Shown in pieces: positions 1 to 64,000 of a DNA stretch of 64,000 nt (its first letter is position 1; the number at the start of each line of letters is the position of its first letter). The stretch spans positions 4,526,001 through 4,590,000 of the forward strand of contig NC_013131.1 in the NCBI RefSeq assembly GCF_000024025.1, read 5' to 3'. A program made the position numbers and the translations under genes. This DNA comes from Catenulispora acidiphila DSM 44928 (GTDB lineage: Bacteria > Actinomycetota > Actinomycetes > Streptomycetales > Catenulisporaceae). The notes beneath the pieces were generated by a model. It did not search any database, was not told the origin of the DNA, and saw only the letters and a program-made list of their open reading frames with translations.

Positions 1-1
1 C

Positions 2-361
2 GGCGGACCTCTGTTGATTCAGCAGATGTCGCGGCGCGATCGGGCTCCAGGCGGTGGAGCTTTCATCGAATCCTTCATCGCCCCCGACATGCATATGAGG
101 CCGCTATCTGCGACCTTGGCGATGATGGAACAGGCCGGTTGGGAGGTTCGGGACGTGGAGGCGATGCGTGAGGACTACGTCCGCACGGTACGGCAGTGGC
201 TGACCACTCTCGAAGCACGCTGGTCGCAAGCAGTCGACCTCGTCGGCGTCGAAACCGCCCGGGTATGGCGCCTCTACTTGGCCGGCGGGGCGCTCGCTTT
301 CGAGCAGGGTCGCATGGGTGTGGACCAGATCCTGGCCCGATCCGCCGGAGCCGGTTCTTGA
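2..361 (+). CDS. cfa: Cyclopropane-fatty-acid-phospholipid synthase, C-terminal part
   Basis: The frame is open to the first base of the window, so this is the last ~119 residues of a longer SAM-dependent methyltransferase that adds a methylene bridge to unsaturated acyl chains of membrane lipids. The segment carries the family's C-terminal signature: APGGGAFIE, then IAPDMHMRP, a WEVRDVE strand, and a terminal helix WRLYLAGGALAFEQGRMG. Length and end position match the usual CFA synthase end. The SAM-binding domain lies outside the window. A related mycolic-acid-type methyltransferase is possible. Confidence 0.85.
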   Translation, partial: GGPLLIQQMSRRDRAPGGGAFIESFIAPDMHMRPLSATLAMMEQAGWEVRDVEAMREDYVRTVRQWLTTLEARWSQAVDLVGVETARVWRLYLAGGALAFEQGRMGVDQILARSAGAGS

Positions 362-465
362 AACCAGCCGCCATCGGAACCTGACGCGGTGCTCGCATAC
401 GGTGAGGGCGCTAGGCGACTGAAGGACAGGTGCGTCCGTCTGAAAAGACTCGCGTAAAGCCGTCG

Positions 466-633
466 TCAGCGGCCAGGTTTCTTGCCTCCACGGCGCAATT
501 TCACGGCCCCTAGGACGAGCGCAAGCACGAAAACGACTACACCGATGATCAGAAGATAGAGCAGGCCTTTGGCGACGGTACCGACGATTCCCAGCACGAT
601 TGCGAGAATCACCAGCAGCAGCAATACCACCAT
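466..633 (-). CDS. Small hydrophobic membrane protein (55 aa)
   Basis: A 55-residue protein starting at ATG 633 behind an AAGGAG ribosome site. Nearly the whole chain is hydrophobic: two membrane segments (about residues 2-18 and 22-43) followed by a basic tail LRRGGKKPGR, which predicts a cytoplasmic C-terminus. It lies 17 bases downstream of the PRC-barrel gene on the same strand and is probably co-transcribed. Similar tiny hydrophobic proteins are common in actinobacteria; no function can be assigned. Confidence 0.7.
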   Translation of the reverse strand: MVVLLLLVILAIVLGIVGTVAKGLLYLLIIGVVVFVLALVLGAVKLRRGGKKPGR

Positions 634-650
634 CGTGGATCTCCTTGTGG

Positions 651-1025
651 TCAGCGACGGGCCAGGCGCCGTTCGCCGGCGGCGCCCGGGGTGTAGGTCA
701 GCTCGTAATGCACGAAGATCGGCTGCTCGTCCTCGACCGGCAGCTCGTCGTCGGTGCCGATCGCCGGCGAACCCTTCACCTGGGCCTTCGGGTGGGCGAC
801 CTGCACGTAGCCTGGCCCCACCACCGCCCCGGTCAGGGGTACGAAGACCAGGCGGTGTCGGGTGGGCAGCCCGACAGTGACCGCGGCGAAGTACGGTTCG
901 TCGGTCGCGACGTCCACATACACGGACTCCAGCGTCCCGATCTTGTGCTTTCCCGGGTCGACCACGTCGTGGCCGCGCCACTCTCGGATGTCGCCTACCT
1001 CGATCACAGCGGCCCTCTCAGTCAT
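651..1025 (-). CDS. PRC-barrel domain protein
   Basis: 124 residues. The N-terminal 85 residues have the PRC-barrel pattern (IREWRGHDVVDPGKHKIGTLESV, here given only in part: WRGHDVVD, KIGTLESVYVD, then PYFAAVTVG and LVFVPL). The C-terminus is acidic and Pro-rich. PRC barrels are small beta domains that bind other proteins or RNA; in actinobacteria stand-alone versions are often stress-related, but the sequence does not say what this one binds. The start ATG is followed by TERAAV. It probably heads a two-gene unit with the small membrane protein downstream. Confidence 0.75.
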   Translation of the reverse strand: MTERAAVIEVGDIREWRGHDVVDPGKHKIGTLESVYVDVATDEPYFAAVTVGLPTRHRLVFVPLTGAVVGPGYVQVAHPKAQVKGSPAIGTDDELPVEDEQPIFVHYELTYTPGAAGERRLARR

Positions 1026-1158
1026 GCGGCGGTGTGATCTCTATCCTGCCCCGGCCAAGGGCATACATCTTGGTGACAGGGCCGCAAGCGGCGGGATTGG
1101 CCCAGGGCGCCCGCGATCATTGGCGTCGCAGTGGTGAAGCCCCGGTAACGCCGCCGCA

Positions 1159-1512
1159 TTAGAACAGCGTCGATGACGAGCACCGACAGGGTGCATACGC
1201 CCGAGCGCTGGGTGGTCGGGCGGACATTCGGACGTCCGCGAAGCGCGCGACGACCTCAGTCATTCCGGTCAACTCCAGGACCCGGTCGACATACGCATTG
1301 AATCCGATCAACGCGAAGAACGCCTGCTGCTCGGCGGTGTGGCGATGCGCGCGCATCACCGTCTGGAGCCCTATTGAGTCCATGAAGGTGATCCCGACGC
1401 AGTCCAGAGCCACCGCCGACAATGGCGTGAGCTGCACGGAAAGTTCGTTCCACAGAGCGTCGGCCGTTCTCGGCATGCGCGGGCCTCGCTTCTCCGCTCG
1501 ACCCGGCCCCAC
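1159..1512 (-). CDS. STAS-domain (anti-sigma factor antagonist-like) protein, probably N-terminally damaged
   Basis: The core VALDCVGITFMDSIGLQTVM matches STAS domains, with the phosphorylatable Ser inside MDSIGL; GFNAYVDRVLELTGM is the usual C-terminal helix. Known STAS antagonists bind anti-sigma kinases of the RsbW/SpoIIAB type. The domain normally begins with two beta strands that are absent: the chain opens with a basic unrelated stretch and only then MPRTADALWNEL. The tail after RMSARPP is low-complexity. I therefore suspect a decayed or 5'-truncated gene; no start has a convincing ribosome site. Confidence 0.5.
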   Translation of the reverse strand: MGPGRAEKRGPRMPRTADALWNELSVQLTPLSAVALDCVGITFMDSIGLQTVMRAHRHTAEQQAFFALIGFNAYVDRVLELTGMTEVVARFADVRMSARPPSARAYAPCRCSSSTLF

Positions 1513-1520
1513 GCCCGCGT

Positions 1521-1715
1521 CTGGAGGATCCGCGACAATCTCATCGCTGTATCGCCAGGGCCAAAGGCGAAGGCTTGCTGGGGGAAGTCGAAGGGCTCCG
1601 CGTCAGCTTGGATGGTGCCGAGGACAAGCTCGGCCAGATCGACCGCCGCATACCGAGGACCGTTGACCTCGCCATGCCCACCTTCAGCCAGATCGCTGAC
1701 CGCGCGAACGGCTAG
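1521..1715 (+). pseudogene. Degenerate coding remnant of an unidentified larger protein
   Basis: Two consecutive frames carry protein-like sequence: one reads VWRIRDNLIAV, the other, after about base 1560, GEGLLGEVEGLRVSLDGAED and then DLAMPTFSQIADRANG before TAG at 1713. Together they look like one C-terminal helical segment broken by a one-base shift. I cannot name the family with certainty; an integrase or recombinase tail is one guess. No start codon or ribosome site is visible. Confidence 0.3.
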
Positions 1716-1815
1716 GCAATCAGTGCACAATCGACCTCTCGACCTGACCAAGACCCCGGCGAGCTTCAGCCCGCCGACGCAGGCACCCCTTGGGCCACAC
1801 CATCAGGAGGAACCA

Positions 1816-2205
1816 GTGTCATATCCGCAACTGCTCACCCCTGAGGAGAAGCTGGCCGAAGCGAAGAAGCTGTTGAGCCTCCCGCATATCGTCGTGATCT
1901 GCGGCTCCACCCGCTTCATGACTGAGATGGCCGAGGCCGATCTGCGGGAGACCGAAGCCGGGAAGATCGTCGTCAAGCCGGGCTTCGACATGAAGTCGCC
2001 GCACGGACTGTGGTCCGGTCCTGTCGAGGCCGAGGCGCTGAAGGTTCGGCTCGGGGAACTGCACCGGGCGAAGATCCGGCTCGCTGATGAGGTGCTCGTA
2101 GTCGGCGACTCCATCGGAGACAGCACCCGAGCCGAAATCGCCTACGCCCGATCGCTGGGCAAGCCCGTGCGGTTCACGCACCCCGACGTCGACCCTGGCG
2201 CCTGA
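1816..2205 (+). CDS. Nucleoside 2-deoxyribosyltransferase-like protein
   Basis: 129 residues from GTG 1816, placed 5 bases after a CAGGAGG ribosome site. The motif IVVICGSTRFMTEMAEADL is the nucleotide-binding loop and first helix of the nucleoside 2-deoxyribosyltransferase-like Rossmann fold, and VLVVGDSIGDSTRAEIAYA matches its C-terminal part with the conserved D..GxGTxxEI-type segment. Members either swap bases on deoxyribose or act on modified nucleotides; the substrate is not readable here. An in-frame upstream extension exists but lacks a ribosome site. Confidence 0.7.
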   Translation: MSYPQLLTPEEKLAEAKKLLSLPHIVVICGSTRFMTEMAEADLRETEAGKIVVKPGFDMKSPHGLWSGPVEAEALKVRLGELHRAKIRLADEVLVVGDSIGDSTRAEIAYARSLGKPVRFTHPDVDPGA

Positions 2206-2402
2206 CCGTCTCGCAGTGGCTCGGCCCACCGTCGCCAACACCGATCTACTGCGCCAGGTCCACGACGTGCTGCGCACATCCCGAATTCCCGCCCAACTGG
2301 GAAGCGGACTAGGAGTCCATCGATACCAGGCCCGTATGGGCGGGGATCGTGGCGTGTGCGGACACAAGTTGGTTCAGCCGCCATTCGAATACGCAGGATA
2401 GA

Positions 2403-2786
2403 TCAGAAGGCAGGCTCTCCGGCCAGCGTGAGGCCAGGGGCGGCAACCAAACCCGGCTCGCCAAGTTCGGCGGAAACCGCCGACGGAAACTCCCCCGAGG
2501 TTGAAGCCAACCACAGCAAGAGCGGCCCGACCCGCAGTCCGTCCTGAGCTCGATGCCGAAACGGGTGATCCAGGTCAACCGTGTAGACAGTCCGCCGCCC
2601 TGTCCGCGTTCTGATGATGTACCCGGCAACCTCCAAATCCGCCAGGATCGATTGAGTCGCACGCTGGCTGAGGCCTGCCTCCTCGCTCAGCTCACGAACC
2701 CGTGCCTGCGGATTCCGCGTCACCGCGACCAACACATGGCCGTGCCCGGTCAGAAGTGCCCAGGTCCGAGCGTCAAGGGAAGTCAC
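2403..2786 (-). CDS. Winged-helix (MarR/ArsR-like) DNA-binding protein
   Basis: 127 residues from GTG 2786, chosen because GGAGG sits just upstream. Residues about 10-75 form a winged helix: TGHGHVLVAVTRNP, then RVRELSEEAGLSQRATQSILADLE as recognition helices, and the wing GYIIRTRTGRRTVYTVD. The C-terminal half is Pro/Ala-rich without a known ligand domain. It is probably a transcription regulator; target unknown. The longer upstream frame runs through the GCGCGGT array and is an artefact. Confidence 0.75.
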   Translation of the reverse strand: MTSLDARTWALLTGHGHVLVAVTRNPQARVRELSEEAGLSQRATQSILADLEVAGYIIRTRTGRRTVYTVDLDHPFRHRAQDGLRVGPLLLWLASTSGEFPSAVSAELGEPGLVAAPGLTLAGEPAF

Positions 2787-2972
2787 GCCTCCATCGTAAA
2801 TGCTGCATGTTGGTTCATGTATAAGGTTGCAGTAGTTGCCTACCGCCAGTGCCGATTTCGATCCGGGAGGCAAGTATGTAGGCGGTAGTCGGAAAGCCGA
2901 GGTCAGTTGTCGTCTGGAGACTTCATGTGGATTACCACGGTGCGTCGCACGCTCGCGTCGATCATGGCCGGT

Positions 2973-3084
2973 GCGCGGTGCGCGGTGCGCGGTGCGCGGT
3001 GCGCGGTGCGCGGTGCGCGGTGCGCGGTGCGCGGTGCGCGGTGCGCGGTGCGCGGTGCGCGGTGCGAGGTGCGCGGTGCGAGGT
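2973..3084 (+). repeat. 7-bp tandem repeat, 16 units of GCGCGGT
   Basis: Thirteen perfect GCGCGGT units (2973-3063) are followed by GCGAGGT, GCGCGGT and GCGAGGT. Every frame on both strands is open across it and encodes artificial repeats. It lies between the winged-helix gene and the TetR gene, in non-coding DNA. Confidence 0.97.
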
Positions 3085-3300
3085 GCCGGGCCTCGCCGAG
3101 ACCACAAAGCTGACGCCCCATCAAGAGGTTTAAGCTCTTCGGGCACCATAGCGCAAAACCCCAGCTCAGAAGCTTGAACTGGAGATGAGCTACGGGGTGC
3201 GCCACAGGGAGTTGAACCCCGAAGCCCGCAGATTAAGACTGCCATGGACGGAGCCTTCTCACCGAAGGTGGCGTCCGTCTCACCCGGCCGCGGGACTGTT

Positions 3301-3918
3301 TCACTGCCGCAAAACGGCCTGGACACCGTCGGCGAGGCCGGCGGCGTCGGCCGCGCCGAAGGCGACACGCTGGAGCAGCATCCCGTGCAGCAGGCCCATC
3401 ACAGTGCGCGCGGCCAGATCCGCGTCCACGGTCGCGGGCATCGAGCCGACGGCCTGGCCGCGCCGTAGCGCCTCGGCGATGCTGCGGTGCACGCCTTCGA
3501 AACCCTTTACGGCGCCGTCGCGGACCTCTTCGCTGCGAAGGATTTCCGACCATGTCTGGACAGCGCAGCGCAGTAGCTCCTCAACCGGCACCATGCGGCC
3601 CGCCGCGTCCGTCACTGTGTCCTGTTCGATGGTCCTCAGCGCCGCGGCGACCAGATCGGCGACGGTCGGCGCGTCCGTGGCTTCGGCCAGGCGCTGGACC
3701 GGCTCGAAGACCAGCCGGAACGCGTCGCTGGCGATGGCGAGGATGATCTCCTCCTTGCTCGCGAAGTAGCGGTAGGGCGCTCCCGCCGACAGGCCGGCCT
3801 CCGCGGCGATCTCAGGCATCGACGTCTGGTGGAACCCATCGCGGGAGAAGCAGCGGCGAGCCGCGGCGATGATGTCGCCGCGCTTGGCCGCTCGGCGTTC
3901 GGGGCTGATGCGCGGCAC
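3301..3918 (-). CDS. TetR-family transcriptional regulator
   Basis: 205 residues from GTG 3918. Residues about 12-57 are a classical TetR helix-turn-helix: KRGDIIAAARRCFSRDGF, TSMPEIAAEAGLSAGAPYRYF and SKEEIILAI. The remaining helical domain would bind an inducer. It is divergent from the damaged 4050-5042 gene, and two inverted repeats of the form TGAA-N6-TTCA lie between them, as expected for a repressor acting on itself and on the divergent gene. Product length is typical. The ligand is unknown. Confidence 0.9.
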   Translation of the reverse strand: MPRISPERRAAKRGDIIAAARRCFSRDGFHQTSMPEIAAEAGLSAGAPYRYFASKEEIILAIASDAFRLVFEPVQRLAEATDAPTVADLVAAALRTIEQDTVTDAAGRMVPVEELLRCAVQTWSEILRSEEVRDGAVKGFEGVHRSIAEALRRGQAVGSMPATVDADLAARTVMGLLHGMLLQRVAFGAADAAGLADGVQAVLRQ

Positions 3919-3936
3919 CGGCGTCCCCTTTCAAAG

Positions 3937-3950
3937 TGAATGGTCGTTCA
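3937..3950. promoter_or_regulatory. Putative TetR operator, site 1
   Basis: TGAATGGTCGTTCA: arms TGAA/TTCA around six bases, 18 bases upstream of the TetR start. The same layout recurs at 3988-4001. Confidence 0.55.
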
Positions 3951-3987
3951 TCTTGACCTCCCCTACGTCCCGGGTCCATGGTAATAG

Positions 3988-4001
3988 TGAAGGCTCATTC
4001 A
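3988..4001. promoter_or_regulatory. Putative TetR operator, site 2
   Basis: TGAAGGCTCATTCA: the same TGAA-N6-TTCA layout, 51 bases from site 1 and 48 bases before the divergent ATG 4050. Confidence 0.5.
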
Positions 4002-4049
4002 CGGAACCGTGGATCCCGGTAAGACACGGTTGAACAGGGAGGCACTGAC

Positions 4050-5042
4050 ATGAGCACGACACTGAAGATCGCCTCGTACCCCTACGAGCACACCTAGGCG
4101 CTGTTCGACGGCCGGGTCCGGATCGATGGCGTGGACGCCACCTTCGAGACGGCGCCGCTGGTCACGGACATCTTCCGGCCCATGATCGAAGGGCGGTACG
4201 ACGTCGCAGAGCTCGGGCTCACCTACTTTCTGCGGACCTTCGACCCCGACGACCCGCGGTATCTGGCACTGCCGATCATGCCCAACCGAAACTTCCGGCA
4301 CTCGGCGGTCTTCGTCAACACGGCCAGCAGTATCCGTACCCCACAGGACCTTGCGGGCCGGACCATCGGCGAGTTCGCGCTGTACGGCCACGACCCGGGC
4401 GTGTGGGTCAAGGGCATCCTGGCCGAGGAATACGGCGTCACACCGGAGCAGTGCCGCTGGGTCATCGGCGGCACCAACCACCCGATTCCGGCCTTCGACT
4501 GGCTCCCTCAGCCGGTACCCGCCGGGGTCGACGTCTGCCGCGCTCCCGAGAGGGCGACTTTGGACGCGATGCTGAAGGCGGGCGAGATCGACGCGCTGAT
4601 CTCGGTCGACGTCCCGCAGTCCGTGATGCAGGGTTCGCCGAGGACGGCCCGGCTGTTCCCCGACTACGACGTCGTAGAGCGGGACTACTTCCGGCGTACG
4701 GGAATCTTCCCGCCGATGCACATCGTTGCGATCCGCACCGAGGTCGCTCAGGATCCTGATGTGGTGCGAGCTGTCTACCGCGCGTTCTGTGAGGCGAAGG
4801 ACCTGGCCGCGCAGAGGTACCTGGATGAGGCGGTGAAGCAGCACATGGGTGTCATGACGCCTTGGTTCAGCAAGCTCTTCGCGGACAACCGCAGCCTGTT
4901 CGGAGACGACTGGTGGCCGTACGGGGTGAAGGCTAACCGGAAGGCCGTCGACACTTTCCTCCGGTACCACTATGAGCAGGGCCTATCGGGGCGGCTGCTG
5001 ACGTGCGAGGACATCTTCGTGCCCGAGCTGCTCGCGGTGTGA
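4050..5042 (+). pseudogene. 4,5-dihydroxyphthalate decarboxylase-like gene with in-frame TAG
   Basis: ATG 4050 stands 8 bases after GGGAGG and begins MSTTLKIASYPYEHT, the usual family start, but codon 16 (4095-4097) is TAG. Immediately after it the same frame continues ALFDGRVRIDGVDA and stays open to 5042, giving the full ~330-residue length. The family resembles periplasmic substrate-binding folds: DVAELGLTYFL, LPIMPNRNFRHSA, LAGRTIGEFALYGHDPGVW and the C-terminal YHYEQGLSGR are all present. A CAG or CGG codon would restore it. It sits divergent to the TetR gene and its operators. A shorter product from an internal start is conceivable but would lack the first strand. Confidence 0.75.
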
Positions 5043-5531
5043 GGACGGTGCGACAACTACTGCACCGCTCGTTGGCGACGATGACAAGCATGCTCGACCC
5101 TCGTCGTCGAAGAAGACCGCGAGCGCGTCAGTGGGGAAGTCATCGGCGGTCGTGCGGAGAGATGGATTTCCAGTTCTGCGAACGTGCGGATTAGGCGGCC
5201 TGTGGTCACCTTGGACATGACCAAATCAAAGAACCCGCCTTGACGTTCGCCGGTAGGACCGGACGACACCTTAAGCCACCAACGCCCGTGCGGAGGCCAG
5301 CGGGTTCGAGGGCTGAGACTTTCCATGCGTTCACTGGTTTTTTTCCCATCCCCGTGCCCGATGCCGTTATGGGGCCGTCCTGGTGGTGCCGGCCGGTCTG
5401 GTGAACGCCAGCCCTGCGTGGGCGACTGATTATCTGGTGCATTGGAACCACTTCCGGCTTCGGTAGCAGCTCGTCGCAATGATGCCATGCTGTTTGGCCT
5501 AGGCACCGATGCGCACGGCATCCTTAGGTGC
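5043..5531. other. Gene-free stretch
   Basis: Open frames on the minus strand here are low-complexity and Arg/Ser-rich; no family, ribosome site or strong hairpin was seen. It separates the damaged decarboxylase-like gene from the response-regulator remnant. Confidence 0.5.
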
Positions 5532-6041
5532 TTAAGGGTCGCAGCTGTGCGGTGACACTGATCGAGTCCGGGCCGATCCCAGACAGGTGTCCTGCCAGAT
5601 CTGAGCCGTGATTTGGCGTCGCGAAATGATGGATTTCGGCTGCGAGGCGAGCGGGTGGAGAAGATCAAACTCTTTGCGTGTAAGCAAAATGCTGCGGCCT
5701 TGCAGCAAGACCTCTCGGTTTAGTACATCGATGTGGAGTGGTCCGTGACTGATAACGCGATGCAAAACCGGCGTGGGCCTGACCTGGGACATTACCGCTT
5801 CAATTCTGGCAATCAGCTCTCGATAGCCGTATGGCTTAGCAGGGTAATCATCTGATCCAGCTTGCAGGCCAAGTACCTGGTCGATTTCATCGGAGCGCGC
5901 GGTGACGGTGGCGATCGCGATATCGCTGATCGCGCGGATGACGCGGCAGATCTCCAGGCCATCTATGTCCGGCAGCTCGAGAGCGCGGAGCACTCGATCG
6001 GCTAGGCGGTACTCGACCAGTGCTTCAGCGCTGGTCTTCAC
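5532..6041 (-). pseudogene. OmpR-family response regulator remnant
   Basis: The receiver part LELPDIDGLEICRVIR ... LGLQAGSDDYPAKPYGYRELIARI and the DNA-binding part VLLQGRSILLTRKEFDLL ... RRQITAQIW are clear. It is broken at both ends: the N-terminal acidic pocket is missing and the phospho-acceptor strand reads DRVLRALELPD instead of the expected D-hh-hLD. After IWQDTCLGSART the winged-helix recognition segment continues in another frame (ISVTAQLR), so a frameshift near 5560 destroys the C-terminus. No partner histidine kinase is present. Confidence 0.75.
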
Positions 6042-6123
6042 AGCCTCGACGTGATGCTCGTGTCGTCGCAGGAGGTCGGCGCAAGCGACGTCTGGTTCGA
6101 CGAGCAGGATGGAAAGGTGTGCG

Positions 6124-6783
6124 CTGGCCAGCGCCGAACACCGCGGTGACGCTCGGCGCGAAGTTCGTCTCCAACAGCTACGGCGGTGGCGAGTCCAGCG
6201 CCGACACCGGCTACGACAGCACGTATTTCAACCACCCCGGCGTCGCCATCACCGTCAGCTCCGGCGACGGCGCCTACGGCGTGGAGTACCCGGCAGCGTC
6301 GAAGAACGTCACCGCGGTCGGCGGCACAGCGCTTAAGCGCGACTCCAGCGCCCGCGGCTGGAGCGAGTCTCTGGGTACACCAAGGCCGGCGAGGGCACCG
6401 GCTCGGGCTGCTCGGCCTATGACGCCAAGCCGTCTTGGCAGAAGGACACCGGCTGTGCCAAGCGCACCGTCGCGGACGTCTCCGCGGTCGCCGACCCGGC
6501 CACCGGCGTCGCGGTCTACCAGACCTACGGCGGCAACGGCTGGGCCGTGTACGGCGGCACCTCGGCGTCCTCGCCGATCATCGCCTCGGTCTACGCCCTG
6601 GCCGGCGCCCCGAGCGCGAGCGTTCCCGCCGCCGACGCCTACGCCCACACCTCGGCGCTGAACGACGTCACCACAGGCAGCAATGGCAGCTGCTCGCCGG
6701 CCTACCTGTGCACCGGCGAGATCGGCTACGGCGGCCCCACCGGTTTGGGCACGCCCAACGGGCTGACCGCCTTCACCGGCTGA
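6124..6783 (+). pseudogene. Secreted serine peptidase (S8/S53-like) remnant
   Basis: One frame reads GAKFVSNSYGGGESS ... VAITVSSGDGAYGVEYPAAS; after a frameshift near 6370 the next frame continues AGEGTGSGCSAYDAKPSWQ ... YGGTSASSPIIASVYALAG, including the catalytic Ser of GGTSASSP, and ends GTPNGLTAFTG at TGA 6781. The N-terminal half with the signal peptide, propeptide and the other catalytic residues is absent. It is therefore a 5'-truncated, frameshifted copy of a subtilisin/sedolisin-type exported protease. Confidence 0.75.
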
Positions 6784-6850
6784 CGATCCATACGCGGCCG
6801 TCCCTGCACGGGGTCGGCTTCGTGAAGCACTGAAGCACGCTGTCTGTAGT

Positions 6851-6869
6851 GGCGCAGCCTTGCTGCGCC
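6851..6869 (+). terminator. Stem-loop after the peptidase remnant
   Basis: GGCGCAGC/GCTGCGCC, 8-bp perfect stem with loop CTT, about 70 bases after the stop. There is no U tract. The flank TAGTGGCGCAGC recurs 52 bases later. Confidence 0.45.
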
Positions 6870-7559
6870 GCCACAGGCCTTCGTATGTGACTTATGTGGG
6901 TAGTGGCGCAGCTTTCTACGACGCCTAGTCAAGTTGTGTGGTCCGAACCACCTACAGAACACCTGCGGTCGGCAGATACTGGAACTTCGGGATGAGAGGT
7001 TTGCCGAGGAGCCGGCAGTGCCGGTGAAGCAGTACAGGCTGACGTTTGTCAGCAGAAGATCGCGGTCGGTGGCTCCGTGCGAGTCCGAGCGCGCTGCGAT
7101 CGTCAGCCAGTGGAGCGCCGCCTCGAAGCTGTACCAGCACGACGCGATCGGCTGGTCGGCCGCGCGCAGCAGGTGCATGATCTCCGCCCGGCCGCGACGA
7201 CGGGCTGGATGGCGCGCCGTCGCGCTAGGTGATCTCGGCCCGTGGATATTGGGACGGCCGCCGCCCTCGAAGCAAAGACAGCCGCCGACGCGAGCAGATG
7301 CGAGTCGACTACCCCGCTGCCACAGGCAGCCAGCATCGTGAACGAATCTGGTGCCAGGCACGGGCTCGGGGCAACTGTCGACTACTGCCGCACATCCTTC
7401 CGACGTGATCGGCGTGGCCTGTACCACTGCTTTGCAAAGCGTCGCGATGGCGGCACGCTAGATGAGGAAGCCCGTCATGGTCCGCGGGGGGTCGAGCATG
7501 ACGGGCGTTTCTTCAAGATAGAGCGGCGATGGTGGCTTGTCACTGTCTCGGAGACGGCT
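6870..7559. other. Gene-free stretch
   Basis: Several open frames cross here on both strands, but none shows a recognisable fold, ribosome site or consistent codon bias. It is probably decayed DNA between the peptidase and XRE remnants. Confidence 0.4.
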
Positions 7560-7857
7560 CTATCTCAGGTCTCTGGGATGTCCAGCGGGGCTTCGGCCTC
7601 CCAGCGGCTGTGGGGTCAGTGCGTCGCCGGGCAGGTCCGACTCATCTGCGAAGCCTTCTGGTTCCCAGCGGAGTAGGTCGCCTGGCTGGCATGTGAGCGC
7701 CTCGCAGAGTGCTGCGAGTGTTGTGAAGGCACTGCCTTTGTGTGGCCGTTCTTGAGCACCGCTAGATTGGCGGCGTGATCCCCACGCGGTCTGCGAGTTC
7801 GCCCACGGACATCTTGTGCCTGGCGAGCATCACATCGATTTCCACGGCGATCGGCAT
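7560..7857 (-). pseudogene. Small XRE (Cro/C1-type) regulator, twice frameshifted
   Basis: ATG 7857 follows GAGGTGA and begins MPIAVEIDVMLARHKMSVGE, LADRVGITP, then hits TAG. The next frame supplies ANLAVLKNGHTKAV, and a third frame FTTLAALCEALTCQPGDLLR through to TAG 7562. Put together they form the familiar ~95-residue YozG-like regulator. Such genes normally sit directly behind a DUF2975 membrane protein, and here the upstream remnant overlaps it as TAATG. Two indels make it non-functional. Confidence 0.75.
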
Positions 7858-8095
7858 TAGATCACCTCGTTTAGCTCGGCTTGCATCCGCACTGCCTCGA
7901 CATCGTGGGCGGGCCGCGTGGGCGAGCAGCGTCCGCAGCACCAACACGATGAGTGCGACGCCAAGATGGCCAAGCCGATCCCGGCCATGATGCCGGTGAT
8001 GCCCGGGTCATCCCGCTGGCCCGGCGCGTTGATGGCCGTGACCGTGAACCAGGTCATGTCCGCTGGTGTGGTGTAACTGACCTTGAGCTGGGCTC
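7857..8095 (-). pseudogene. DUF2975-like membrane protein, 3' remnant
   Basis: The end of a DUF2975 protein: MTWFTVTAINAPG, GITGIMAGIGLAILA, then in a shifted frame ALIVLVLRTLLAHAA, and back in the first frame HDVEAVRMQAELNEVI. Two nearly compensating indels lie about 50 bases apart. The 5' half of the gene is missing; the IS256 remnant begins about 85 bases further upstream. It is the usual operon partner of the XRE remnant. Confidence 0.65.
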
Positions 8096-8179
8096 TAGCG
8101 CATGGGGAGCCATCGCAGGACGTTCGTAGGGAAGTGTTCGAGGTTTCCCGACGGGCGGCTCTGCGATGGTTCTCCCAGT

Positions 8180-8345
8180 CTGAACTCCTGGACCTGCTGG
8201 CGTCACTGCGTCCGTCCAACAATGTGGACATGGTTCGCACCGCGTTGGAGCGGATCTTGCAGGAACTCATCGAGGCTGAGGCCACTTGCGACGATCGACG
8301 CGGTGCCGTATCAGCACAGCGCGCAGCGCACCACCGGCTCGGAAG
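8180..8345 (+). pseudogene. IS256-family transposase, N-terminal remnant
   Basis: ELLDLLASLRPSNNVDMVRT, ALERILQELIEAEAT is the N-terminal signature of actinobacterial IS256 (mutator) transposases. After EAT the match moves to another frame (IDAVPYQHSAQRTTGSEE). The catalytic DDE region is gone. It lies where the DUF2975 gene is cut and may have caused that break. Confidence 0.6.
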
Positions 8346-8601
8346 AAGGCGGTGCTTGTCGCGCTGCTCGGCGTTGCAGTCACCACCGGCTGGCAAATCA
8401 GTCCGACGCTGCCATGGAACCTGGTCACCGATCACCTGTAGGCCGCGCAAGCCGCCGAGGTCGCGCCGCCATGCACAGGCCCGACGGCGAACGCGCCGGT
8501 GCCGCCATTCGCCCGGCGCCTATTGCCTGATGTAGGCCGAACAATGCCGCGGCTGTCAAGCACCGCAGCCGTAGAGCTTTCTCACGCCACTGATCCGGCT
8601 C

Positions 8602-8642
8602 TGCCTGAGGCCCCGTGACCGTCGGGAGCGAGGCCTCAGGCA
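8602..8642. terminator. Bidirectional stem-loop terminator
   Basis: TGCCTGAGGCC (8602-8612) pairs perfectly with GGCCTCAGGCA (8632-8642), 19-base loop; it lies 43 bases after the stop of the minus-strand lipoprotein gene. The minus-strand side has no clear U tract. Confidence 0.65.
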
Positions 8643-8684
8643 ACCTTTCGTCGTTTCTGGGCTTCCGTGTCGGTGGCAGTCCGT

Positions 8685-9266
8685 CTATTGCGGGGTGAAC
8701 GTTGATGCGGCTTGTGCCTTGCCGCGGCAATCGACCTCGGCGGCAACGTTCATGTCGGTTGAGACGCTTGTGTTCAAGCTAGGATCGATGGCATAAGTGA
8801 TCGTGGCAGTGCCCTTTTTGGCGGCGAGGTTGAACGTGTCCTCGTTGGGTGCCTTTGGGGCGTTTCCAGGCGGCATCGGAATGCCAGCGAACAGTTCAGG
8901 GTATTTAGCGAAGGCTTGAGCCACTGAGGTGTCGGCGCCTGGCGCGATCCGTCCGTTGGGTGTGTAGTCGCTGAGTCTCCACCCGTCGCCGCGATGCGAC
9001 ATGGCTGCGTAGATCTCGCAGTCGCCGGACCATTGTCCGTTCCATGAAATCGTGATAATTGCGTATGATCCGTTTGAAAAGTTCGCTTTGTTACTAGCTG
9101 CGAGCTTCTGTTGTTCGCTCTTGGCCTCGCTACCTGTGAGGACGCGCACCGTGAAGCTACCGCTTACAGATGACGGCTTGCTATTAGAGCAAGACGTTAC
9201 AAGAAATCCGGGGCCGCAGAAAATGCTGGCCACGGCGATAAACCTAAGGGCGCGTCCTCGCAGCAT
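8685..9266 (-). CDS. Putative lipoprotein of unknown function
   Basis: 193 residues. The N-terminus MLRGRALRFIAVASIFCGPG is a basic-hydrophobic signal and VTSC (Cys near residue 26) is an acceptable lipobox. The mature part has no known domain; SYAIITISWNGQWSGDCEI and ATITYAIDPSLNTSV look like exported beta structure. Two Cys (CEI and DCRG) could form a disulphide. It ends at a perfect stem-loop and lies 20 bases downstream of the secreted-protein gene, so both may be one unit. Confidence 0.65.
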   Translation of the reverse strand: MLRGRALRFIAVASIFCGPGFLVTSCSNSKPSSVSGSFTVRVLTGSEAKSEQQKLAASNKANFSNGSYAIITISWNGQWSGDCEIYAAMSHRGDGWRLSDYTPNGRIAPGADTSVAQAFAKYPELFAGIPMPPGNAPKAPNEDTFNLAAKKGTATITYAIDPSLNTSVSTDMNVAAEVDCRGKAQAASTFTPQ

Positions 9267-9286
9267 AGTAGGTTATCTCCTGGTTC

Positions 9287-10126
9287 CTAGCAGATGTTGT
9301 ACGACGAGCTGTCCGCGCCGTAGGCCTGCCACTGCTCGCTCGTGTTGCTGTAGTTGGCGGTGATGACGGGCCCCGAGGAGGACACGGAGATCGAGACGCC
9401 GTTCAGCGTTGTGCCGCTCCAGCCGTGCGAGTAGTGCGGGGTGAAGAAGACGTTGGCGCAGCCGAACCCGCTTCGGTCGAAGACCAGTGTTTCGAAGCCG
9501 TAGTGGGCGAAGCTGTCGTTGGGGACTCCGATGATGACGGCGTTGTCGAACCCGAAGCCGCGACCGAGGTTTCCCCCGCCATCGGACGAGTTGGACGTCT
9601 TCTCCCCGAAGTTGTTTCCGTACCAGCCGGCAGTCTGCGACATGACGCGGATCGAGTTGCTGGCGCCGAGGGCGAAGCCGTCGGAGTGGTCCTGCGTGTT
9701 CATGCCGGAGTAGCTGGTCCAGTTCCAGTTTCCCGTCACGACGTTGTCGTTGTAGGAGGAGCTCCAGTACACGCTCGGCGTCGGCATGTTCACGTAGTTC
9801 CGGCTGGAATCGTTGGGCCGTATCTGTGCCACGGGCGTCCCCGAGAGCGGCGTGAGACCGAAGCATGCCTTCAGGCCCGCGTCGATGGTGCTGTGCGGTG
9901 CACCCCCCAGCGTCATTTTGGCTGTGTAAGCCTCGATGGCGCTGGCTTCGGGGCGCGGCGGCTTGGCATTCGCGCCGACCACCACGCAGCCGAGGGCTGC
10001 CGACACCGTGGTGCTCGTCCTCCCGGAGGTCGCAGCGCTTGCGTTCCCGGCCATCGCAGTGGTCACGCCGGCCGCCAAGGTGGCGACGGCAACAAGCGTT
10101 GCAGGTAGTCTTGTGCTTGTCCTCAC
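9287..10126 (-). CDS. Secreted protein of unknown function
   Basis: 279 residues from GTG 10126, six bases behind GGAGG. A classic signal peptide (MRTSTRLPATLVAVATLAAG, cleavage near GNASA-A) precedes a Ser/Asn/Gly-rich mature chain with many short beta-prone stretches (PSVYWSSSYNDN, WNWTSYSGMNTQDHSDGFALG, VFFTPHYSHGW) and four Cys. No catalytic motif is evident. It is probably an extracellular beta-rich protein; adhesin or binding roles are guesses. Confidence 0.7.
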   Translation of the reverse strand: MRTSTRLPATLVAVATLAAGVTTAMAGNASAATSGRTSTTVSAALGCVVVGANAKPPRPEASAIEAYTAKMTLGGAPHSTIDAGLKACFGLTPLSGTPVAQIRPNDSSRNYVNMPTPSVYWSSSYNDNVVTGNWNWTSYSGMNTQDHSDGFALGASNSIRVMSQTAGWYGNNFGEKTSNSSDGGGNLGRGFGFDNAVIIGVPNDSFAHYGFETLVFDRSGFGCANVFFTPHYSHGWSGTTLNGVSISVSSSGPVITANYSNTSEQWQAYGADSSSYNIC

Positions 10127-10946
10127 GGATCCTCCAAAAGACGTGACTGGACGTGGGGATTTCGGCGGTCGGGTGTCCTACCACCCGGCCGTCTCCCCTA
10201 AAGCAGAGATCTGATGATCTCGCGCAGTCAGATTCTCAGTACCCTGAGTATCTGTCAACGTCAGATGAGGCGGATTGACTTGGCCTGCCCCGGCTGGGTC
10301 CGTGAGGACTAGACCTATTTCAAAACGCGCGCAGAGCGTCAATTCGTCTCGCTGATACATCAGACCCCTGTGATTCACATCACACTGTGGTGAGGTATCG
10401 GATCATAGATCGCAAGGCGTTCCGCGTGACGTCACCAGTGTCTACGGCCTTAAAAGGCCGCGATGGCAAGACGCCCCGACCTTGCCTGCAATCTCAAGAT
10501 TAAGAGTCGCGACGGTTGGGAGATCGGCGATTGAACCAGAGGCGCGCGTCCGCGAGACGTCGTGGTAGTCGCGCTTCAGCCGCAGTTCATTGAACGGGCG
10601 GGTTTCTGCATCAGCTCCTGGTCCGGTGGGTGCGCACCGTCATCAGCCCAGGGTGCGAGGGCTATGCGATTCGTAGCTGCGACCGCCCACCCTCTGGCTG
10701 TTCTTGCGACGCGTACTTGCGCATCGTTCCATTAGTCGCGGAAAGCTACACTTCGACCTCGCGCTCACGTCCGTGTGTTACCCGTCCAGTGACGCTGTCT
10801 GTAGCGGGTTTCATTTGGCCCGGGAAGAGCGCACGTTGGCTGCCTAGGAACGGATCGCGGCGTGGTTACGGACCCATGCCCCTCGGACATACGCTGCGCT
10901 ACCCGGCCCGGCGGATCCGTCCGGAGCCGAGGAGGCGGAGGCCGCC
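10127..10946. other. Gene-free stretch
   Basis: 820 bases without a convincing gene. It holds the upstream region of the secreted-protein gene and one short stem at about 10445 (GGCCTTAAAAGGCC). Open frames are Arg/Pro-rich shadows. Confidence 0.45.
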
Positions 10947-11340
10947 GTGGGCGTTCTGCCGCTCGACGTTGAGGGGATGGGACCACGTCCGTGGATTCCC
11001 GCGTGCGCGTTTGACAGGTTCGATTGGCACACATGGAACTTCATCGACGTGCCGATCGGTGCTCTGGGATGGAACTCCCACGGTAGCCATTTCACCGCGC
11101 CTCAGGAGCCGGGGGAGACGTTCACGGAGTGGATCGAGGGCATCGTCGACGAACTCTATGGCGCCCCAGTACATGTGGGAATCCTCCGCGCCGGAACGGT
11201 CGACGGGTGTCTGTTGTGGAGGGACACGGGGATACCCGTCACATACCGTCGGGGTGGGTGCCGGTCGGGCCCGCGTAGAACCATGACAATGCCGCTCGCC
11301 GGTGGTTGGGCCGAGACCTGCGATAGTGCGCCGCAGCCTA
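10947..11340 (+). CDS. Possible hypothetical protein, boundaries uncertain
   Basis: From about GTG 10947 the plus frame reads like protein: PLDVEGMGPRPWIPACAFDR, WHTWNFIDVPIGALGWNSHG, FTEWIEGIVDELYGAPVHVG, ILRAGTVDGCLLW. After ~11240 it becomes Arg/Gly-rich and runs into the convergent helix-turn-helix gene, so the true end or a frameshift lies near 11250. I do not recognise the family. Confidence 0.35.
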
Positions 11341-11643
11341 CCGTCCTGAATGAACATGATGGGCTCGGGAGACCCGGCGCGGTGTCCGGCCCAGAGCGTG
11401 AATCAGTTCCAGGCCGAGCAAGAAGTCGTGTGCTTGGGCCCACACGATGTGAGCTATGGGGCGGGAGCGCACATAGGCCAGTTCCCAACGCTGGATGGAG
11501 TGGTGGCTGACGCCGACGATGTCAGCGACCTCCTTCTGGGTTCTGTCGCAGGCGATGCGCTGGCGTCTGATGGGGGTGGCTAGGCGTCGCCGTACGAACT
11601 GCTCCCAGGATTCGTCAAGGCGGGGACGCAGTAGGGTCTTCAC
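11338..11643 (-). CDS. XRE-type helix-turn-helix protein
   Basis: 101 residues from GTG 11643 (VKTLLRPRLDESWEQFV). Residues about 22-60 are an XRE helix-turn-helix: RRQRIACDRTQKEVADIVGV followed by SHHSIQRWEL. The C-terminal half is His/Arg-rich. The longer upstream frame crosses the IS21 terminal repeats and was not used: the element's end lies only ~60 bases upstream of GTG 11643, so the insertion probably removed the native promoter. Confidence 0.55.
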   Translation of the reverse strand: MKTLLRPRLDESWEQFVRRRLATPIRRQRIACDRTQKEVADIVGVSHHSIQRWELAYVRSRPIAHIVWAQAHDFLLGLELIHALGRTPRRVSRAHHVHSGR

Positions 11644-11703
11644 TGACGTGCCGTTTGGTGCGATGAGTATCAGCCGTAGGGCGAGCGCCCGAGAGCACTG
11701 CAT

Positions 11704-11709
11704 CAGGTG
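11704..11709. repeat. Target-site duplication, outer IS21-type element, left
   Basis: CAGGTG, repeated exactly at 18400-18405 on the far side of the element. Confidence 0.7.
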
Positions 11710-11906
11710 TGTCAACGCTTCGCCAAAAATGACCCCCGGACGCTCTCCGAAAACTGACCCCGCCTGGTCATGCTGCACCGCTGTCCGAACACTCGCGGGC
11801 GGGATACGCCACGATCAACTTCGTTCGACAGCGATCGCCAACATGTCGCCTCCGTGAGCCGGCTGGCCGCCGGGCGACGCCCGGACTCCCCGCGCAACGT
11901 TTAAGG

Positions 11907-11912
11907 CTCAAG
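11907..11912. repeat. Target-site duplication, inner IS21-type element, left
   Basis: CTCAAG, repeated exactly at 17194-17199. Confidence 0.7.
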
Positions 11913-12043
11913 TGTGAGCGGACGTGACATTGTCCCCGCTGGCGGAAATGAAGGGTCCCCACCTGCGGACATGAAGACCACCCATTGATGGACTCTTGAC
12001 CTCCCCACCTGTCCTCGGGGGCCGCTTGGCAGAGTGGCCGCCT

Positions 12044-12430
12044 GTGAAGACGAATGAGGAGATCATGGAAATACTGGCTGCATACGACTTGACGGGCAGT
12101 TACCGCAAAGCAGCCGAGCTGGCCGGATGCGACCACCACACGGTGCGCCGCTACGTCCAGCTGCGTGGGACCGGGATTGACCCGTCGACGCGGATCCCGC
12201 GCACGAAGATGATCGACGCCTTCATGCCGAAGGTCGAGGAACTCATCGAAGCGTCGCGCGGCCGGATCGGTGCCGACCAGGTCCACAAGAAGCTCGTGGC
12301 GATGGGCTATGACGGCACCGACCACACGACCCGCCGCGCGGTGGCCGCGGCGAAGGAGTCCTACCAGGCCGGGCACCGCCGAGTTCACCGGCCGTGGGTG
12401 ACCGAGCCGGGGATGTGGATGCAGTGGGAC
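12044..12430 (+). pseudogene. istA: istA transposase, 5' exon
   Basis: From GTG 12044 (VKTNEEIMEILAAYDLTGSY) with an IS21-type helix-turn-helix: YRKAAELAGCDHHTVRRYV, then IGADQVHKKLVAMGYDGTDH. It reaches the first catalytic strand MWMQWD, where the chain is cut by the intron after GAC 12430. The upstream TTG at 11996 has no better ribosome site. Splicing would join QWD directly to WGEGP of the 3' exon in frame. Confidence 0.8.
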
Positions 12431-13037
12431 GTGCGCCATGAGGCGCCGTGTTTCCGACGGAGGTGGAAGACCTTTCCCGGCTGGGTCGTCGCAGCGATCT
12501 GGCTGAAGCTGAGGGCAGTCTGACCCGGGAGGTGCCGGGGAGGGCGGGAAGCAGCCCTGACAACGACGGGACGGGCCGGTACTGCCAGACGGCTCGGGCC
12601 CGGCTAGCGAGGCGGGTAGGTACAACGCGAGTGAACCAGTGGTCGACCTTCCGTAAGGAATGCCGCCGGCTCCAACCTGGTGGATGTGGGCCGGAATGCA
12701 GTGCGCGTCGGCGGGTGTCGAACAAGCCGACGACTTCGGGTTCGGATGTCTCAGTCGGGCTCGGAGGCCACGGCGAATGTCTGCGGCGTAGTCGTGGCGA
12801 TGCTGCCGGAAGAAAGCTGGGTGCCGCCCCCGCCGATCGGAACACGGTGAACATGGGAACCGCGCTGCGGCCCCCCGGTCCGCGCGCATCCGGCGCGTTG
12901 CCCGGGAAGGCCCACCGTCGGCTGACGGCCGCTGCGCGGGGCGGAGTCCTCGTAGTAGTCCGAGGGCGGGAAAGCCGTCCGCATGGCGAAGGAGGACAGC
13001 GAGTCCGCAGCAAGCGGACTGGAAGGGCAGGAGTGCG

Positions 13038-14492
13038 GTGGTGAATACTGCCGAGCCGCTCCCGGACGTCGATGACGCCTGGATGCGGGTACTGAGGATC
13101 CAGTGCAAGCTGCACCGGTGGGCGACCGACGACCGGTCGCGCACGTTCGATGATCTGTTCAACCTCGTCTGCGATCCCGCGACGCTCGTCATGGCGTGGG
13201 ATCGAGTTCGGGGCAACAAGGGCTCCCGCACGGCTGGGATCGATGGCCGGACCGTCAGCAGGATCGAAGGTCAAGGCGTCGAGGAGTTCCTGGCCGGACT
13301 GCGGGAGTCGTTGAAGTCCGGGGAGTTCTGGCCGGTCCCGGTGAAGGAGCGGATGATCCCGAAGGCGAACGGCAAGCTGCGTCGCCTGGGGATCCCGACC
13401 GTCGCCGACCGGGTGGTGCAGGCGGCTCTGAAGCTGGTTCTAGAGCCGATCTTCGAAGTGGACTTCGAGCCGTGTTCCTACGGCTTCCGTCCCAATCGGA
13501 GAGCGCACGACGCGATCGCCGAGATCCACCACTACGCCTCGCGTGGTTACGAGTGGGTGTTGGAAGGGGACATCGAGGCGTGCTTCGACAACATCGACCA
13601 CACGGCCCTGATGGGCCGAGTGCGCGAGCGGGTCGGAGACAAGCGCGTGCTGCGCCTGATCAAGGCGTTCCTGAAGTCCGGCATCTTCTCCGAGGGCCGC
13701 GCCGTCAGGGACACCCGCACCGGGACGCCCCAAGGCGGCATCTTGTCGCCGTTGCTGGCCAATGTCGCGCTGGCGGTGCTCGACGAGCACTTCGCTCAGG
13801 TGTGGCAGGAAACCGGCCGGACCTGGGCGGCCAGGGACTGGCACCGGCGTCGCGGCGGAGCGACCTTCAAGCTGGTCCGCTACGCCGACGACTTCGTGAT
13901 CTTGGCTTATGGTTCCCGGCAGCATGTCGAGGACCTGACGGCCGACGTCGCGCAGGTGCTGTCCACGGTCGGTCTGCGCCTGTCGCCGACCAAGACCGCG
14001 GTCGCCCACATTGATGAGGGGTTCGACTTCCTTGGGTTCCGCATCCAGCGGCACCGCAAGAGGGGGACGGACAAAAGCTACGTCTACACCTATCCGAGCA
14101 AGGCCTCGATGCAGGCCGTGACGAGGAAGGCCAAGGCGATCAGCAGACAGAGTGTCGAGCACCCGCTTGAGGACGTGCTCAAGCAGCTGAACTGGCTGTT
14201 GAAGGGGTGGGCGGGCTACTTCCGCAACTCTGCGGCCAAGGCGAGTCTGAACTACCTGGGCTACTACACGTGGCACCGGGTCTGGCGATGGATCCGCCGC
14301 AAGCACCGCAGGGTCCCGTGGAAGAAGCTCAAACGCCTCTACCAGGGCAGTCAGGTCGGTGCGACCTGGTGGCCTGAGCACAACGGGATACATCTGTTCA
14401 ACCCGGCGACGGTGGAGATCGTCCGCTACCGCTACCGGGGAACGCGCATCCCGAATCCGTGGAGCAGGTACGCGCAACTGGCCGACCGGTAG
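13038..14492 (+). CDS. ltrA: Group II intron reverse transcriptase/maturase
   Basis: 484 residues from GTG 13038 behind GGGCAGGAG. Reverse-transcriptase blocks: PKANGKLRRLGIPTVADRVV, YGFRPNRRAHDAI, GDIEACFDNIDH, GTPQGGILSPLLANVAL, and RYADDFVIL with the catalytic Tyr-Ala-Asp-Asp at about residues 282-285. The maturase X domain follows (LNWLLKGWAGYFRN, NYLGYYTWHRVWRWIRRKH). It ends NPWSRYAQLADR without an HNH endonuclease domain. It assists splicing and retrohoming of the intron. No frameshift is visible, so it may be active. Confidence 0.92.
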   Translation: MVNTAEPLPDVDDAWMRVLRIQCKLHRWATDDRSRTFDDLFNLVCDPATLVMAWDRVRGNKGSRTAGIDGRTVSRIEGQGVEEFLAGLRESLKSGEFWPVPVKERMIPKANGKLRRLGIPTVADRVVQAALKLVLEPIFEVDFEPCSYGFRPNRRAHDAIAEIHHYASRGYEWVLEGDIEACFDNIDHTALMGRVRERVGDKRVLRLIKAFLKSGIFSEGRAVRDTRTGTPQGGILSPLLANVALAVLDEHFAQVWQETGRTWAARDWHRRRGGATFKLVRYADDFVILAYGSRQHVEDLTADVAQVLSTVGLRLSPTKTAVAHIDEGFDFLGFRIQRHRKRGTDKSYVYTYPSKASMQAVTRKAKAISRQSVEHPLEDVLKQLNWLLKGWAGYFRNSAAKASLNYLGYYTWHRVWRWIRRKHRRVPWKKLKRLYQGSQVGATWWPEHNGIHLFNPATVEIVRYRYRGTRIPNPWSRYAQLADR

Positions 14493-14513
14493 TCTGCCGC
14501 GTGGCCTCGTGGA

Positions 14514-14549
14514 GAGCCGGATGCCCGGTCAACGGGCACGTCCGGTTCG
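14514..14549 (+). ncRNA. Group II intron domain V
   Basis: GAGCCGGATGCCCGG ... GTCCGGTTCG folds into the 34-36-base catalytic hairpin; its consensus GAGCCGUAUGCG ... CGUACGGUUC is well kept. Confidence 0.8.
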
Positions 14550-14611
14550 GAGGGCGGCCCGAGGAAACGGGCTGGTCGCAAAGCCAGCACCGCGCCTCGG
14601 GCCGACCCTAC

Positions 14612-15714
14612 TGGGGCGAGGGCCCGCGCCTCGGAGATCGCCGCACGTCGCCGTGGTGCGCGTGGCTGGCCTGGTCGCGGTTCCGGGTGGTGATCCCGGT
14701 GCTGGACCGGACGATCCCGACGGTCGCGGCCTGCCTGGACGCCACGTTCCGGGCGTTCGGCGGGGTGCCGACCTACTGCCTGACCGGCAACGAGAAGACG
14801 GTGACGACCGCGCATATCGCGAACATCGCGGTGCGGAACCCGGACATCGTGCCGATCGGCCGGTTCTACGGGACGGTGATCGGCACCTGCATGCCCGCCG
14901 ACCCGGCCAGCAAGGGCGGGGTGGAGAAACGGTGAAGATAGCCAAGCGGGACATCGTCCCGACCACGACGAACCTGCGCGGCAGCTACGTGTCGTTCGGT
15001 GAGATCGAGGCGGCGTGCGACGCGTTCATGGCCGAGGTCAACGGTCGGGTCCACCGCGAGACCCGGCGGATCCCGCTGGAGATGCTCGGCGAGGAGCGGT
15101 TCCGGCTGCACCAGGTGCCCGAGCACCCCTACACGCAGGCGTTCGGCACCACCAGGCAGGTCCACGACAAGGACTCCACGATCCGGGTCGAGCAGGTCCG
15201 CTACTCGGTGCCGCACCAGCACGCCGGCCGGCAGGTGTTCGTGCGCTGGCACGGCGACGAGCTCGTCGTCACCGGCATCGTCGACGGCACCCCGGTCGAG
15301 ATCGCCCGGCACCACAGGTCAACGCCGGGGAACCCGGTGATCCTGGACGAGCACTATCCGGAGTCCGCCCGCGGGGCCAGGACGCCGAAGCCGACGAACG
15401 CCGCCGAGGAGGCGTTTCTGGCGATCGGGCCGGGCGCGGCTTCGTGGCTGGAGGAGGCGGCGGCCGAAGGCGTGCGCGGAATCGCCTCCAAGATGGCCGA
15501 GGCCGTGGCGCTGGCCAAGCTGCGCGGGCAGGGCGCGGTCGACCGCGCTTTGGGGACGGCGGCGATGGCCGCCCGGTTCGCCGAGGGCGACCTGCGCTCG
15601 ATCCTGGACCACCAGTCGTTCCACGACGCACCGGCCGCGACCAGCCGCGCCGGCGAACAGCACAGCCTGCAGCCGGGAACCTCGGCCTGGTCAGGATTCG
15701 GGAATCCAGGATGA
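14612..15714 (+). pseudogene. istA: istA transposase, 3' exon with frameshift
   Basis: Resumes WGEGPRLGDRRTSPWCAWLA, then VVIPVLDRTIPTVAACLDAT and GGVPTYCLTGNEKTV, the DDE-fold of IstA. In frame it stops at TGA 14933 after ADPASKGGVEKR; the homologous chain continues at once in the -1 frame (TVKIAKRDIVPTTTNLRGSY) to 15714. One base lost near 14927 explains this. No slippery heptamer is present, so a disabling mutation is likelier than programmed frameshifting. The rest contains ARVHRETRR-type and PGNPVILDEHYPE segments typical of IstA C-termini. Confidence 0.8.
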
Positions 15715-16152
15715 GGCCGTTGCGTCCGCGTTCTCCCAGGCCAGCGGAGCATCCCGCCCGGGGGCCGCCGTCACCTTCAACGACTGCGGGTGCATGTCGT
15801 TGGGGTTGTCGACCACCGTGAACCCGGCCGCGGTCAGGATCTGCACGACCGCGGCGTTCATCGCCTGCCTGACCGCTCCCGCATGCCAGATCGCCGGATC
15901 CTCGAAACGCCGGTCGGCCACGGCGCCGACGATGCGGTCGGTCAGGCGGTCGGAGCACGCCCAAGACAGAATGACGCCGCCGGCGGTGTCGTCGCCCTCG
16001 TCAACCTCGACGAGGACGCCGTTCACGTCACCGTGCAGGCCGTGCTCGTCGTTGCCGACCGTCGGGAGGCCGGCGATCGCCAGCTCCTCTCGGACCCAGG
16101 CCGCGACCCGCTGCCGCTCGGCCAGTTCCTCACCGCTTGCCTTCTCGAACAC
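15691..16152 (-). CDS. Passenger gene of unknown function inside the IS21-type element
   Basis: 153 residues on the strand opposite to istA and istB, filling the 490-base gap between them; GTG 16152. The sequence is protein-like and balanced (AERQRVAAWVREELAIAGLP, VLVEVDEGDDTAGGVILSWA, MNAAVVQILTAAGFTVVDNP), an alpha/beta fold without a family I can name. Its 3' end overlaps the istA 3' end by 24 bases. IS21 elements usually have istA and istB overlapping, so a gene here is unusual. It could be cargo or a regulator; evidence is only conservation of an open, normal-looking frame. Confidence 0.6.
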   Translation of the reverse strand: MFEKASGEELAERQRVAAWVREELAIAGLPTVGNDEHGLHGDVNGVLVEVDEGDDTAGGVILSWACSDRLTDRIVGAVADRRFEDPAIWHAGAVRQAMNAAVVQILTAAGFTVVDNPNDMHPQSLKVTAAPGRDAPLAWENADATASSWIPES

Positions 16153-16202
16153 GCAGGCACTTTAGCCAACCGATCACCACTGAACAGGAAGAACCCAGCT
16201 CC

Positions 16203-17033
16203 ATGACCGAGCTCTCCCTCCTGCCCGCCGTCCGTCCCAGGCCCTCAGCCCCGGCCTCCGCAGTCGCCGCGACCTCCGGGGCCGCGTTCGACGAGGCCGT
16301 CGCGCTCACCAGGGCACTGAAGCTGCCGCACATCCGCCGGGCGATGACCGACATCATCCCCACCGCCAAGGCCCAGCGCTGGGACCCGGCCGAGGTCGTG
16401 CGCGCTTTGCTGGCCGAGGAAGCTGCCGGCCGCGCCGCCTCCAACCTGCGCACCCGCCGCCAACGCGCCTCGTTCCCGACTGGCAAGACCTTCCACATCT
16501 GGAACGAGGACGCCTACTCGATCCCGATCCCGACGCAGTCCGCGCTCCGCACGCTGGAGTGGATCGGCCGGCAGGAGAACCTCTGCGTGGTCGGTCCTTC
16601 GGGCACGGGCAAGAGCCACTTCACCGAGGCCCTGGGCCAGGCCGCGGTCGACGCCGGGATGACAGTGGCCTGGTTCACGATCGAGGACCTCGGGGGCCTG
16701 GTCCGCCGACATCGCGTCGACGACTCGGTCACCAAAGCCTTCGCCCGCCTAACCAGGACCGATCTCGTGATCGTTGACGATATTGGGCTATTGCCGGTCT
16801 CCGCCGACGCAGCCGAGGGCTTCTACCGCCTGGTCGACGCCGCCTACGAGCGCAAAAGCCTGGCCGTCAGTTCGAATCTTCACCCGTCAGGCTTCGACGA
16901 GATCATGCCCAAGACCCTGGCCACCGCGACCGTCGACCGGCTCCTGCACCACGCACACGTCGTCGTCACCGCCGGAGACAGCCACCGGCTCTCCGAGGCT
17001 GTCAACGGCAACGGGGTCGTCGCACTCAGCTGA
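16203..17033 (+). CDS. istB: IstB-type AAA+ ATPase, transposition helper
   Basis: 276 residues from ATG 16203. Walker A GPSGTGKS at residues 130-137, Walker B LVIVDDIG, then the sensor-like AVSSNLHPSGFDEI and the C-terminal LLHHAHVVVTAGDSHRLSE. The N-terminal helical part (LKLPHIRRAMTDII, RTRRQRASFP) matches IstB. It loads and activates the IstA transposase at target DNA. The gene is intact although its istA partner is broken. Confidence 0.92.
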   Translation: MTELSLLPAVRPRPSAPASAVAATSGAAFDEAVALTRALKLPHIRRAMTDIIPTAKAQRWDPAEVVRALLAEEAAGRAASNLRTRRQRASFPTGKTFHIWNEDAYSIPIPTQSALRTLEWIGRQENLCVVGPSGTGKSHFTEALGQAAVDAGMTVAWFTIEDLGGLVRRHRVDDSVTKAFARLTRTDLVIVDDIGLLPVSADAAEGFYRLVDAAYERKSLAVSSNLHPSGFDEIMPKTLATATVDRLLHHAHVVVTAGDSHRLSEAVNGNGVVALS

Positions 17034-17193
17034 GGCTCAGGAGTCCTGGGGAATCTTGATGTCCGCGCGGGGCGAAGTCATGTCCGCATGGGGAAGATAC
17101 GTGTCCACGGACCGCCCAGCTGGAGAGATCTCGCGTCCGTCAGCGTGTTACCTGAAACGTCCGCAGTCGGAAGCCACTACGTGGCCATTGACA

Positions 17194-17199
17194 CTCAAG
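17194..17199. repeat. Target-site duplication, inner IS21-type element, right
   Basis: CTCAAG, equal to 11907-11912. Confidence 0.7.
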
Positions 17200-17475
17200 C
17201 CCGAAATCCTGGGGTGCCGCCCGAATTTGTCGCTCTAAGGCGGCTTCGATCAGACTGTCACCCGGACGACGGCCCCGACCCTCCCAGTAGTCGACATTCA
17301 AATCCTGCGCGGCCGCGTAGTCGTGATTGCTAGCTGCAAGCTGCCGCACCAGCGATGCAAGAGCGGGAAGCTCGAAGTAGTCGAATGCTGATGCCACCAC
17401 TTCCATCCGCTCGGGCGAGTAGCGATTGATCGCCTCGTCAAGACTGTTGCTCTTCAGCTCGGTCTCCAGCCGTCC
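17194..17475 (-). pseudogene. Captured gene fragment (unknown), C-terminal part
   Basis: The minus frame reads ELKSNSLDEAINRYSPERME, FDYFELPALASLVRQLAAS, LNVDYWEGRGRRPGDSLIEA and QIRAAPQDFGLE. It is abruptly joined to truncated istB on its 5' side. On its 3' side the inner IS21-type element sits in codons CTT GAG; reading across the duplication to 11906 gives one more Pro codon and TAA. So the inner element landed three codons before the end of this frame. Helical protein, family not recognised. Confidence 0.5.
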
Positions 17476-17833
17476 GGCTTGCCGATCCCCGGCGGGCCCA
17501 GCAGGATCACGTTCTCGGCCTTGGCGACGAACGTGCCGGTAGCCAGGTGCGCCAGCACGTCGCGCCGCAGCGAGGGCAGATGGTCGAGGTTGAAGTCCTC
17601 CAGGGTCTTGACCTGCGGGAAGTGCGCGGTGCGGATCCGCATCACGGTGCCCTTGGACTCCCGGTCGGCAACCTGCCCTGCAGCAGCGCGGCCAGGTATT
17701 CCTCGTAGGACCAGGTCTGATCGCGGGCCTGCTCGGCCAGCTCCTCCCAGAACGTGCCGATCGTCGGGGTCTTCAAGACTCTGGTCAGGTAGGCGATCAT
17801 CGACGGCATGCCGTCCGTCTTGTCGTTGACCCC
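17454..17833 (-). pseudogene. istB: istB fragment of the outer element
   Basis: MIAYLTRVLKTPTIGTFWEE, ARDQTWSYEEYLAALLQ, then after a frameshift near 17660 RIRTAHFPQVKTLEDFNLDH and VILLGPPGIGK: the N-terminal half of an IstB ending exactly in the Walker A motif. The ATPase half is missing, replaced by the unrelated fragment at 17194-17475. The 5' end is fused to an IS30 piece. Confidence 0.8.
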
Positions 17834-17999
17834 GACCCGCTTACACGCTTCCTGACTACTCACGCCTTGATCCACGAGACGGAAGTATTCCTCCCGCTCA
17901 CGACTCAAGGGCTTGCGCCCCTGCGATGAGCGGTCCTGCCGGATTCGGAAGTCCATCGCATCCCCTGGCCTGGGATGTTGCGACAACCACTAGAACTCA
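17833..17999 (-). pseudogene. IS30-family transposase, N-terminal fragment with element end
   Basis: QGRKPLSREREEYFRLVDQG, VSSQEACKRVGVNDKT is the N-terminal helix-turn-helix of IS30 transposases; the chain stops at the junction with istB. Just upstream, GTGGTTGTCGCAACATCCC (about 17979-17997) resembles an IS30 terminal end. Insertion of an IS30 element followed by deletion would explain the loss of most of istA. Confidence 0.6.
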
Positions 18000-18333
18000 A
18001 GGTGCGGTCCACCGGGCCGATCCCGACGTACTCCGGCCGGATCTGCGCCAGCCGTTTGCGCAGCGGCGGCATAGAGTACGGCCAGCCGATCCGCTCGGCG
18101 ATCACCGGCCCCGGCATCCGAGGCCGCTCCGTCAACAGCGCTCGGATCTGCGGCTCGAACTGGTCGACCACCGACCCGCGAGCGGCTCGCTCGTACTTCG
18201 GCGGCCGGTCCGAGTTCAAGGCGGCCCGCACGGTGTTCCGCGCGACCCCGAGCCTGTGGGCTATCTCCTTGATGGGCACGCCCTCGGCACGGTGCAGCCG
18301 GCGTATCTCGGCCCAGTCCTCCACTTTCAACAC
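18000..18333 (-). pseudogene. istA: istA fragment of the outer element, N-terminal part
   Basis: MLKVEDWAEIRRLHRAEGVP, IKEIAHRLGVARNTVRAAL is the IS21 IstA helix-turn-helix; PGPVIAERIGWPYSMPPLRK follows. The frame leaves homology after EYVGIGPVDR at the IS30 junction, before the catalytic domain. Its start lies 66 bases inside the right end of the outer element, as in intact IS21 copies. Confidence 0.85.
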
Positions 18334-18399
18334 CTCCCTAGCGTCAGGGGGTCAACTTTCAAAGATCGCTAGGGGGTCAGTTTTCACGAAGTAGCGACA

Positions 18400-18405
18400 C
18401 AGGTG
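18400..18405. repeat. Target-site duplication, outer IS21-type element, right
   Basis: CAGGTG, equal to 11704-11709. Confidence 0.7.
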
Positions 18406-18619
18406 CAGCGTCGAAGTTGCGCTAAGTGAAGCGGTTGTTGCCAGGTACTGCTCGGTGGTGTGGTGGCTATAGCCGACTACGGCTATCGGGAGCCGGTCGA
18501 GGCGCCGAGGCCGGCCCGGCGGCTCGGGGCGGGCGCTGAAGATGCGGTCCTACAGCACGTTGTGCCGAGATCGGCAAGGTCGTCATGAAGCACGAGTGGG
18601 TGCCTCGTCGAGGGTCGGC

Positions 18620-19438
18620 TCAGGAGCTTGTTGCTGTCCGTGCTTCGAGCCATGCCCGGACCAACCCGGCGTATTCGACCAGCCATGGAGGGGCGCCTTC
18701 GACGTTCCGCCGCGACCAGGTCTGGTTCAAGAGGGAAGCAAACAGGTTGGTGTGCTCCGGGTCTGCGCTGCTCCACAGCGGGAACCGGGCCAGCCACGAT
18801 TCGGCAGCCTGTGGGCTGTGTCCTGCACGGATCAGCCACGGCATCATGAAGCCGAACTCCAGCCAGGAGGCGCCGCGCGATACGAACGCCCAATCCACGA
18901 TGCGGACCGCGCCGTCGACAGTGATCAGTACATTGTCTGGGCTCAGATCGCAGTGCACCAGGCCATCACTGGCGAACACTCCAGCACGGTCGTCCAGCGC
19001 CCGGTACCGATCTTCAACCCGCAGTTTCACCGACGGCGGGCAATCCCGCGTGGCGAGTTCTTCTACTGCGACGGAGATCGGCTCCAGGTCTGGGGAGCCG
19101 GGTGCGTAGTCGGCGTGGCGCCCGTGCACGAACTCGAAGCCGACGATCCGCCAGCCGGCCACATCGAACCGCCACAACAGTTCAGGGGCGTACGGCCGGA
19201 CCGCGTGCAGAACCTCGGCCTCGTTCAGCAGCGACCAGGCCTCGGCGCCTCCGCCGCGCTGGTTTGGGAGGAGGCGGGCGCCCTTGATGAACGCCCGCCC
19301 CCGGCTGGTGCGCAGTTCCCCGACCACGTCGGCGTGATTGCCGAGAACAGCGGGGATGAACTCCTTGACCGGCCCCGCCAGGTCGGCCAGCTCGGCTAGG
19401 ACCTGATCGGGTAGGTCGGTGAAGGTCGCGCGCACCAT
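18620..19438 (-). CDS. Aminoglycoside phosphotransferase-like (APH/choline kinase fold) protein
   Basis: 272 residues. The catalytic loop is LVHCDLSPDNVLI (His162, Asp164, Asn169: HxDxxxxN) and the metal-binding motif RIVDWAF follows; an N-terminal RAFIKGARLL strand would hold the ATP-binding Lys. The usual HGD is HCD here. The family phosphorylates small alcohols or drugs, and many members are not resistance enzymes; the substrate cannot be read. It is alone on its transcript, about 120 bases downstream of the GRDP-like gene. Confidence 0.8.
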   Translation of the reverse strand: MVRATFTDLPDQVLAELADLAGPVKEFIPAVLGNHADVVGELRTSRGRAFIKGARLLPNQRGGGAEAWSLLNEAEVLHAVRPYAPELLWRFDVAGWRIVGFEFVHGRHADYAPGSPDLEPISVAVEELATRDCPPSVKLRVEDRYRALDDRAGVFASDGLVHCDLSPDNVLITVDGAVRIVDWAFVSRGASWLEFGFMMPWLIRAGHSPQAAESWLARFPLWSSADPEHTNLFASLLNQTWSRRNVEGAPPWLVEYAGLVRAWLEARTATSS

Positions 19439-19559
19439 GGGCCTTCCTCTATTCGCTAACGGTCTTGGGGGCCATCATCGTTGAGCTGGCGGCGGTGGAG
19501 GGGGAGGTTCGCCTTTCGGGTCGCCAGGTGGTCTGTTCTTCATTGCCGGCGTTCTCCCC

Positions 19560-20024
19560 TCAGTCCGGGTTGCAGGGGACCGGCGGGTTGGGCGGGCAGC
19601 AGGATTCGCCGGTTTCCCACCACAGCATGTCCACTCGGTAGCCGGTGGCGTGCAGGATCGGGATGGTGCGCTCCATGGCCGCGCCGGAGCTGATGTCGTC
19701 CAGCCTGATCGGCACGTGGTGTAGCCGTCTGCCGTTGTTGTGGTCTTGCTCGAACTGCTCGTATTCCTGGGTGTGCATCAGCAGGTCGTGCCAGAACGGG
19801 TCCACCGACACGTCCGGCACGATGCGCACGCCGGGGTTGTCGCACACTGCCTTGAGGTACAGCAGTGCCTGGCGCACGCCGTCGGCCGCGTAGAAGCGGT
19901 GCACGTGGTGGTGTTCGGTGGCGTAGCGCACGAGTTTGGCGAATGTCTCGGCGCTCACCAGCTCGGCGGGGTCACGCCCGTCCCCAGCTCGCACAGCTGG
20001 AGGTCTTTCGAGGGCGACGGTCAC
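19560..20024 (-). CDS. Glycine-rich-domain-protein-like (DUF1399-like) protein with Cys/Pro tail
   Basis: 154 residues from GTG 20024 behind AAGGAAG. VDPFWHDLLMHTQEYEQF and HHVPI match the VDxxWHxHLLxTxxYxxFC ... HHP core of the GRDP/DUF1399 family. YATEHHHVHRFYAADGVRQA lies upstream. The chain ends ESCCPPNPPVPCNPD, a Cys/Pro-rich tail. The function of this family in bacteria is unknown to me. No signal peptide. Confidence 0.6.
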   Translation of the reverse strand: MTVALERPPAVRAGDGRDPAELVSAETFAKLVRYATEHHHVHRFYAADGVRQALLYLKAVCDNPGVRIVPDVSVDPFWHDLLMHTQEYEQFEQDHNNGRRLHHVPIRLDDISSGAAMERTIPILHATGYRVDMLWWETGESCCPPNPPVPCNPD

Positions 20025-20322
20025 GTGGACTTCCTTCCACTCGTTGATGTGAAGGGCCTTTCGCCTTGTCGTGGCGGAAAGCCTGCTGTCCCGGGCGTGC
20101 GGCCCGGCGGTACCCCGCCACCGAATCGTCAGGATCGATAGATCGATGGCGGGAGCCTTGGTGGGAAAGCGTGATCGAGCTGGTCCGACCGATGGAGCTG
20201 TATGCCGGTTGGTGGCTTTGGTTTGAAGGGCCGGCAGGTCCAGGCTGGTGGCGGTGCTCAGCGCCTGGCCGAGGCCCCACGAGATCCCGGAAGGGCCCGG
20301 TGGGGACTGTGACGCAGACACA

Positions 20323-21657
20323 TCACGGCGTCAGCAGCTCCAGTTCGCTGCGCAGGTCATCGGCGGCCGGGTCGACGATCCCGCGCAGGTCCAGCAGAGC
20401 CTGCTCACGCAGTTGCGTAGCCTCGTCCGCGGCTCCGGATGCGTTCTTGGCCCTGGCCAGGTGGTAGCGGGTGCGGGCGGTGGCGAACGGCTCGCCGGCC
20501 CGGAGGCGGAGCGAAAGCGCGGCAGCGTGGTGCTCGACGGCCTGGTCCAGCTCGCCGAGCCGGGAATGTGCCTTGCCAGCGCCATCGAGGGCGTCGGCGG
20601 CGTTGTAAGGGGCAGGACCGGCGAATTGCAACGCCAGTGCACGTTGGAAGGCGCACAGCGCATCGTGTTCGTGCGCCTGGGCCAGCAACAACTCCCCGTC
20701 GACCAGCGCGGTGGCGATACGCTGCGGTACGTTCTCGGGCCCGTTCACGATCGATGCCTTCAGCGCCGCCAGGTGTTGGCTGGCGTGGTCGATGTCACCG
20801 GCGCCGATGTAGGCGTTGACCAGTTCCAGATGCGCGTCGCGCAACCACTGCGGGTCGGCGTCGCAGCCCTGGAGCTTGTTCAGCCCGACGAGCCCGCCTT
20901 CGATGGCCTTGTCCCACTGGCCGCGCTGGGCGGCCACCCAGGACCGGTTGACGTACGCCAGTCCCGCGAGAGCAGCCTCAACCGCACCCTCACCGCAGCG
21001 AACGAGCACCTGGCCCAGGATGTCGTCGGCCTCGTCCAATTGGCGGGCGGCCGCGTGCGCTACGGCCAGGCGACTCAACGCCGCGTTCGAGCCGACGGCG
21101 TCGTCGAGCCGGGCGAACAGCCGCGCAGCTTCTCGGTAGTCCACCACTGCTTTCGCTGGTTGACCGGCCACCTTGTACCCGCCGCCGCGGTTCAGCAGTG
21201 CCTGCGCCTGAGCGTGCTCATCGCACCAGCGACGCGCGGAGGCCAGTGCCAGGTCCGCCAGTATCACCCGCCGATCGACATCGTGCACGAAGGCCATCAC
21301 CTGCTCCAGGCCCCGCACCACACGGCAGCTGTCCTCATCGACCTCATACAAGCGGGCTTGCAGCAGTACCTCGTAGATCCCATCGGCGTTGTCCCGGTAC
21401 CACGCCAGGGCATCGTCGAAGGTCTCGAACACCGGCGCGCCGTCGACGACTTCATCGCCGGGCAGCGGCGGCAGCAGGATCTGCGAGACCAGCCGGACAG
21501 CGTTGGCGACGCGTGCGTAGCGGCCGATCTGTGCCTTCAGCACCATCCGGGCCGCGTCGGTCATGACCGCCGTATGCGATCGATCTCCGGTGGAGGTCAG
21601 GTGCTCCAGGACTTCTGCGGCGGCATTGGCCTGCTCCGGTGTCAGCGTGGTCGACAT
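20323..21657 (-). CDS. Tetratricopeptide-repeat protein
   Basis: 444 residues. A helical N-terminal ~110 residues leads into several TPR-like helix pairs (AQALLNRGGGYKVAGQPAKA, YREAARLFARLDDAVGSNAA, AYIGAGDIDHASQHLAALKA, GKAHSRLGELDQAVEHHAAA, RYHLARAKNASGAADEA). Such repeats in actinobacteria often form the sensor half of XRE-type regulators, but no DNA-binding domain is present here, so it is best seen as a protein-interaction scaffold. It is followed by a 300-base gap before the GRDP-like gene. Confidence 0.8.
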   Translation of the reverse strand: MSTTLTPEQANAAAEVLEHLTSTGDRSHTAVMTDAARMVLKAQIGRYARVANAVRLVSQILLPPLPGDEVVDGAPVFETFDDALAWYRDNADGIYEVLLQARLYEVDEDSCRVVRGLEQVMAFVHDVDRRVILADLALASARRWCDEHAQAQALLNRGGGYKVAGQPAKAVVDYREAARLFARLDDAVGSNAALSRLAVAHAAARQLDEADDILGQVLVRCGEGAVEAALAGLAYVNRSWVAAQRGQWDKAIEGGLVGLNKLQGCDADPQWLRDAHLELVNAYIGAGDIDHASQHLAALKASIVNGPENVPQRIATALVDGELLLAQAHEHDALCAFQRALALQFAGPAPYNAADALDGAGKAHSRLGELDQAVEHHAAALSLRLRAGEPFATARTRYHLARAKNASGAADEATQLREQALLDLRGIVDPAADDLRSELELLTP

Positions 21658-22044
21658 CTGCTCGGTCCCCTCGATGTGGTGGTGTCGGATGTGGTCGCCG
21701 GCTCGATGTCCGGCATGGCCTACCTAGCGCAGGTCGTCATGCCACCCGCGGGTTGTGCGTGCGATAGGCGTTGTTGCCCTCCCGCCCTTTCACCGGCAGA
21801 CAGGCCGGTTGCGGGCGGGGCTGGTGCGCCGCCGGGCCGGGCGCGCTCACACCGGCCCGGCGGAGTTCAGAGTCGTGGCGGGATCAACAGGCCTTCTCGA
21901 TCCCGCCGCCTGATCCGACCGGTTGCGGCGTCGGGTTGCAGAAGGAGCCCGCTGTTTGTCCCGGTGCACGGATGGACCAGTGATCGTGTCTGATCAGATG
22001 GAAGGCCACGATCGAAAACGTGACTACAAGCATCACCGTGATCC
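21658..22044. other. Intergenic stretch with two hairpins
   Basis: Between the CPBP gene and the TPR gene. GGCGGGATC/GATCCCGCC (21877-21907) and CGCCGGGCCGG/CCGGCCCGGCG (21830-21862) are perfect stems; either could terminate the upstream transcript. No coding frame was recognised. Confidence 0.5.
21830..21862 (-). terminator. Stem-loop downstream of the CPBP gene
   Basis: 11-bp perfect GC stem, 11-base loop; a second 9-bp stem at 21877-21907 precedes it in the direction of transcription. No U tract. Confidence 0.45.
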
Positions 22045-23127
22045 TCACGACGGGCCTCCGGTGCGGGCTGCTTCCATCGCCGGTTGGTGCTGGGGCCTGT
22101 CGCCGCGGTTCTGTTCAGTGGCGCGGCGTCGCGGCAGGAAGCTGGGTGGGTACAGCAGCATCAATGCGCCGGCGCTGATGAAGACGTAGAGCACAGTCCG
22201 GTTGCCGGTGATGGTGGCGCAGTCGAAACAGGCGTGGGCGAGGATCAGCGGCGCCACTCGGCCCGTGCGCTCGAACAGGCGGATGTTGACCAGGGCGAAT
22301 ATTGCCGCCCCCAAGCCCGGCAAGCCCATGTACAGGTGGATGCCGACCCGAGCGAGGACGGCGACAGCGTAGATCTCGTACCTCGGCCGGCCGGCGCGGT
22401 GGAGCAGCGCATACAGCCAGGCGGTGCAGATGCCTTCCTCGACGACGGCGTTCACGCACGCCACAGCGATCCAGAACCAAAAGGATTCGACCATCCCGCT
22501 GCCAGGGCCAACAGGGCCGACCAGCGCTGGCGGCTTGAGCCCGTACAGGATCAGATTGACCGCGGCCAAGCTGCCGAGCAGGCCCAGCAGCGAGGTGCGC
22601 GCTAACGCGTAAAACTCGGTGATGCTGCGGTGCTTGCGGCCTCCGATGCCCAACTCGGCCGGTTCCGGAGCGGCCAGGACCACCGCCAACGCTCCAGCCA
22701 GTGCGGCGCTGCCGACCAACTCCACGATCCGCGGGGTCAGGTCGTCGCTTTCCAGCAGTTGCACATGGCGCAGCGCCCATTCCACCGGAATCAGTGCCGC
22801 AGCGATGATTCCCAAGGCCGTGACACGGCGCCCGGGACTGTTGAACACGACTATCTGCTTGCCGCGTTCCGATGTGATCAGCGCGGCGCAGATCATCAGC
22901 GCTGCCAAGCCGGCGAGCACGGCAGGTACGACATCGGCACCGTTCTGATGGCGCAGAATCGCCGCCATCCACGCCTCAGGTAGGGCGTGATAGGTGTACA
23001 GCAGCAGCGCGGTCCAGGTGAACGCTGCGGCACCGAATACCGCTGCATACACCGCGAGGATGGCGGGGTAGGCGTATGTGGCGCGTATCGGCGGTGGCGC
23101 TGCGGGAGTTGGAACGGACATCAACAT
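22045..23127 (-). CDS. CPBP-family intramembrane protease
   Basis: 360 residues with about eight hydrophobic segments. The CPBP/Abi motifs are present: VVEEGICTAWLYALL (EE...R/W type, motif 1), the following YEIYAVAVLARVGIHLYMG helix with a His, and ILAHACFDC (motif 3 H..xD). Known relatives are prenyl-protein proteases or bacteriocin-immunity proteins. It starts at ATG 23127 or six bases later; neither has a strong ribosome site. It follows the GNAT gene by 160 bases on the same strand. Confidence 0.8.
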   Translation of the reverse strand: MLMSVPTPAAPPPIRATYAYPAILAVYAAVFGAAAFTWTALLLYTYHALPEAWMAAILRHQNGADVVPAVLAGLAALMICAALITSERGKQIVVFNSPGRRVTALGIIAAALIPVEWALRHVQLLESDDLTPRIVELVGSAALAGALAVVLAAPEPAELGIGGRKHRSITEFYALARTSLLGLLGSLAAVNLILYGLKPPALVGPVGPGSGMVESFWFWIAVACVNAVVEEGICTAWLYALLHRAGRPRYEIYAVAVLARVGIHLYMGLPGLGAAIFALVNIRLFERTGRVAPLILAHACFDCATITGNRTVLYVFISAGALMLLYPPSFLPRRRATEQNRGDRPQHQPAMEAARTGGPS

Positions 23128-23287
23128 CTTTCTTAGGTCGTAGGGACAACGGCAACTGGTGATCGGAGGAGGAAGCTCCAGCCGATCGCCGCCACCGGCG
23201 GTCGTCCGGTTTTTGGCATGCCTGCATCGACTTCTGTCGCTCGGTCGGTCTTAGGTGTCGCGGCCGGACGTGGGCCGATCGTGTGTG

Positions 23288-23896
23288 TCAGGTGCCGTTG
23301 GTGCGGCGCAGCATCGGGTACATGTGTGCCCCGGAGGGCAGGATGATCGGGTCGTCGAGGTCGGTGTAGCCGTGGCGCAGGTAGAGCTCTCTGGTGGTGG
23401 CGTCGCTGGCTTCCAGGTAGGCGGCGCGGGGTGGGTCTTCGGCGTCTAGGTGGTCGTGGTGCGCGGCTAGTAGTGCGGTGCCGATGCCTTGGTGTTGGTG
23501 GTGGGGGTCGACGGCGAGGATGGCTAGGTGGTCGTGGGCGGTGTCGTGGGGGTGGTGCTCGGCCAGCAGTGCGTCGAAGATTCGGAATCGGTCGACCCAG
23601 ATGCCGGTGGCTGCCGGCAGGCCGGCGTCGTAGCCGGACGAGTCTGGTTCCTCGTTGGGGGTCGAGGGAAGCCACAGGGCGACTGCGGTGAGTTCGAGGG
23701 TGGTGTAGACGCGTCCGCGGGCCATCGCCTCGTCGACGAACAGGCGGAAGTAGCCGGGGAACAGGCGGGTACGCCCCTCGCTGTCAGGGATCAGCCACAC
23801 CGAGGGTGCCAGGTCGTGGAAGGCCCGTGCGATCACGCGGCTCAGTGCGGTGGCGTCCTGCGGCTGCGCGGGGACGATCTGGTGCCGTGGGCTCAT
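23288..23896 (-). CDS. GNAT-family N-acetyltransferase
   Basis: 202 residues from ATG 23896, which overlaps the permease stop as ATGA and follows GAGGAGC, so translation is coupled. The acetyl-CoA loop is LAILAVDPHHQHQGIGTALL (Q-x-x-G-x-G/A) and the C-terminal strand AYLEASDATTRELYLRHGY is typical. Substrate unknown; close coupling to an amino-acid-type permease suggests a small amine. Confidence 0.85.
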   Translation of the reverse strand: MSPRHQIVPAQPQDATALSRVIARAFHDLAPSVWLIPDSEGRTRLFPGYFRLFVDEAMARGRVYTTLELTAVALWLPSTPNEEPDSSGYDAGLPAATGIWVDRFRIFDALLAEHHPHDTAHDHLAILAVDPHHQHQGIGTALLAAHHDHLDAEDPPRAAYLEASDATTRELYLRHGYTDLDDPIILPSGAHMYPMLRRTNGT

Positions 23897-25416
23897 TGCG
23901 TGCTCCTCGTAGTCTTCGCAGACGGCGTCGTCGAGGTCCCGGCGGTGGTGGTGATGCTGTGGGCCATTGCGGCGCTGCCCAAGCCGATGGCTGCGTAGGC
24001 GTCGGGCTGGCGGTGTTTGAGCACCAGCGCCCAGCCGGCGCCGACGACGGCGGCGATGCCGAACAGCCCGGGCAGGATTTTGGTGGGCAGCGAGCCGGGT
24101 GCGACGTTGAGCAGCACATCGAAGTGTTCGATGCACAACCACGCCATCACCGCCAGTAGCACCGTCGCGGCTGTCGGCGCTACCAGGCGCCGCCACACCG
24201 GCTCGCCAGCGGGCAACGTCCAGAAGTAGCGGACGACCGCGGCCGAGGTCGCCGTCAACAGCAGCAGAATCCCGACACCGCCGGTCGTTCCGCCCCAGAA
24301 GAACAGTTGCCCGACCGGATCCCAGTGCAGGCCCAGCGCCATCAAGATCGCCGCCGCACCCAGCAGGCTCTGCACGATGGAGGCCGCCCGGGGCGCCCCG
24401 GTGGAACCGGTGGTGCCCATCACCGCCGGCAGCACCCGCTCCCGGCCCAAAGCCCACATGTATCGGCCGACCGCGCTGTGGAACGCCAACGCCGCCGCGA
24501 GCAGGCTGGTCAGGAACAAGCTGCGGCCGATGCTGGCCACGGTTCCCGGGGCCATCGCGAACAGCATCCCGGTGCCGTCTGGGCCCTGAGCTGTCGGCAC
24601 CACCTGGTCGCCGTAGTGCACGACCAAAGCCCAGGACGCGGCAGCGTAAACAGCGGCGATCACGGCCAGGGAGATGTAGGTGGCCGTCGGGATCGTGCGC
24701 TGTGGGTCGCGTGCCTCCTCGCTGAACACCGGTCCCTGCTCCACCCCGACGAAGCCCAGCACGGCCACAGCCAGCACCGCACCCAAGCTAGAGGCATGCA
24801 GGCTCCTCGGGGACAGCGCCGCGAAACTGACACCGCCCGCCGCCGGGTGTGTCAGACCCCGTATCGTCACCGTGGCGATGACCACCAGCTCCAGGACCGA
24901 CAGCACGCCCAACACCCGGCCGCTCAAGTCCACCCGCGCCAGCCCCAACACAGTCACCACCGCCCACGCGCCGAACGCCCACACGCCCCACGGCAGGTGA
25001 ACGTCGAAGTTGTCGGCGGCGAAGGAGGCCAGTTGCGGCCCGATCATCCCGTACAGCCCGACCTGCAACAGGTTGTAGGCGACCACCGCCACCAACGCCC
25101 CGGCCACCCCGGCAGGCTTGCCCAGGCCTTGGGAGATGAATGAGTAGGCCGCCCCGGCGTTCGGGATCCTGCGCGCCATCGCCAGGTATCCGATGACGAA
25201 CACAGCCAGCACCGCCGCGACCACCAGGAACGCGGCCGGCACACTGGTCAGGCCGGTCGCGGCGAACGCCGAGGGCACCACCCCCTCGGTCACGGTCAAC
25301 GGCGCGACCCCAGCGAGGATGAAGAACCCCACAGCGGGCGCACCCAGCCGTTCTTTGGCCAGCGCCGCCGACATCTTGCTCGGGGCCGGAGCCGAAGCCG
25401 GTGATGGTATCGACAC
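23893..25416 (-). CDS. APC-superfamily amino acid/amine permease
   Basis: 507 residues from GTG 25416 behind AAGAGGGAG. About twelve to fourteen membrane segments. The first helix holds GFFILAGVAPLTVTEGVVPS, the second segment GYLAMARRIPNAGAAYSFIS (the APC NAGAxYxF motif), and FVGVEQGPVFSEEARDPQRT IPTATYISL the conserved E-E loop (written as two pieces). It imports or exchanges an amino acid or amine across the membrane. It follows the GOLPH3-like gene by 53 bases and is coupled to the GNAT gene. Confidence 0.88.
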   Translation of the reverse strand: MSIPSPASAPAPSKMSAALAKERLGAPAVGFFILAGVAPLTVTEGVVPSAFAATGLTSVPAAFLVVAAVLAVFVIGYLAMARRIPNAGAAYSFISQGLGKPAGVAGALVAVVAYNLLQVGLYGMIGPQLASFAADNFDVHLPWGVWAFGAWAVVTVLGLARVDLSGRVLGVLSVLELVVIATVTIRGLTHPAAGGVSFAALSPRSLHASSLGAVLAVAVLGFVGVEQGPVFSEEARDPQRTIPTATYISLAVIAAVYAAASWALVVHYGDQVVPTAQGPDGTGMLFAMAPGTVASIGRSLFLTSLLAAALAFHSAVGRYMWALGRERVLPAVMGTTGSTGAPRAASIVQSLLGAAAILMALGLHWDPVGQLFFWGGTTGGVGILLLLTATSAAVVRYFWTLPAGEPVWRRLVAPTAATVLLAVMAWLCIEHFDVLLNVAPGSLPTKILPGLFGIAAVVGAGWALVLKHRQPDAYAAIGLGSAAMAHSITTTAGTSTTPSAKTTRSTQ

Positions 25417-25469
25417 AGAACACTCCCTCTTGGAAATCAACAGGCTTAGTAGGGTGATGGGCTAGGCGG

Positions 25470-26138
25470 TCAGCCTTTGCGCTGGCTCGCCACAGCGCTG
25501 CCGACCGCGGCCGCGGTGTGGGCCACCAGCTCCACGAGCACCGGATTGAAGACCGCCAACGGCGAAAGCGTCTGCTCCAGCAGCCCCGGATCGGTCAGCA
25601 GGTGGCGGATCTCCCACAAGTTCGGGTTGTCCAGACCGGTAGCGCGGGTCAGACCGAACAGCACCAGATCGGGCGCCGTCGCCGCACCGTTGTAGATCTT
25701 GCGTGTCACATCAACCGCCGGCCAGCTGGCCGCCTGCGCATCGACCGGCAGCCACCGGCCGGGCCTGCCCGGCACCTTGAACCGAGGCTCGTGAAACTGG
25801 GCGACGCCCGAAGCCCGCAACCGTCGCCCCACCAATTCGGTCGACTCCAAGCTCAGATAGTCCAGCCAGTCACGCACAGGACGGGGCGCCTCCGCCTCCA
25901 CCTCACTGCACAACCCAGCGAGCAATAGAGACCGCGGACGACGGTTGGCGGTCAGCACCAGGGTGCCTTTTTCGATATCTACCCCTCTGGTGAGGATCAG
26001 CTCGCACAGCAGCGCACCCGCCAACCCGACCGCGAGAATCCGCTCCGACAAACGGGGCCGGCCAGACGGGTCATCATTGGCCATCAGGAAGAAGTCGTTG
26101 GCCACGAACCCGGTCTTGACCTGCTGCAACTCGACCAT
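25470..26138 (-). CDS. GOLPH3/VPS74-family (GPP34) protein
   Basis: 222 residues from ATG 26138, overlapping the upstream stop as TGATG. The N-terminal ANDFFLMANDDPSGRP, LSERILAVGLAGALLCELIL and the C-terminal hydrophobic helices (LLTDPGLLEQTLSPLAVF, VELVAHTAAAV) fit bacterial GPP34 proteins, which in eukaryotes bind phosphoinositides. In actinobacteria their role is undefined. It sits within a run of overlapping genes. Confidence 0.7.
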   Translation of the reverse strand: MVELQQVKTGFVANDFFLMANDDPSGRPRLSERILAVGLAGALLCELILTRGVDIEKGTLVLTANRRPRSLLLAGLCSEVEAEAPRPVRDWLDYLSLESTELVGRRLRASGVAQFHEPRFKVPGRPGRWLPVDAQAASWPAVDVTRKIYNGAATAPDLVLFGLTRATGLDNPNLWEIRHLLTDPGLLEQTLSPLAVFNPVLVELVAHTAAAVGSAVASQRKG

Positions 26139-26428
26139 CAGACCGTCACCACCGTGTGCACGGAGCGATCTTCGTCGGGCTCGGGGATGATCTCGATCCG
26201 AGTGCGCCGCGAGTCCGGCCACTCCCAGAAGAACCCGGTCCGCAGATCGCCATCCATCACCACATCAGGACTGCGACACCAGCGCCGGAAAGTCGACTCC
26301 GCGGCCGCGCCGCAGATATTTCGCACGAACACTCCGCTGATCAGGATCACGTAGCGCTCAGACGTAGCCGCCGAGTCGAGCAGAGGCTCCGGAGCGACCC
26401 GATGAGCCAGCGCACAGGAGGTCATCAT
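26138..26428 (-). CDS. Hypothetical protein (96 aa)
   Basis: Overlaps the gene upstream (ATGA at 26425-26428) and the GOLPH3-like gene downstream. SERYVILISGVFVRNICGAA, then WPDSRRTRIEIIPEPDEDRS; small alpha/beta protein with no known family. Tight overlaps on both sides show it is translated as part of the operon. Confidence 0.7.
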   Translation of the reverse strand: MMTSCALAHRVAPEPLLDSAATSERYVILISGVFVRNICGAAAESTFRRWCRSPDVVMDGDLRTGFFWEWPDSRRTRIEIIPEPDEDRSVHTVVTV

Positions 26429-27252
26429 GAGACCCCTGACTCGGCGCTGTCGGAGGCCTCGGTGACGCGATAGTGGGACCTGCCCAGGTACTCGGTACAG
26501 GAGCCGGTCTCGATCCGGTCTCCGGCGATGGGCAGGGAGAACGCGGCGTTGATATCCATCGAGACTTCACGGTCATCTGCCTGCTCCCTTAGACACTTGC
26601 CAATCTCCTCGCGCGTGCCGGTGAAGTTCTGCCTTCCGTCGATGCGTTCCTCGCGCACTGCACTTGTCCTTCGGATGCCAGGGAGTGGGGCAGTGCTGAC
26701 GCGATCGGCGATAGTGGCTGCGGCCTGTGCGATGGTCTCGGCGGGAATCTGTGAGCACGTCCACGCCGCAGCGCTGATCCGGTAGGCGGAACGCCGGTCC
26801 GCTCCGTACAGGAAGGCGGCTTCTGCCCCGGCACCGGTGGCTTTCGTGCTCCACAGGCAACAGGCGATCAGGTAAGCGTTGAACGGGTCCTCCGCCAACA
26901 CCGCGAAGGACCGGACGCGACGACGGCCGTGCTGGTCCGTCGGCCACCACAGCTCGACGGTGACCAGGATCGGGTGCGGGGTGTTCGGCCAGACTGGAGC
27001 GGCCAGGGGGACCACCGCGTACGAGCGTCGTGGGTGTGAACCGGGCGCAACCCAGGCGAAGCCGCTGGCCACGTCGCCGGTGACGTCGAGCAGTGGTGTG
27101 TTGATGATCTGCTCCAGCAGTGCTTCAGCGCGGCTTCGCCGAATCAGCTCAACTCCGGCGCCGTTGACGACGTGGAGAAACACGGTTACGACTGGGGCGG
27201 AGAGAGCGGCGTCGCGTTCATCAGTTACACGCGGGGGCATCAGATACCCCAT
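26425..27252 (-). CDS. Hypothetical protein (275 aa)
   Basis: Soluble protein with VVTVFLHVVNGAGVELIRRS, ILVTVELWWPTDQHGRRRVR, SFAVLAEDPFNAYLIACCLW and a C-terminal VSMDINAAFSLPIAGDRIET segment. No family is recognised. It overlaps the small gene before it by 13 bases and the next gene by 4. Its place as second gene behind a shared XRE operator suggests it is under the same control as the rest of the run. Confidence 0.75.
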   Translation of the reverse strand: MGYLMPPRVTDERDAALSAPVVTVFLHVVNGAGVELIRRSRAEALLEQIINTPLLDVTGDVASGFAWVAPGSHPRRSYAVVPLAAPVWPNTPHPILVTVELWWPTDQHGRRRVRSFAVLAEDPFNAYLIACCLWSTKATGAGAEAAFLYGADRRSAYRISAAAWTCSQIPAETIAQAAATIADRVSTAPLPGIRRTSAVREERIDGRQNFTGTREEIGKCLREQADDREVSMDINAAFSLPIAGDRIETGSCTEYLGRSHYRVTEASDSAESGVS

Positions 27253-27491
27253 TTATGCTGCCGACGTTGGGCGTCAGCTTCGGTGGCTTCGGTGAGGCTG
27301 AAAGTCAGGTCCTGAACTTCGTTGCGCCAGGCGGCGCTTCCGCTGACCAGGCTCCCGAAGATCTCAAACCCGTTGTCGGCCGCTCGTCGCAGAGCTGCCT
27401 CGGCATGGACTTCGTCGAGAAGCTCGCCGGGTTCGGCGCCATTGCAGCGCTTGATGAACTGCCGAACCGCCGGTTCGGTGGAGGGGGTCAT
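27240..27491 (-). CDS. Hypothetical protein (83 aa), first gene of the operon
   Basis: ATG 27491 follows GGTGGAG. TEPAVRQFIKRCNGAEPGEL, ALRRAADNGFEIFGSLVSGS and LTFSLTEATEADAQRRQ make a short helical protein of unknown family. A perfect palindrome lies 36 bases upstream (27527-27542). Confidence 0.7.
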   Translation of the reverse strand: MTPSTEPAVRQFIKRCNGAEPGELLDEVHAEAALRRAADNGFEIFGSLVSGSAAWRNEVQDLTFSLTEATEADAQRRQHKWGI

Positions 27492-27526
27492 GTCTCCACC
27501 TTGACGTTACGGTCAGTGATTTTCCA

Positions 27527-27542
27527 ATGACAGTTCTGTCAT
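27527..27542. promoter_or_regulatory. Putative XRE operator upstream of the 27491 operon
   Basis: ATGACAGTTCTGTCAT, a perfect 7-2-7 inverted repeat; 15 of 16 bases recur at 29991-30006 upstream of the XRE gene. Confidence 0.65.
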
Positions 27543-27551
27543 GAGGTTGCG

Positions 27552-28478
27552 CTAGCTGTTCGACTTCTCTGCATCCCAGGCGTCGCCGATGATCTGTTCC
27601 AAGTCGGAGCGTGTCGGGATCCAGCGGAGCGTCGTCAACGCGCGGGTGGTGTCGGCTCGAAGCTCTGGTGCCTCTGGCGCTGGCGGGTTGTGCTTCGCGG
27701 GAATCTCATGCCCTGTGATCTTCCTGGTGATCTCAATGATCTGAGCCACTGTGGCGGGAGTCGCACCAATGTTGAAGATATCGAACTTACCCGGCTGCGC
27801 GGCGCCGATCGCGAGGCAGAAAGCGTTGGCCAAGTCGGCGATATGCACGTAGTCACGGATCGCGCTGCCGTCGCCGTTGACCGTTACCTCGTCGAACCGC
27901 CCGCCGGCGACGGCTACCACCTTGGGAAGGATGCGAGTCAGGTCGGGATCAGGGTGCCGGCCCACCGCACCTGCGATGTTGAAGGCGCGCAGGCTTACTC
28001 CACCGATGCTGCCTTTCACAGCGGCGTCGCGTACGGCCATGTCCGCAGCCAACTTCGTCTCGCCGTACGGACTGGTCGGCGCGGGTTCGCAGTCCTCACC
28101 GATGGGCTGCTTTTCTGGAGTGCCGTATACCGCGGCTGTAGAAGCATGGATGAATGGCATGACGCGTCCGGTGCTGGCTACTGCCGCAAGGAGGTGCTCC
28201 GTCCCCACCGTGTTGATCATGGCGTACTCGCCCGGCTGGGCGAACGACTCGCGGACTCGAGTCAGAGCGGCTAGATGTGCCACCGCGTCGACGCGGTCGA
28301 CGGCTGCCATCAGCTGGTTCGAACTACGCAGGTCTGCGACGACGATTTGCACTCTGCCGGAAGGTTGTGTCCTGTTTGGTTGCGTGGTCATGGCCACGAC
28401 CTCATGACCGGTATCGAGCAGAGCGCGGGTTACAGCGCGACCTACGTACCCGAATGCCCCGGTGACCAGTACCCGCAA
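27552..28478 (-). CDS. NAD-dependent epimerase/dehydratase (extended SDR)
   Basis: 308 residues. Nucleotide loop VTGAFGYVGRAV (TGxxGxxG), catalytic pair SPYGETKLAAD (YxxxK; with FIHASTAAVYG supplying the Ser/Thr), and RDYVHIADLANAF, the sugar-nucleotide epimerase signature. It probably acts on a nucleotide sugar, as in the UDP-glucose 4-epimerase family. It starts 10 bases after the XRE gene's stop and is thus its operon partner. Confidence 0.88.
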   Translation of the reverse strand: MRVLVTGAFGYVGRAVTRALLDTGHEVVAMTTQPNRTQPSGRVQIVVADLRSSNQLMAAVDRVDAVAHLAALTRVRESFAQPGEYAMINTVGTEHLLAAVASTGRVMPFIHASTAAVYGTPEKQPIGEDCEPAPTSPYGETKLAADMAVRDAAVKGSIGGVSLRAFNIAGAVGRHPDPDLTRILPKVVAVAGGRFDEVTVNGDGSAIRDYVHIADLANAFCLAIGAAQPGKFDIFNIGATPATVAQIIEITRKITGHEIPAKHNPPAPEAPELRADTTRALTTLRWIPTRSDLEQIIGDAWDAEKSNS

Positions 28479-28488
28479 GACGGCCCTC

Positions 28489-29940
28489 CTAGCCCTTCAA
28501 CAACAGGTCTCGATGATGCCACGCAAGGTATAGACACGCCGCTGCGGCAGGGGCCAAGCGCTCCTCGGCCAACAGTCGGGTGATGTTGTCATTGGTGAAA
28601 GCGATTCCGGCTTCGGGGCGGGCAGGATCGGTGCCTGTCACCGTGCCTTCATTGTTGCGCCCGACTATCCCGGCGAACACCTGGTCGTACACATCGGCGT
28701 CGAATACGGCCACAGCCAGAATCTCGCCGGCCAGTGTGAGTGGATCCAAACCCAAACCGAAGCACCAGGTGCGGATAGATCTTTCCCAACGTGCCTGATT
28801 CAAGGTCCGATAGGGCTCGGTGTCAAAGTAGTCGATTGGCTCGCCGGAATCGCCGTCGGCCTCCGGATCACCCAGAAACTCCTCAGCGAACTCGCGCATC
28901 ATGTTTCGCCAAAGGTCGAAATCGTTGGCCTGATCCCATGGCAGCACCGTGGAGGGTTGGAACACTCCAGCCGGCATGACATGGATCAGGCCGCCGGCCA
29001 ACGCCACATTGGTGGCCTCGCGCCGATGTAGCACGAACGTCGCAGACCCGTCACGAGTCCGCCGCAAGGTAAGAGTGTCGATTGAGGGCAGAAGCGGGCG
29101 GCGTGCCAAATCGAAGGGATCGCTGATCAGCGATCGGAACGGCAACTGGCCCAACATCGGGTTGGCGTCCGCAGCCGTGAGCTCATGAGCCACGGCCTCG
29201 CATACATCGACCATCTCGAAGTAGGAGGTGTATCCGAATTCCATCCGGCCGCGCCCATCCGCCCAGGCCACATCCAGCAGGCGAAAGCTGCGGCGGTTGA
29301 CGAACAATGCGGGCCGGTCCACTAACCTGATCGCCTCAGAGTACCGATGGTGCCGACCTCCACGTACAGAGCGTGGCCGTACAGCCGCCGACTCAGGCTC
29401 GACCCCGGTGACGACAGGTGCAGTGGCGTCGGAGCGCCACAACAAGGTGATGGCGTCCAGATCGACGGGTGCCGAGGCGAGCCAGTCCCTACGAGTCAGT
29501 AGCGGAGTGCTCCCGATTTGGTGGGCATCCGGGTACAGGGCGGCCGCTCGTCGGCTCAGCTCGAAGCGGTGAGCGTTCAGCGAACGCCGGTGCGAACGCC
29601 ATGCACGTTGGTCCATCAGCACTTCGCGCGGTGTGGAGGCGTCTCCTCCGGCCAACGTGCCGGCTGGCTGTCCATCGGCGAGGCCCAGCTCCGCTTCAGG
29701 TAGCCCGAGTACCGCGGCGAACCGGCGCAGCTCCCCAATGTCGCGGACGAAACGCTTGCCGCGCTCCAGCATCGACAAGTAGCTCTGGTCGCAGTTCAGC
29801 AGATCTCCTAGCTCCGCCTGCGACAGATCATGCCGAGTTCGATACGCCTTCAACACATCGCCTAGATCAGAACTGTCCGGCGGAGCAGTGCGTACTGGTG
29901 GCGAGAACAGCCACCCATCAGCGCTTGAGGAGACGGTCAC
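28489..29940 (-). CDS. XRE-family regulator with large C-terminal domain
   Basis: About 483 residues from GTG 29940 (TTG 29949 in frame is the alternative; no strong ribosome site). Residues about 25-85: LGDVLKAYRTRHDLSQAELG, DLLNCDQSYLSMLERGKRFV, the helix-turn-helix. The long C-terminal part (SFRLLDVAWADGRGRMEFGY, HVMPAGVFQPSTVLP, REFAEEFLGDPEAD) contains a stretch like a degenerate NUDIX fold. It sits between two copies of one palindrome, its own promoter and the next operon, so it is likely the repressor or activator of both. Confidence 0.8.
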   Translation of the reverse strand: MTVSSSADGWLFSPPVRTAPPDSSDLGDVLKAYRTRHDLSQAELGDLLNCDQSYLSMLERGKRFVRDIGELRRFAAVLGLPEAELGLADGQPAGTLAGGDASTPREVLMDQRAWRSHRRSLNAHRFELSRRAAALYPDAHQIGSTPLLTRRDWLASAPVDLDAITLLWRSDATAPVVTGVEPESAAVRPRSVRGGRHHRYSEAIRLVDRPALFVNRRSFRLLDVAWADGRGRMEFGYTSYFEMVDVCEAVAHELTAADANPMLGQLPFRSLISDPFDLARRPLLPSIDTLTLRRTRDGSATFVLHRREATNVALAGGLIHVMPAGVFQPSTVLPWDQANDFDLWRNMMREFAEEFLGDPEADGDSGEPIDYFDTEPYRTLNQARWERSIRTWCFGLGLDPLTLAGEILAVAVFDADVYDQVFAGIVGRNNEGTVTGTDPARPEAGIAFTNDNITRLLAEERLAPAAAACLYLAWHHRDLLLKG

Positions 29941-29990
29941 GATACTCAAGGTAGCGTCGAAACCTTTGCCCCGGCGCCGGATGACCGGCT

Positions 29991-30006
29991 ATTACAGAAC
30001 TGTCAT
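29991..30006. promoter_or_regulatory. Putative XRE operator upstream of the XRE gene
   Basis: ATTACAGAACTGTCAT, the 27527 palindrome read on the other strand with one mismatch, 51 bases before GTG 29940. Confidence 0.6.
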
Positions 30007-30212
30007 AGCTGGCTCCTCGGGCTGCTCGTGTTCGCAACATTGGGTTGCCACGCGGCGGTGTAGCCCGCCTCCGGCAGGTGCAACTCCAGGACTTCCCGAT
30101 CTGCGAGCTGGGGCTACACGGTGTTCAACGCTGAGCAACCAAGCCCGGCCCCGACAGACTGTGGCCGTGGAGGTATTTGTGCTCGCAGGGTGCTCGGTTT
30201 GTGGCTGCGTGA

Positions 30213-30923
30213 TCAGCTGACGCCTGCGGCGCTCTTCAACCGTGCGACTTGCAGGTCGGACAGGCGGAGGAGTGTCTCGCTGGCCTGGGGAAGGGGAACG
30301 ATGCCGAGATTCACCGTTCCCGTTTCCAGCATCAGCACGACCACTGGGCCGACACGGACCACGTAGGTGGTGTCCACCTCCGTGTCGGACTGTACGCTCG
30401 CCCTCGTGACGTAGCCGACGCGGTCGTCGCCGACCATCTGCGGGATCGCGGTGAGTGTCGTCGGAGTCGGCTCGTTCTCCTCGGTCTCGGTGAATGTCTT
30501 GCAGCCCTTGAGCCCCGCGGTCAGATCGGCCATCAGTGCCGAGGCCTTATCGGCGGACGGCATCACCTCCACGGCGTCCTGGATCATGGTGACGCCGTGG
30601 GCCGAGTTGAGCACCCGGCGGAGGTCGACGGTCGTGCCGTACTTCGTGGACAGTGCGTTCTCTGCATCACGGAAAGATTGGCATGCACTGTCCCCGGTGG
30701 TCACAAGAGCCGGCGTGTCCGTGGTGGACCTCACGTCTTCCGAGGCGTCGAAGTTATAGCCGGGCTGGTCCTTGTCGGTCAGCAGGAGGCTCTCGACCTG
30801 ATCGTCCGTCAGGGCGGCGGCCGAATGACCGTTGCTCTTGCCTGAGCCGCCGCAAGCCGTCACCACCAGGACGGCCGCCGCGGTGACAGCGACCGCGGAG
30901 ACGTACTTGATCCCTATATGCAT
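30213..30923 (-). CDS. Lipoprotein, possibly PknH-like sensor domain
   Basis: 236 residues. Signal YVSAVAVTAAAVLVVTACGG with lipobox VTAC (Cys near residue 24). The mature part has SACQSFRDAENALSTKYGTT, VMPSADKASALMADLTAGLK, GCKTF and YVVRVGPVVVLMLETG, which resembles extracytoplasmic sensor-type lipoproteins of mycobacteria and streptomycetes with a conserved disulphide. Function unknown. Monocistronic. Confidence 0.75.
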   Translation of the reverse strand: MHIGIKYVSAVAVTAAAVLVVTACGGSGKSNGHSAAALTDDQVESLLLTDKDQPGYNFDASEDVRSTTDTPALVTTGDSACQSFRDAENALSTKYGTTVDLRRVLNSAHGVTMIQDAVEVMPSADKASALMADLTAGLKGCKTFTETEENEPTPTTLTAIPQMVGDDRVGYVTRASVQSDTEVDTTYVVRVGPVVVLMLETGTVNLGIVPLPQASETLLRLSDLQVARLKSAAGVS

Positions 30924-30989
30924 GCTGGCATAGTGCTTTACGACGCCTCAGACTGATCATCTACCCTCCGCGCGCCGATCACGCATGGC

Positions 30990-31247
30990 TTACGCGGCAG
31001 CGTCAAAGCCATCTGCCGGTCGTAAGCCGCGTACGCGGCTTACGACCGGCAGATCGGCAGCAGGAAACAGCGGCACATGGGTAGACAGGGCATCCGGGTC
31101 ACCCTTGGCCACCACCGCAGCGACGATCCAGTCCAGCCGTTCAGGGTCGGTGATGCCGTCCTCGATGGCCTTCAGCACTGCGTGGCGGATGGTGCGGGAC
31201 TGCGCTGCTGCCCCACGGGTGTCGGCCCTGTCGACAGGCTCAGCCAA
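30990..31247 (-). CDS. Small hypothetical protein (85 aa)
   Basis: SRTIRHAVLKAIEDGITDPE, RLDWIVAAVVAKGDPDALS is a plausible helical domain; the last 20 residues are encoded within a 44-bp perfect palindrome, so the end of the protein may be accidental. No family recognised and no strong ribosome site. Confidence 0.45.
   Translation of the reverse strand: MAEPVDRADTRGAAAQSRTIRHAVLKAIEDGITDPERLDWIVAAVVAKGDPDALSTHVPLFPAADLPVVSRVRGLRPADGFDAAA
31011..31054. repeat. Perfect 44-bp palindrome
   Basis: Bases 31011-31054 equal their own reverse complement without a mismatch (arms ATCTGCCGGTCGTAAGCCGC, centre GTAC). It lies 88 bases upstream of the lipoprotein start and inside the small gene's 3' end. 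The half-site GGCTTACGCGGC recurs at 30987. Confidence 0.95.
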
Positions 31248-31362
31248 CTACACAATGACGGCACCCCAGGTGGAGCAGCAACTCCTTTGCAAGGCGTCGA
31301 CTCGGTCCGAGGGCAGCCCGCCTACGGTGGAGCTGCACACCGACGGATCCGGGCGGGCATGA

Positions 31363-31740
31363 GTATTACTCGGCGAGACGCGGTTTTCGCGCACTTTCAC
31401 CTTCAACCTCAGCGAACTTGAGGCCACCATCGTTGAGCTGCCGTCCCTTCTCAGGGCCTACGCAATTTGGGCTGGCGCTGGCGGAGATGCCGCGATTTCT
31501 GTATGGCTGTTTGGCGGCCCGGCACAGATAGATCTTCAGGAGAACGGACAGTATGTTCATCTGCCGTCGTCGCCCGCAGAGACTGCGGCTCCGGTCGACC
31601 AGCTGGGTGGCGACTTCCAAGGTGCCGGCCACGCTGCCTATCCACTGGTTCGGGACCTTGTGCAGGACATGAACTTGGCGGAGCCAACAAACATCCACCT
31701 CGACGGAACTCTGAAGGTCCGACACAGGAAGCGGCGCTGA
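31363..31740 (+). CDS. Hypothetical protein without a standard start
   Basis: The plus frame from 31363 to TGA 31738 reads like real protein: TFTFNLSELEATIVELPSLL, RAYAIWAGAGGDAAISVWLF, LQENGQYVHLPSS, AYPLVRDLVQDMNLAEPTNI, HLDGTLKVRHRKRR. It is followed 17 bases later by a perfect terminator-type stem. No ATG/GTG/TTG lies before the homologous-looking part; ATG 31359 (MSITRRDAVF) is one frame off, so a single-base shift near 31385 would connect them. Possibly a recently damaged gene. Family unknown. Confidence 0.45.
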   Translation, partial: VLLGETRFSRTFTFNLSELEATIVELPSLLRAYAIWAGAGGDAAISVWLFGGPAQIDLQENGQYVHLPSSPAETAAPVDQLGGDFQGAGHAAYPLVRDLVQDMNLAEPTNIHLDGTLKVRHRKRR

Positions 31741-31757
31741 TAGCTCCTCAAGCAACC

Positions 31758-31788
31758 GCGGCCCACGCCCGGAAGAGCCGTGGGCCGC
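31758..31788 (+). terminator. Stem-loop terminator
   Basis: GCGGCCCACG/CGTGGGCCGC, 10-bp perfect stem, 11-base loop, 17 bases after TGA 31740. Confidence 0.6.
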
Positions 31789-32000
31789 CGGAGCGGGCCG
31801 CGGGAAATACGTGGAAAGGGTCAGAGGCACAAGGTCCCGCCGCAGGTCAGGCGAACAACCCAGCCGTCTTGTAAACGGGCAGGTTGAGGTCGCATATGCC
31901 CATCGCTCGGCACATATACCGGAGTCGGGTCGGCGCAGCGCGCGGTGGATGCTGGCTGGCCAAGGTCGGCGACATGGTGAGGGTGCTGAGCTCGAGGGTT

Positions 32001-32672
32001 CTAGCTGATGATCACGGCGGCTAGCGAGCCGAGTAGCAGGGCCGGGCCCAGCGGAAGCGCATGACTCCGTTGTTCGTGTCGTACAAGTAAGCGGACCATG
32101 ACGCACAGCGCCGCTAGGCCGAAGGCAAGCATCATTCCGCGCCATGTCGTTTTCCAGCCGAGGAATCCCAGGCAGAGCCCTAGAAGTCCGACAAGTTTTA
32201 CGTCGCCCCAGCCCAGCGAGTCCGGCGGCGCCACGAGTGCGACGGCCAGGAAGATCACGTACAGAAGCGCCCCGGCCGCTAGCGCCCGCCACAGGGCTCC
32301 AGGGCCGGAGGCGCGCCAAGCGGCGAATGCCAGAAGCGCCACGGTCAGCGGGTAGGCGGGCAGCACGATGCGGTTGGGCAGGATGTGAGTCGTGGCGTCG
32401 ACCGCGGCGAGCGCTGGGGTGATCGCCGCGAGGTACAGGTAGGCCGGCACGCGTGCCTGCAGACCGAACCGTGCGCCGACCAGCGCTCCGGCCACCGCAG
32501 CGGATGTCACGATCAGCGCAGCGACGACCCGTGGGAGCCCATCCGCGGAGCTGTCGCCGTCCGGGCCTTTGGCAATAGCCAGCCGCACTGCTCGCGGCGC
32601 GTATAGTCCGCCGACGGTGCCGACGGCCGCACCCAAGGCGATAGCCGGGGCGTCTGTTGTCAAGTGGCTCAT
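32001..32672 (-). CDS. tadV: Prepilin peptidase (A24, TadV/CpaA type)
   Basis: 223 residues, about six membrane segments. Catalytic Asp pair: AAVDATTHILPNRI (D followed by xxxxxLPN) and SLGWGDVKLVGLLG (GxGDxK), the aspartyl motifs of A24 peptidases. The N-terminal methyltransferase domain of PilD-type enzymes is absent, as in TadV. It cleaves prepilin leaders in the membrane and is divergent to the Tad locus starting at 32892, whose Flp- and TadE-like proteins are its likely substrates. Confidence 0.88.
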   Translation of the reverse strand: MSHLTTDAPAIALGAAVGTVGGLYAPRAVRLAIAKGPDGDSSADGLPRVVAALIVTSAAVAGALVGARFGLQARVPAYLYLAAITPALAAVDATTHILPNRIVLPAYPLTVALLAFAAWRASGPGALWRALAAGALLYVIFLAVALVAPPDSLGWGDVKLVGLLGLCLGFLGWKTTWRGMMLAFGLAALCVMVRLLVRHEQRSHALPLGPALLLGSLAAVIIS

Positions 32673-32891
32673 CTGCAGCTTTCGGGCGAGTCGGCATCGG
32701 TAACGATCGACGCCGACCTGATCACGGGGGGATCACGATTCGGCGCGCCGCTACCGTTGTGTCCGTATTTGAACGTATCGGGAGCATAACTTGCTCCTCG
32801 GGGCCACTTTCGGAAACGCCGGAAACCTGCCTAGCCTGACCCGAGTCCGATATCGGACTAGACCACATTCGTCACGTAACGGGGATACGAA

Positions 32892-33521
32892 ATGGCTCGT
32901 CACCATTTTGGCTGCCGAGTGGCCGTCGGCTTCGCCGTCGGCGCGGCACTTCTGACTGCGGCTGGGTGTGCCAGCGGCGCTTCCAAGTCATCGAGCGCTT
33001 CGTCTGGCACGGCACCCAGCTCCGCGGGGAGTCAGCCCGCGACTGCCAGCGCACCGGGCAGCACCGGATCGTCCACGCCGACCGCGTCGGCATCGGTGGA
33101 CCAGTCCAGCCCGCAGGCGCAGGCTGCTATCGCCACCTACAAGGCGCTGTGGGCAGACGTGGTAAAGGTCGAGGCCACCATGAACGACCAGGACCCGACG
33201 CTGGCAAACCACCTGACCGGCGGCGCGCTGTCGTTCTTCCAGCAGGCGATCCACATCAACAAGCTCGACGGCTACGTAGCTAAGGGCGAGCCGAAGTTGC
33301 TCCACCCGACGGCTAAGCAGATCATCGGCTCGGGCGCTGCAGCGAAGGTGCTCGTCGAGGACTGCGTCGACGACTCCGGGTTCAACCTGTACACAAGTGA
33401 CGGGACATTCGTCCACAACGGTCATCCAGGCGGCCGGCGCTTGACCCAAGCCCTGGTGGAGCGGTCTGACGGGGTCCTGAAGGCGTCCGCGTTCGCGTTC
33501 AGCGCGCCGGGCACATGCTGA
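32892..33521 (+). CDS. Lipoprotein at head of the Tad locus
   Basis: 209 residues from ATG 32892. Signal FAVGAALLTAAGC with lipobox TAAGC, then a long Ser/Ala/Thr/Pro linker (residues ~28-75) and a folded C-terminal part AQAAIATYKALWADVVKVEA ... DCVDDSGFNLYTSDG. Such small alpha/beta lipoproteins with a linker are frequent in actinobacterial Tad loci; role unknown. The stop overlaps the next start (33515). Confidence 0.75.
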   Translation: MARHHFGCRVAVGFAVGAALLTAAGCASGASKSSSASSGTAPSSAGSQPATASAPGSTGSSTPTASASVDQSSPQAQAAIATYKALWADVVKVEATMNDQDPTLANHLTGGALSFFQQAIHINKLDGYVAKGEPKLLHPTAKQIIGSGAAAKVLVEDCVDDSGFNLYTSDGTFVHNGHPGGRRLTQALVERSDGVLKASAFAFSAPGTC

Positions 33522-34498
33522 CCCGGATACGCCGCCGGTCAGCAGTAATGGCGGGTGTGCTCATAGCCTTCACCGCGCTCGGGGCGTCCTCGGCGCTCGC
33601 TGACCAGGGCGTCCCCGTCGGGGGCGGTGGTGGAGGCGGAGTGACCTGCACTCCGGGCACCGGTTCCTGCACGATCGATGTCAACAATCCCGGCAACCCA
33701 GGGACCACACCCTCGCCGAGCCAGGGCTCCGGTAGCGGCGGAGGATCGGGTGGCTCGAGCGGTGGTTCGGGAGCGACCTCGACTCCGTCGCCGGAACAGA
33801 CCCTGATCAACGGCGACTGCACCTATGCCGCCGACCCGTCGTACGTGCCGCAGCCTGGTACGGAATCGCATGCAGGTCAGAAGGGCGCCTGGTACCTGAT
33901 GACCTGCCCGGACGGGATCAAGACCGGCGGCGACCCGAACAAGCCGGTCGCCACAACGACGCAGAAGATGGTGTGGCTGACGAACCCGCCGCCGGCGGCC
34001 CTGATGCTGCCGACCCCGGCGGCGCTCGCCGATCGAGCGCGGAGTCTGCTGACGCCGCCGAAGCCGCAGATCGGCTCTAACCCGCCCGTTGGGAGCCCGC
34101 AGATGGTCGGAGTCCCAACCTGGGCGTTCCTTTCCCGCAGTCTGTGGGTCCCAGTATCCGCGAAGGCGGAGGTGCCGGGTGAGTCGGTGACGGCCACAGC
34201 GACGCCGGTCTCGGTGGCCTGGGACTTCGGAGACGGCAAGTCGATCGTATGTACTGGCCCGGGGTCGCAGTTCCCGCCGGGCGCCGATCCGAAGGCATCC
34301 TCGCCGGACTGTGGCCACACCTACCGGATCTCCTCGGGTAACGCGCCGGGCGGGAAGTTCCAGGTCACGGCGACCATCATCTGGCGCGTCGACTGGGTCG
34401 GCGGGGGTCAGGCTGGAACGCTGAACGACCTGACGACCACGGCGACGGTCCCGGTCACGGTGAATCAGTCGCAGGCGATCGTTACCGGCACCGGGTAG
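33515..34498 (+). CDS. Secreted PKD-like domain protein
   Basis: 327 residues. Signal peptide RRRSAVMAGVLIAFTALGAS-SALA, then a Gly/Ser-rich linker (about 35-85), then YAADPSYVP ... WYLMTCPDG, and a C-terminal PKD/Ig-like fold: VSVAWDFGDGKSIVC (WDFGDG is the PKD signature) and CGHTYRISS. Exported and probably surface-linked; in other actinobacteria similar proteins accompany Tad pili. Overlaps the lipoprotein gene by 7 bases. Confidence 0.78.
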   Translation: MLTRIRRRSAVMAGVLIAFTALGASSALADQGVPVGGGGGGGVTCTPGTGSCTIDVNNPGNPGTTPSPSQGSGSGGGSGGSSGGSGATSTPSPEQTLINGDCTYAADPSYVPQPGTESHAGQKGAWYLMTCPDGIKTGGDPNKPVATTTQKMVWLTNPPPAALMLPTPAALADRARSLLTPPKPQIGSNPPVGSPQMVGVPTWAFLSRSLWVPVSAKAEVPGESVTATATPVSVAWDFGDGKSIVCTGPGSQFPPGADPKASSPDCGHTYRISSGNAPGGKFQVTATIIWRVDWVGGGQAGTLNDLTTTATVPVTVNQSQAIVTGTG

Positions 34499-34588
34499 GC
34501 CTCGGCATTTCATTTATCAGCACCGCGCGGCAGTCCCGCCGCTCGGTCCGCACCTCCTCCTTCGATTCTGTGAAAGGGCATGACGTAC

Positions 34589-35281
34589 ATGGCTACCTCC
34601 ATGCCGAAAATGGCCCCGGTGAAGATCTCCGGACGTCTGGGCGGCTCGGCGAAGAAGGCTGAGCCGCGTCTGTCGCCGGCGGCGAAGCGCCGCAGCGTGC
34701 CCTACGCAGTCCTCGGCGGCGCGCTCGCGGTGGTGTTCGCGGTCGGGTTCGCGGCGACCTCGCTGAACTTCGGCGGGAAACAGTCGTATCTGGCGGTGGT
34801 GAAGCCCGTGCGCGCCGGGCAGGTCATCCAGGCGTCCGACCTGGCCACGGTGCAGGTGGCCACGAATGCAGGTCTGGGTCTGATCCCGGCCTCAGCGCAG
34901 AACTCGGTGGTCGGGCAGGCTGCGGCGCTGCCGCTGGCCCCCGGTGCGCTGGTGACGCGACGCGAGGTTGGCCCGGCCAGCTTCCCGCCTGCCGGGCAGC
35001 AGGTGATCGCGGTGGCGGTGAAGACCGGGCAGTACCCGATGGAGCTGGCTCCCGGCGCGCACGTGATCGTCGGCACCGCTCCGGCGTCCGGCAGCTCGGG
35101 CACCGCGACGGTGACGCCGCTGTCGGCCGCGCCGAGCGCGGTGGTGCTGTCGATCACACCGGGCACGGACTCCGGTACGGGCTCGGTGTCCTTGCTGGCC
35201 GATGCTGGTTCTGCTTCGGCGATCGCGGCGATTCCGGCCGCGCAGGTGCAGCTGGTGCTGTCCGCTCCGGCGGGGAGCTGA
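34589..35281 (+). CDS. cpaB: SAF-domain protein, CpaB/RcpC-like
   Basis: About 230 residues; ATG 34589 has GAAAGGG ten bases upstream, better spacing than ATG 34580. One membrane helix (PYAVLGGALAVVFAVGFAAT) then a SAF domain: YLAVVKPVRAGQVIQASDLA, TVQVA, QAAALPLAPGALVTRREVGP, QQVIAVAVKTGQYPMELAPG. CpaB helps assemble the Flp pilus secretion channel; gram-positives use shorter versions like this one. Confidence 0.8.
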   Translation: MATSMPKMAPVKISGRLGGSAKKAEPRLSPAAKRRSVPYAVLGGALAVVFAVGFAATSLNFGGKQSYLAVVKPVRAGQVIQASDLATVQVATNAGLGLIPASAQNSVVGQAAALPLAPGALVTRREVGPASFPPAGQQVIAVAVKTGQYPMELAPGAHVIVGTAPASGSSGTATVTPLSAAPSAVVLSITPGTDSGTGSVSLLADAGSASAIAAIPAAQVQLVLSAPAGS

Positions 35282-35287
35282 TCGACG

Positions 35288-36130
35288 ATGCTGATCTCGC
35301 TGGGATCGTTGAAGTCCTCACCGGGCGTGACCACGGTCGCCGCCGCGATCGCGGCGATGTGGCCGGGCTCGGGGGCTGGGGAGCCGATACTGCTCGAGGC
35401 CGATGCCCGCGGCGGTGACCTGGCCGCCCGGTTCAAGCTCGGCCAGGAGCCGGGTCTGGCCTCGCTGTCGGTCGCGGCGCGCCGCAGCAGCGACGCCTCG
35501 TTGCTGGCCGAGCACGTCCAGGAGCTGCCCGGCGGGCTGAAGGTGGTGCTGGCGCCGCCGCCGGCGGAGAACGCGACGGCGGCGATGAAGATGCTCGCCA
35601 AGGACGCCCGCGAGTGGCTGTACGCGGTCGCCGGCCAGGACGACCTGGCCGTGGTCGCCGACCTTGGCGATCTGGCTCCAGAAGGACACGGATGGGCCGT
35701 GGCCGGGTCCGCGGACGTGTTGCTGCTGGTGGTGCGCCCAGTGCTGGAGGAGCTGACCCGGGTCATCAGCGGCGCCGAGCAGCTGCTGGCGCGCTGCCAG
35801 GCGACCGACACCCGTCTCGCCCTGGTCACCGTGGGGCCTGGGCCGTTCACGGTCGAGGAGATCGAGGAGTCGACCCAGCTGTCCGTGCTCGCCGAGCTGC
35901 CCGATGACGCCGCGGCGGCGGCGATGCTGGCCGGCCGCCCCGATCCGCGCGGGGCCCTGTCGAGGCTGGCCGCGCGCAGCGGGATCGCCGGGCTGCCGCT
36001 GGCCAAGGCCGCCGCCGAACTCGCGGCCACCTTGGCCGCTGAGCACCTGCGGACCGTGAAGTCCGACACCGAACCGCGAGACGGCGCAGAAGACGGCGCC
36101 GAGGCCGAGCCGATCGGAGTTGTGGCATGA
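35288..36130 (+). CDS. tadZ: TadZ/CpaE-like MinD-type protein with degenerate Walker A
   Basis: 280 residues. MinD/ParA layout: LGSLKSSPGVTTVAAAIAAM takes the place of the deviant Walker A (KGGxGKTT) but lacks the second Lys; ILLEADARGGDLAARF is the switch/A' strand, AVVADLGDL the Walker B-like strand and VLLLVVRPVLEELTRVI the specificity segment. TadZ proteins place the Tad machinery in the cell and several are known with altered P-loops. Its stop overlaps the tadA start (ATGA 36127). Confidence 0.82.
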   Translation: MLISLGSLKSSPGVTTVAAAIAAMWPGSGAGEPILLEADARGGDLAARFKLGQEPGLASLSVAARRSSDASLLAEHVQELPGGLKVVLAPPPAENATAAMKMLAKDAREWLYAVAGQDDLAVVADLGDLAPEGHGWAVAGSADVLLLVVRPVLEELTRVISGAEQLLARCQATDTRLALVTVGPGPFTVEEIEESTQLSVLAELPDDAAAAAMLAGRPDPRGALSRLAARSGIAGLPLAKAAAELAATLAAEHLRTVKSDTEPRDGAEDGAEAEPIGVVA

Positions 36131-37455
36131 GCGTCGCGACCTTCGAACGTGAGGCGCTGACCGATGACGAGCAGCACCTGGTGCGCAAGCTGCGCGCCTC
36201 GGTCGGCGCCCGGCTGGCCGAGCGCGTCGGCGACAACTCCGGGAGCGTCGAGCGGGAGCGGGTCGGTCGGGAGCTGATCGACGACGCGTTGATGGCCCAC
36301 GCCCGCGCCGGGCTGGCCGGCGGCGGCCGGGACGTGTTGGACGGCCAGGCCGAGGCCAAGGTGAGCCGGGCGGTGTTTGACGCGCTGTTCGGCATGGGCG
36401 GTCTGCAGCGTTGGCTGGACGACCCGTCGGTGGAGAACATCACGGCCAATGGCTTCGACCATGTCTTCGTCCACTACTCCGATGGCAGCAAGGTCCCGGT
36501 TGGGCCGCTGGCCGCGTCCGAGGAGGACTTCGTCGACCTGCTGCGTACGATCGCGGCACGGGCCGGCACCGAGGAGCGGATCTTCGACCGTGCGCATCCG
36601 CAGCTGAACATCCAGCTGCCCGACGGGTCCCGGCTGTTCGCGGTGATGGCAGTGTCCCGCCGGGTGTCGCTGACCGTGCGCAAGCACCGCCACATGGCCA
36701 CCTCGCTGCGGGAGCTCGCGGCCCTGGGCATGTTCGACCTCGACATCGCCGCACAGCTGGAGGCCGCGGTACGGGCCAAGCTGAACATCCTCATCTGCGG
36801 CGCCATGGGCGGCGGCAAGACCACGGTGCTGCGCGGCCTGGCCGCGTGCATCGGACCGGAAGAGCGGCTGGTCACCATCGAGGACACCTACGAACTCGGG
36901 CTGGAGCAGGCGCACCCCGACGTGGTGGCGATGCAGGCCCGCGAGGGGAACCTGGAGGGCCAGGGCGCCGTGTCGCAAGCCGAGCTGGTGCGGATGTCGC
37001 TACGGATGAACGCCTCCCGCGTCATCGTCGGCGAGGTCCGCGGCGAGGAACTGGTGCCCATGCTCAACGCCATGACCATGGGAACCGACGGCTCGCTGGG
37101 CACCATCCACGCCTCGTCGTCCAAGCAGGCGTTCGACAAGATGGCCACCTACGCCATCCAGTCACCGGAGCGCCTCGACCGCGCGGCGACGAACCTGCTG
37201 GTCGGCACCGCCCTGCACGTCGTGATCCAGCTGGGTCGGCTGCGCGACGGCACCCGCGTACTGTCCTCGATCCGGGAGATCACCGGCGTCGGGGACAACG
37301 GCGAGGTCACCAGCAACGAGGTCTACAAGCCCGGCCGCGACGGCCAGGCCGTACCCGGAACCGGCTGGACCGCCGGCACCGCGCAGCGCCTGATCGACGC
37401 AGGGCTGGATGAGGATGTGCTCACGCGTTCGGCGCGCGCGGGGTGGTCGATATGA
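36127..37455 (+). CDS. tadA: TadA/CpaF secretion ATPase
   Basis: 442 residues. Walker A GAMGGGKTT at about residues 225-233, Asp box VTIEDTYELG, Walker B/His box SRVIVGEVRGEELVPMLNAM and GSLGTIHASSSKQAFDKMAT. Typical VirB11-superfamily ATPase powering Flp pilus assembly and retraction. N-terminal GGLQRWLDDPSVENITANGF is the usual CpaF segment. Overlaps tadZ and tadB. Confidence 0.95.
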   Translation: MSVATFEREALTDDEQHLVRKLRASVGARLAERVGDNSGSVERERVGRELIDDALMAHARAGLAGGGRDVLDGQAEAKVSRAVFDALFGMGGLQRWLDDPSVENITANGFDHVFVHYSDGSKVPVGPLAASEEDFVDLLRTIAARAGTEERIFDRAHPQLNIQLPDGSRLFAVMAVSRRVSLTVRKHRHMATSLRELAALGMFDLDIAAQLEAAVRAKLNILICGAMGGGKTTVLRGLAACIGPEERLVTIEDTYELGLEQAHPDVVAMQAREGNLEGQGAVSQAELVRMSLRMNASRVIVGEVRGEELVPMLNAMTMGTDGSLGTIHASSSKQAFDKMATYAIQSPERLDRAATNLLVGTALHVVIQLGRLRDGTRVLSSIREITGVGDNGEVTSNEVYKPGRDGQAVPGTGWTAGTAQRLIDAGLDEDVLTRSARAGWSI

Positions 37456-38342
37456 ACTCCGGGCTGCTGACCGCAATCCTGTGCGGCCTGGGCGTGGCGG
37501 CGGGAATCACGCTCATGCTGCGCGGCCTGATCGGCGTGCCAGCCGACGCGGAACCGAAGAGCCCCGGCGCCGAGGAGCTGCTGGAGCGGCTGAAAGCACC
37601 AGGCATCACCCGCAGGGTGCTGATCTCGGCCGCCGCAGCGGTGGCCGTTGGGGCGTTTACCGGATGGCCGGTCGCGGCGGGAATCGCCGCGCTGGCCGCC
37701 TGGGCGCTGCCGGGCATGTTCGGCAAGGACGGCGCCGCGGCCGACGAGCAGGCGCGTATCGAAGCGATCGCGACGTTCACCGAGGCGCTGCGCGACACCC
37801 TGGGCGCGGCGGCGGGTCTGGAGCAGTCGATCCTGGCCGCCGCGGCCAACGCGCCAGCTCCGATCCGCGCCGAGGTCGCAGAGCTGGCGGCGAACCTGAA
37901 GGCCGGGACGCGGCTGGACGAGGCGCTGCGCACGTTCGCCGCGGACCTCGGCGATGCGACTGGCGACCTGGTGGTCGCAGCTCTCGTACTGGCCTCCCGC
38001 CAGCAGGCACGCAACCTCGGCGAAGTGCTGGGCGAGCTTGCCCGGTACGCCCGGGAACAGGCCGCGCAGAGCATGCGGATCACCGCCGACCGGGCTCGCA
38101 CCCGCTCCTCGGTGCGGATCATCGTCGCGTTCGTCTTCGCGGTGGCTGGGGTGCTGGTGGGCATGGACGGCTCCTACATGACCCCCTACAGCAGCCCGGC
38201 CGGGCAGATCGTGCTCGCGGTGGTCGCCGGGGTGTTCGGCGTCGCGTTCATGTGGCTGCACAAGATCGCCGCCACGAATCAGCCGACCCGGTTCCTGACC
38301 CGCCTGCAGACCAACCCGACCGATGAGGGGGCCACACGATGA
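37452..38342 (+). CDS. tadB: TadB, type II/IV secretion platform protein
   Basis: 296 residues from ATG 37452 (ATGA overlap with tadA). Two N-terminal membrane helices, a cytosolic helical T2SSF domain (ATFTEALRDTLGAAAGLEQS, ELAANLKAGTRLDEALRTFA, LVLASRQQARNLGEVLGELA) and two C-terminal helices. It forms the inner-membrane platform with TadC. Overlaps tadC at ATGA 38339. Confidence 0.9.
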   Translation: MNSGLLTAILCGLGVAAGITLMLRGLIGVPADAEPKSPGAEELLERLKAPGITRRVLISAAAAVAVGAFTGWPVAAGIAALAAWALPGMFGKDGAAADEQARIEAIATFTEALRDTLGAAAGLEQSILAAAANAPAPIRAEVAELAANLKAGTRLDEALRTFAADLGDATGDLVVAALVLASRQQARNLGEVLGELARYAREQAAQSMRITADRARTRSSVRIIVAFVFAVAGVLVGMDGSYMTPYSSPAGQIVLAVVAGVFGVAFMWLHKIAATNQPTRFLTRLQTNPTDEGATR

Positions 38343-39232
38343 TGACTGCTCTGATCTGCGGCGGCGGGTTCGGTCTCGCCGTGGCGGTGCTGGTCTACGG
38401 GCTGTATCCGCCCAAGCCGACCCTGGCGCAGGCCATGTCGGCATTGTCCGCGAGCACCGCCCCAGCGCCGATCCTTGCCTCGAAGGCCGACGGCTGGGTG
38501 GCCCGCGCCGGAGCCCCGCTGGCGGGGTTCCTCGGCGGGCTCGGCCTGCCCGGCGCGCGGGCCCGCAAGGACCTGGCGGTCCTGGAGCGCTCGACGTCAG
38601 CGCACCTGGCACAGAAGGGCATGCTCGCTGTACTCGGTCTCGGCGCTCCGCTGGCCATGGCCGCACTGATGTCAGCGGCCGGGTCGCCGCTGGGCTGGCT
38701 GCTGCCGCTGTGGCTGTCGGTCGCATTCGCCGCAGCCGGGTTCCTGGCTCCGGACTACGTCATCCGTGCCGAGGCCGCCGAGCGCCGCAAGGACATGGTC
38801 CGGGCCCTGAGCGCGTTCCTGGACCTGGTCACGCTGTCGCTGGCCGCTGGCGGCGGGGTCGAGGCGGCATTGAAGGAAGCCTCGCTCGTGGGCGACGGCT
38901 GGGCCTTCACCGCGCTGCGCAAGGCCCTGGCCACCGCCGAGATCTCCCGAGTGGCCCCCTGGCAGACCCTCGGTCAGCTCGGCGCGGAGCTGGACGTTCC
39001 GGCGCTGGGCGAGCTGGCCGCTTCGTTGGCGCTTGCCGGCTCTGAGGGCGCGAAGGTCCGCGCGTCGCTGTCGGCCAAGGCCGCCACGCTGCGCGCGAAT
39101 GGCCTGGCTGAGGCCCAGGGCGAGGCGAACGCCGCCAGCGAGCGGATGAGCTTGCCCGTGGTCGTCATGGGCTTGGGCTTCATGCTCCTGATCGGCTACC
39201 CGGCCATGGCCCACGTCATGAACGGCCTGTGA
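38339..39232 (+). CDS. tadC: TadC, secretion platform protein
   Basis: 297 residues with the T2SSF domain MVRALSAFLDLVTLSLAAGG, GVEAALKEAS and KVRASLSAKAATLRANGLAE, flanked by membrane helices. Partner of TadB in the platform. The start overlaps the tadB stop, ensuring coupled translation. Confidence 0.9.
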   Translation: MMTALICGGGFGLAVAVLVYGLYPPKPTLAQAMSALSASTAPAPILASKADGWVARAGAPLAGFLGGLGLPGARARKDLAVLERSTSAHLAQKGMLAVLGLGAPLAMAALMSAAGSPLGWLLPLWLSVAFAAAGFLAPDYVIRAEAAERRKDMVRALSAFLDLVTLSLAAGGGVEAALKEASLVGDGWAFTALRKALATAEISRVAPWQTLGQLGAELDVPALGELAASLALAGSEGAKVRASLSAKAATLRANGLAEAQGEANAASERMSLPVVVMGLGFMLLIGYPAMAHVMNGL

Positions 39233-39280
39233 AAAGAAGCGATGGAGACGGCGATGCGGCAGGCGAAGGAGGGAACCCGG

Positions 39281-39643
39281 ATGCCCACTCAGGCGCGCAC
39301 CAGTCAGCGCCCGAGCCGGTGCGTGCTGCTGGTCGGACCCGCGATCGCCGCCGCGCTAGCCCTGCTAGTCGCCTTCGTCGCCGCCGTGCTCGAACCGTCG
39401 GCGTCGGCATGGTCTCTGCTGCGGCTGGTCGCGTTGCTCGCAGCGGGCTGGATTCCGATCCGGCTGGCCCGCGAGGCGGCAGCGTACTGCGCCGAAGACG
39501 CGGGGCGGCCCAAAGACCGCGCCGTGCGCGTCGCGAACCGGAGCAGCGGGGTGCTCGACGTCCCCGCTGTGTCCACCCACAGCTTCGGCCGGGCACTCGC
39601 GCCCGGCCGGGAGGCGTTGCCGTCCGGCAGCACGCATATCTGA
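39281..39643 (+). CDS. Small membrane protein of the Tad locus
   Basis: 120 residues from ATG 39281, seven bases after AAGGAGGG; the upstream in-frame ATG 39242 lacks such a site. Two membrane helices (CVLLVGPAIAAALALLVAFV, LLRLVALLAAGWIPIRLA) and a polar tail. Similar small proteins lie at this place in other actinobacterial Tad loci; function unknown. Confidence 0.65.
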   Translation: MPTQARTSQRPSRCVLLVGPAIAAALALLVAFVAAVLEPSASAWSLLRLVALLAAGWIPIRLAREAAAYCAEDAGRPKDRAVRVANRSSGVLDVPAVSTHSFGRALAPGREALPSGSTHI

Positions 39644-39667
39644 AACACCAAGGAAAGGCGCAAGAAG

Positions 39668-39883
39668 ATGTCTGAGCTCACCCCCCTGAAGATCATGTTC
39701 CAGGGCTACCTGGCCCGGTTCAACGAGCTGCGCAAGGAGGAGAACCGCGAGTCCGGGATGGGCACCGTTGAGCTGATCGTCATCGCCGGAGCCCTGGTGC
39801 TCATTGCGATCGCCGTCACGGCGATCCTGAAGAGCAAGGCCACCGGCGCCGCGAACAACCTCAATCTCTCGCCGAACCAGTGA
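39668..39883 (+). CDS. flp: Flp-type pilin-like protein
   Basis: 71 residues. A basic N-terminal leader ends in ESGMGTVELIVIAGALVLIA: Gly-Met-Gly-Thr-Val-Glu-Leu matches the class III prepilin processing site with Glu at +5 and a hydrophobic helix of about 22 residues. A short polar tail (KSKATGAANNLNLSPNQ) is the mature end. Likely the major pilin and substrate of the prepilin peptidase at 32001-32672. Confidence 0.82.
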   Translation: MSELTPLKIMFQGYLARFNELRKEENRESGMGTVELIVIAGALVLIAIAVTAILKSKATGAANNLNLSPNQ

Positions 39884-40308
39884 GGCGTCCCGGCGCGAAC
39901 CTCGCTGTCACCAGGGGGCCGTCCCGCCTCGCCCGGCTGCGCGAGCAGCCCGAGCGCGGGTCGGTCACCCTGGAGATGGTGTTGGCCTTCCCGCTGCTCC
40001 TGCTGATCCTCCTGGTGGCGCAGTTCACCATGTTCTACTTCGGTTCCGAAGCCGCACACACCGCCGCCAGCCAGGCTGTCGCTGTGGCCCGTGCCCAAGG
40101 CGCGACCTCCGGCTCCGGGCAGGCACAAGGTCAGCAGATCCTGGACCAGGTGGCCGGCGGCACCCTGCCGCAGCGCTCGATCACCGTCACCCGAGGCGCG
40201 GCCGAGGCCATCGCGGACGTCACCGGAACCGTCCAGTCCCTGATTCCGGGGTTCCACCTGCACGTCTCCGCTCACGCCGCCGCGCCCGTTGAGGCGTGGA
40301 CCAAATAG
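39880..40308 (+). CDS. tadE: TadE-like pseudopilin 1
   Basis: 142 residues from GTG 39880 (GTGA overlap with the pilin stop). Leader then ERGSVTLEMVLAFPLLLLIL, the TadE processing site and membrane helix, followed by an extracellular domain of about 90 residues (AHTAASQAVAVARAQGATSG, RSITVTRGAAEAIADVTGTV). Minor pilin-like component. Confidence 0.85.
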   Translation: MRRPGANLAVTRGPSRLARLREQPERGSVTLEMVLAFPLLLLILLVAQFTMFYFGSEAAHTAASQAVAVARAQGATSGSGQAQGQQILDQVAGGTLPQRSITVTRGAAEAIADVTGTVQSLIPGFHLHVSAHAAAPVEAWTK

Positions 40309-40364
40309 CACCCCGTGACGCGCTCGATCGCGCGTCACTCGAACGACTTCGATGGGAGGACGCG

Positions 40365-40844
40365 GTGACGCGACGACAACCTGCGCCCCGGCATCGCGCG
40401 CCGAGCCGATGGGCGCGCTTTCGCGCCCGCCCCGAGCAAGGGTCGGCATCACTCGAGCTGATCCTGCTCACCCCGATCTTCATCCTGTTCCTGCTGATGG
40501 TCGTCGCAGCCGGCCGCCTGATGGACACGAAGATCCAGGTAGATCAAGCCGTGCATGCCGCAGCCCGCGCGGCCAGCTTGTCGATGACGCCGGGCGGAGC
40601 CGACACCGCGGCGTCCAGCGCGGCGGCGCAGGCGCTTTCCGGGGCCGGGATCACCTGCTCGCCGATGACCGTGAACACCGCCGTAACCGGCACCGCGCCC
40701 GGCGGCACCGCCCGCGTCACGCTCAGCTGCACCGTCGGCCTGGGCGATGTATCCGGGCTCGGTGTCTTTCCCGGCCACGAGACCATCACCAGCTCCTTCT
40801 CCTCGGTCATAGACACCTACCGATCAACCCCGGATCAGCCATGA
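40365..40844 (+). CDS. TadE-like pseudopilin 2
   Basis: 159 residues from GTG 40365, behind GGGAGG; the longer frame from 40296 has no ribosome site. EQGSASLELILLTPIFILFL is the processing site and helix; QVDQAVHAAARAASLSMTP follows as in TadE/TadG proteins. Two Cys in the pilin-like domain (TCSPM, LSCTV) may pair. Its stop overlaps the next start (ATGA 40841). Confidence 0.85.
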   Translation: MTRRQPAPRHRAPSRWARFRARPEQGSASLELILLTPIFILFLLMVVAAGRLMDTKIQVDQAVHAAARAASLSMTPGGADTAASSAAAQALSGAGITCSPMTVNTAVTGTAPGGTARVTLSCTVGLGDVSGLGVFPGHETITSSFSSVIDTYRSTPDQP

Positions 40845-41290
40845 AGCGCGCACTGGACCTCGCACGGCACCGCTGGCGGTCGCTTCACGCTCCCGAGCGG
40901 CGCGAGGACGGCATGGTGACCGCGTTCACCGTCGTAATCGTTATCGCCTTGATGGTGTTCGTCGGGCTCGCCTACGACGGCGGCCGAGCCCTGGACGGGC
41001 GGGTCAAAGCCCTGAACGAGGCCCAGGAAGCAGCCAGGGCCGGCGCCCAGGCCCTCAACCTGGGAGCTCTGCGCGCCGGCGGGACCGCAGTGCTGGACCC
41101 GGAAGCCGCGGTCGGCGCCGCCAAGGCGTACCTGGCCGGAACCGGTGATGCCGGGACGGTGGACGTCGCCGGGACCACGGTCACCGTCTCGGTGACCCAC
41201 GTCCAGGCGACGAAGTTCCTCGGCCTGGTCGGCGTCGGCTCCATCACTGCGCACGTCACCGCCAGCGCGAGAGCCGAACAAGGAACCTGA
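40841..41290 (+). CDS. tadG: TadG-like pilus-associated protein
   Basis: 149 residues. REDGMVTAFTVVIVIALMVF is the TadG-type N-terminal helix (Flp pilus assembly TadG N-terminal domain), followed by DGGRALDGRVKALNEAQEAA and a small beta domain. It lacks the von Willebrand domain of longer TadG proteins. Third of three overlapping pseudopilin-type genes. Confidence 0.8.
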   Translation: MKRALDLARHRWRSLHAPERREDGMVTAFTVVIVIALMVFVGLAYDGGRALDGRVKALNEAQEAARAGAQALNLGALRAGGTAVLDPEAAVGAAKAYLAGTGDAGTVDVAGTTVTVSVTHVQATKFLGLVGVGSITAHVTASARAEQGT

Positions 41291-41353
41291 GCACCGGCCA
41301 CACCCGGCGCGCACCACGAGCACGACGAACAGCAGCGAGGAACGAAGGCGATT

Positions 41354-44300
41354 ATGGCGATACTCCAGGCGCTCGGCGCAACCGCGCGCGGCATCACCCG
41401 CGTGGTGAAGGCGCTGCTGGCCGCCGCGATCACCATCGGCGTGCTCGCCGGCATCCCGGCGGCCCTGCTGCACTACGCCGGGGACCCGATCCCGCACTCG
41501 GTACCGACCATGGACGCGGTCAAGCACACCCTGACCAACCCCATGACCCCGCAGATGCTGCTCAAGGCCCTGTCGGTCGTCGGCTGGTACCTGTGGGCGA
41601 TCCTGGCCGTCAGCTTCCTCGTCGAGCTGGTCTATGCCGCACGGCGGGTCAACGCCCCGCACATCCCCACCCTCGGGCCGACCCAGGCGCTGGCCGCCGC
41701 CCTGATCGCCGCCATCGGCATCACCACCCTCCTGCGTGCCGCCCCCGCCCACGCCGCCGAAACCTTCTCGGCCTCCGCTCCGACTGGCGGCCGGGTCGCA
41801 GCCACCGCACCCGCGCTCGCCGGGACCGGCAGTCTGTCCACCGCGCACCTCGCGGTCGGCAACGCCAGCTCGGCCGCGCCACGCGAAAGCGTCCACACAG
41901 TGAAGCCCGGCGAGTCGCTGTACTCGATCGCCAAGGAAGACCTCGGCAGCGGCGACGACTGGCCGGCCCTCTACAAGATGAACGCCGGCGTCGTCCAAGC
42001 AGACGGCGACCAGCTCACCAACCCAGACCTGATCCGCCCCGACTGGAAGATCCGCATCACGCCGCCCAGCGCCGATCAGGCTCCCGCGACCACTAGCACC
42101 ACCACCGCCCCGCCCACCAAAGCTCCCGCGCCGTCGGCCCCGAAGGCGTCCGCCCCGGCGACGAGTGGCCCCAGCGCGCTGCCTTCGCCCGCTGCTTCGC
42201 ATACTGCCGCCCCATCCCCCGTCACCCACGCAACGCCTACGAACGACGACCACCGGCAGGGCGACCGCGCCGCGAAGCGCCACGGCGGAGTCGCGGTCTC
42301 GCTGCCCGACGGCGGAGCCATCGGCATCACCCTCGCCGTGGCGCTCGGGTCGGCGCTGGTCCTGGCCCGGCGCTGGCGCACGCGGCGCGCCGACCCGCGC
42401 CTGCCGATCGCCGAGCCGCCGCTTCCCGGGGCGCTGCTGGCCGCCCGCCGTGCCCAGCGGTCCCTGGCCGCCGCCCAGCACAGCCTGGCCGCATCGCCCG
42501 AAGACGCAGTCCACGACGAGGAACACGACGACCTCTTCGACGCCAAGGGGATCGAAGACCTTGACGAGGACGCCTTCGGCGCTGATCAGAACCTCATCGG
42601 CGACGACGCTGACAGCTGGGACGACGCCGAGGAGCTGGACGAGTTCGGCGCGCCGGCCGGTCCCTTGCCGGAGCCTACGGTGACGCGCTTTGCCGAGCCG
42701 CTGCCGCCGGGCTCGATCGGCGCCGCCGAGCGCGACGGCGTCGAGCTGCCGCTGACCCCGACGGGCACCGGCCTGGGCCTGGTCGGCCCCGGAGCCGCCG
42801 GGGCCGCCCGCGCGATCGCCGCCTCGGTGCTGTCAGCGGGCTCGCCCGAGCGCACCGCCGACCTGGCCAGGCTCATCATCCCGGCCGCGGACCTGGCCGC
42901 GCTGCTCGGCGTCGACGAGTCCGAGCTGCCAGCCATCACCCGCGGGCTTCCCGAACTATTCGCCACCAAGGACCTGGCCACCGCGATCGGCGAAGCCGAA
43001 GTCCACGCGCTGCTGCGCACCCGGCTCCTGGAGGAGTACGAGCAGCCGGACCTGGACGCGCTCGCCGCGGCGCACCCGGACGTCGAGGACTGCCCGCCGC
43101 TGGTGCTCATGGCCTCCCCGGCGCGCGCTCTGAGCGCGCAGATCGCCGCCCTGATGAACACCTCCGCGTGTCTGCGGATCACCACCGTCCTGCTCGGCGC
43201 GCACCCGGACGGGCCGACCGCCTTCGTCGAAGCCGACGGCACCGCCACCGGCCCCGCTGTCCGAGACTGGTCCGGCGCCAGGCTGTGGAACCTGAGCGCG
43301 CCCGCCCTGGCCGACATCCTGGACCTGCTCGCCCGCGCCGCCGGCCACGATCCCGGCACTCCGGGCGGCCAGGCCGAACCAGACGACTGGCCGGAGACCC
43401 CCCCGGCCCACGACGCCGCAGAGCGCGCGGCGGCCGACGAGAACGACGGCGGCGAGGCGACGATCACCGTCCTGCCCGTGCGCCCCATGCCGGACCGGCA
43501 AGCCGACCCGGTCGGCGACGACCACGAGGAGCGCACGCTCACCGACTCCCCTGTGGCAGGTGCCAACACCGCATCCCTGGCCCCGGTGACCATGCTGCCG
43601 GTGCGGCCCGCCCCGGACAGGGCGCTCGCCGACGCGGCGCGAACCAGCGCCGACGTGCGCGCCGAGGCGGCGCTGACGGCATGGAACGAAAACCCGATAC
43701 GGATCAACGTGCTAGGCGGACTGAACATCACCGCAGGCGGGCAGTCAGTGTCCGGGCTTCGCACCTCGGCCCGCGTGCTGGCCGCGCTGCTAGCAGTCAA
43801 GGGGTCCGCGGGCGCCAGCTCCGAGCAGATCGACGCGATGTGCTGGCCCGACGCCAACCCCCAGGAGATGGACCGGATCGCCAAGTGGCGTGCCGACGGC
43901 CTCAACTCCCTGCGTAAGCGCCTGGCCGCGGCCATGGGCCAGCGCAGCCCCCGGCTGGTCCTGCTCGACCGGGCCACCGGCCGCTACCGGCTCAATCCCG
44001 AGCTGGTTGCCACCGACCTGGGCACGATCGCCGAGCTGACCGCCGCCGCCCGCAGCGCCGGTGACACCGAGCAGCGCCTGGCGCTGCTGGCCGCCGCCGA
44101 ACCGCTGTGCCGCGGAGCGCTGCTGGACGGAGAACTCGGCGACAATTTTGACTGGAGCGCGGACTTCATCGCGACCGTCGCCGACGAGCAGGTCGCCGTC
44201 CTGGCACGCCTCGCGACGCTGGCCGCTGATTCCCGGCCGGACCAGGCCCTGGCGGCGCTGGAGAAGGCCGCCGCGTTCACCGAGGACAACGAGACGCTGT

Positions 44301-44479
44301 ACCAGCAGATGTTCGACATCCTCGCTGAGGCCGGACGGCACAGCGAGATCCCCGGCAAGCTGCGAACCCTCGAGGCGTACGCCGACTCCCTCGGGGCCGG
44401 CGTCTCGACAGCGACCCGCGAAGCAGCGGCGCGCGCGATGAAGCGCCAGCCGCAGCAAGGGGTCCGCCAAGGGCACTGA
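41354..44479 (+). CDS. LysM-BTAD transmembrane protein of the Tad locus
   Basis: 1041 residues. Two to three N-terminal membrane helices (VVKALLAAAITIGVLAGIPA; WYLWAILAVSFLVELVYA; ALAAALIAAIGITTLLRAA), a LysM domain at about 180-236 (HTVKPGESLYSIAKEDLG ... NPDLIRPDWKI) for peptidoglycan binding, a Thr/Pro/Ser linker, another helix near 325-345, a long acidic middle part, and at about 782-1030 a SARP-type domain (IRINVLGGLNITAGGQSVSG, winged helix; ALEKAAAFTEDNETLYQQMF, BTAD repeats). This couples cell-wall binding to a transcription-activator-like module. It closes the pilus gene run. Confidence 0.88.
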   Translation: MAILQALGATARGITRVVKALLAAAITIGVLAGIPAALLHYAGDPIPHSVPTMDAVKHTLTNPMTPQMLLKALSVVGWYLWAILAVSFLVELVYAARRVNAPHIPTLGPTQALAAALIAAIGITTLLRAAPAHAAETFSASAPTGGRVAATAPALAGTGSLSTAHLAVGNASSAAPRESVHTVKPGESLYSIAKEDLGSGDDWPALYKMNAGVVQADGDQLTNPDLIRPDWKIRITPPSADQAPATTSTTTAPPTKAPAPSAPKASAPATSGPSALPSPAASHTAAPSPVTHATPTNDDHRQGDRAAKRHGGVAVSLPDGGAIGITLAVALGSALVLARRWRTRRADPRLPIAEPPLPGALLAARRAQRSLAAAQHSLAASPEDAVHDEEHDDLFDAKGIEDLDEDAFGADQNLIGDDADSWDDAEELDEFGAPAGPLPEPTVTRFAEPLPPGSIGAAERDGVELPLTPTGTGLGLVGPGAAGAARAIAASVLSAGSPERTADLARLIIPAADLAALLGVDESELPAITRGLPELFATKDLATAIGEAEVHALLRTRLLEEYEQPDLDALAAAHPDVEDCPPLVLMASPARALSAQIAALMNTSACLRITTVLLGAHPDGPTAFVEADGTATGPAVRDWSGARLWNLSAPALADILDLLARAAGHDPGTPGGQAEPDDWPETPPAHDAAERAAADENDGGEATITVLPVRPMPDRQADPVGDDHEERTLTDSPVAGANTASLAPVTMLPVRPAPDRALADAARTSADVRAEAALTAWNENPIRINVLGGLNITAGGQSVSGLRTSARVLAALLAVKGSAGASSEQIDAMCWPDANPQEMDRIAKWRADGLNSLRKRLAAAMGQRSPRLVLLDRATGRYRLNPELVATDLGTIAELTAAARSAGDTEQRLALLAAAEPLCRGALLDGELGDNFDWSADFIATVADEQVAVLARLATLAADSRPDQALAALEKAAAFTEDNETLYQQMFDILAEAGRHSEIPGKLRTLEAYADSLGAGVSTATREAAARAMKRQPQQGVRQGH

Positions 44480-44587
44480 TCCGCGCGGCTACCGCTTCCG
44501 CGACCTGCCCGAGCGCGAAGGGCGGTCTTTCAGGCCATAGCGTCGCGAGGCGGAAAATCCGGGCGGCTCGCGGCTGCGCGCGCGAAG

Positions 44588-45442
44588 ATGAGCGCCATGA
44601 GCAGCAGCACGCCGAGCGACTGGTCGCCAGCAGACAACCCGTACTCGATCGCGGTCTCCGAGTCGCAGTGGTGGCGCGCCACGGTCGCCGTGACGGTGGA
44701 GCGCATGCACGGCGAGGACATCCACGTCGGGTGGTTCAGCTCGCGGCAAATCGACGCACGCACACTCGCTGTCGCCCTGCGCCAACTGCTGGCCGCCGAG
44801 AAGCTTGAACAGATCGCTTTGAAAGAGCTCGGGATGGACACGGCTGTCGGCGCCGCCCTGACGCAGGCCAGGCTCCGATTCGAGGACGCGCTACCGGACA
44901 TCAAGCATGTCCGCGACGGCATCACCCACTTCGAGGATTGGTCCCGCGGGCAGGGGCGAGGTCCGCAGCGCGTCGCCCGCGACGCCGGCACCCTGCCGCG
45001 CGAGGTGGCCCGCGACCACTGGAGCTTCGGCTACGACCCCGTCACCGACACCGTCACGATGGGCCCGTACACGTTCTCCGTAGCCGCCGCGCTCCCAGCA
45101 GCCAGCGAGCTGTGCGATGCCATCTACACCGCCGCCCGTGCCGTCGACGCCAGGAACACCGCCCAGATCAGGCAGCAGGCGATCCGCGCGCTCACCGACG
45201 CCGGAGTCAGCTGTGAACCGCCGACAGGCCCCGTGATCGTCTCCCCGGGCGGCGACTTGCGGATCTGGCTGTCTGTGGTTCTCGCCGTCGTCCCGGAAGG
45301 CGAACGGATCGGCCTCGCCGAGAAGGTAGCCGCCGCGATCACCGGTGCAGGACTGTGCCTGGAGTCCACGACGTTCCCGCAAGCACAAGACATCGCCCGG
45401 CGGATGGCGGAGGGCGAAACCCTGCAGGTCCGGCGTCAGTGA
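44588..45442 (+). CDS. Hypothetical protein (284 aa)
   Basis: Soluble protein; HGEDIHVGWFSSRQIDARTL, AVALRQLLAAEKLEQIALKE, HWSFGYDPVTDTVTMGPYTF and ASELCDAIYTAARAVDARNT are the clearest stretches. I do not recognise it. ATG 44588 has only a weak ribosome site; ATG 44597 is an alternative. It ends before a strong convergent terminator. Confidence 0.7.
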   Translation: MSAMSSSTPSDWSPADNPYSIAVSESQWWRATVAVTVERMHGEDIHVGWFSSRQIDARTLAVALRQLLAAEKLEQIALKELGMDTAVGAALTQARLRFEDALPDIKHVRDGITHFEDWSRGQGRGPQRVARDAGTLPREVARDHWSFGYDPVTDTVTMGPYTFSVAAALPAASELCDAIYTAARAVDARNTAQIRQQAIRALTDAGVSCEPPTGPVIVSPGGDLRIWLSVVLAVVPEGERIGLAEKVAAAITGAGLCLESTTFPQAQDIARRMAEGETLQVRRQ

Positions 45443-45556
45443 ACCGTGGCGCCCGCCGTCTGGAAACCACCGTCCGCACCGTTGCCCGGCCTCGGGCACA
45501 CCGCACGGCGCGCTGTGCCGGGACAGCGGGAACGGGGGCGGACGGTTCAGGACGCG

Positions 45557-45602
45557 GTCGGGCCGCGTTCAGGGCGGGGAAGTGCCCTGAACGCGGTCCG
45601 AC
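45557..45602. terminator. Bidirectional terminator between convergent genes
   Basis: GTCGGGCCGCGTTCAGGGC pairs with GCCCTGAACGCGGTCCGAC: 19 pairs including one G-U, 8-base loop. Confidence 0.8.
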
Positions 45603-45617
45603 AGCTGCGCGCGGCGG

Positions 45618-46037
45618 TCAGTGTGGGGCGACGCCGTCGGCATGGTCCTTGCAAGGATCGCCGCTCTCGAGATCCGTATGGAGCGTCATGATCGCGTTAG
45701 CGGGCAACCGCAGTTGCTCGGCCCAATCCGTCGTGTTGGCCAGGCGCACGACGGGAATCAGCTGCCCGTCGTGGGCGAGGATCAGCTCGGCGTCGACCGT
45801 CTCGGCGTCGGCGCGGCGCAGGCGGATGTAGACGTAACCGTCCCAGATCTTCGACACCTCGTCCTCGGTCGCCCAGCGCCCAATGAACCGTTTGAGGTGG
45901 CTGTCGACCTCGTCGATGGGGTTGTCGATCTCGGTGACCAGCACCACGGCCGCACCATCCGGGATGTCCGCGCCGATCGCGTACAGGTCGAGATCGGGCT
46001 CGCCGTCCGGTGCTGTCGGTTGTTCATCGGTCGTCAT
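45618..46037 (-). CDS. Hypothetical protein (139 aa), acidic
   Basis: From ATG 46037 with GGAGGAA about ten bases upstream. DLDLYAIGADIPDGAAVVLV, HLKRFIGRWATEDEVSKIWD, YVYIRLRRADAETVDAELIL and QLIPVVRLANTTDWAEQL suggest a compact alpha/beta fold with high acidic content. No family recognised. It reads away from the wHTH-linker gene and shares with it a 350-base upstream region. Confidence 0.7.
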   Translation of the reverse strand: MTTDEQPTAPDGEPDLDLYAIGADIPDGAAVVLVTEIDNPIDEVDSHLKRFIGRWATEDEVSKIWDGYVYIRLRRADAETVDAELILAHDGQLIPVVRLANTTDWAEQLRLPANAIMTLHTDLESGDPCKDHADGVAPH

Positions 46038-46386
46038 GGGTGGCGTTCCTCCATGGGGTAGCTCCGTCGCGGCGCGCGGGCGCGCCATCGTCCGCACGGT
46101 CGACGGCCGCGCGCAGCTCCATGGACGCAATGTTCCGCATAGACATCAAGTCTTTGCCGATATCTTCATGCCATCGTGGGTGATGCACGGACCTAGCGGT
46201 CGTTCGACAGATGTCGGAGCATGGTCGGACGCGGGCAAACAGGGCCCTGACCTGCCCGAGTTGACAGACGTGCCAGATCGAGCGTCCATGGACGCCGACC
46301 TCGGCAACGGCGAGACGCGAATCGCGCCGGGGACGCCCCGGCCGGGGCATGACCGACCTCCCTTCTGCACTGAGACGAGATCCGCC
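46038..46386. other. Divergent upstream region
   Basis: Between two divergent genes. GCGTCCATGGACGC (46282-46295) is a perfect 14-bp palindrome and a TTGACA hexamer lies at 46261; either could serve the 46387 promoter. No gene seen. Confidence 0.45.
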
Positions 46387-47484
46387 ATGCCCAAGAAGAT
46401 GACCACCGCCCCCGCGCCCGCCACGACGGACACGCCGCTGACCGCTGACGCCCCCGCCCTGACGCCTGCGGCGTCGACCGTGCTGAGCCTGCTGGACGCG
46501 CACGACGGGACGACAACCGTCGACCTGGTCGAGCGCACCGGGCTCGGGCGTTCGACCGTCACCAAGGCCCTGGTCGCGCTGCACGAAGCGGGCCTGGCCG
46601 TGCGCCAGGAAGGGGGCCACGAAGGCACCCGCCGGATCGCCGACCGCTGGTTCGCCGCCCCCGGCGCGACCGCTGACACCGCCGCCCCCGCCGACGCCGA
46701 AGGACAGGCCGACGACGACAGCGTCGCGGACCCCGCCGAAACGATGGACGGGGATGCGGAGGCGGACGACGCCGACGCGATCCCGGCGCCGCCGCACGAC
46801 GCCGCCGAAGAAGACGCGACCACCACAACGCCTTCACAGTCCCTGGCGGCGGACATCGACGCCGCGCGGACCGAGCCCCTGTCGGACCAGCAGCCCGACG
46901 GCGCCGACGCCGACGCTGAGACCGAGACGGAGTCGGGCGCCGAGCCGGTCGAAGCCGAGCCTGACCTCGACCCTGCGGACGCCGAGGCCCAAGACGACGA
47001 ACTTTCCGAGGCCGAGCCGACAACCCCCGACGACATCGAGCCCGAGACCGGGCCGGACACCGACGAAACAGCCGCCGAACCTGCCGACGGTCCGACCGAA
47101 CACGCCGAGACCGGCGGCGACAGCCCTAACGCATCCGAGGCTTCCCAGAAAAGCGACTCGCCGTCCGACGCCGCCGACCAGGACACTGACGTGATCCGCG
47201 ACACCGACACCGACGACGCCGCGCCCGCACCGGAGGCTGCGGAAGACGCGCCGTCCGCCCCGCGCCTGGGCAAGGGCGAGCTGCGCGCGCAGGTCGAGGA
47301 GCACCTGCGCGAACACCCCGACCGGGCTTGGACGCCCACCGCGATCTCGAAGGTCCTGAACCGGTCGGCAGGGGCCATCAACAACGCCTGCGTGAAGCTC
47401 AGCGAGTCTGGGGTGGTCACCGCCTTCACGGACAAGCCGATCCGCTTCCAGTGGAAGGACCAGCAGGGCGCCGACGCCTCCTGA
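46387..47484 (+). CDS. Two-winged-helix protein with long acidic linker
   Basis: 365 residues from ATG 46387. Residues about 25-90 are a winged helix (VLSLLDAHDGTTTVDLVERT, STVTKALVALHEAGLAVRQE). Residues about 95-290 are almost only Asp, Glu, Ala, Pro, Thr (pI far acidic, disordered). Residues about 295-355 are a second winged helix (LRAQVEEHLREHPDRAWTPT, AISKVLNRSAGAINNACVKL). One domain could bind DNA in trans while the linker keeps the two apart; it may also be a bridging or decoy protein. Function unknown. Confidence 0.75.
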   Translation: MPKKMTTAPAPATTDTPLTADAPALTPAASTVLSLLDAHDGTTTVDLVERTGLGRSTVTKALVALHEAGLAVRQEGGHEGTRRIADRWFAAPGATADTAAPADAEGQADDDSVADPAETMDGDAEADDADAIPAPPHDAAEEDATTTTPSQSLAADIDAARTEPLSDQQPDGADADAETETESGAEPVEAEPDLDPADAEAQDDELSEAEPTTPDDIEPETGPDTDETAAEPADGPTEHAETGGDSPNASEASQKSDSPSDAADQDTDVIRDTDTDDAAPAPEAAEDAPSAPRLGKGELRAQVEEHLREHPDRAWTPTAISKVLNRSAGAINNACVKLSESGVVTAFTDKPIRFQWKDQQGADAS

Positions 47485-47506
47485 CCGACGCGGCGGAACG
47501 CCCCGA

Positions 47507-47540
47507 CGGTGGGCGCGGGACACAGGTCCCGCGCCCACCG
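47507..47540. terminator. Terminator after the two-winged-helix gene
   Basis: CGGTGGGCGCGGGAC/GTCCCGCGCCCACCG, 15-bp perfect stem, loop ACAG, between convergent frames. Confidence 0.85.
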
Positions 47541-47569
47541 CTTCGCTTCTGGCGCGCCACGGCCCGCCC

Positions 47570-47828
47570 CTACGGGCGCGGGGTGAGCACGCGCAGCTTG
47601 GCCACGAATCGGTGCATGTGCGGGTCCAGCCCCGCCAGCTGCTCGTCCAGCACCTGGAGCGGGTCCACCCAGCGCATCCCGGCGAACTCGCGCTCGTCGG
47701 GGCGAAGCCGTGGATCGTCGCGGTCGACCGCGACCAAATGCCACAGGCTGACGTCGGTGTGCGGCTTCGGCGGGCGGGTCGGGGTCACCGTGACGAACAG
47801 CGGCGCGGTTGTAGGGTCCGACGATTCA
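47570..47828 (-). pseudogene. NUDIX hydrolase gene, C-terminal part (separated by an insertion)
   Basis: The minus frame from about 47815 reads TAPLFVTVTPT, KPHTDVSLWHLVAVDRDD, DEREFAGMRWVDPLQVLDEQ and LDPHMHRFVAKLRVL: the second half of a typical actinobacterial NUDIX protein, lacking the NUDIX box. The missing half lies on the same strand and in the right order at 51010-51375, beyond a 3184-bp segment. See that entry. Confidence 0.75.
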
Positions 47829-47942
47829 TAAGCACTGTCCGGGCCATGACCTGGGCATTGCTAAAGATCACTTGGGTGGGCGGAGAAGCGGTCCGGGTGA
47901 TCATGGGCAATCGCGGGGCAGTTCTCCACCGGTCTGGCCCGA

Positions 47943-48000
47943 CCGGAGCATGCACCCCGGCGGCGGACTCCTATAGCCGCCGCCGGGGTGCATGCTCCGG
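47943..48000. terminator. 24-bp perfect hairpin near the element's left end
   Basis: Bases 47943-47966 pair without mismatch with 47977-48000; the loop is ACTCCTATAG. The arms include GGAGCATGCACCCCGGC. It stands 7 bases after the small minus-strand gene's stop, so it can end that transcript. Confidence 0.75.
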
Positions 48001-48006
48001 CGCCGT

Positions 48007-48222
48007 TCACGCCGCGCCCGACCGCCTGTTCCCGGCAACCGGACGCTCCGGCACGTTGGCGGGGAGGATCAACCGCCGCGCGTGAGCGTCGGCGAGCCAG
48101 TTCGCCCACCGGGTGATGAACTCCTCCAAGTCCCCGGCCTTCACCTCCGTGAAGGGCCAGGCGACCTGGTGAACGGCAGTCGACAGCCCTAGCGCGGGCC
48201 GCGGGGTGGCGTCCGGGCCCAT
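48007..48222 (-). pseudogene. C-terminal remnant of an unidentified protein
   Basis: GLSTAVHQVAWPFTEVKAGD, LEEFITRWANWLADAHARRL is clearly protein-coding; the next upstream frame carries TGEAAWVTRA, so a frameshift near 48250 probably split a longer gene. An intact 71-residue reading from ATG 48222 is possible but has no ribosome site. Family not recognised. Confidence 0.45.
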
Positions 48223-48281
48223 CGCGAACGGCGCAGCCGCAGCGTGCCCGGGTCACCCACGCGGCTTCGCCGGTCGCCGTC

Positions 48282-48719
48282 GTGGCCGCGGGCCAGGGCT
48301 GCTCGCCGCAGATGATCCCACGATCCGGGGGACACCCGCTCGTCCCGTTGGCGGCTCCGATCGCCGACCAGGTCGGCCGGCCGCTCGGCGGGGCCCTCGT
48401 CGTCTTCACCGCGCCGCCGACCGACGGCCCCTTCACCTGGGGCAGCTTCGACGCGACCGGCACGCAGACCGTCACAGTATTCGCCGGTGACATGACCGGC
48501 GTGGCGCTGTCCGGCCAGCTCTCCCGGCCGTCCACCGACTTCGCCGGCCGCGACGGGAACTTCGAGATCACCGCGGCGGCACCCGGCGTGCCGGGGATCG
48601 TCGCGCGGTTCCTGCCGGAGACGCGGAAGGCCTGGATGTTCCGTCCCGTGAGGTTGGGGCCCGGCCGGGGCGCACGCGGGCTTTACCAGAACATTGATTC
48701 AATCTCGGCTCGGTGTTAG
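48282..48719 (+). pseudogene. Ig-like repeat protein fragment
   Basis: LAAPIADQVGRPLGGALVVF, TAPPTDGPFTWGSFDATGTQ, NFEITAAAPGVPGIVARF match one bacterial Ig-like (invasin/Big-type) repeat of surface proteins. There is no signal peptide, no plausible start and the ends are unrelated sequence, so this is a single domain left from a larger gene. Confidence 0.5.
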
Positions 48720-48739
48720 CCCCTATATTTCGACGGCGG

Positions 48740-48776
48740 TCCATGGGTGATCGTGAAGCGCGTGATCACCCATGGA
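48740..48776 (+). promoter_or_regulatory. Hairpin over the metalloprotease start
   Basis: TCCATGGGTGATC (48740-48752) pairs perfectly with GATCACCCATGGA (48764-48776), 11-base loop; the GTG 48747 start lies inside the stem. It may limit translation. Confidence 0.5.
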
Positions 48777-50621
48777 CATGTGAATCAGGAGTGGGCCGAC
48801 ATCGCGTTCGTGCTCCCGGCGGGCGGCGAACTCCACCCCCACGACCGGATCGCGGTGTTGCAACACTACGGCCGCGTCGTCATAGCCACCGTCCCGGAAG
48901 ACGACGCCGACGAGGTGCGCGCCATCGCGCACGGCAGCCTGGTCGCCGCCGGCCGGCGGCACGGCGACGTGGACGCGGCGACCTGGCACTCGCTGGATCC
49001 TGCTGAGCGCCTCGCCCTCGAGGGCTACTGGCTCAACCACTCTGAGGAATACCGGCGGACCAAGGACGAACGGCCCGGAATGGGGGCCGCCTGGGATCAT
49101 CCGGACTTCCTGCCACCCGACCCGCCGGGAGGGGTGGACCTCACCGCCGTGGCCGAGATGAACCACCGGCTGCGCGGATCGGTCGCCATCGGGCTGGTGA
49201 TGGTCAGCGGGCCCGACGATCTGGCCTTCAGCGACGACCAGAAGGCCCGCGTGCTGGCGGAGACCCAGACCGGCCTGTCCTGGTTGGGCTGGATGTGGCA
49301 GCTGAAGCGGGTGCGGTACATCGTGGACGTCTACACCCCCACCATCACGACACCCGCCGACCCGTCGGCCCCGGACAGGGAGAAGGAGGCGGTGTGGCGC
49401 AATCCGGCGATGAAGGAGATGAAGCAGAAGGAGGGGAAGGAAGGCGTCGGTGAGTTCGCGGAGTCGTTGCGGAAGAAGCACAGCACGGACGGCGCGTACG
49501 TAGCCTTCTTCATGCACTACCCCGCCCTGAATTTCGCCTACGCGGAGCCGGGCTGGCCGGAGACGGTCATGCAGTACTCGAACGGCCCCTGGACGCCGTA
49601 CGGGATCGACCGGGTCTTCGCGCACGAGACGTGCCACATCTTCGGCGCGCCGGACGAGTACCGCGAGTCCCTGTGCCGGTGCGGGGGGAGTCACGGCTAC
49701 TACCACATGCCCAACGACAACTGCGACAACTGCGACGGCCCCCACGAGTTCTGCATCATGGGCCGCAACTGGTACGACATGTGCACCTGGACTCCGCGTC
49801 ATCTCGGCGCACCCATCTGGTGGGTCAACGGACAGGACAAGATCTTCTCCCCGGTGGCGGTCTCCGAGGGCGTCATCTACTACCAGGGCACGGACAGCTA
49901 CATCTACCGGGTCAAGACCGACGGCAAGCCGGCCGTCAGGTTCGACAAGGAACAGACGTCGGCGACGCCGTGCGTCGTCGGCAAAGTCATTTACTATCAG
50001 GGCACGAACTACCGCCTGTACCAGGTGACGACCGACGGCACGAGCGGCGGCAGCATCGGCGAGATCAAGCTGATGGGATCGCCGGTTTACAGCGACGGCT
50101 ACCTCTACTACCGGGGTACGGACAACTATCTGTACAAGCTGCGCATCGGCGATACCGAAGGCGAGCGCATCGCCAACAACAAACTGCTGTCACCGCCGGC
50201 CGTCGGCGGAGGATACATCTTCTATCAGGGTACGAACTACTACCTGTACAAGGTGCGCATCGGCGAGACGACCGGCACGCGCGTCGGTGACGGCGAGTTG
50301 CTGTCGTCGCCGTTCGTGAGCGACGGCGCTGTCTACTTCCAGGGCACGAACAACGGCCTCTACCGGATCCCCTTCGACGGCAAGGTCTCCCAGCAGCTCG
50401 GCGAGTGCCGTACCCTGGCGACTCCGTTCGTGGCCGGCGGCTGGGTGTATCACCAGGGCACGGACTGCCTGCCGTGGCGGGTCAAGACCGACGGCACGGG
50501 CCGGGAGATACTGACCGGCGCACCCATCCGGTCCAGCCCGGTCGTCGCCGACGACGTCGTCTACTTCGAGGGCAACGACCTGCTGCACGAGAACCACCTG
50601 TATATGATCAACCTCACGTGA
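48747..50621 (+). CDS. Metzincin-type metalloprotease fused to YYQGT-repeat domain
   Basis: About 624 residues (GTG 48747; later in-frame GTGs at 48753, 48762 and 48780 are alternatives). Residues 1-290: unrecognised, with NHSEEYRRTKDERPGMGAAW and DGAYVAFFMHYPALNFAYA. The zinc motif HETCHIFGAPDEY has His293, Glu294, His297, Gly300, Asp303 (HExxHxxGxxD), and EFCIMG after it resembles a Met-turn. A CxC/CxxC cluster (LCRCGG, DNCDNCDG) lies between. From about residue 360 seven or so ~42-residue units with VIYYQGT/YLYYRGT/YIFYQGT and YLYKVRIG form a propeller-like domain. No signal peptide. It is the main cargo of the element and is followed by a perfect terminator. Confidence 0.8.
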   Translation: MIVKRVITHGHVNQEWADIAFVLPAGGELHPHDRIAVLQHYGRVVIATVPEDDADEVRAIAHGSLVAAGRRHGDVDAATWHSLDPAERLALEGYWLNHSEEYRRTKDERPGMGAAWDHPDFLPPDPPGGVDLTAVAEMNHRLRGSVAIGLVMVSGPDDLAFSDDQKARVLAETQTGLSWLGWMWQLKRVRYIVDVYTPTITTPADPSAPDREKEAVWRNPAMKEMKQKEGKEGVGEFAESLRKKHSTDGAYVAFFMHYPALNFAYAEPGWPETVMQYSNGPWTPYGIDRVFAHETCHIFGAPDEYRESLCRCGGSHGYYHMPNDNCDNCDGPHEFCIMGRNWYDMCTWTPRHLGAPIWWVNGQDKIFSPVAVSEGVIYYQGTDSYIYRVKTDGKPAVRFDKEQTSATPCVVGKVIYYQGTNYRLYQVTTDGTSGGSIGEIKLMGSPVYSDGYLYYRGTDNYLYKLRIGDTEGERIANNKLLSPPAVGGGYIFYQGTNYYLYKVRIGETTGTRVGDGELLSSPFVSDGAVYFQGTNNGLYRIPFDGKVSQQLGECRTLATPFVAGGWVYHQGTDCLPWRVKTDGTGREILTGAPIRSSPVVADDVVYFEGNDLLHENHLYMINLT

Positions 50622-50644
50622 CCGCGGCGCCCGCGTAGGCGCGG

Positions 50645-50675
50645 AGGACCCCGGGCCGCGCCGGCCCGGGGTCCT
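50645..50675 (+). terminator. Terminator after the metalloprotease gene
   Basis: AGGACCCCGGGCC/GGCCCGGGGTCCT, 13-bp perfect stem, 5-base loop. Confidence 0.85.
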
Positions 50676-50709
50676 TGTGGCTGTCGGGAGTCTCAGCTCA
50701 CCGATGACG

Positions 50710-50965
50710 TCACGACGGCTGCGTCCACTTCTGCGCGCCGGTGCCCTTGCACTCGTAGAGCTGGACCTTCGTGCCGTCGGCGGTGCCGCTGCTGGTGACG
50801 TCCATGCATTTGCCCATGATCCCGAGGCTGCCGTCGGGCTTGACGGTGAACTGCTGGGCCGCGCTGCCGTTGCAGTCCCGCAGCTGGATCTTCGTGCCGT
50901 TGGTCGTGCTGCGGCGGTCGTCGTCGGCGCACTTGCCGGCGATGCCCGAGCCGATTGCTCATGGT
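50710..50965 (-). pseudogene. Ricin-type beta-trefoil lectin fragment
   Basis: The minus frame ending at TGA 50710 reads SGIAGKCADDDRRSTTNGTK, IQLRDCNGSAAQQFTVKPDG, SLGIMGKCMDVTSSGTADGT, KVQLYECKGTGAQKW: two and a half QxW-type ricin subdomains with their Cys pairs. A stop lies directly upstream (TGA), so it has no start; the N-terminal enzyme part is gone. It is a sugar-binding tail of a lost secreted enzyme. Confidence 0.75.
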
Positions 50966-51011
50966 CACCGGACATTGCTCGGCTAGTGCTCATGATCGGC
51001 GGACGTTGCTC
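50956..51011. repeat. Terminal direct repeats at the element's right end
   Basis: TGCTCATGGTCACCGGACAT... (50956-50980) and TGCTCATGATCGGCGGACGT... (50987-51011): 25-bp units, 21 of 25 identical, 31-bp period. Confidence 0.8.
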
Positions 51012-51375
51012 AGGGATTTTCGGATCCTACAGCGGTGCCCGCCCACGGCACCGGGACCGCCGCGACGCCCAGCTCCTCGACGCATTCGCGGGCGACCGTC
51101 GTCCATGGCGATTCACCGGGCTCGCAATGCCCGCCGGGCGGCAGGTCCAGGCCCGCTTTGCGGTGCGCGACCATCATCAGCGCGCCGCTGGCCGCGTCGT
51201 AGGGTACGAAGTACGACACCAGGTGCCGGTCCGGCTCGTCCGGGGGCCGGGTCCGGTACAGCGGCGCGCCGCTGCCGATCCACTCCAGGACCGCCGCGCG
51301 GTGGTCCGCCTCGATCTCGTCCGACGGCTCGATCAGGGAAACGGTGCGGGCGAGTCCTCGGCGGGCGGCGTCCAT
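51010..51375 (-). pseudogene. NUDIX hydrolase gene, N-terminal part with NUDIX box
   Basis: From ATG 51375 (MDAARRGLARTVSLIEPSDE): LVSYFVPYDAASGALMMVAH, KAGLDLPPGGHCEPGESPWT, TVARECVEELGVAAVPVPWA. The NUDIX box GGHCEPGE...RECVEELG is complete. The frame is cut after GTAVGSENP by the stop formed at the element's end (TGA 51012). Joining it to 47815-47570 would give a normal ~200-residue NUDIX protein. Confidence 0.8.
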
Positions 51376-51419
51376 TCCGGTGACGGTATCCGATGCCGGC
51401 CACGGTGCCGCCCGCGCCG

Positions 51420-51731
51420 TCAGGACTGCGACGCGGCCGACGGCGGGTCCTCGGGGGCCAGCCCGGTCAGCTCCCCGATGATGCGGCCGTGCCACAGCAG
51501 CCACGGCTCGGGCCAGTCCGGCACCAGGTTCCACAGCAGGTCCACGCGCGCCGGCCCGCAGGCGCCCGGCTCGATCGCCTCGGCATCGTCCAAGTGCAGG
51601 ACGCACCGGAAAACCGTCCCGGCCTTCGGGTCCCCGATCATCATCTCCGGGTACGGATTGGGCAGCGGCCCGGTCAGCCCCTCGGGGTAGAACCTCGCTG
51701 TCGCCCGTAGCACCGTCACGTATCCGATCAT
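51420..51731 (-). CDS. Hypothetical protein (103 aa)
   Basis: From ATG 51731: MIGYVTVLRATARFYPEGLT, GTVFRCVLHLDDAEAIEPGA, RVDLLWNLVPDWPEPWLLWH, GRIIGELTGLAPEDPP. A compact protein of the kind that lies next to NUDIX genes; the beta-rich centre could bind a ligand. No family recognised. It is 44 bases upstream of the NUDIX start on the same strand, so the two were probably an operon. Confidence 0.65.
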   Translation of the reverse strand: MIGYVTVLRATARFYPEGLTGPLPNPYPEMMIGDPKAGTVFRCVLHLDDAEAIEPGACGPARVDLLWNLVPDWPEPWLLWHGRIIGELTGLAPEDPPSAASQS

Positions 51732-51896
51732 GGCGGAGGTATGTCCGTTCGGCGATCCGGGCCCGGCGTGCGTTCCGTTCGCGGCCCGCCGGACGAAGGC
51801 GGGCGTGCCGAGCAGCCGTCGCGTCGCTCCCGCGCCTTGTCGGACCCGGCCGGTAGCCTCGACCCTCCAGGCGATCGAATATATGTAGGGGCTGAC

Positions 51897-52205
51897 GTGG
51901 CGTCCACGCACAACATCGGTGATCTGCGACTGCTCGCGGGTATTCCGCAGCAGGCGACCTCGACCACGTACGACGTGCTGGTCGGCGCCGATCGCGAGCC
52001 TGGAACCCTCACCGTGTCCACCGCCGGCGACGCCGGGATCGTCGCAGTCGACCTGCGGGTCGGCAAGCACGGCTCGGCGCTGGCCGCGCTCGCCGAGGCG
52101 ACGGCCACAGCGGTCACGCTCGGCCTGCAGCATGGCGCGCCGCCGGTCGCCTTCACCGGCAAGGCCGACCGGATCGGCATCCAGGTCGTGCCCGCCGACG
52201 CCTGA
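51897..52205 (+). CDS. TSCPD-like small protein
   Basis: 102 residues from GTG 51897, with TAGGGG seven bases upstream. VRVGKHGSALAALAEATATA-type helix: here LRVGKHGSALAALAEATATA, VTLGLQHGAPPVAF resembles the TSCPD domain found at the end of B12-dependent ribonucleotide reductases (G-S-x-L-x-x-L). The zinc-binding Cys of TSCPD are absent, so the match is weak. The next element begins one base after its stop codon. Confidence 0.5.
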   Translation: MASTHNIGDLRLLAGIPQQATSTTYDVLVGADREPGTLTVSTAGDAGIVAVDLRVGKHGSALAALAEATATAVTLGLQHGAPPVAFTGKADRIGIQVVPADA

Positions 52206-52206
52206 G
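52202..52206. repeat. Target-site duplication, left
   Basis: CTGAG directly before TGTTACG; repeated exactly at 59224-59228 directly after CGTCACA. Confidence 0.75.
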
Positions 52207-52296
52207 TGTTACGAAGGCCGATGGGTGGCCATCATGAGGGCCGATAGTTGGTGGCTCCTTGAAAGCACTCCCGGCTGGGTGCCTTGATAGTTACTC

Positions 52297-52311
52297 GAGG
52301 CGGGCCGCCTC
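52297..52311 (-). terminator. Possible terminator after the helicase gene
   Basis: GAGGCGGGCCGCCTC, a 15-bp near-perfect inverted repeat 20 bases past the helicase stop; short loop, weak evidence. Confidence 0.35.
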
Positions 52312-52330
52312 AACGTGACTATTCGTCCGG

Positions 52331-54904
52331 TCAGCTGTGACCGAAAAGCTCAGCAATGTTAGCTGCGATGACGATTCTTCCATTGGATGGTGCGAGCAGC
52401 CGCTCGAGCCAGCCATGGGTTGGCAGTAACGGCTCGACGCCGATACGGGCGCTCCCACGCGCCTCGCCGCGCCCGTCTTCCCACAGCGCCACATATCTGC
52501 GGAAACGGTCCGCCAGCAAATCGAAGAGCTGCACAGCAGCACCGTGGTGAAGCAGCGTAATGCTGTCTCGTGACGCTTCGGCAGCGGCCTCCTCCACTTC
52601 CAGTACTGGGCTGAGCAGGCAGCCTGTCACATGCGTCTTTGGGGCACGCTTACGTTCCACCTCAATCTGACCAAGCAACTGGTTTACATCACCACGCGGG
52701 ATCTTCTCAGGACGTCCAGTCTTGACCTCCCAGACGCGACGTTCGCCGCCCTTGGGCACCGTCCACAGCCACCTACAGTCCGTTGCACTCTGCTCCGTCT
52801 TGGGCGGCCGATTCCCGTGGACGCCGCACAACCGGGCGAGGGCGACGAGCGCCTCGCACTGCTGGTCGTGGTTCCCGGTCATCAGTGCCCGTGCCGCGTT
52901 CAACTGCCTCTCGATGGCAGACGCGCCGCTCTCACGGACCCACTCGTCCCATACGAGGAACAGATCGTCCAGGCCCGGTTGCGTCGTGGGCTTTCGGCCG
53001 TCTAGTTCGTCGGCAGTGCGTGCAAGACGGCGGAACCACGCTGTGTGCGGACCAGCGGCGATCGCCTCACGCAGTGCGCCGTGAGCCTGCGCGAGGTCCT
53101 GCGGCCGTCCGCGATCAAAGTGGGCATGGGCCTCGATGTACCGCCAGAAGGCGGCGTTTTCGCTCTCGCCTGCAGCCGCGAGTTCTGCTGCCGCCGCCTT
53201 GGCCGCGTTGGCGGCAGCGCTGTGCCCGCCCAGCCATAGTTCGGCGGACGCAGTGGTTTCATTGTCCGCGCTATGCACTTCGGCCGCGCCGCCTGCCGCA
53301 CGTCCTGGACGACGTTTGCGCGGCCCGGCGCCGGTCCCGCCGTCGTCCGCCGACGAGTCCGACTGCGGATCCCAGAACTCCTCGCAGGCGGCACGGGCTC
53401 CGGCCCATCCCTCGCCATGGCGAGCGAGTGCTTCCCGCACGACAGGCTCAGCGTCCGGGGTGATTGAGCGTCTTACGATCGGGTCGGCAAGCAAGTGCGC
53501 AAAGGCTGGGTCAAGGGCCAAATAGAGCGCTCGATCGGTTGGCGTGCGGTTGGCACGGCCGAGTGCCTGAGTGATCCGCTGACCGACACGGTGGCGCATG
53601 AAGGAGGCATCTCCGAGATACGCAACCGCAAATCGCTCGAACTCACTGCTCGCCTGCGGGACAGTCGGCAAGACGACCAGACGGCACAGGTCCTCGGCTA
53701 GGTCGAGCCCGTCGTATCGGCCGGCAGTGACCAGATGCCCTGACGGAGCGGCCCGCCATGCCTCGAGAACCTCGTCTCTGCCGCCTCGCAGGCTAAAGAC
53801 CGCCCCTCCGAGGCCACGCAGGCGGGATTCAATCGCGTCGGCTTCGTTATGGCTCGCACACAGCCACGCTGTCCGACCTCCGGCAGCCGGGACCTGACTG
53901 AGGGCAAAGTCAAATACTTCTGGATCCAGGCTCCTCGCGGAACTTGGGTTCAAGACGAGGCGTCGGCGCCCAGTGCTGGCTGCTGGCGTGGGCTCAGCGG
54001 TTTGAAGACGGGCGATCTGCTTGCCGCCGATGCGCCGCTGAAGGTCGTCCATCGTGCCGAGGGTGGCTGAAAGGTACAGCCGCTGCTTGGCCTTGCTGTA
54101 CCACGGGTTCAACGATGTGGGCGGATGATACGGGCGAATCTCGAGTGTCGAGGGCCCAACCAGCACGCCGCATCGCGGCAAGCGGTCACGTACTTGCTTC
54201 CACGCGTACGTCGCCTCCTTCCCGCTAGTGAAAGGCGACGACTGGATCACCCCGGCCGCGACGTTGGCGATGGCCGCCCAGTCGTTGAACGCGATCAGTT
54301 CCGGCACTGTCCCCGGAAGTGCGGTTCCGTCGCGCATCGCCCGCAAACTCGAATAGCTGTCGGTATGCGCAAGGACCAGATCGCAGAGCGCCTCGTAGAG
54401 GGCGCCTCCTTCTCCGTCATCGTTCGGAATCCGCAGCGTATACATGCCGGTCAAAGGCTGCTCGGCGAGGTGGGCATCATCGAAGATCACCAGGTCGGCA
54501 GGCTGAGGTACCGGCTTGCCATTGAAGTAGACCCAGTAGTTCATCACGGCTATGGCCTGTGCCTGGTGGTAGTCGTCCAGCGCTTGCCCGCCGTACTGAC
54601 CGCCGGAAAATCGGACGGTGTCGAGCCCCAGGGCATCCGCTTCTCGCTGCACATGAGCGGCGAGCTGGCGTGTACCCGCCAGGTAAGCGACCGACTTGCC
54701 CTCGTCGAGCGCAAGATCGGCAACGAGGAGGGCCACCAGCGTCTTGCCGTCGCCGGTGGGCATTTCCACTGCGAGATCGCGTGTCGCTGTATGGGTGGCG
54801 GCATACTCTTGCAGGACCAGCCGCTGGCCGGTGCGTAGCTTGGTGAACTTCGACGAGGCGAAGGCGGCCAGACGGGCTTCGAAATCAACGTCGAGCGGCG
54901 CCAC
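52331..54904 (-). CDS. DEAD/DEAH-box helicase with C-terminal nuclease-like domain
   Basis: 857 residues from GTG 54904, behind GAGGTGAG. Superfamily 2 motifs: Q-like LRTGQRLVLQEYA; motif I MPTGDGKT (residues 48-55); motif II FDDAH (about 140-146); motif III-like RLYLSATLG; motif VI QRITQALGRANRTPTD. Between motifs VI and the end lies an Ala/Arg-rich helical stretch, then a PD-(D/E)xK-like site: Asp709, Glu726, Lys728 (DCRW ... WEVKTG). A helicase joined to a nuclease fits DNA-targeting defence. It lies inside the element, is preceded by its own upstream region and is read in the same direction as the giant gene. Confidence 0.85.
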   Translation of the reverse strand: MAPLDVDFEARLAAFASSKFTKLRTGQRLVLQEYAATHTATRDLAVEMPTGDGKTLVALLVADLALDEGKSVAYLAGTRQLAAHVQREADALGLDTVRFSGGQYGGQALDDYHQAQAIAVMNYWVYFNGKPVPQPADLVIFDDAHLAEQPLTGMYTLRIPNDDGEGGALYEALCDLVLAHTDSYSSLRAMRDGTALPGTVPELIAFNDWAAIANVAAGVIQSSPFTSGKEATYAWKQVRDRLPRCGVLVGPSTLEIRPYHPPTSLNPWYSKAKQRLYLSATLGTMDDLQRRIGGKQIARLQTAEPTPAASTGRRRLVLNPSSARSLDPEVFDFALSQVPAAGGRTAWLCASHNEADAIESRLRGLGGAVFSLRGGRDEVLEAWRAAPSGHLVTAGRYDGLDLAEDLCRLVVLPTVPQASSEFERFAVAYLGDASFMRHRVGQRITQALGRANRTPTDRALYLALDPAFAHLLADPIVRRSITPDAEPVVREALARHGEGWAGARAACEEFWDPQSDSSADDGGTGAGPRKRRPGRAAGGAAEVHSADNETTASAELWLGGHSAAANAAKAAAAELAAAGESENAAFWRYIEAHAHFDRGRPQDLAQAHGALREAIAAGPHTAWFRRLARTADELDGRKPTTQPGLDDLFLVWDEWVRESGASAIERQLNAARALMTGNHDQQCEALVALARLCGVHGNRPPKTEQSATDCRWLWTVPKGGERRVWEVKTGRPEKIPRGDVNQLLGQIEVERKRAPKTHVTGCLLSPVLEVEEAAAEASRDSITLLHHGAAVQLFDLLADRFRRYVALWEDGRGEARGSARIGVEPLLPTHGWLERLLAPSNGRIVIAANIAELFGHS

Positions 54905-55028
54905 AAGCTCACCTCGGTCTTGTCTAGGTCCACAACCCCTCGCGGCTGTGACGGTAGAACTACTTTATGTTCTTGAGCGCACCGGGGCTTCGCCATTTCA
55001 CTACGGCTGGTGCGGCGATTCCAGGTGT

Positions 55029-55054
55029 GTGCAGTGCAAGTTGGGGCACTGCAC
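55029..55054. promoter_or_regulatory. Perfect inverted repeat upstream of the helicase gene
   Basis: GTGCAGTGC/GCACTGCAC with an 8-base spacer, 125 bases before GTG 54904; operator-like, or a second terminator. Confidence 0.5.
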
Positions 55055-55170
55055 GGGAGGGACGGCAGGTGCGGACGAACGAGGAGATCACCGGCTCGCC
55101 AGCCTTGACTCACTTGTCGAACGTGCCTGAAGCGACAATTACGTGATGGGCCGCAAATCGGAGCGAAATC

Positions 55171-55197
55171 GGGTCTTCCGGGCTCCCCGGAAGGCCC
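55171..55197 (-). terminator. Terminator of the giant gene
   Basis: GGGTCTTCCGGG/CCCGGAAGGCCC, 12 pairs with one G-U, 3-base loop, 7 bases after the stop at 55205. The helicase therefore needs its own promoter. Confidence 0.75.
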
Positions 55198-55204
55198 GGG
55201 TGGA

Positions 55205-58200
55205 TCATGTTTGCTGCCCTTGGCGGAATCGTTCGGCCCTGTCATCGTGCTCGTGCGCATCAGTTTCGTACATGGAGGCGACCCTTCTTAGAACTACCGC
55301 GGTCTGGGGCCAACTGTCAGAGAACGTCGTGGCCTGCGCCAGATACCTCTCAGCCAGCGCTCGTTCCTGCCTGCCGCCGTCCTCCGGATCGCGCGAGGTC
55401 ATTCCGCGGTCGTTATAGAGCTGTGCGGCGAGACTCCGCTCGACTCGCTCGCTCTGTAGCTCTTCGAGCAGGTCTCGTACCGGCTGACATGGCCAGGTGC
55501 CGTCGTCGTCGGCTGGCGCGCTCGCCAGCATCTGCCCGACCAGCATCTCGGCGATTCTTCGTCGGCCAGACGCGGTAGCGAGTTCGAGGACCCGGGCTAC
55601 CCACTGCTGGAGGGCCGCAGGATCAACTCGCCCGTCCGGGCCGATCCCGGGGAGTCGATCAATGGACGTCAGGAGTGCGTATCCGTTCGTCGCCTGCTGT
55701 ACCTGCTCCTTGGTGAGCGTTTCGTCTTCCGGCTCGGCGCCCTCGCCCTGGCTGTCTTCGTCGTTCTCCTGCGCATCCGTTGCTCGCCAGGTGGACGACA
55801 TGATCTGCACGAAGAGCTCCGGCTCGGCGGCCAGCGCTTCGCGAAGGCGGCCGGCGGGCGGCTGGAATCCCAGACCGGAGAGAAAGACCCATTCCAGCTG
55901 GCCGATTTCGGTGCTGCGCTGTGGATCGGTGTGCAGGTGCAGGTATTCGAAGAGCGCCCGGAAGTCGTACTCGCCGACCAGCCCTGTCTCAGGGTCCGAT
56001 TGGTAGGTGTCGGCGAACTGGCCGAGAAGGCGAATGAGCAGATCTGCAGAGGTGTCGCCAAGGTCGTCCAGGTAGATGACGACGAGCTTCAGTGCCGCGG
56101 CTACGCGCCCGGCCTGCGCCAACTGGCTCGCTGCCTCGCCGACGTGGCCAAAGTCCCGCCCCAGGCCGTTGATCGAGAAATACTTCCAGAACGCCTCCGC
56201 GACCGGCGTCCCGTGGGCTTCGGCGACCTCCCACGCCTTCGGGTAGTCCCGCGACGCCAACAACGCCACTGCCGCCTGCTCCGGCGTGAGTTCCTCAGCG
56301 AGGAGCCCGTCCAACCAGGTCCAACCATCCTTTTGGAACTGCCGTGAGAGCCAGCCCTCGATCAACGCCGTGCCGGCCGGGTCCGCCGGGATCATGGCGA
56401 CGAGTTCGGAACGGTACTTGTCGCCTGCCACCTCGGCCAGGCACACGCCGACTGTCCTCGCGTCGGCGGCGGTCGCCGCGACCTCCCGCACTGCGTCGAT
56501 TCCGCGCTCTTCAATCTCAGTGATCGCCGCGATCCGCTTGTCCTGCACGGCGGAGTCGTATGCAGGGTCGCCGAACCGGCGGTGTTCAGCTAGTTCCGGC
56601 ATCTGCGTCGCGAACAGCCACCGGTGCCGTTGGACCGGATCGGAGGGGGCGAGGGCCCGTTCGATGTCCTGGAGTGCGTCCACCTCATCGACTGGCAACG
56701 ATCCCGGCTTGCCGGCGCGCGAGCGGTGGTGAGTGATGAGCTCCCGTAGGGATTCCCACAAATCAGCCCGCCCGTCATCGCTAAGTGTTCCATCACCGAC
56801 CCGCGTCGCCATCGCCTCCCGCAGGCGCTGGCGATCGCTTTTCGGCAGGAACGGGAAGACGTCGAGGACCTGCTGCCATCGTCGTACGTTGTCGCCGGCG
56901 TCGAGGATGAGCCAGTTGACGAGCGTCCGAACACAGTCCAGCCATTCATCTGCGGTCACCGCGACGGGTTCCTGTGGCTTCCAGTCGCGGAACTCAGGGT
57001 TCGGTGTCGGGCCGTGCAAGTCGAACTGGGACGGGAGCAGCGTGAGCATCAGCCGCCATGCGACGTCGGGATGGCGGTCTCGTAGCCTCTCGATGACCGC
57101 CATCCGTCCCGCAACGGGCACCGTGGTCTCGGGGTACTCCAGACACAAGACCGTGACCAGCGAGTTGAACGGGCGACTGGACAGAGACCCGCCAGGATCG
57201 ATCTCCGCTAGCCGCGCAAGTTGCAGGACCACGCGGCCGAAGTGGTCTGGAGACCAGGCAAGCGTTTCCAACGCCCAGAGCAGGTGGTGGTGGCGCGAGA
57301 GCTCCCTGGTAACCGAAGTCGTCGTGCTGTCGGTAAACATCGTGGAGATCACCGGGACGGCACCCTGGCTCGCATTTCGCAGCCCATCCAAGAAGGCGTC
57401 GGGCGCCGCCTCAGCCAGCAGCGGCAGTAGCCCGGCCAGCGAGTTCCATGTGTCTCCGGTCGTATCTGCGTTGGCTTCCCGCAGCAGGTCGCCGACGAAG
57501 CGGGCCGCCCACTGAGCGCCATTGGTCCCGTGACCGGTGTCGATCACCTGTCCGTGGACTCCGAGAGCTGCCAGTGTCGTTGCAAGACCGCGGCGCAGGT
57601 CGGCGGAGTGCGTCGGCGACTTGCCGACGGCGCCGGCGGACCATCGGTCATCCGGGCTCAAGTCGAGCGCCGGGTCCCGTTCCAAGAGTGCCCTTCGCAG
57701 CACGGGCTCGAGCCGGTCCAGGTCGTCTTGGCGGACGGTCTCGCACAAATGGATCCACGCATCGTGCATGTTGGTCAGCATCCAGATCGAGCCGATCTGG
57801 GTGACGAACGGGTCGCTCGCGCGGTTCAGCCCTGCGACAGTTTCGCGGAGCGTGTCGTAATCCTCGCCGGTCAGATCAGAAATAGCGGCTCGGTCTGTGT
57901 CGTGAGTCTGGCTCCAGCGCCCGGCCAGCAGCAGACCACGCAGCGTGCGCGACGGGCCCGATGCCCATGAGGGCGTGTGAAGTTCGGGCCTGCTCGCCAG
58001 GCTGCGGCGCATCGCGAGCAGACTTGTCCGAGCCAAGCGGCCCGCCTGCTCAGCGGACCCCTCGCCGAGCCCTTCAGCCCGCAAGGCAACGGCCGCGGTG
58101 CGCGAGTCGATGGGCGGCAGGTCAATGTCGGCGGCTGCGGTCACCGGGATTAGGACGTGGTGGGCAGCCCCACGGGCCGCCTCGGCGGCGACGTCGGCGG

Positions 58201-59014
58201 TCGTCGGCACCAAGATCAGCGGTCCAGGTCGCTCCGCCAACGCGCGCCAACTCGTCACCTGGTCGACGAAAGCCGCGCGCGACAGCCACCGGGAGTCGCC
58301 TGCGCTCGCTTGCCTCTCCAACACCGCGGCGATGAACGCGAGGACCTCATCCAGGCTAACGCCCCTGATTGTGGTGATGGAGGGAGTGCCCTCCAGTCGG
58401 TCCTCCAGCGCCTGGACGGCTCGGTCTCGGCCCGCGAGCACTGCGCCTGTCGGCAGTACTGGGGTGGTCGCACCTGCCCAGCCTCGCCACCACGTCTCGA
58501 CGGCCCGGTATCCGTGCGGCGCGAGGTTGAGCATTTCCGATACCCACGAATGCGTAACGGGGGCTGATTCGAGCCACTCCTCGATGTCATCGACGCCGTA
58601 GCCGATTACATCTTTCCACCGCCGATCGCCGCGCTTCCCTGCCGCCCACGTCCGGCGGTCGGGCCACGGCCGGAGCATTGCCTCGATATATACGGCATCG
58701 GAGACGGGCGAGCCGTCGGGCGTGCTGGTCCGCTTCTCGTAGTCGCCGTCCGCCTTGGCGGCGATGCCGCTCTGCCCGACCGATAACTCCCACACAGACA
58801 GGCCGGCGGGGACGAACGTATTGCCGGCTACGGCACGAACCGAACCGTCCCAGCTGCCCGCCGAAGTTCCCGATCCTGCAGGGAAACCTAGCCGGACTGC
58901 ATCCGGGACAGTCTCCAAGATCAGCCGCCGAATGAGGCGCGGGAACTCCCCGGCCGCGACGATACTCGGCCAGCGCAGCAGATCGTCACGAGTGGCAAGT
59001 CCTGGCCGGGCCAT
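55205..59014 (-). CDS. Giant 1269-residue protein, nuclease-like N-terminus plus helical repeats
   Basis: ATG 59014 is five bases after GGAGG. Residues 1-100 look like a PD-(D/E)xK-type nuclease fold: helix LIRRLILETVPDAV (Glu34), WDGSV (Asp56), VWELSVG (Glu76-x-Ser78) and IAAKADGDYEKRT (Lys87, Tyr92). GDRRWKDVIGYGVDDIEEWL, then PTGAVLAGRDRAVQALEDRL takes the place of an NTPase entry but has no intact P-loop. From about 330 to the end the chain is helix after helix (SLAGLLPLLAEAAPDAFLDG, ELITHHRSRAG, EQAAVALLASRDYPKAWEVA, AASQLAQAGRVAAALKLVVI), an alpha-solenoid. The C-terminus is acidic/His-rich. I do not know a named family. Paired with the helicase in one mobile element, it is a candidate sensor or effector of a defence module. 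Confidence 0.8.
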   Translation of the reverse strand: MARPGLATRDDLLRWPSIVAAGEFPRLIRRLILETVPDAVRLGFPAGSGTSAGSWDGSVRAVAGNTFVPAGLSVWELSVGQSGIAAKADGDYEKRTSTPDGSPVSDAVYIEAMLRPWPDRRTWAAGKRGDRRWKDVIGYGVDDIEEWLESAPVTHSWVSEMLNLAPHGYRAVETWWRGWAGATTPVLPTGAVLAGRDRAVQALEDRLEGTPSITTIRGVSLDEVLAFIAAVLERQASAGDSRWLSRAAFVDQVTSWRALAERPGPLILVPTTADVAAEAARGAAHHVLIPVTAAADIDLPPIDSRTAAVALRAEGLGEGSAEQAGRLARTSLLAMRRSLASRPELHTPSWASGPSRTLRGLLLAGRWSQTHDTDRAAISDLTGEDYDTLRETVAGLNRASDPFVTQIGSIWMLTNMHDAWIHLCETVRQDDLDRLEPVLRRALLERDPALDLSPDDRWSAGAVGKSPTHSADLRRGLATTLAALGVHGQVIDTGHGTNGAQWAARFVGDLLREANADTTGDTWNSLAGLLPLLAEAAPDAFLDGLRNASQGAVPVISTMFTDSTTTSVTRELSRHHHLLWALETLAWSPDHFGRVVLQLARLAEIDPGGSLSSRPFNSLVTVLCLEYPETTVPVAGRMAVIERLRDRHPDVAWRLMLTLLPSQFDLHGPTPNPEFRDWKPQEPVAVTADEWLDCVRTLVNWLILDAGDNVRRWQQVLDVFPFLPKSDRQRLREAMATRVGDGTLSDDGRADLWESLRELITHHRSRAGKPGSLPVDEVDALQDIERALAPSDPVQRHRWLFATQMPELAEHRRFGDPAYDSAVQDKRIAAITEIEERGIDAVREVAATAADARTVGVCLAEVAGDKYRSELVAMIPADPAGTALIEGWLSRQFQKDGWTWLDGLLAEELTPEQAAVALLASRDYPKAWEVAEAHGTPVAEAFWKYFSINGLGRDFGHVGEAASQLAQAGRVAAALKLVVIYLDDLGDTSADLLIRLLGQFADTYQSDPETGLVGEYDFRALFEYLHLHTDPQRSTEIGQLEWVFLSGLGFQPPAGRLREALAAEPELFVQIMSSTWRATDAQENDEDSQGEGAEPEDETLTKEQVQQATNGYALLTSIDRLPGIGPDGRVDPAALQQWVARVLELATASGRRRIAEMLVGQMLASAPADDDGTWPCQPVRDLLEELQSERVERSLAAQLYNDRGMTSRDPEDGGRQERALAERYLAQATTFSDSWPQTAVVLRRVASMYETDAHEHDDRAERFRQGQQT

Positions 59015-59223
59015 CGAATCCTCCATTCGTAGGGCTCGGATGAAGCGTAGTCGCTCGACGACTCTGCGTTTGTCGCATGACACCGATGTCACCGGCCCCG
59101 AGGCAGCAGTCGGCAGTGTCCGACAACGCGAGACAGCGCCACGAGCATTCACACCGCTCGACGGCATGATCGGCATCGCCAATTGGCGATCTTCATCACC
59201 GCCAACTAAGGGTCTTCGTCACA

Positions 59224-59228
59224 CTGAG
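59224..59228. repeat. Target-site duplication, right
   Basis: CTGAG, equal to 52202-52206. Confidence 0.75.
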
Positions 59229-59254
59229 CCCCCGGGAGCGCGTGCCGTGCGCCT

Positions 59255-59902
59255 TCAGGTCAGCGTCGTCGTCGCGCCCGGCGGCGGCAGTGGTGTGATC
59301 CGCTGCCGAAGCAGCTCCAGGCGCTCAGCAGCGTCGCGGCACCGCAGCCCGAACACCAGGCGGTGCTCGTCGCGGGCGTTGCGCCGGTCGTCGAAGCCAA
59401 TGCCTTCCGGGAGGACGCGGCCGAAGGCCCGCGCCAGCGCCGGATACGGGTCCTGGCCGTGCCGGAAGTGCGGCAGCGGATGCACGACGAGGTGCCGCCA
59501 CCCGTCGCGGTGACCGTCGTCGCCGGGATCGTGCCGGACTTGCGCGACCGTCCCGCCGAGGACGTCGGCGAGGTCCGGGATCGGCGGCCAGTGCCGATCA
59601 GCCCAGGACCCCTGCCGCACGCGCCCGATGCGGGCCCATCCGGGTATCGCGTCGAGCTGTGCGCCAGCGTCGACGAGCAGCCCGATCTGGGCCGTCACCT
59701 CCGGCCAGTCGGCGCGGTGCGGATCGTGGGAACCAAGAAGGAGTCCCGCCCACTGCGCGAGCAGGTCCGCGCGGTCGCCGGTCAGGGCCCGCACCGAGGC
59801 CACAGCCGCGTCGTGCGGCCAGCGGCGGTGCAGCACAAGGGACATGTGCCCGGACAGGCGCGCGATGGTGAGCCCGTCGTGGTCGCCGCTGAACCCGCCC
59901 AT
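59255..59902 (-). CDS. Hypothetical protein (about 215 aa)
   Basis: From ATG 59902 (MGGFSGDHDGLTIARLSGHM) or 15 bases upstream. PHDAAVASVRALTGDRADLL, QIGLLVDAGAQLDAIPGWAR, HRDGWRHLVVHPLPHFRHGQ and ARDEHRLVFGLRCRDAAERL are clear. No family recognised. The last gene of the minus-strand accessory run, its end 32 bases from the transposon-like element. Confidence 0.65.
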   Translation of the reverse strand: MGGFSGDHDGLTIARLSGHMSLVLHRRWPHDAAVASVRALTGDRADLLAQWAGLLLGSHDPHRADWPEVTAQIGLLVDAGAQLDAIPGWARIGRVRQGSWADRHWPPIPDLADVLGGTVAQVRHDPGDDGHRDGWRHLVVHPLPHFRHGQDPYPALARAFGRVLPEGIGFDDRRNARDEHRLVFGLRCRDAAERLELLRQRITPLPPPGATTTLT

Positions 59903-60029
59903 GCTTCGATCGTACAAACTTTCGATCGCGCGGAGCGTACCGGGGCCTATCGTGCCGGGAAGTCCTCAAGCTGCTCCGGCCGATCCGCCTCGCCGCGGAC
60001 GGGGCCGGGCGCGGCGGTAGAGGGTGCTC

Positions 60030-60323
60030 TCATCCCTCGGGGAAGTAGGTCTTCACCAGGGAGAGGTATCGCTTGGCGAAGCCTTCGGCATCGGTGAGGC
60101 CGTCGGTCTGCTCGGCTATCGAGTACATGATCACGTAGCTGAGGGCGTCGGCGCCGGGGCTGGCGTCGCCGTACCTCCTCGCGAGCGTCCTTGCCACGGC
60201 GATGTTCCCCGCGCGCTGCCCGTCGGACAGCGGGTTGGGCTCTCCGTGCTCGGCGCGCAGCCGGATCACGGCGTCCAGGAACTCGGACTCGGATTCCCGT
60301 ACGGCGTCGTCCGCGGCGGTCAT
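60030..60323 (-). CDS. Hypothetical protein (97 aa)
   Basis: Acidic helical protein: SESEFLDAVIRLRAEHGEPN, GNIAVARTLARRYGDASPGA, LSYVIMYSIAEQTDGLTDAE, KRYLSLVKTYFPEG. ATG 60323 follows CTCCGGGAGTC without a clear site. Sits in a line of small genes behind the methyltransferase; unknown function. Confidence 0.7.
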   Translation of the reverse strand: MTAADDAVRESESEFLDAVIRLRAEHGEPNPLSDGQRAGNIAVARTLARRYGDASPGADALSYVIMYSIAEQTDGLTDAEGFAKRYLSLVKTYFPEG

Positions 60324-60354
60324 CCTGACTCCCGGAGAGGGGGCTCGTCGCCGA

Positions 60355-60753
60355 TCAGGCCGCTGCCGGCTCGGTGCCCGCTGCCTTGGTCGCAGCTGGC
60401 CTCTTCGCCACCTTCGCGGGCGCGACGGGGGAAGGGGCGGACGCTGCAGCCTTCACGGCGCTCTTCACGTCGCGCGGCTCGCGTTCGGTCATCGCGGCGG
60501 CCCGCTGCTCACTCACGCCCTCCGCGATGATGGCCGCCAGGCGCCGACCGCTGTCGGCGTGCAACTCCTGGATCTTCGTCGTCAGCTGGGCGATCTCGGC
60601 GTCGTTCGCGGCGATCTCGGCCACGCTGTCCAGCACTCGCTTGCGGCGCTCGGTCTCGATACGGCGGCGCTCGGCGTCATCGGCGTCGTACAGCGAGGCG
60701 GCTTTGTCGCGCGCTCGTTTGCGCGCTGACGCGGGAGTGGTGCCAACGGCCAT
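60355..60753 (-). CDS. Small coiled-coil protein
   Basis: 132 residues from ATG 60753. Residues about 10-90 are a charged amphipathic helix (RKRARDKAASLYDADDAERR, RIETERRKRVLDSVAEIAAN, DAEIAQLTTKIQELHADSGR) likely forming a coiled coil; the C-terminus is an Ala/Pro/Lys tail (SPVAPAKVAKRPAATKAAG) able to bind nucleic acid. Similar proteins occur in actinobacterial plasmids and integrative elements; role unknown. Confidence 0.65.
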   Translation of the reverse strand: MAVGTTPASARKRARDKAASLYDADDAERRRIETERRKRVLDSVAEIAANDAEIAQLTTKIQELHADSGRRLAAIIAEGVSEQRAAAMTEREPRDVKSAVKAAASAPSPVAPAKVAKRPAATKAAGTEPAAA

Positions 60754-61019
60754 AGTCAACACGCTAACCCGAAAGATCCATTTCCTACGATTAATGCCGT
60801 CCGGACGGGTTCTCGGCCTCGCCGGTTTCGGGGGCCGCGTCGAGGCGGCAGCGAGCGGCGATGGCGTCCTGCGCTGCGGTTCAGGCCCGGAGGCCGAACG
60901 GGTGACGGCCTCGCCCCGTCGGAGGCTGGCGAGTTCCTGCTGCGCGGCTCCACGCGCCGGAGAAGCGCGTCGGCCGACGGCCACCGACCACGAGGGCGGT
61001 GGCCGTCGGTCGGAGCCGC

Positions 61020-61547
61020 TCAGCGGCGGCGCTTCGGCTGCGCGGGGCCGGGCAGCAGGCTGGCGAGGAAGGCGGCGTAGTCGTCTTCGCGTTCGGCGTC
61101 GGGATTGAGGTCGAATGGCACCAGCTGAGTTCCGAAGACGGTGCGCAGGATCAGCGTGGCGCGCATGACGTGCAGCGAGCTGCCGTCGTGGGCGCGGCCG
61201 ACGCCGAACGTGCTGATGACCTCGCGCCGATCCGGCTGCTGGGAGGGCCGGGGGATGTCGTCGATCGGGAGCTTTTTGGCGGCCTCGACCGGGATGGTCA
61301 CCGATCCCATCCAGGACTCGCCGGCGAGCAGGATCGCCGAGGGGCGGTCGGTGCGGGCGATCTGTGCGGTCTGCTCGCGGTCGATGACGCCCTGCGGCAT
61401 CTCCACCAGGCGTGCGGTCCCGGCGTCCGGGATGAACCACAGGGCCGGGACGACTCGGCCGTTGGCGGTGAAGTGCTGCTCGGCGATCCCGTGGAACCCG
61501 GTGGCGATCCCTTCGAGCTGTTCGGCGGTGATCGGCATGTCAGCCAC
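61020..61547 (-). CDS. Hypothetical protein, paralogue A
   Basis: 175 residues. IAEQHFTANGRVVPALWFIP, GTARLVEMPQGVIDREQTA, SAILLAGESWMGSVTIPVE; the layout (helix with A-E-x-H, a strand with A-L-W-F, then a strand, later an I-L-L-A-G-E-S-W strand) is shared with the two upstream proteins. Start ATG 61547 overlaps the previous gene by 8 bases. Confidence 0.7.
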   Translation of the reverse strand: MADMPITAEQLEGIATGFHGIAEQHFTANGRVVPALWFIPDAGTARLVEMPQGVIDREQTAQIARTDRPSAILLAGESWMGSVTIPVEAAKKLPIDDIPRPSQQPDRREVISTFGVGRAHDGSSLHVMRATLILRTVFGTQLVPFDLNPDAEREDDYAAFLASLLPGPAQPKRRR

Positions 61548-62469
61548 CTTCCCCGATGCGGTCTCCGCCGGGCGGGAGGCCGGGGTCGGGCGGCGAGGTG
61601 TCGCCCGGCGCCTGGTAGCGCTGGGCGTGTGGGTCCCAGACCGCCTCGGCGATCAGTCGGTTGAGGTCTTCGGTCGCGCCGGGTGTTCCGGGGGCCGCCG
61701 GAGTCCAGCCGTCGGGGCCGGGCACGGCGAACCAGCCGAAGTCGCGGCACTCGGCGATGCCGGGGTGCAGCCCGGTCCACACGGTGCGGCAGTCCAGTCG
61801 CGGGTCGGTGCGGCAGCCGCGCGTCACGGTGCAGCGCGCGTCGCGCTGACGTCCGGTCGCTGCGCACCAGCCGATGTCGCACGCGTCGGTGTGCAGGTGG
61901 CCTCGGCACACGCCGCAGCTGGGGCAGTGGTGCTGCTCGCCGGGTGCGGCGGCGTTTCCGGTTGGGGCGTTCGCAGGCGTATTGCCGGCGGCGAGCGCCA
62001 CAGCCAGCAGGGCGGCCAGTCCGTCGTCGCGGATGCCGGTCTTCAGGTCGACCGCCTCGTGCAGGCCGTTCCCGGTGCGGTCGATGCGGGTGCGGCGCAG
62101 CAGTTTGATCGGGCCGTCGTCGCCGAGCCCGGCGGCGGTGGTGAAGATGGCTTCGGTGGCGTTCGGGTCGTTCGCGGGCAGCGGCATGTCGTCGAACGCC
62201 ATGTCGACCAGGATCGTGCCGGGGATACCGGGCTCGGATTCCCAGACCTCGCCGGTCACCGCGATCCCGGCGGCTCCGCTGTCGCGCACGATCGCCGCGA
62301 GAACCTCGGCGGCCGGGAGCCCTTCGGGGAAATAGTAGAAGTGGGCGGGTCCTTCCGGCGGCACGAACAGCGCGGCCATGGTGGCGATGCCGTCGGTGCG
62401 ATGGGCCTGTTCGGCGGCGTCGTGCAGGGCGCAGGTCGCCTGGTGGAGCCGTTCGCGGCTGATGGTCAT
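61540..62469 (-). CDS. Hypothetical protein, paralogue B with Cys-rich domain
   Basis: 309 residues. The N-terminal ~150 residues resemble its neighbours (ALHDAAEQAHRTDGIATMAA, LFVPPEGPAHFYYFPEGLPA, GIAVTGEVWESEPG). Residues about 185-245 add a Cys/His-rich segment (CPSCGVCRGHLHTDACDIGW, CRTDPRLDCRTVW), probably zinc-binding. The Pro/Gly C-terminus is disordered. Function unknown. Confidence 0.72.
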   Translation of the reverse strand: MTISRERLHQATCALHDAAEQAHRTDGIATMAALFVPPEGPAHFYYFPEGLPAAEVLAAIVRDSGAAGIAVTGEVWESEPGIPGTILVDMAFDDMPLPANDPNATEAIFTTAAGLGDDGPIKLLRRTRIDRTGNGLHEAVDLKTGIRDDGLAALLAVALAAGNTPANAPTGNAAAPGEQHHCPSCGVCRGHLHTDACDIGWCAATGRQRDARCTVTRGCRTDPRLDCRTVWTGLHPGIAECRDFGWFAVPGPDGWTPAAPGTPGATEDLNRLIAEAVWDPHAQRYQAPGDTSPPDPGLPPGGDRIGEGG

Positions 62470-62563
62470 CGTGAGGTCCGTCCTGATCTGGTGCGGGTGG
62501 ATGGCGGCGGCGCGGGCTTGAGCGGGGCTGGTTCGAGGTCCGCGGCCCGGTGGCGGTCGAGCG

Positions 62564-63103
62564 TCACGACCCCGCCTCCGGCGTGCGCTTCGGAAGCAGG
62601 CCGGTCAGCCAGGTGATCAGCCCTGCGAAGTCGTCAGGGTCGGCGGGCGCGCCCTCGCGCGCCGACAGCAGCACGTCGGGGCCGTCAAGGCTGGTGAGGA
62701 TGGTGCTGCGCAGCGCCTTGGTCAGGTCGCGTCCGGGCCAGATGGCGAGCGTCACCACCGCCCGACCGAAGTCGCCGACCAGCCGTGCGGCGGGCGTCGC
62801 CTGGTCCGGCTGTGGTCCTGCGTCCGGTTCCCTGGGCGTCAGGTCGACCTCGACCTCGGCGACGCGCGCGATCGCGGTGAGGACCACGGCGACCGCGCCG
62901 ACCCGCTCGGCGTGCGCGCGGACCGCCTCTCCGGCGGCGTCCTGGCCGATGCCCTGCTCGAAGTCGACCAGATGGGGAACGCCGTCGGCGGCGAACAGCA
63001 CCACCTTGATCGGGGTGGTCCCGTGGCGGCGCCAGTGCTCCTCCGCGGTTTGGTGTACTTCCAGGCTGCTCATCGCCAGGAACCCCGGTGTCAGCAGTGT
63101 CAT
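62564..63103 (-). CDS. Hypothetical protein, paralogue C
   Basis: 179 residues from ATG 63103, six bases after AAGGAG. QTAEEHWRRHGTTPIKVVLF, AADGVPHLVDFEQGIGQDAA, GAVAVVLTAIARVAEVEV: same plan as paralogues A and B. The C-terminal part (DDFAGLITWLTGLLP) matches the end of paralogue A (DDYAAFLASLLPG). Likely the first of three duplicated genes. Confidence 0.7.
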   Translation of the reverse strand: MTLLTPGFLAMSSLEVHQTAEEHWRRHGTTPIKVVLFAADGVPHLVDFEQGIGQDAAGEAVRAHAERVGAVAVVLTAIARVAEVEVDLTPREPDAGPQPDQATPAARLVGDFGRAVVTLAIWPGRDLTKALRSTILTSLDGPDVLLSAREGAPADPDDFAGLITWLTGLLPKRTPEAGS

Positions 63104-63172
63104 GACAAACTCCTTACATTGTGGGTATGGCTCGGCCAAGCCGATCCCGGCCGAGTCAAGGGCGTGGAAAGG

Positions 63173-64000
63173 TCAGAGAAGGACGTCGGCGAGGCGCTCG
63201 CCGATCCACCGGGCCACGTTCACCGGGACCGCGTTCCCGGCCTGAAGCCGCACGTCGGCAGCAGTGCCGCACAGGATGTACTCGTCGGGGAATCTCTGGG
63301 TTCTGGCCTGCTCGCGCGAGGTGATCATGCGGTAGGTCAGATCGTGGATGCTCAGCGGCGCGCCGGGTTCCCAGTCTTCGGGGGCCGCCACGATCGCGTG
63401 GTGGTAGCCCTGGGCGGAGACCGTGGTCAGCGGCTCCCACCCGGATGCGGCGTCGCAGTGGTTGCGGTACTCCATCACCGCCAGGCGGCGTCCGCCGTCC
63501 GGGCGCAGGCAGCGCGCGCCGTGGCGGCGGGTGGCATCCGTGGTGAGGTAGCGCAGCGCCGCCTCCAGCCGTAGCGTCGTGGAGGGCTTGCGCGGACCGG
63601 ACTTGGCCGCGAGGGGCTCGCCGAGGTCGTCCAGGTCGAAGGCCTCGGCCGCCGGCCTGACGTGCGGGCGCACGATGCTCCCGCACAGCGAGGGGCACAC
63701 GTAGTCATAGGAGTGGCCGTGACGCCCGACCGGATACGGGCGGCGGGAGGCGGCGCGGCGCCAGCGCTGCTCGCCGCGCACCGTCCTGCGGCAGGTCGGG
63801 CACCAGGAGGCCGGGCGCGGCGACAGGTCCGGAATCGGCACGTCGAGCCTGGTGAACACAGCGTAGATACGGTCCCGCAGCTGGTTGGCGGCCGGGTTGT
63901 GCTCGTCGCCGACGTGCGCCGCGGACACCGACACCAGCTGGAACCGGTAGCCGAGCAGGCACATGCCCATCACCCACCAGCCGAACAGCTCCCAGCGGGT
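63173..64000 (-). CDS. C5-cytosine DNA methyltransferase, C-terminal part
   Basis: The frame runs off the window (upstream codons read TRWELFGWWVMGM), so the catalytic N-terminal half lies outside. YRFQLVSVSAAHVG is the strand after the catalytic loop; VCPSLCGSIVRPHVRPA and a CPTC pair (ASWCPTCRRTV) suggest a zinc ribbon; TDATRRHGARCLRPDGGR and VRLQAGNAVPVNVARWIGER is motif X with the usual Q-x-G-N-A-V. It methylates cytosine in DNA, probably for a restriction-modification or phage-type system; no endonuclease gene is seen inside the window. Confidence 0.8.
   Translation of the reverse strand, partial: TRWELFGWWVMGMCLLGYRFQLVSVSAAHVGDEHNPAANQLRDRIYAVFTRLDVPIPDLSPRPASWCPTCRRTVRGEQRWRRAASRRPYPVGRHGHSYDYVCPSLCGSIVRPHVRPAAEAFDLDDLGEPLAAKSGPRKPSTTLRLEAALRYLTTDATRRHGARCLRPDGGRRLAVMEYRNHCDAASGWEPLTTVSAQGYHHAIVAAPEDWEPGAPLSIHDLTYRMITSREQARTQRFPDEYILCGTAADVRLQAGNAVPVNVARWIGERLADVLL

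Follow-up and report, generated by a model that had tools for sequence, protein, structure and literature searches.

Transcription regulators of the XRE/C1 type that control their own genes act on short palindromic operators at promoters. SinR and the controller C proteins of restriction-modification systems, which are autoregulators of this kind with a local operon, are small and are not known to carry an enzyme-like domain. Going by its title, Carter et al. 2018 reports that NUDT22 accepts UDP-galactose as a substrate. According to PMC10101856, human NUDT22 converts UDP-glucose to glucose-1-phosphate and UMP. The NrtR/AraR regulators (PMC4666351) join a Nudix-type effector domain to DNA binding and act at operators of metabolic genes; in them the Nudix domain lies at the N-terminus, a winged helix at the C-terminus binds DNA, and the Nudix box is impaired. 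In the open-licence literature we found nothing on the locus described here or on bacterial NUDT22-like regulators, and no XRE domain joined to one of the NUDT22 type whose box is intact. For a regulator to have its own palindrome is ordinary, and the XRE-NUDT22 fusion that we describe can be seen as a variant of the known Nudix-regulator idea.

The window, a stretch of 64,000 nucleotides from Catenulispora acidiphila DSM 44928, carries on its minus strand, in this order, an XRE regulator gene, an epimerase gene, and a second operon of p83, p275, p96 and GPP34, of which the permease gene is possibly the end:

28489..29949, minus strand, XRE regulator, 486 aa when read from TTG, with HTH_31/HTH_3 at residues 28-88 and a predicted NUDT22-like Nudix fold at residues ~143-482
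27552..28478, minus strand, NAD-dependent epimerase, GalE-like, start TTG
27240..27491, minus strand, p83, an 83-aa ORF, first gene of the second operon, overlapping p275, no Pfam/NCBIfam match
26425..27252, minus strand, p275, no Pfam/NCBIfam family match
26138..26428, minus strand, p96, no Pfam/NCBIfam family match
25470..26222, minus strand, GPP34 (Golgi phosphoprotein 3-like) protein
23893..25440, minus strand, amino-acid permease, following GPP34 here and in two sister species

Like the NrtR/AraR proteins, the XRE protein couples a predicted Nudix-fold domain to a DNA-binding domain. Its layout differs from theirs: the HTH is N-terminal and of the XRE families, the Nudix-like part is C-terminal with a fold nearest to NUDT22, and the RExxEE residues of the Nudix box (R352, E353, E356 and E357) are kept in 80/80 aligned relatives, these being the best 80 of 102 and gathered by a peptide pattern that ends just before RExxEE, so that the set may favour intact copies. 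Both HTH_31 (E 1.9e-12; 47.8 bits against a cut-off of 27) and HTH_3 (E 9.2e-8) match above their curated cut-offs, which makes the HTH one of the Cro/C1 type, and the nearest HTH sequences among solved structures are those of C.AhdI, C.BclI and SinR. Unlike SinR and the controller C proteins (chain lengths 74-111), the XRE protein carries a predicted enzyme-like domain. Pfam finds the HTH only and leaves the Nudix part unrecognised. In a structure model made from a 24-sequence alignment (pLDDT 87), residues ~143-482 are predicted to fold like human NUDT22 (Foldseek E 1.2e-8; VIA Z 20.2 over 262 residues, 3.4 A), and the four listed NUDT22 entries lead the comparison with this model at Z 17.4-20.2, the next entry being at 13.2. 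The likeness to human NUDT22 is one of overall predicted fold; identity is ~15%, and the domain here, a putative hydrolase, is fused to an XRE HTH. The relatives of this protein (L095-L174) point to a NUDT22-like Nudix family of actinobacteria, with or without an HTH, and no Pfam Nudix match was obtained among the 24 proteins of the family that were scanned. PADLOC gave HTH-type matches only for the XRE protein and none for the other five proteins. The true start of the XRE protein is likely GTG 29940 and not TTG 29949, because Frankia relatives appear to begin at the matching GTG.

The epimerase is GalE-like and falls short of the GalE equivalog (TIGR01179; 202.7 bits against a cut-off of 262.3). 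An epimerase gene directly follows that of the XRE-Nudix protein in 41/80 relatives (the best 80 of 102), and one further locus ends 13 bp past the match and could not reveal an epimerase. A second Nudix-like copy stands beside the first in 22/80 (the same best 80 of 102, by our count). Matches to p83, p275, p96 or GPP34 (E <= 1e-3) were found in 0/80 of these loci, again the best 80 of 102. The XRE-epimerase pair recurs in many genera, and its tie to the second operon does not. Three plasmid records match the XRE protein (Amycolatopsis, Streptomyces and Ruegeria), and the neighbours of the Amycolatopsis and Streptomyces relatives differ from those in the window. On a plasmid of Amycolatopsis sp. 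AA4 (L069), we noted that an albusnodin-type lasso peptide cluster has as its neighbour an XRE gene of 43% identity, which is divergent from two small hypothetical genes.

The initial annotation had reported a palindrome at 27527, before the operon starting at 27491, and a 15/16 copy of it on the opposite strand at 29991, before the XRE gene. Both the sequence and the positions are confirmed:

27527..27542, no strand assigned, palindrome copy 1, ATGACAG-TT-CTGTCAT, overlapping the -35 of the putative p83 promoter
29991..30006, no strand assigned, palindrome copy 2, with a single mismatch, preceding the XRE gene

On the plus strand copy 1 is ATGACAGTTCTGTCAT, with two 7-bp arms and a 2-bp centre, a perfect match to ATGACAGNNCTGTCAT. 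Copy 2 is ATTACAGAACTGTCAT on the plus strand and ATGACAGTTCTGTAAT on the minus strand, where its dyad extends outward to AGCTATGACAG-TT-CTGTAATAGCC. Copy 1 lies within the 60-bp gap between epimerase and p83; 10 bp separate its outer edge from the epimerase stop, and its inner edge is 36 bp upstream of ATG 27491 of p83. The inner edge of copy 2 is 42 bp upstream of the XRE start if this is TTG 29949, and 51 bp if it is GTG 29940. The two copies bracket the XRE-epimerase pair.

Across the whole genome (one contig, 10,467,782 bp), ATGACAGNNCTGTCAT has 10 places within 2 mismatches, of which one is perfect, one has a single mismatch and eight have two; copies 1 and 2, which are 2.5 kb apart, are the sole places with fewer than two mismatches. 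Under Markov models (orders 1-3, with the window as training sequence), the chance expectation per genome is 0.017 places with no mismatch, ~0.8 with one and ~16-18 with two, so that the eight two-mismatch places are fewer than chance would supply, and about 0.0002 places with at most one mismatch are expected per 2.5 kb. Shuffles of the window contain on average 0.26 matches with up to 3 mismatches, and 0/100 shuffles reach the 4 matches seen, which are two places counted on both strands. A chance origin of the palindrome pair is very unlikely. At 9519933, one of the two-mismatch places retains the whole 14-bp core TGACAGTACTGTCA, and this core is also present in two other genomes of the genus; we set the place aside as an operator candidate, as it falls within an ORF of 177 aa whose reading frame continues across it. 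The sequence TKACAGWWCTGTMA occurs in 5/147 genomes, the other two being G012 and G031, neither of which is among the genomes with an XRE match, and read by eye the place in G031 has the appearance of a longer hairpin.

A shared operator is the best reading of the two palindromes, and we infer that the protein binding it is the XRE protein. We consider binding to both copies probable, and as a whole explanation we lean, somewhat less firmly, towards the palindromes being operators of the XRE protein encoded between them. On the sequence evidence, one protein probably controls both the XRE-epimerase unit and the second operon. Candidate promoter elements lie close to both copies:

27504..27509, minus strand, TAACGT, candidate -10, the only TANNNT hexamer between copy 1 and p83
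29948..29953, minus strand, TACCTT, candidate -10, the only TANNNT hexamer between copy 2 and the XRE start

TAACGT begins 17 nt past copy 1, and a GGTGGAG ribosome site is found between it and ATG 27491. Its assignment as the -10 of a p83 promoter is weak, because a consensus scan of 27000-31000 gave no sigma-70 promoter. With this promoter, copy 1 would cover the -35 region, as expected of a repressor, and we hold the chances of repression at copy 1 to be even. A promoter at TACCTT would produce a nearly leaderless message from GTG 29940, and copy 2 would then be near -57, upstream of the regulator's own promoter, a placement that fits activation as well as repression.

If the palindrome were the operator of this regulator family, it should also precede orthologous XRE genes, as had been proposed at the outset, and this was not found. 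We scanned the whole loci of the best 80 of 102 relatives from GTDB genomes (L095-L174), and 0/80 have the palindrome within 2 mismatches. The scan returned 18 matches in 14 loci, each with exactly 3 mismatches, and just one of them, in L164, precedes the XRE match by no more than 400 bp. In this respect the upstream regions do not exceed random DNA: the best match has 3 mismatches in 9/78 of them, and matches with up to 3 mismatches occur in 41/390 random pieces (78/80 relatives were compared, L161 and L173 being dropped because less than 400 bp lay upstream). Another degenerate pattern, run on 29 relatives collected separately, matched only the two sites of this genome. With all 80 loci at 3 or more mismatches and the upstream regions at the random level, we reject the idea that the XRE family has this palindrome as a conserved operator; it looks private to this genome.

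The three closest relatives among the best 80 (L095-L097, from Kitasatospora and Streptomyces) have 58-60% identity and an adjoining epimerase gene. Their recognition helix, DQSYVSLLERGKR, is nearly identical to DQSYLSMLERGKR here, and despite this the palindrome was not found in them. Because these nearest relatives have almost the same helix and no palindrome, either this lineage alone gained the operator or the palindrome is bound by some other protein. We also noted that the open frame of L095-L097 begins further upstream, giving an extra N-terminal segment with two CxxC motifs that is zinc-ribbon-like by eye.

The second of these options, in which the palindromes are operators of an unlinked regulator and the XRE protein binds elsewhere, is the strongest of the alternatives, and we judge it unlikely. 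It would account for a palindrome that does not travel with the XRE gene, even among relatives with a near-identical helix, but a global regulator should have more targets than two, and beyond copies 1 and 2 the genome offers nothing within one mismatch. That both copies flank a regulator gene also speaks against it. The proposal of a shared operator and a single regulon thus stands in part: the sites are unique, lie at promoter distance before both named units and flank the regulator, whereas the relatives lack the palindrome. The regulon, if real, would be visible in this genome only.

A different conserved element was seen upstream of some relatives. Near TGTCCAAGGACTGGTTGTCCT, ~95-200 bp upstream of the XRE match, it occurs in eight loci (L127, L130, L136, L137, L139, L143, L144 and L163) of Lentzea, Amycolatopsis and allies, and it contains GTCCAAGGAC and AGGAC-N5-GTCCT dyads that are unlike the palindrome of the window. 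It is possibly the operator of that subfamily. Its seed was chosen by eye, which makes the scores of the seeds themselves (at least 24) circular; copies 1 and 2 have best scores of 2.1 and 0.7, and we claim no link between them and this element.

We then turn to the second operon in related genomes. Matches to p275 occur in 5/10 genomes of the genus, its own included; in a 394-genome sample of the class there are only this genome and two weak matches, and there is no plasmid match. The predicted fold of p275 (pLDDT 74) has no PDB match at E <= 0.001. A decayed second copy of the p275 locus, with interrupted reading frames, is present in the same genome (L175, ~8459-8935; genome 4468458). Leaving out L175 and the two weak class matches, the sister set is six p275 loci (L212-L217) in four other genomes.

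In all six sister loci, p275 stands back-to-back with a divergent regulator-like gene, and next after that gene comes one for a nucleotide hydrolase. L212 and L214 have an HD_3/YfbR-like hydrolase, as does L213 judging by its near identity to L212, and L215-L217 have a NUDIX protein. The divergent gene encodes a GntR protein in L215, where the p275 frame is interrupted, and an XRE-like protein in L212-L214, where the HTH_31 matches (E 2.7e-5 to 5.3e-4) fall short of the curated cut-off. For L216 and L217 no family matched it significantly, and there it is regulator-like by look only. In this genome, an XRE domain fused to a Nudix domain takes the place of regulator plus hydrolase, with the epimerase gene in between and in tandem, not divergent, arrangement. 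The adjoining of p275 by a regulator-like gene and a nucleotide hydrolase gene is thus a recurrent arrangement in which the proteins differ by locus, and this recurrence supports control of the operon by its neighbour.

Gene p96 is beside p275 in 3/6 sister loci. In two sister species (L212 and L213), p275-p96-GPP34-permease occur in the same order, without the XRE-epimerase pair and without the palindrome. L213 has ATGTCAGGGATCTCAT, with 3 mismatches, ~25 bp before p275, and L212, which is syntenic with it, has no palindrome match within 3 mismatches; we treat the resemblance in L213 as chance, yet it is the sole hint of an older site. The initial annotation had tied the epimerase pair to the run from p83 to GPP34. 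That p275 is beside a regulator-like gene of its own in 6/6 sister loci favours this tie, and the absence of the operon genes from the 80 loci of XRE relatives counts against it.

Another explanation for the two copies is that they are end repeats of a mobile XRE-epimerase cassette and not operators. The inverted copies do bracket exactly XRE and epimerase, and none of the 9 further genomes of the genus has a full-length XRE counterpart, although HTH-sized matches occur in three of them. The genes that flank the pair here are on separate contigs in two sister genomes. However, similarity ends at the 16-bp dyad (beyond it 26/80 flanking bases are identical in direct and 15/80 in inverted orientation), each copy is itself palindromic, the enclosed genes include no recombinase, and the genome has no further copies, and we regard a cassette as improbable. 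That the copies are RNA hairpins (an attenuator, processing site or weak terminator) is less credible still, for although each can form a hairpin whose loop is 4 nt long (-7.0 and -10.7 kcal/mol, at z -1.6 and -2.1), 13/200 and 9/200 shuffles fold equally well, neither copy is followed by a T run or coincides with a terminator in a scan of 27000-31000, and copy 2 is upstream of the putative transcription start.

Returning to the palindromes as operators of the XRE protein, we propose that a dimer would bind ATGACAGNNCTGTCAT through its Cro/C1-type helix-turn-helix. At copy 1 the dimer would cover the -35 and repress p83-p275-p96-GPP34, perhaps along with the permease gene, and at copy 2 it would regulate its own gene and that of the epimerase. 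The C-terminal domain would sense, and may hydrolyse, a nucleotide sugar, for example one of the NUDT22 substrates UDP-glucose and UDP-galactose, and sensing would alter the affinity of the protein for DNA. The part of the GalE-like epimerase would be to interconvert this signal or remove it. A nucleotide sugar as the effector is a tentative suggestion that we rate somewhat below even. Together, the XRE-Nudix protein and the epimerase may form a switch responsive to sugar nucleotides.

A broader reading, which we offer as speculation and consider doubtful, is that these proteins represent a new class of one-component regulator. In it, an XRE domain would be joined to a catalytically intact hydrolase of the NUDT22 type that senses UDP-sugars, destroys its own signal and thereby resets itself, with a GalE-like epimerase as partner. 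Here, by way of a newly arisen palindrome, such a regulator would have captured an operon that is served in sister species by other pairs of regulator and nucleotide hydrolase.

If the proposed control is true, it would add a nucleotide-sugar branch to Nudix-based control of transcription, with the box intact where NrtR/AraR have lost theirs, and a short exact DNA site would be available for testing such control. It would also mean that an operator arose in one species while the recognition helix of its regulator barely changed.
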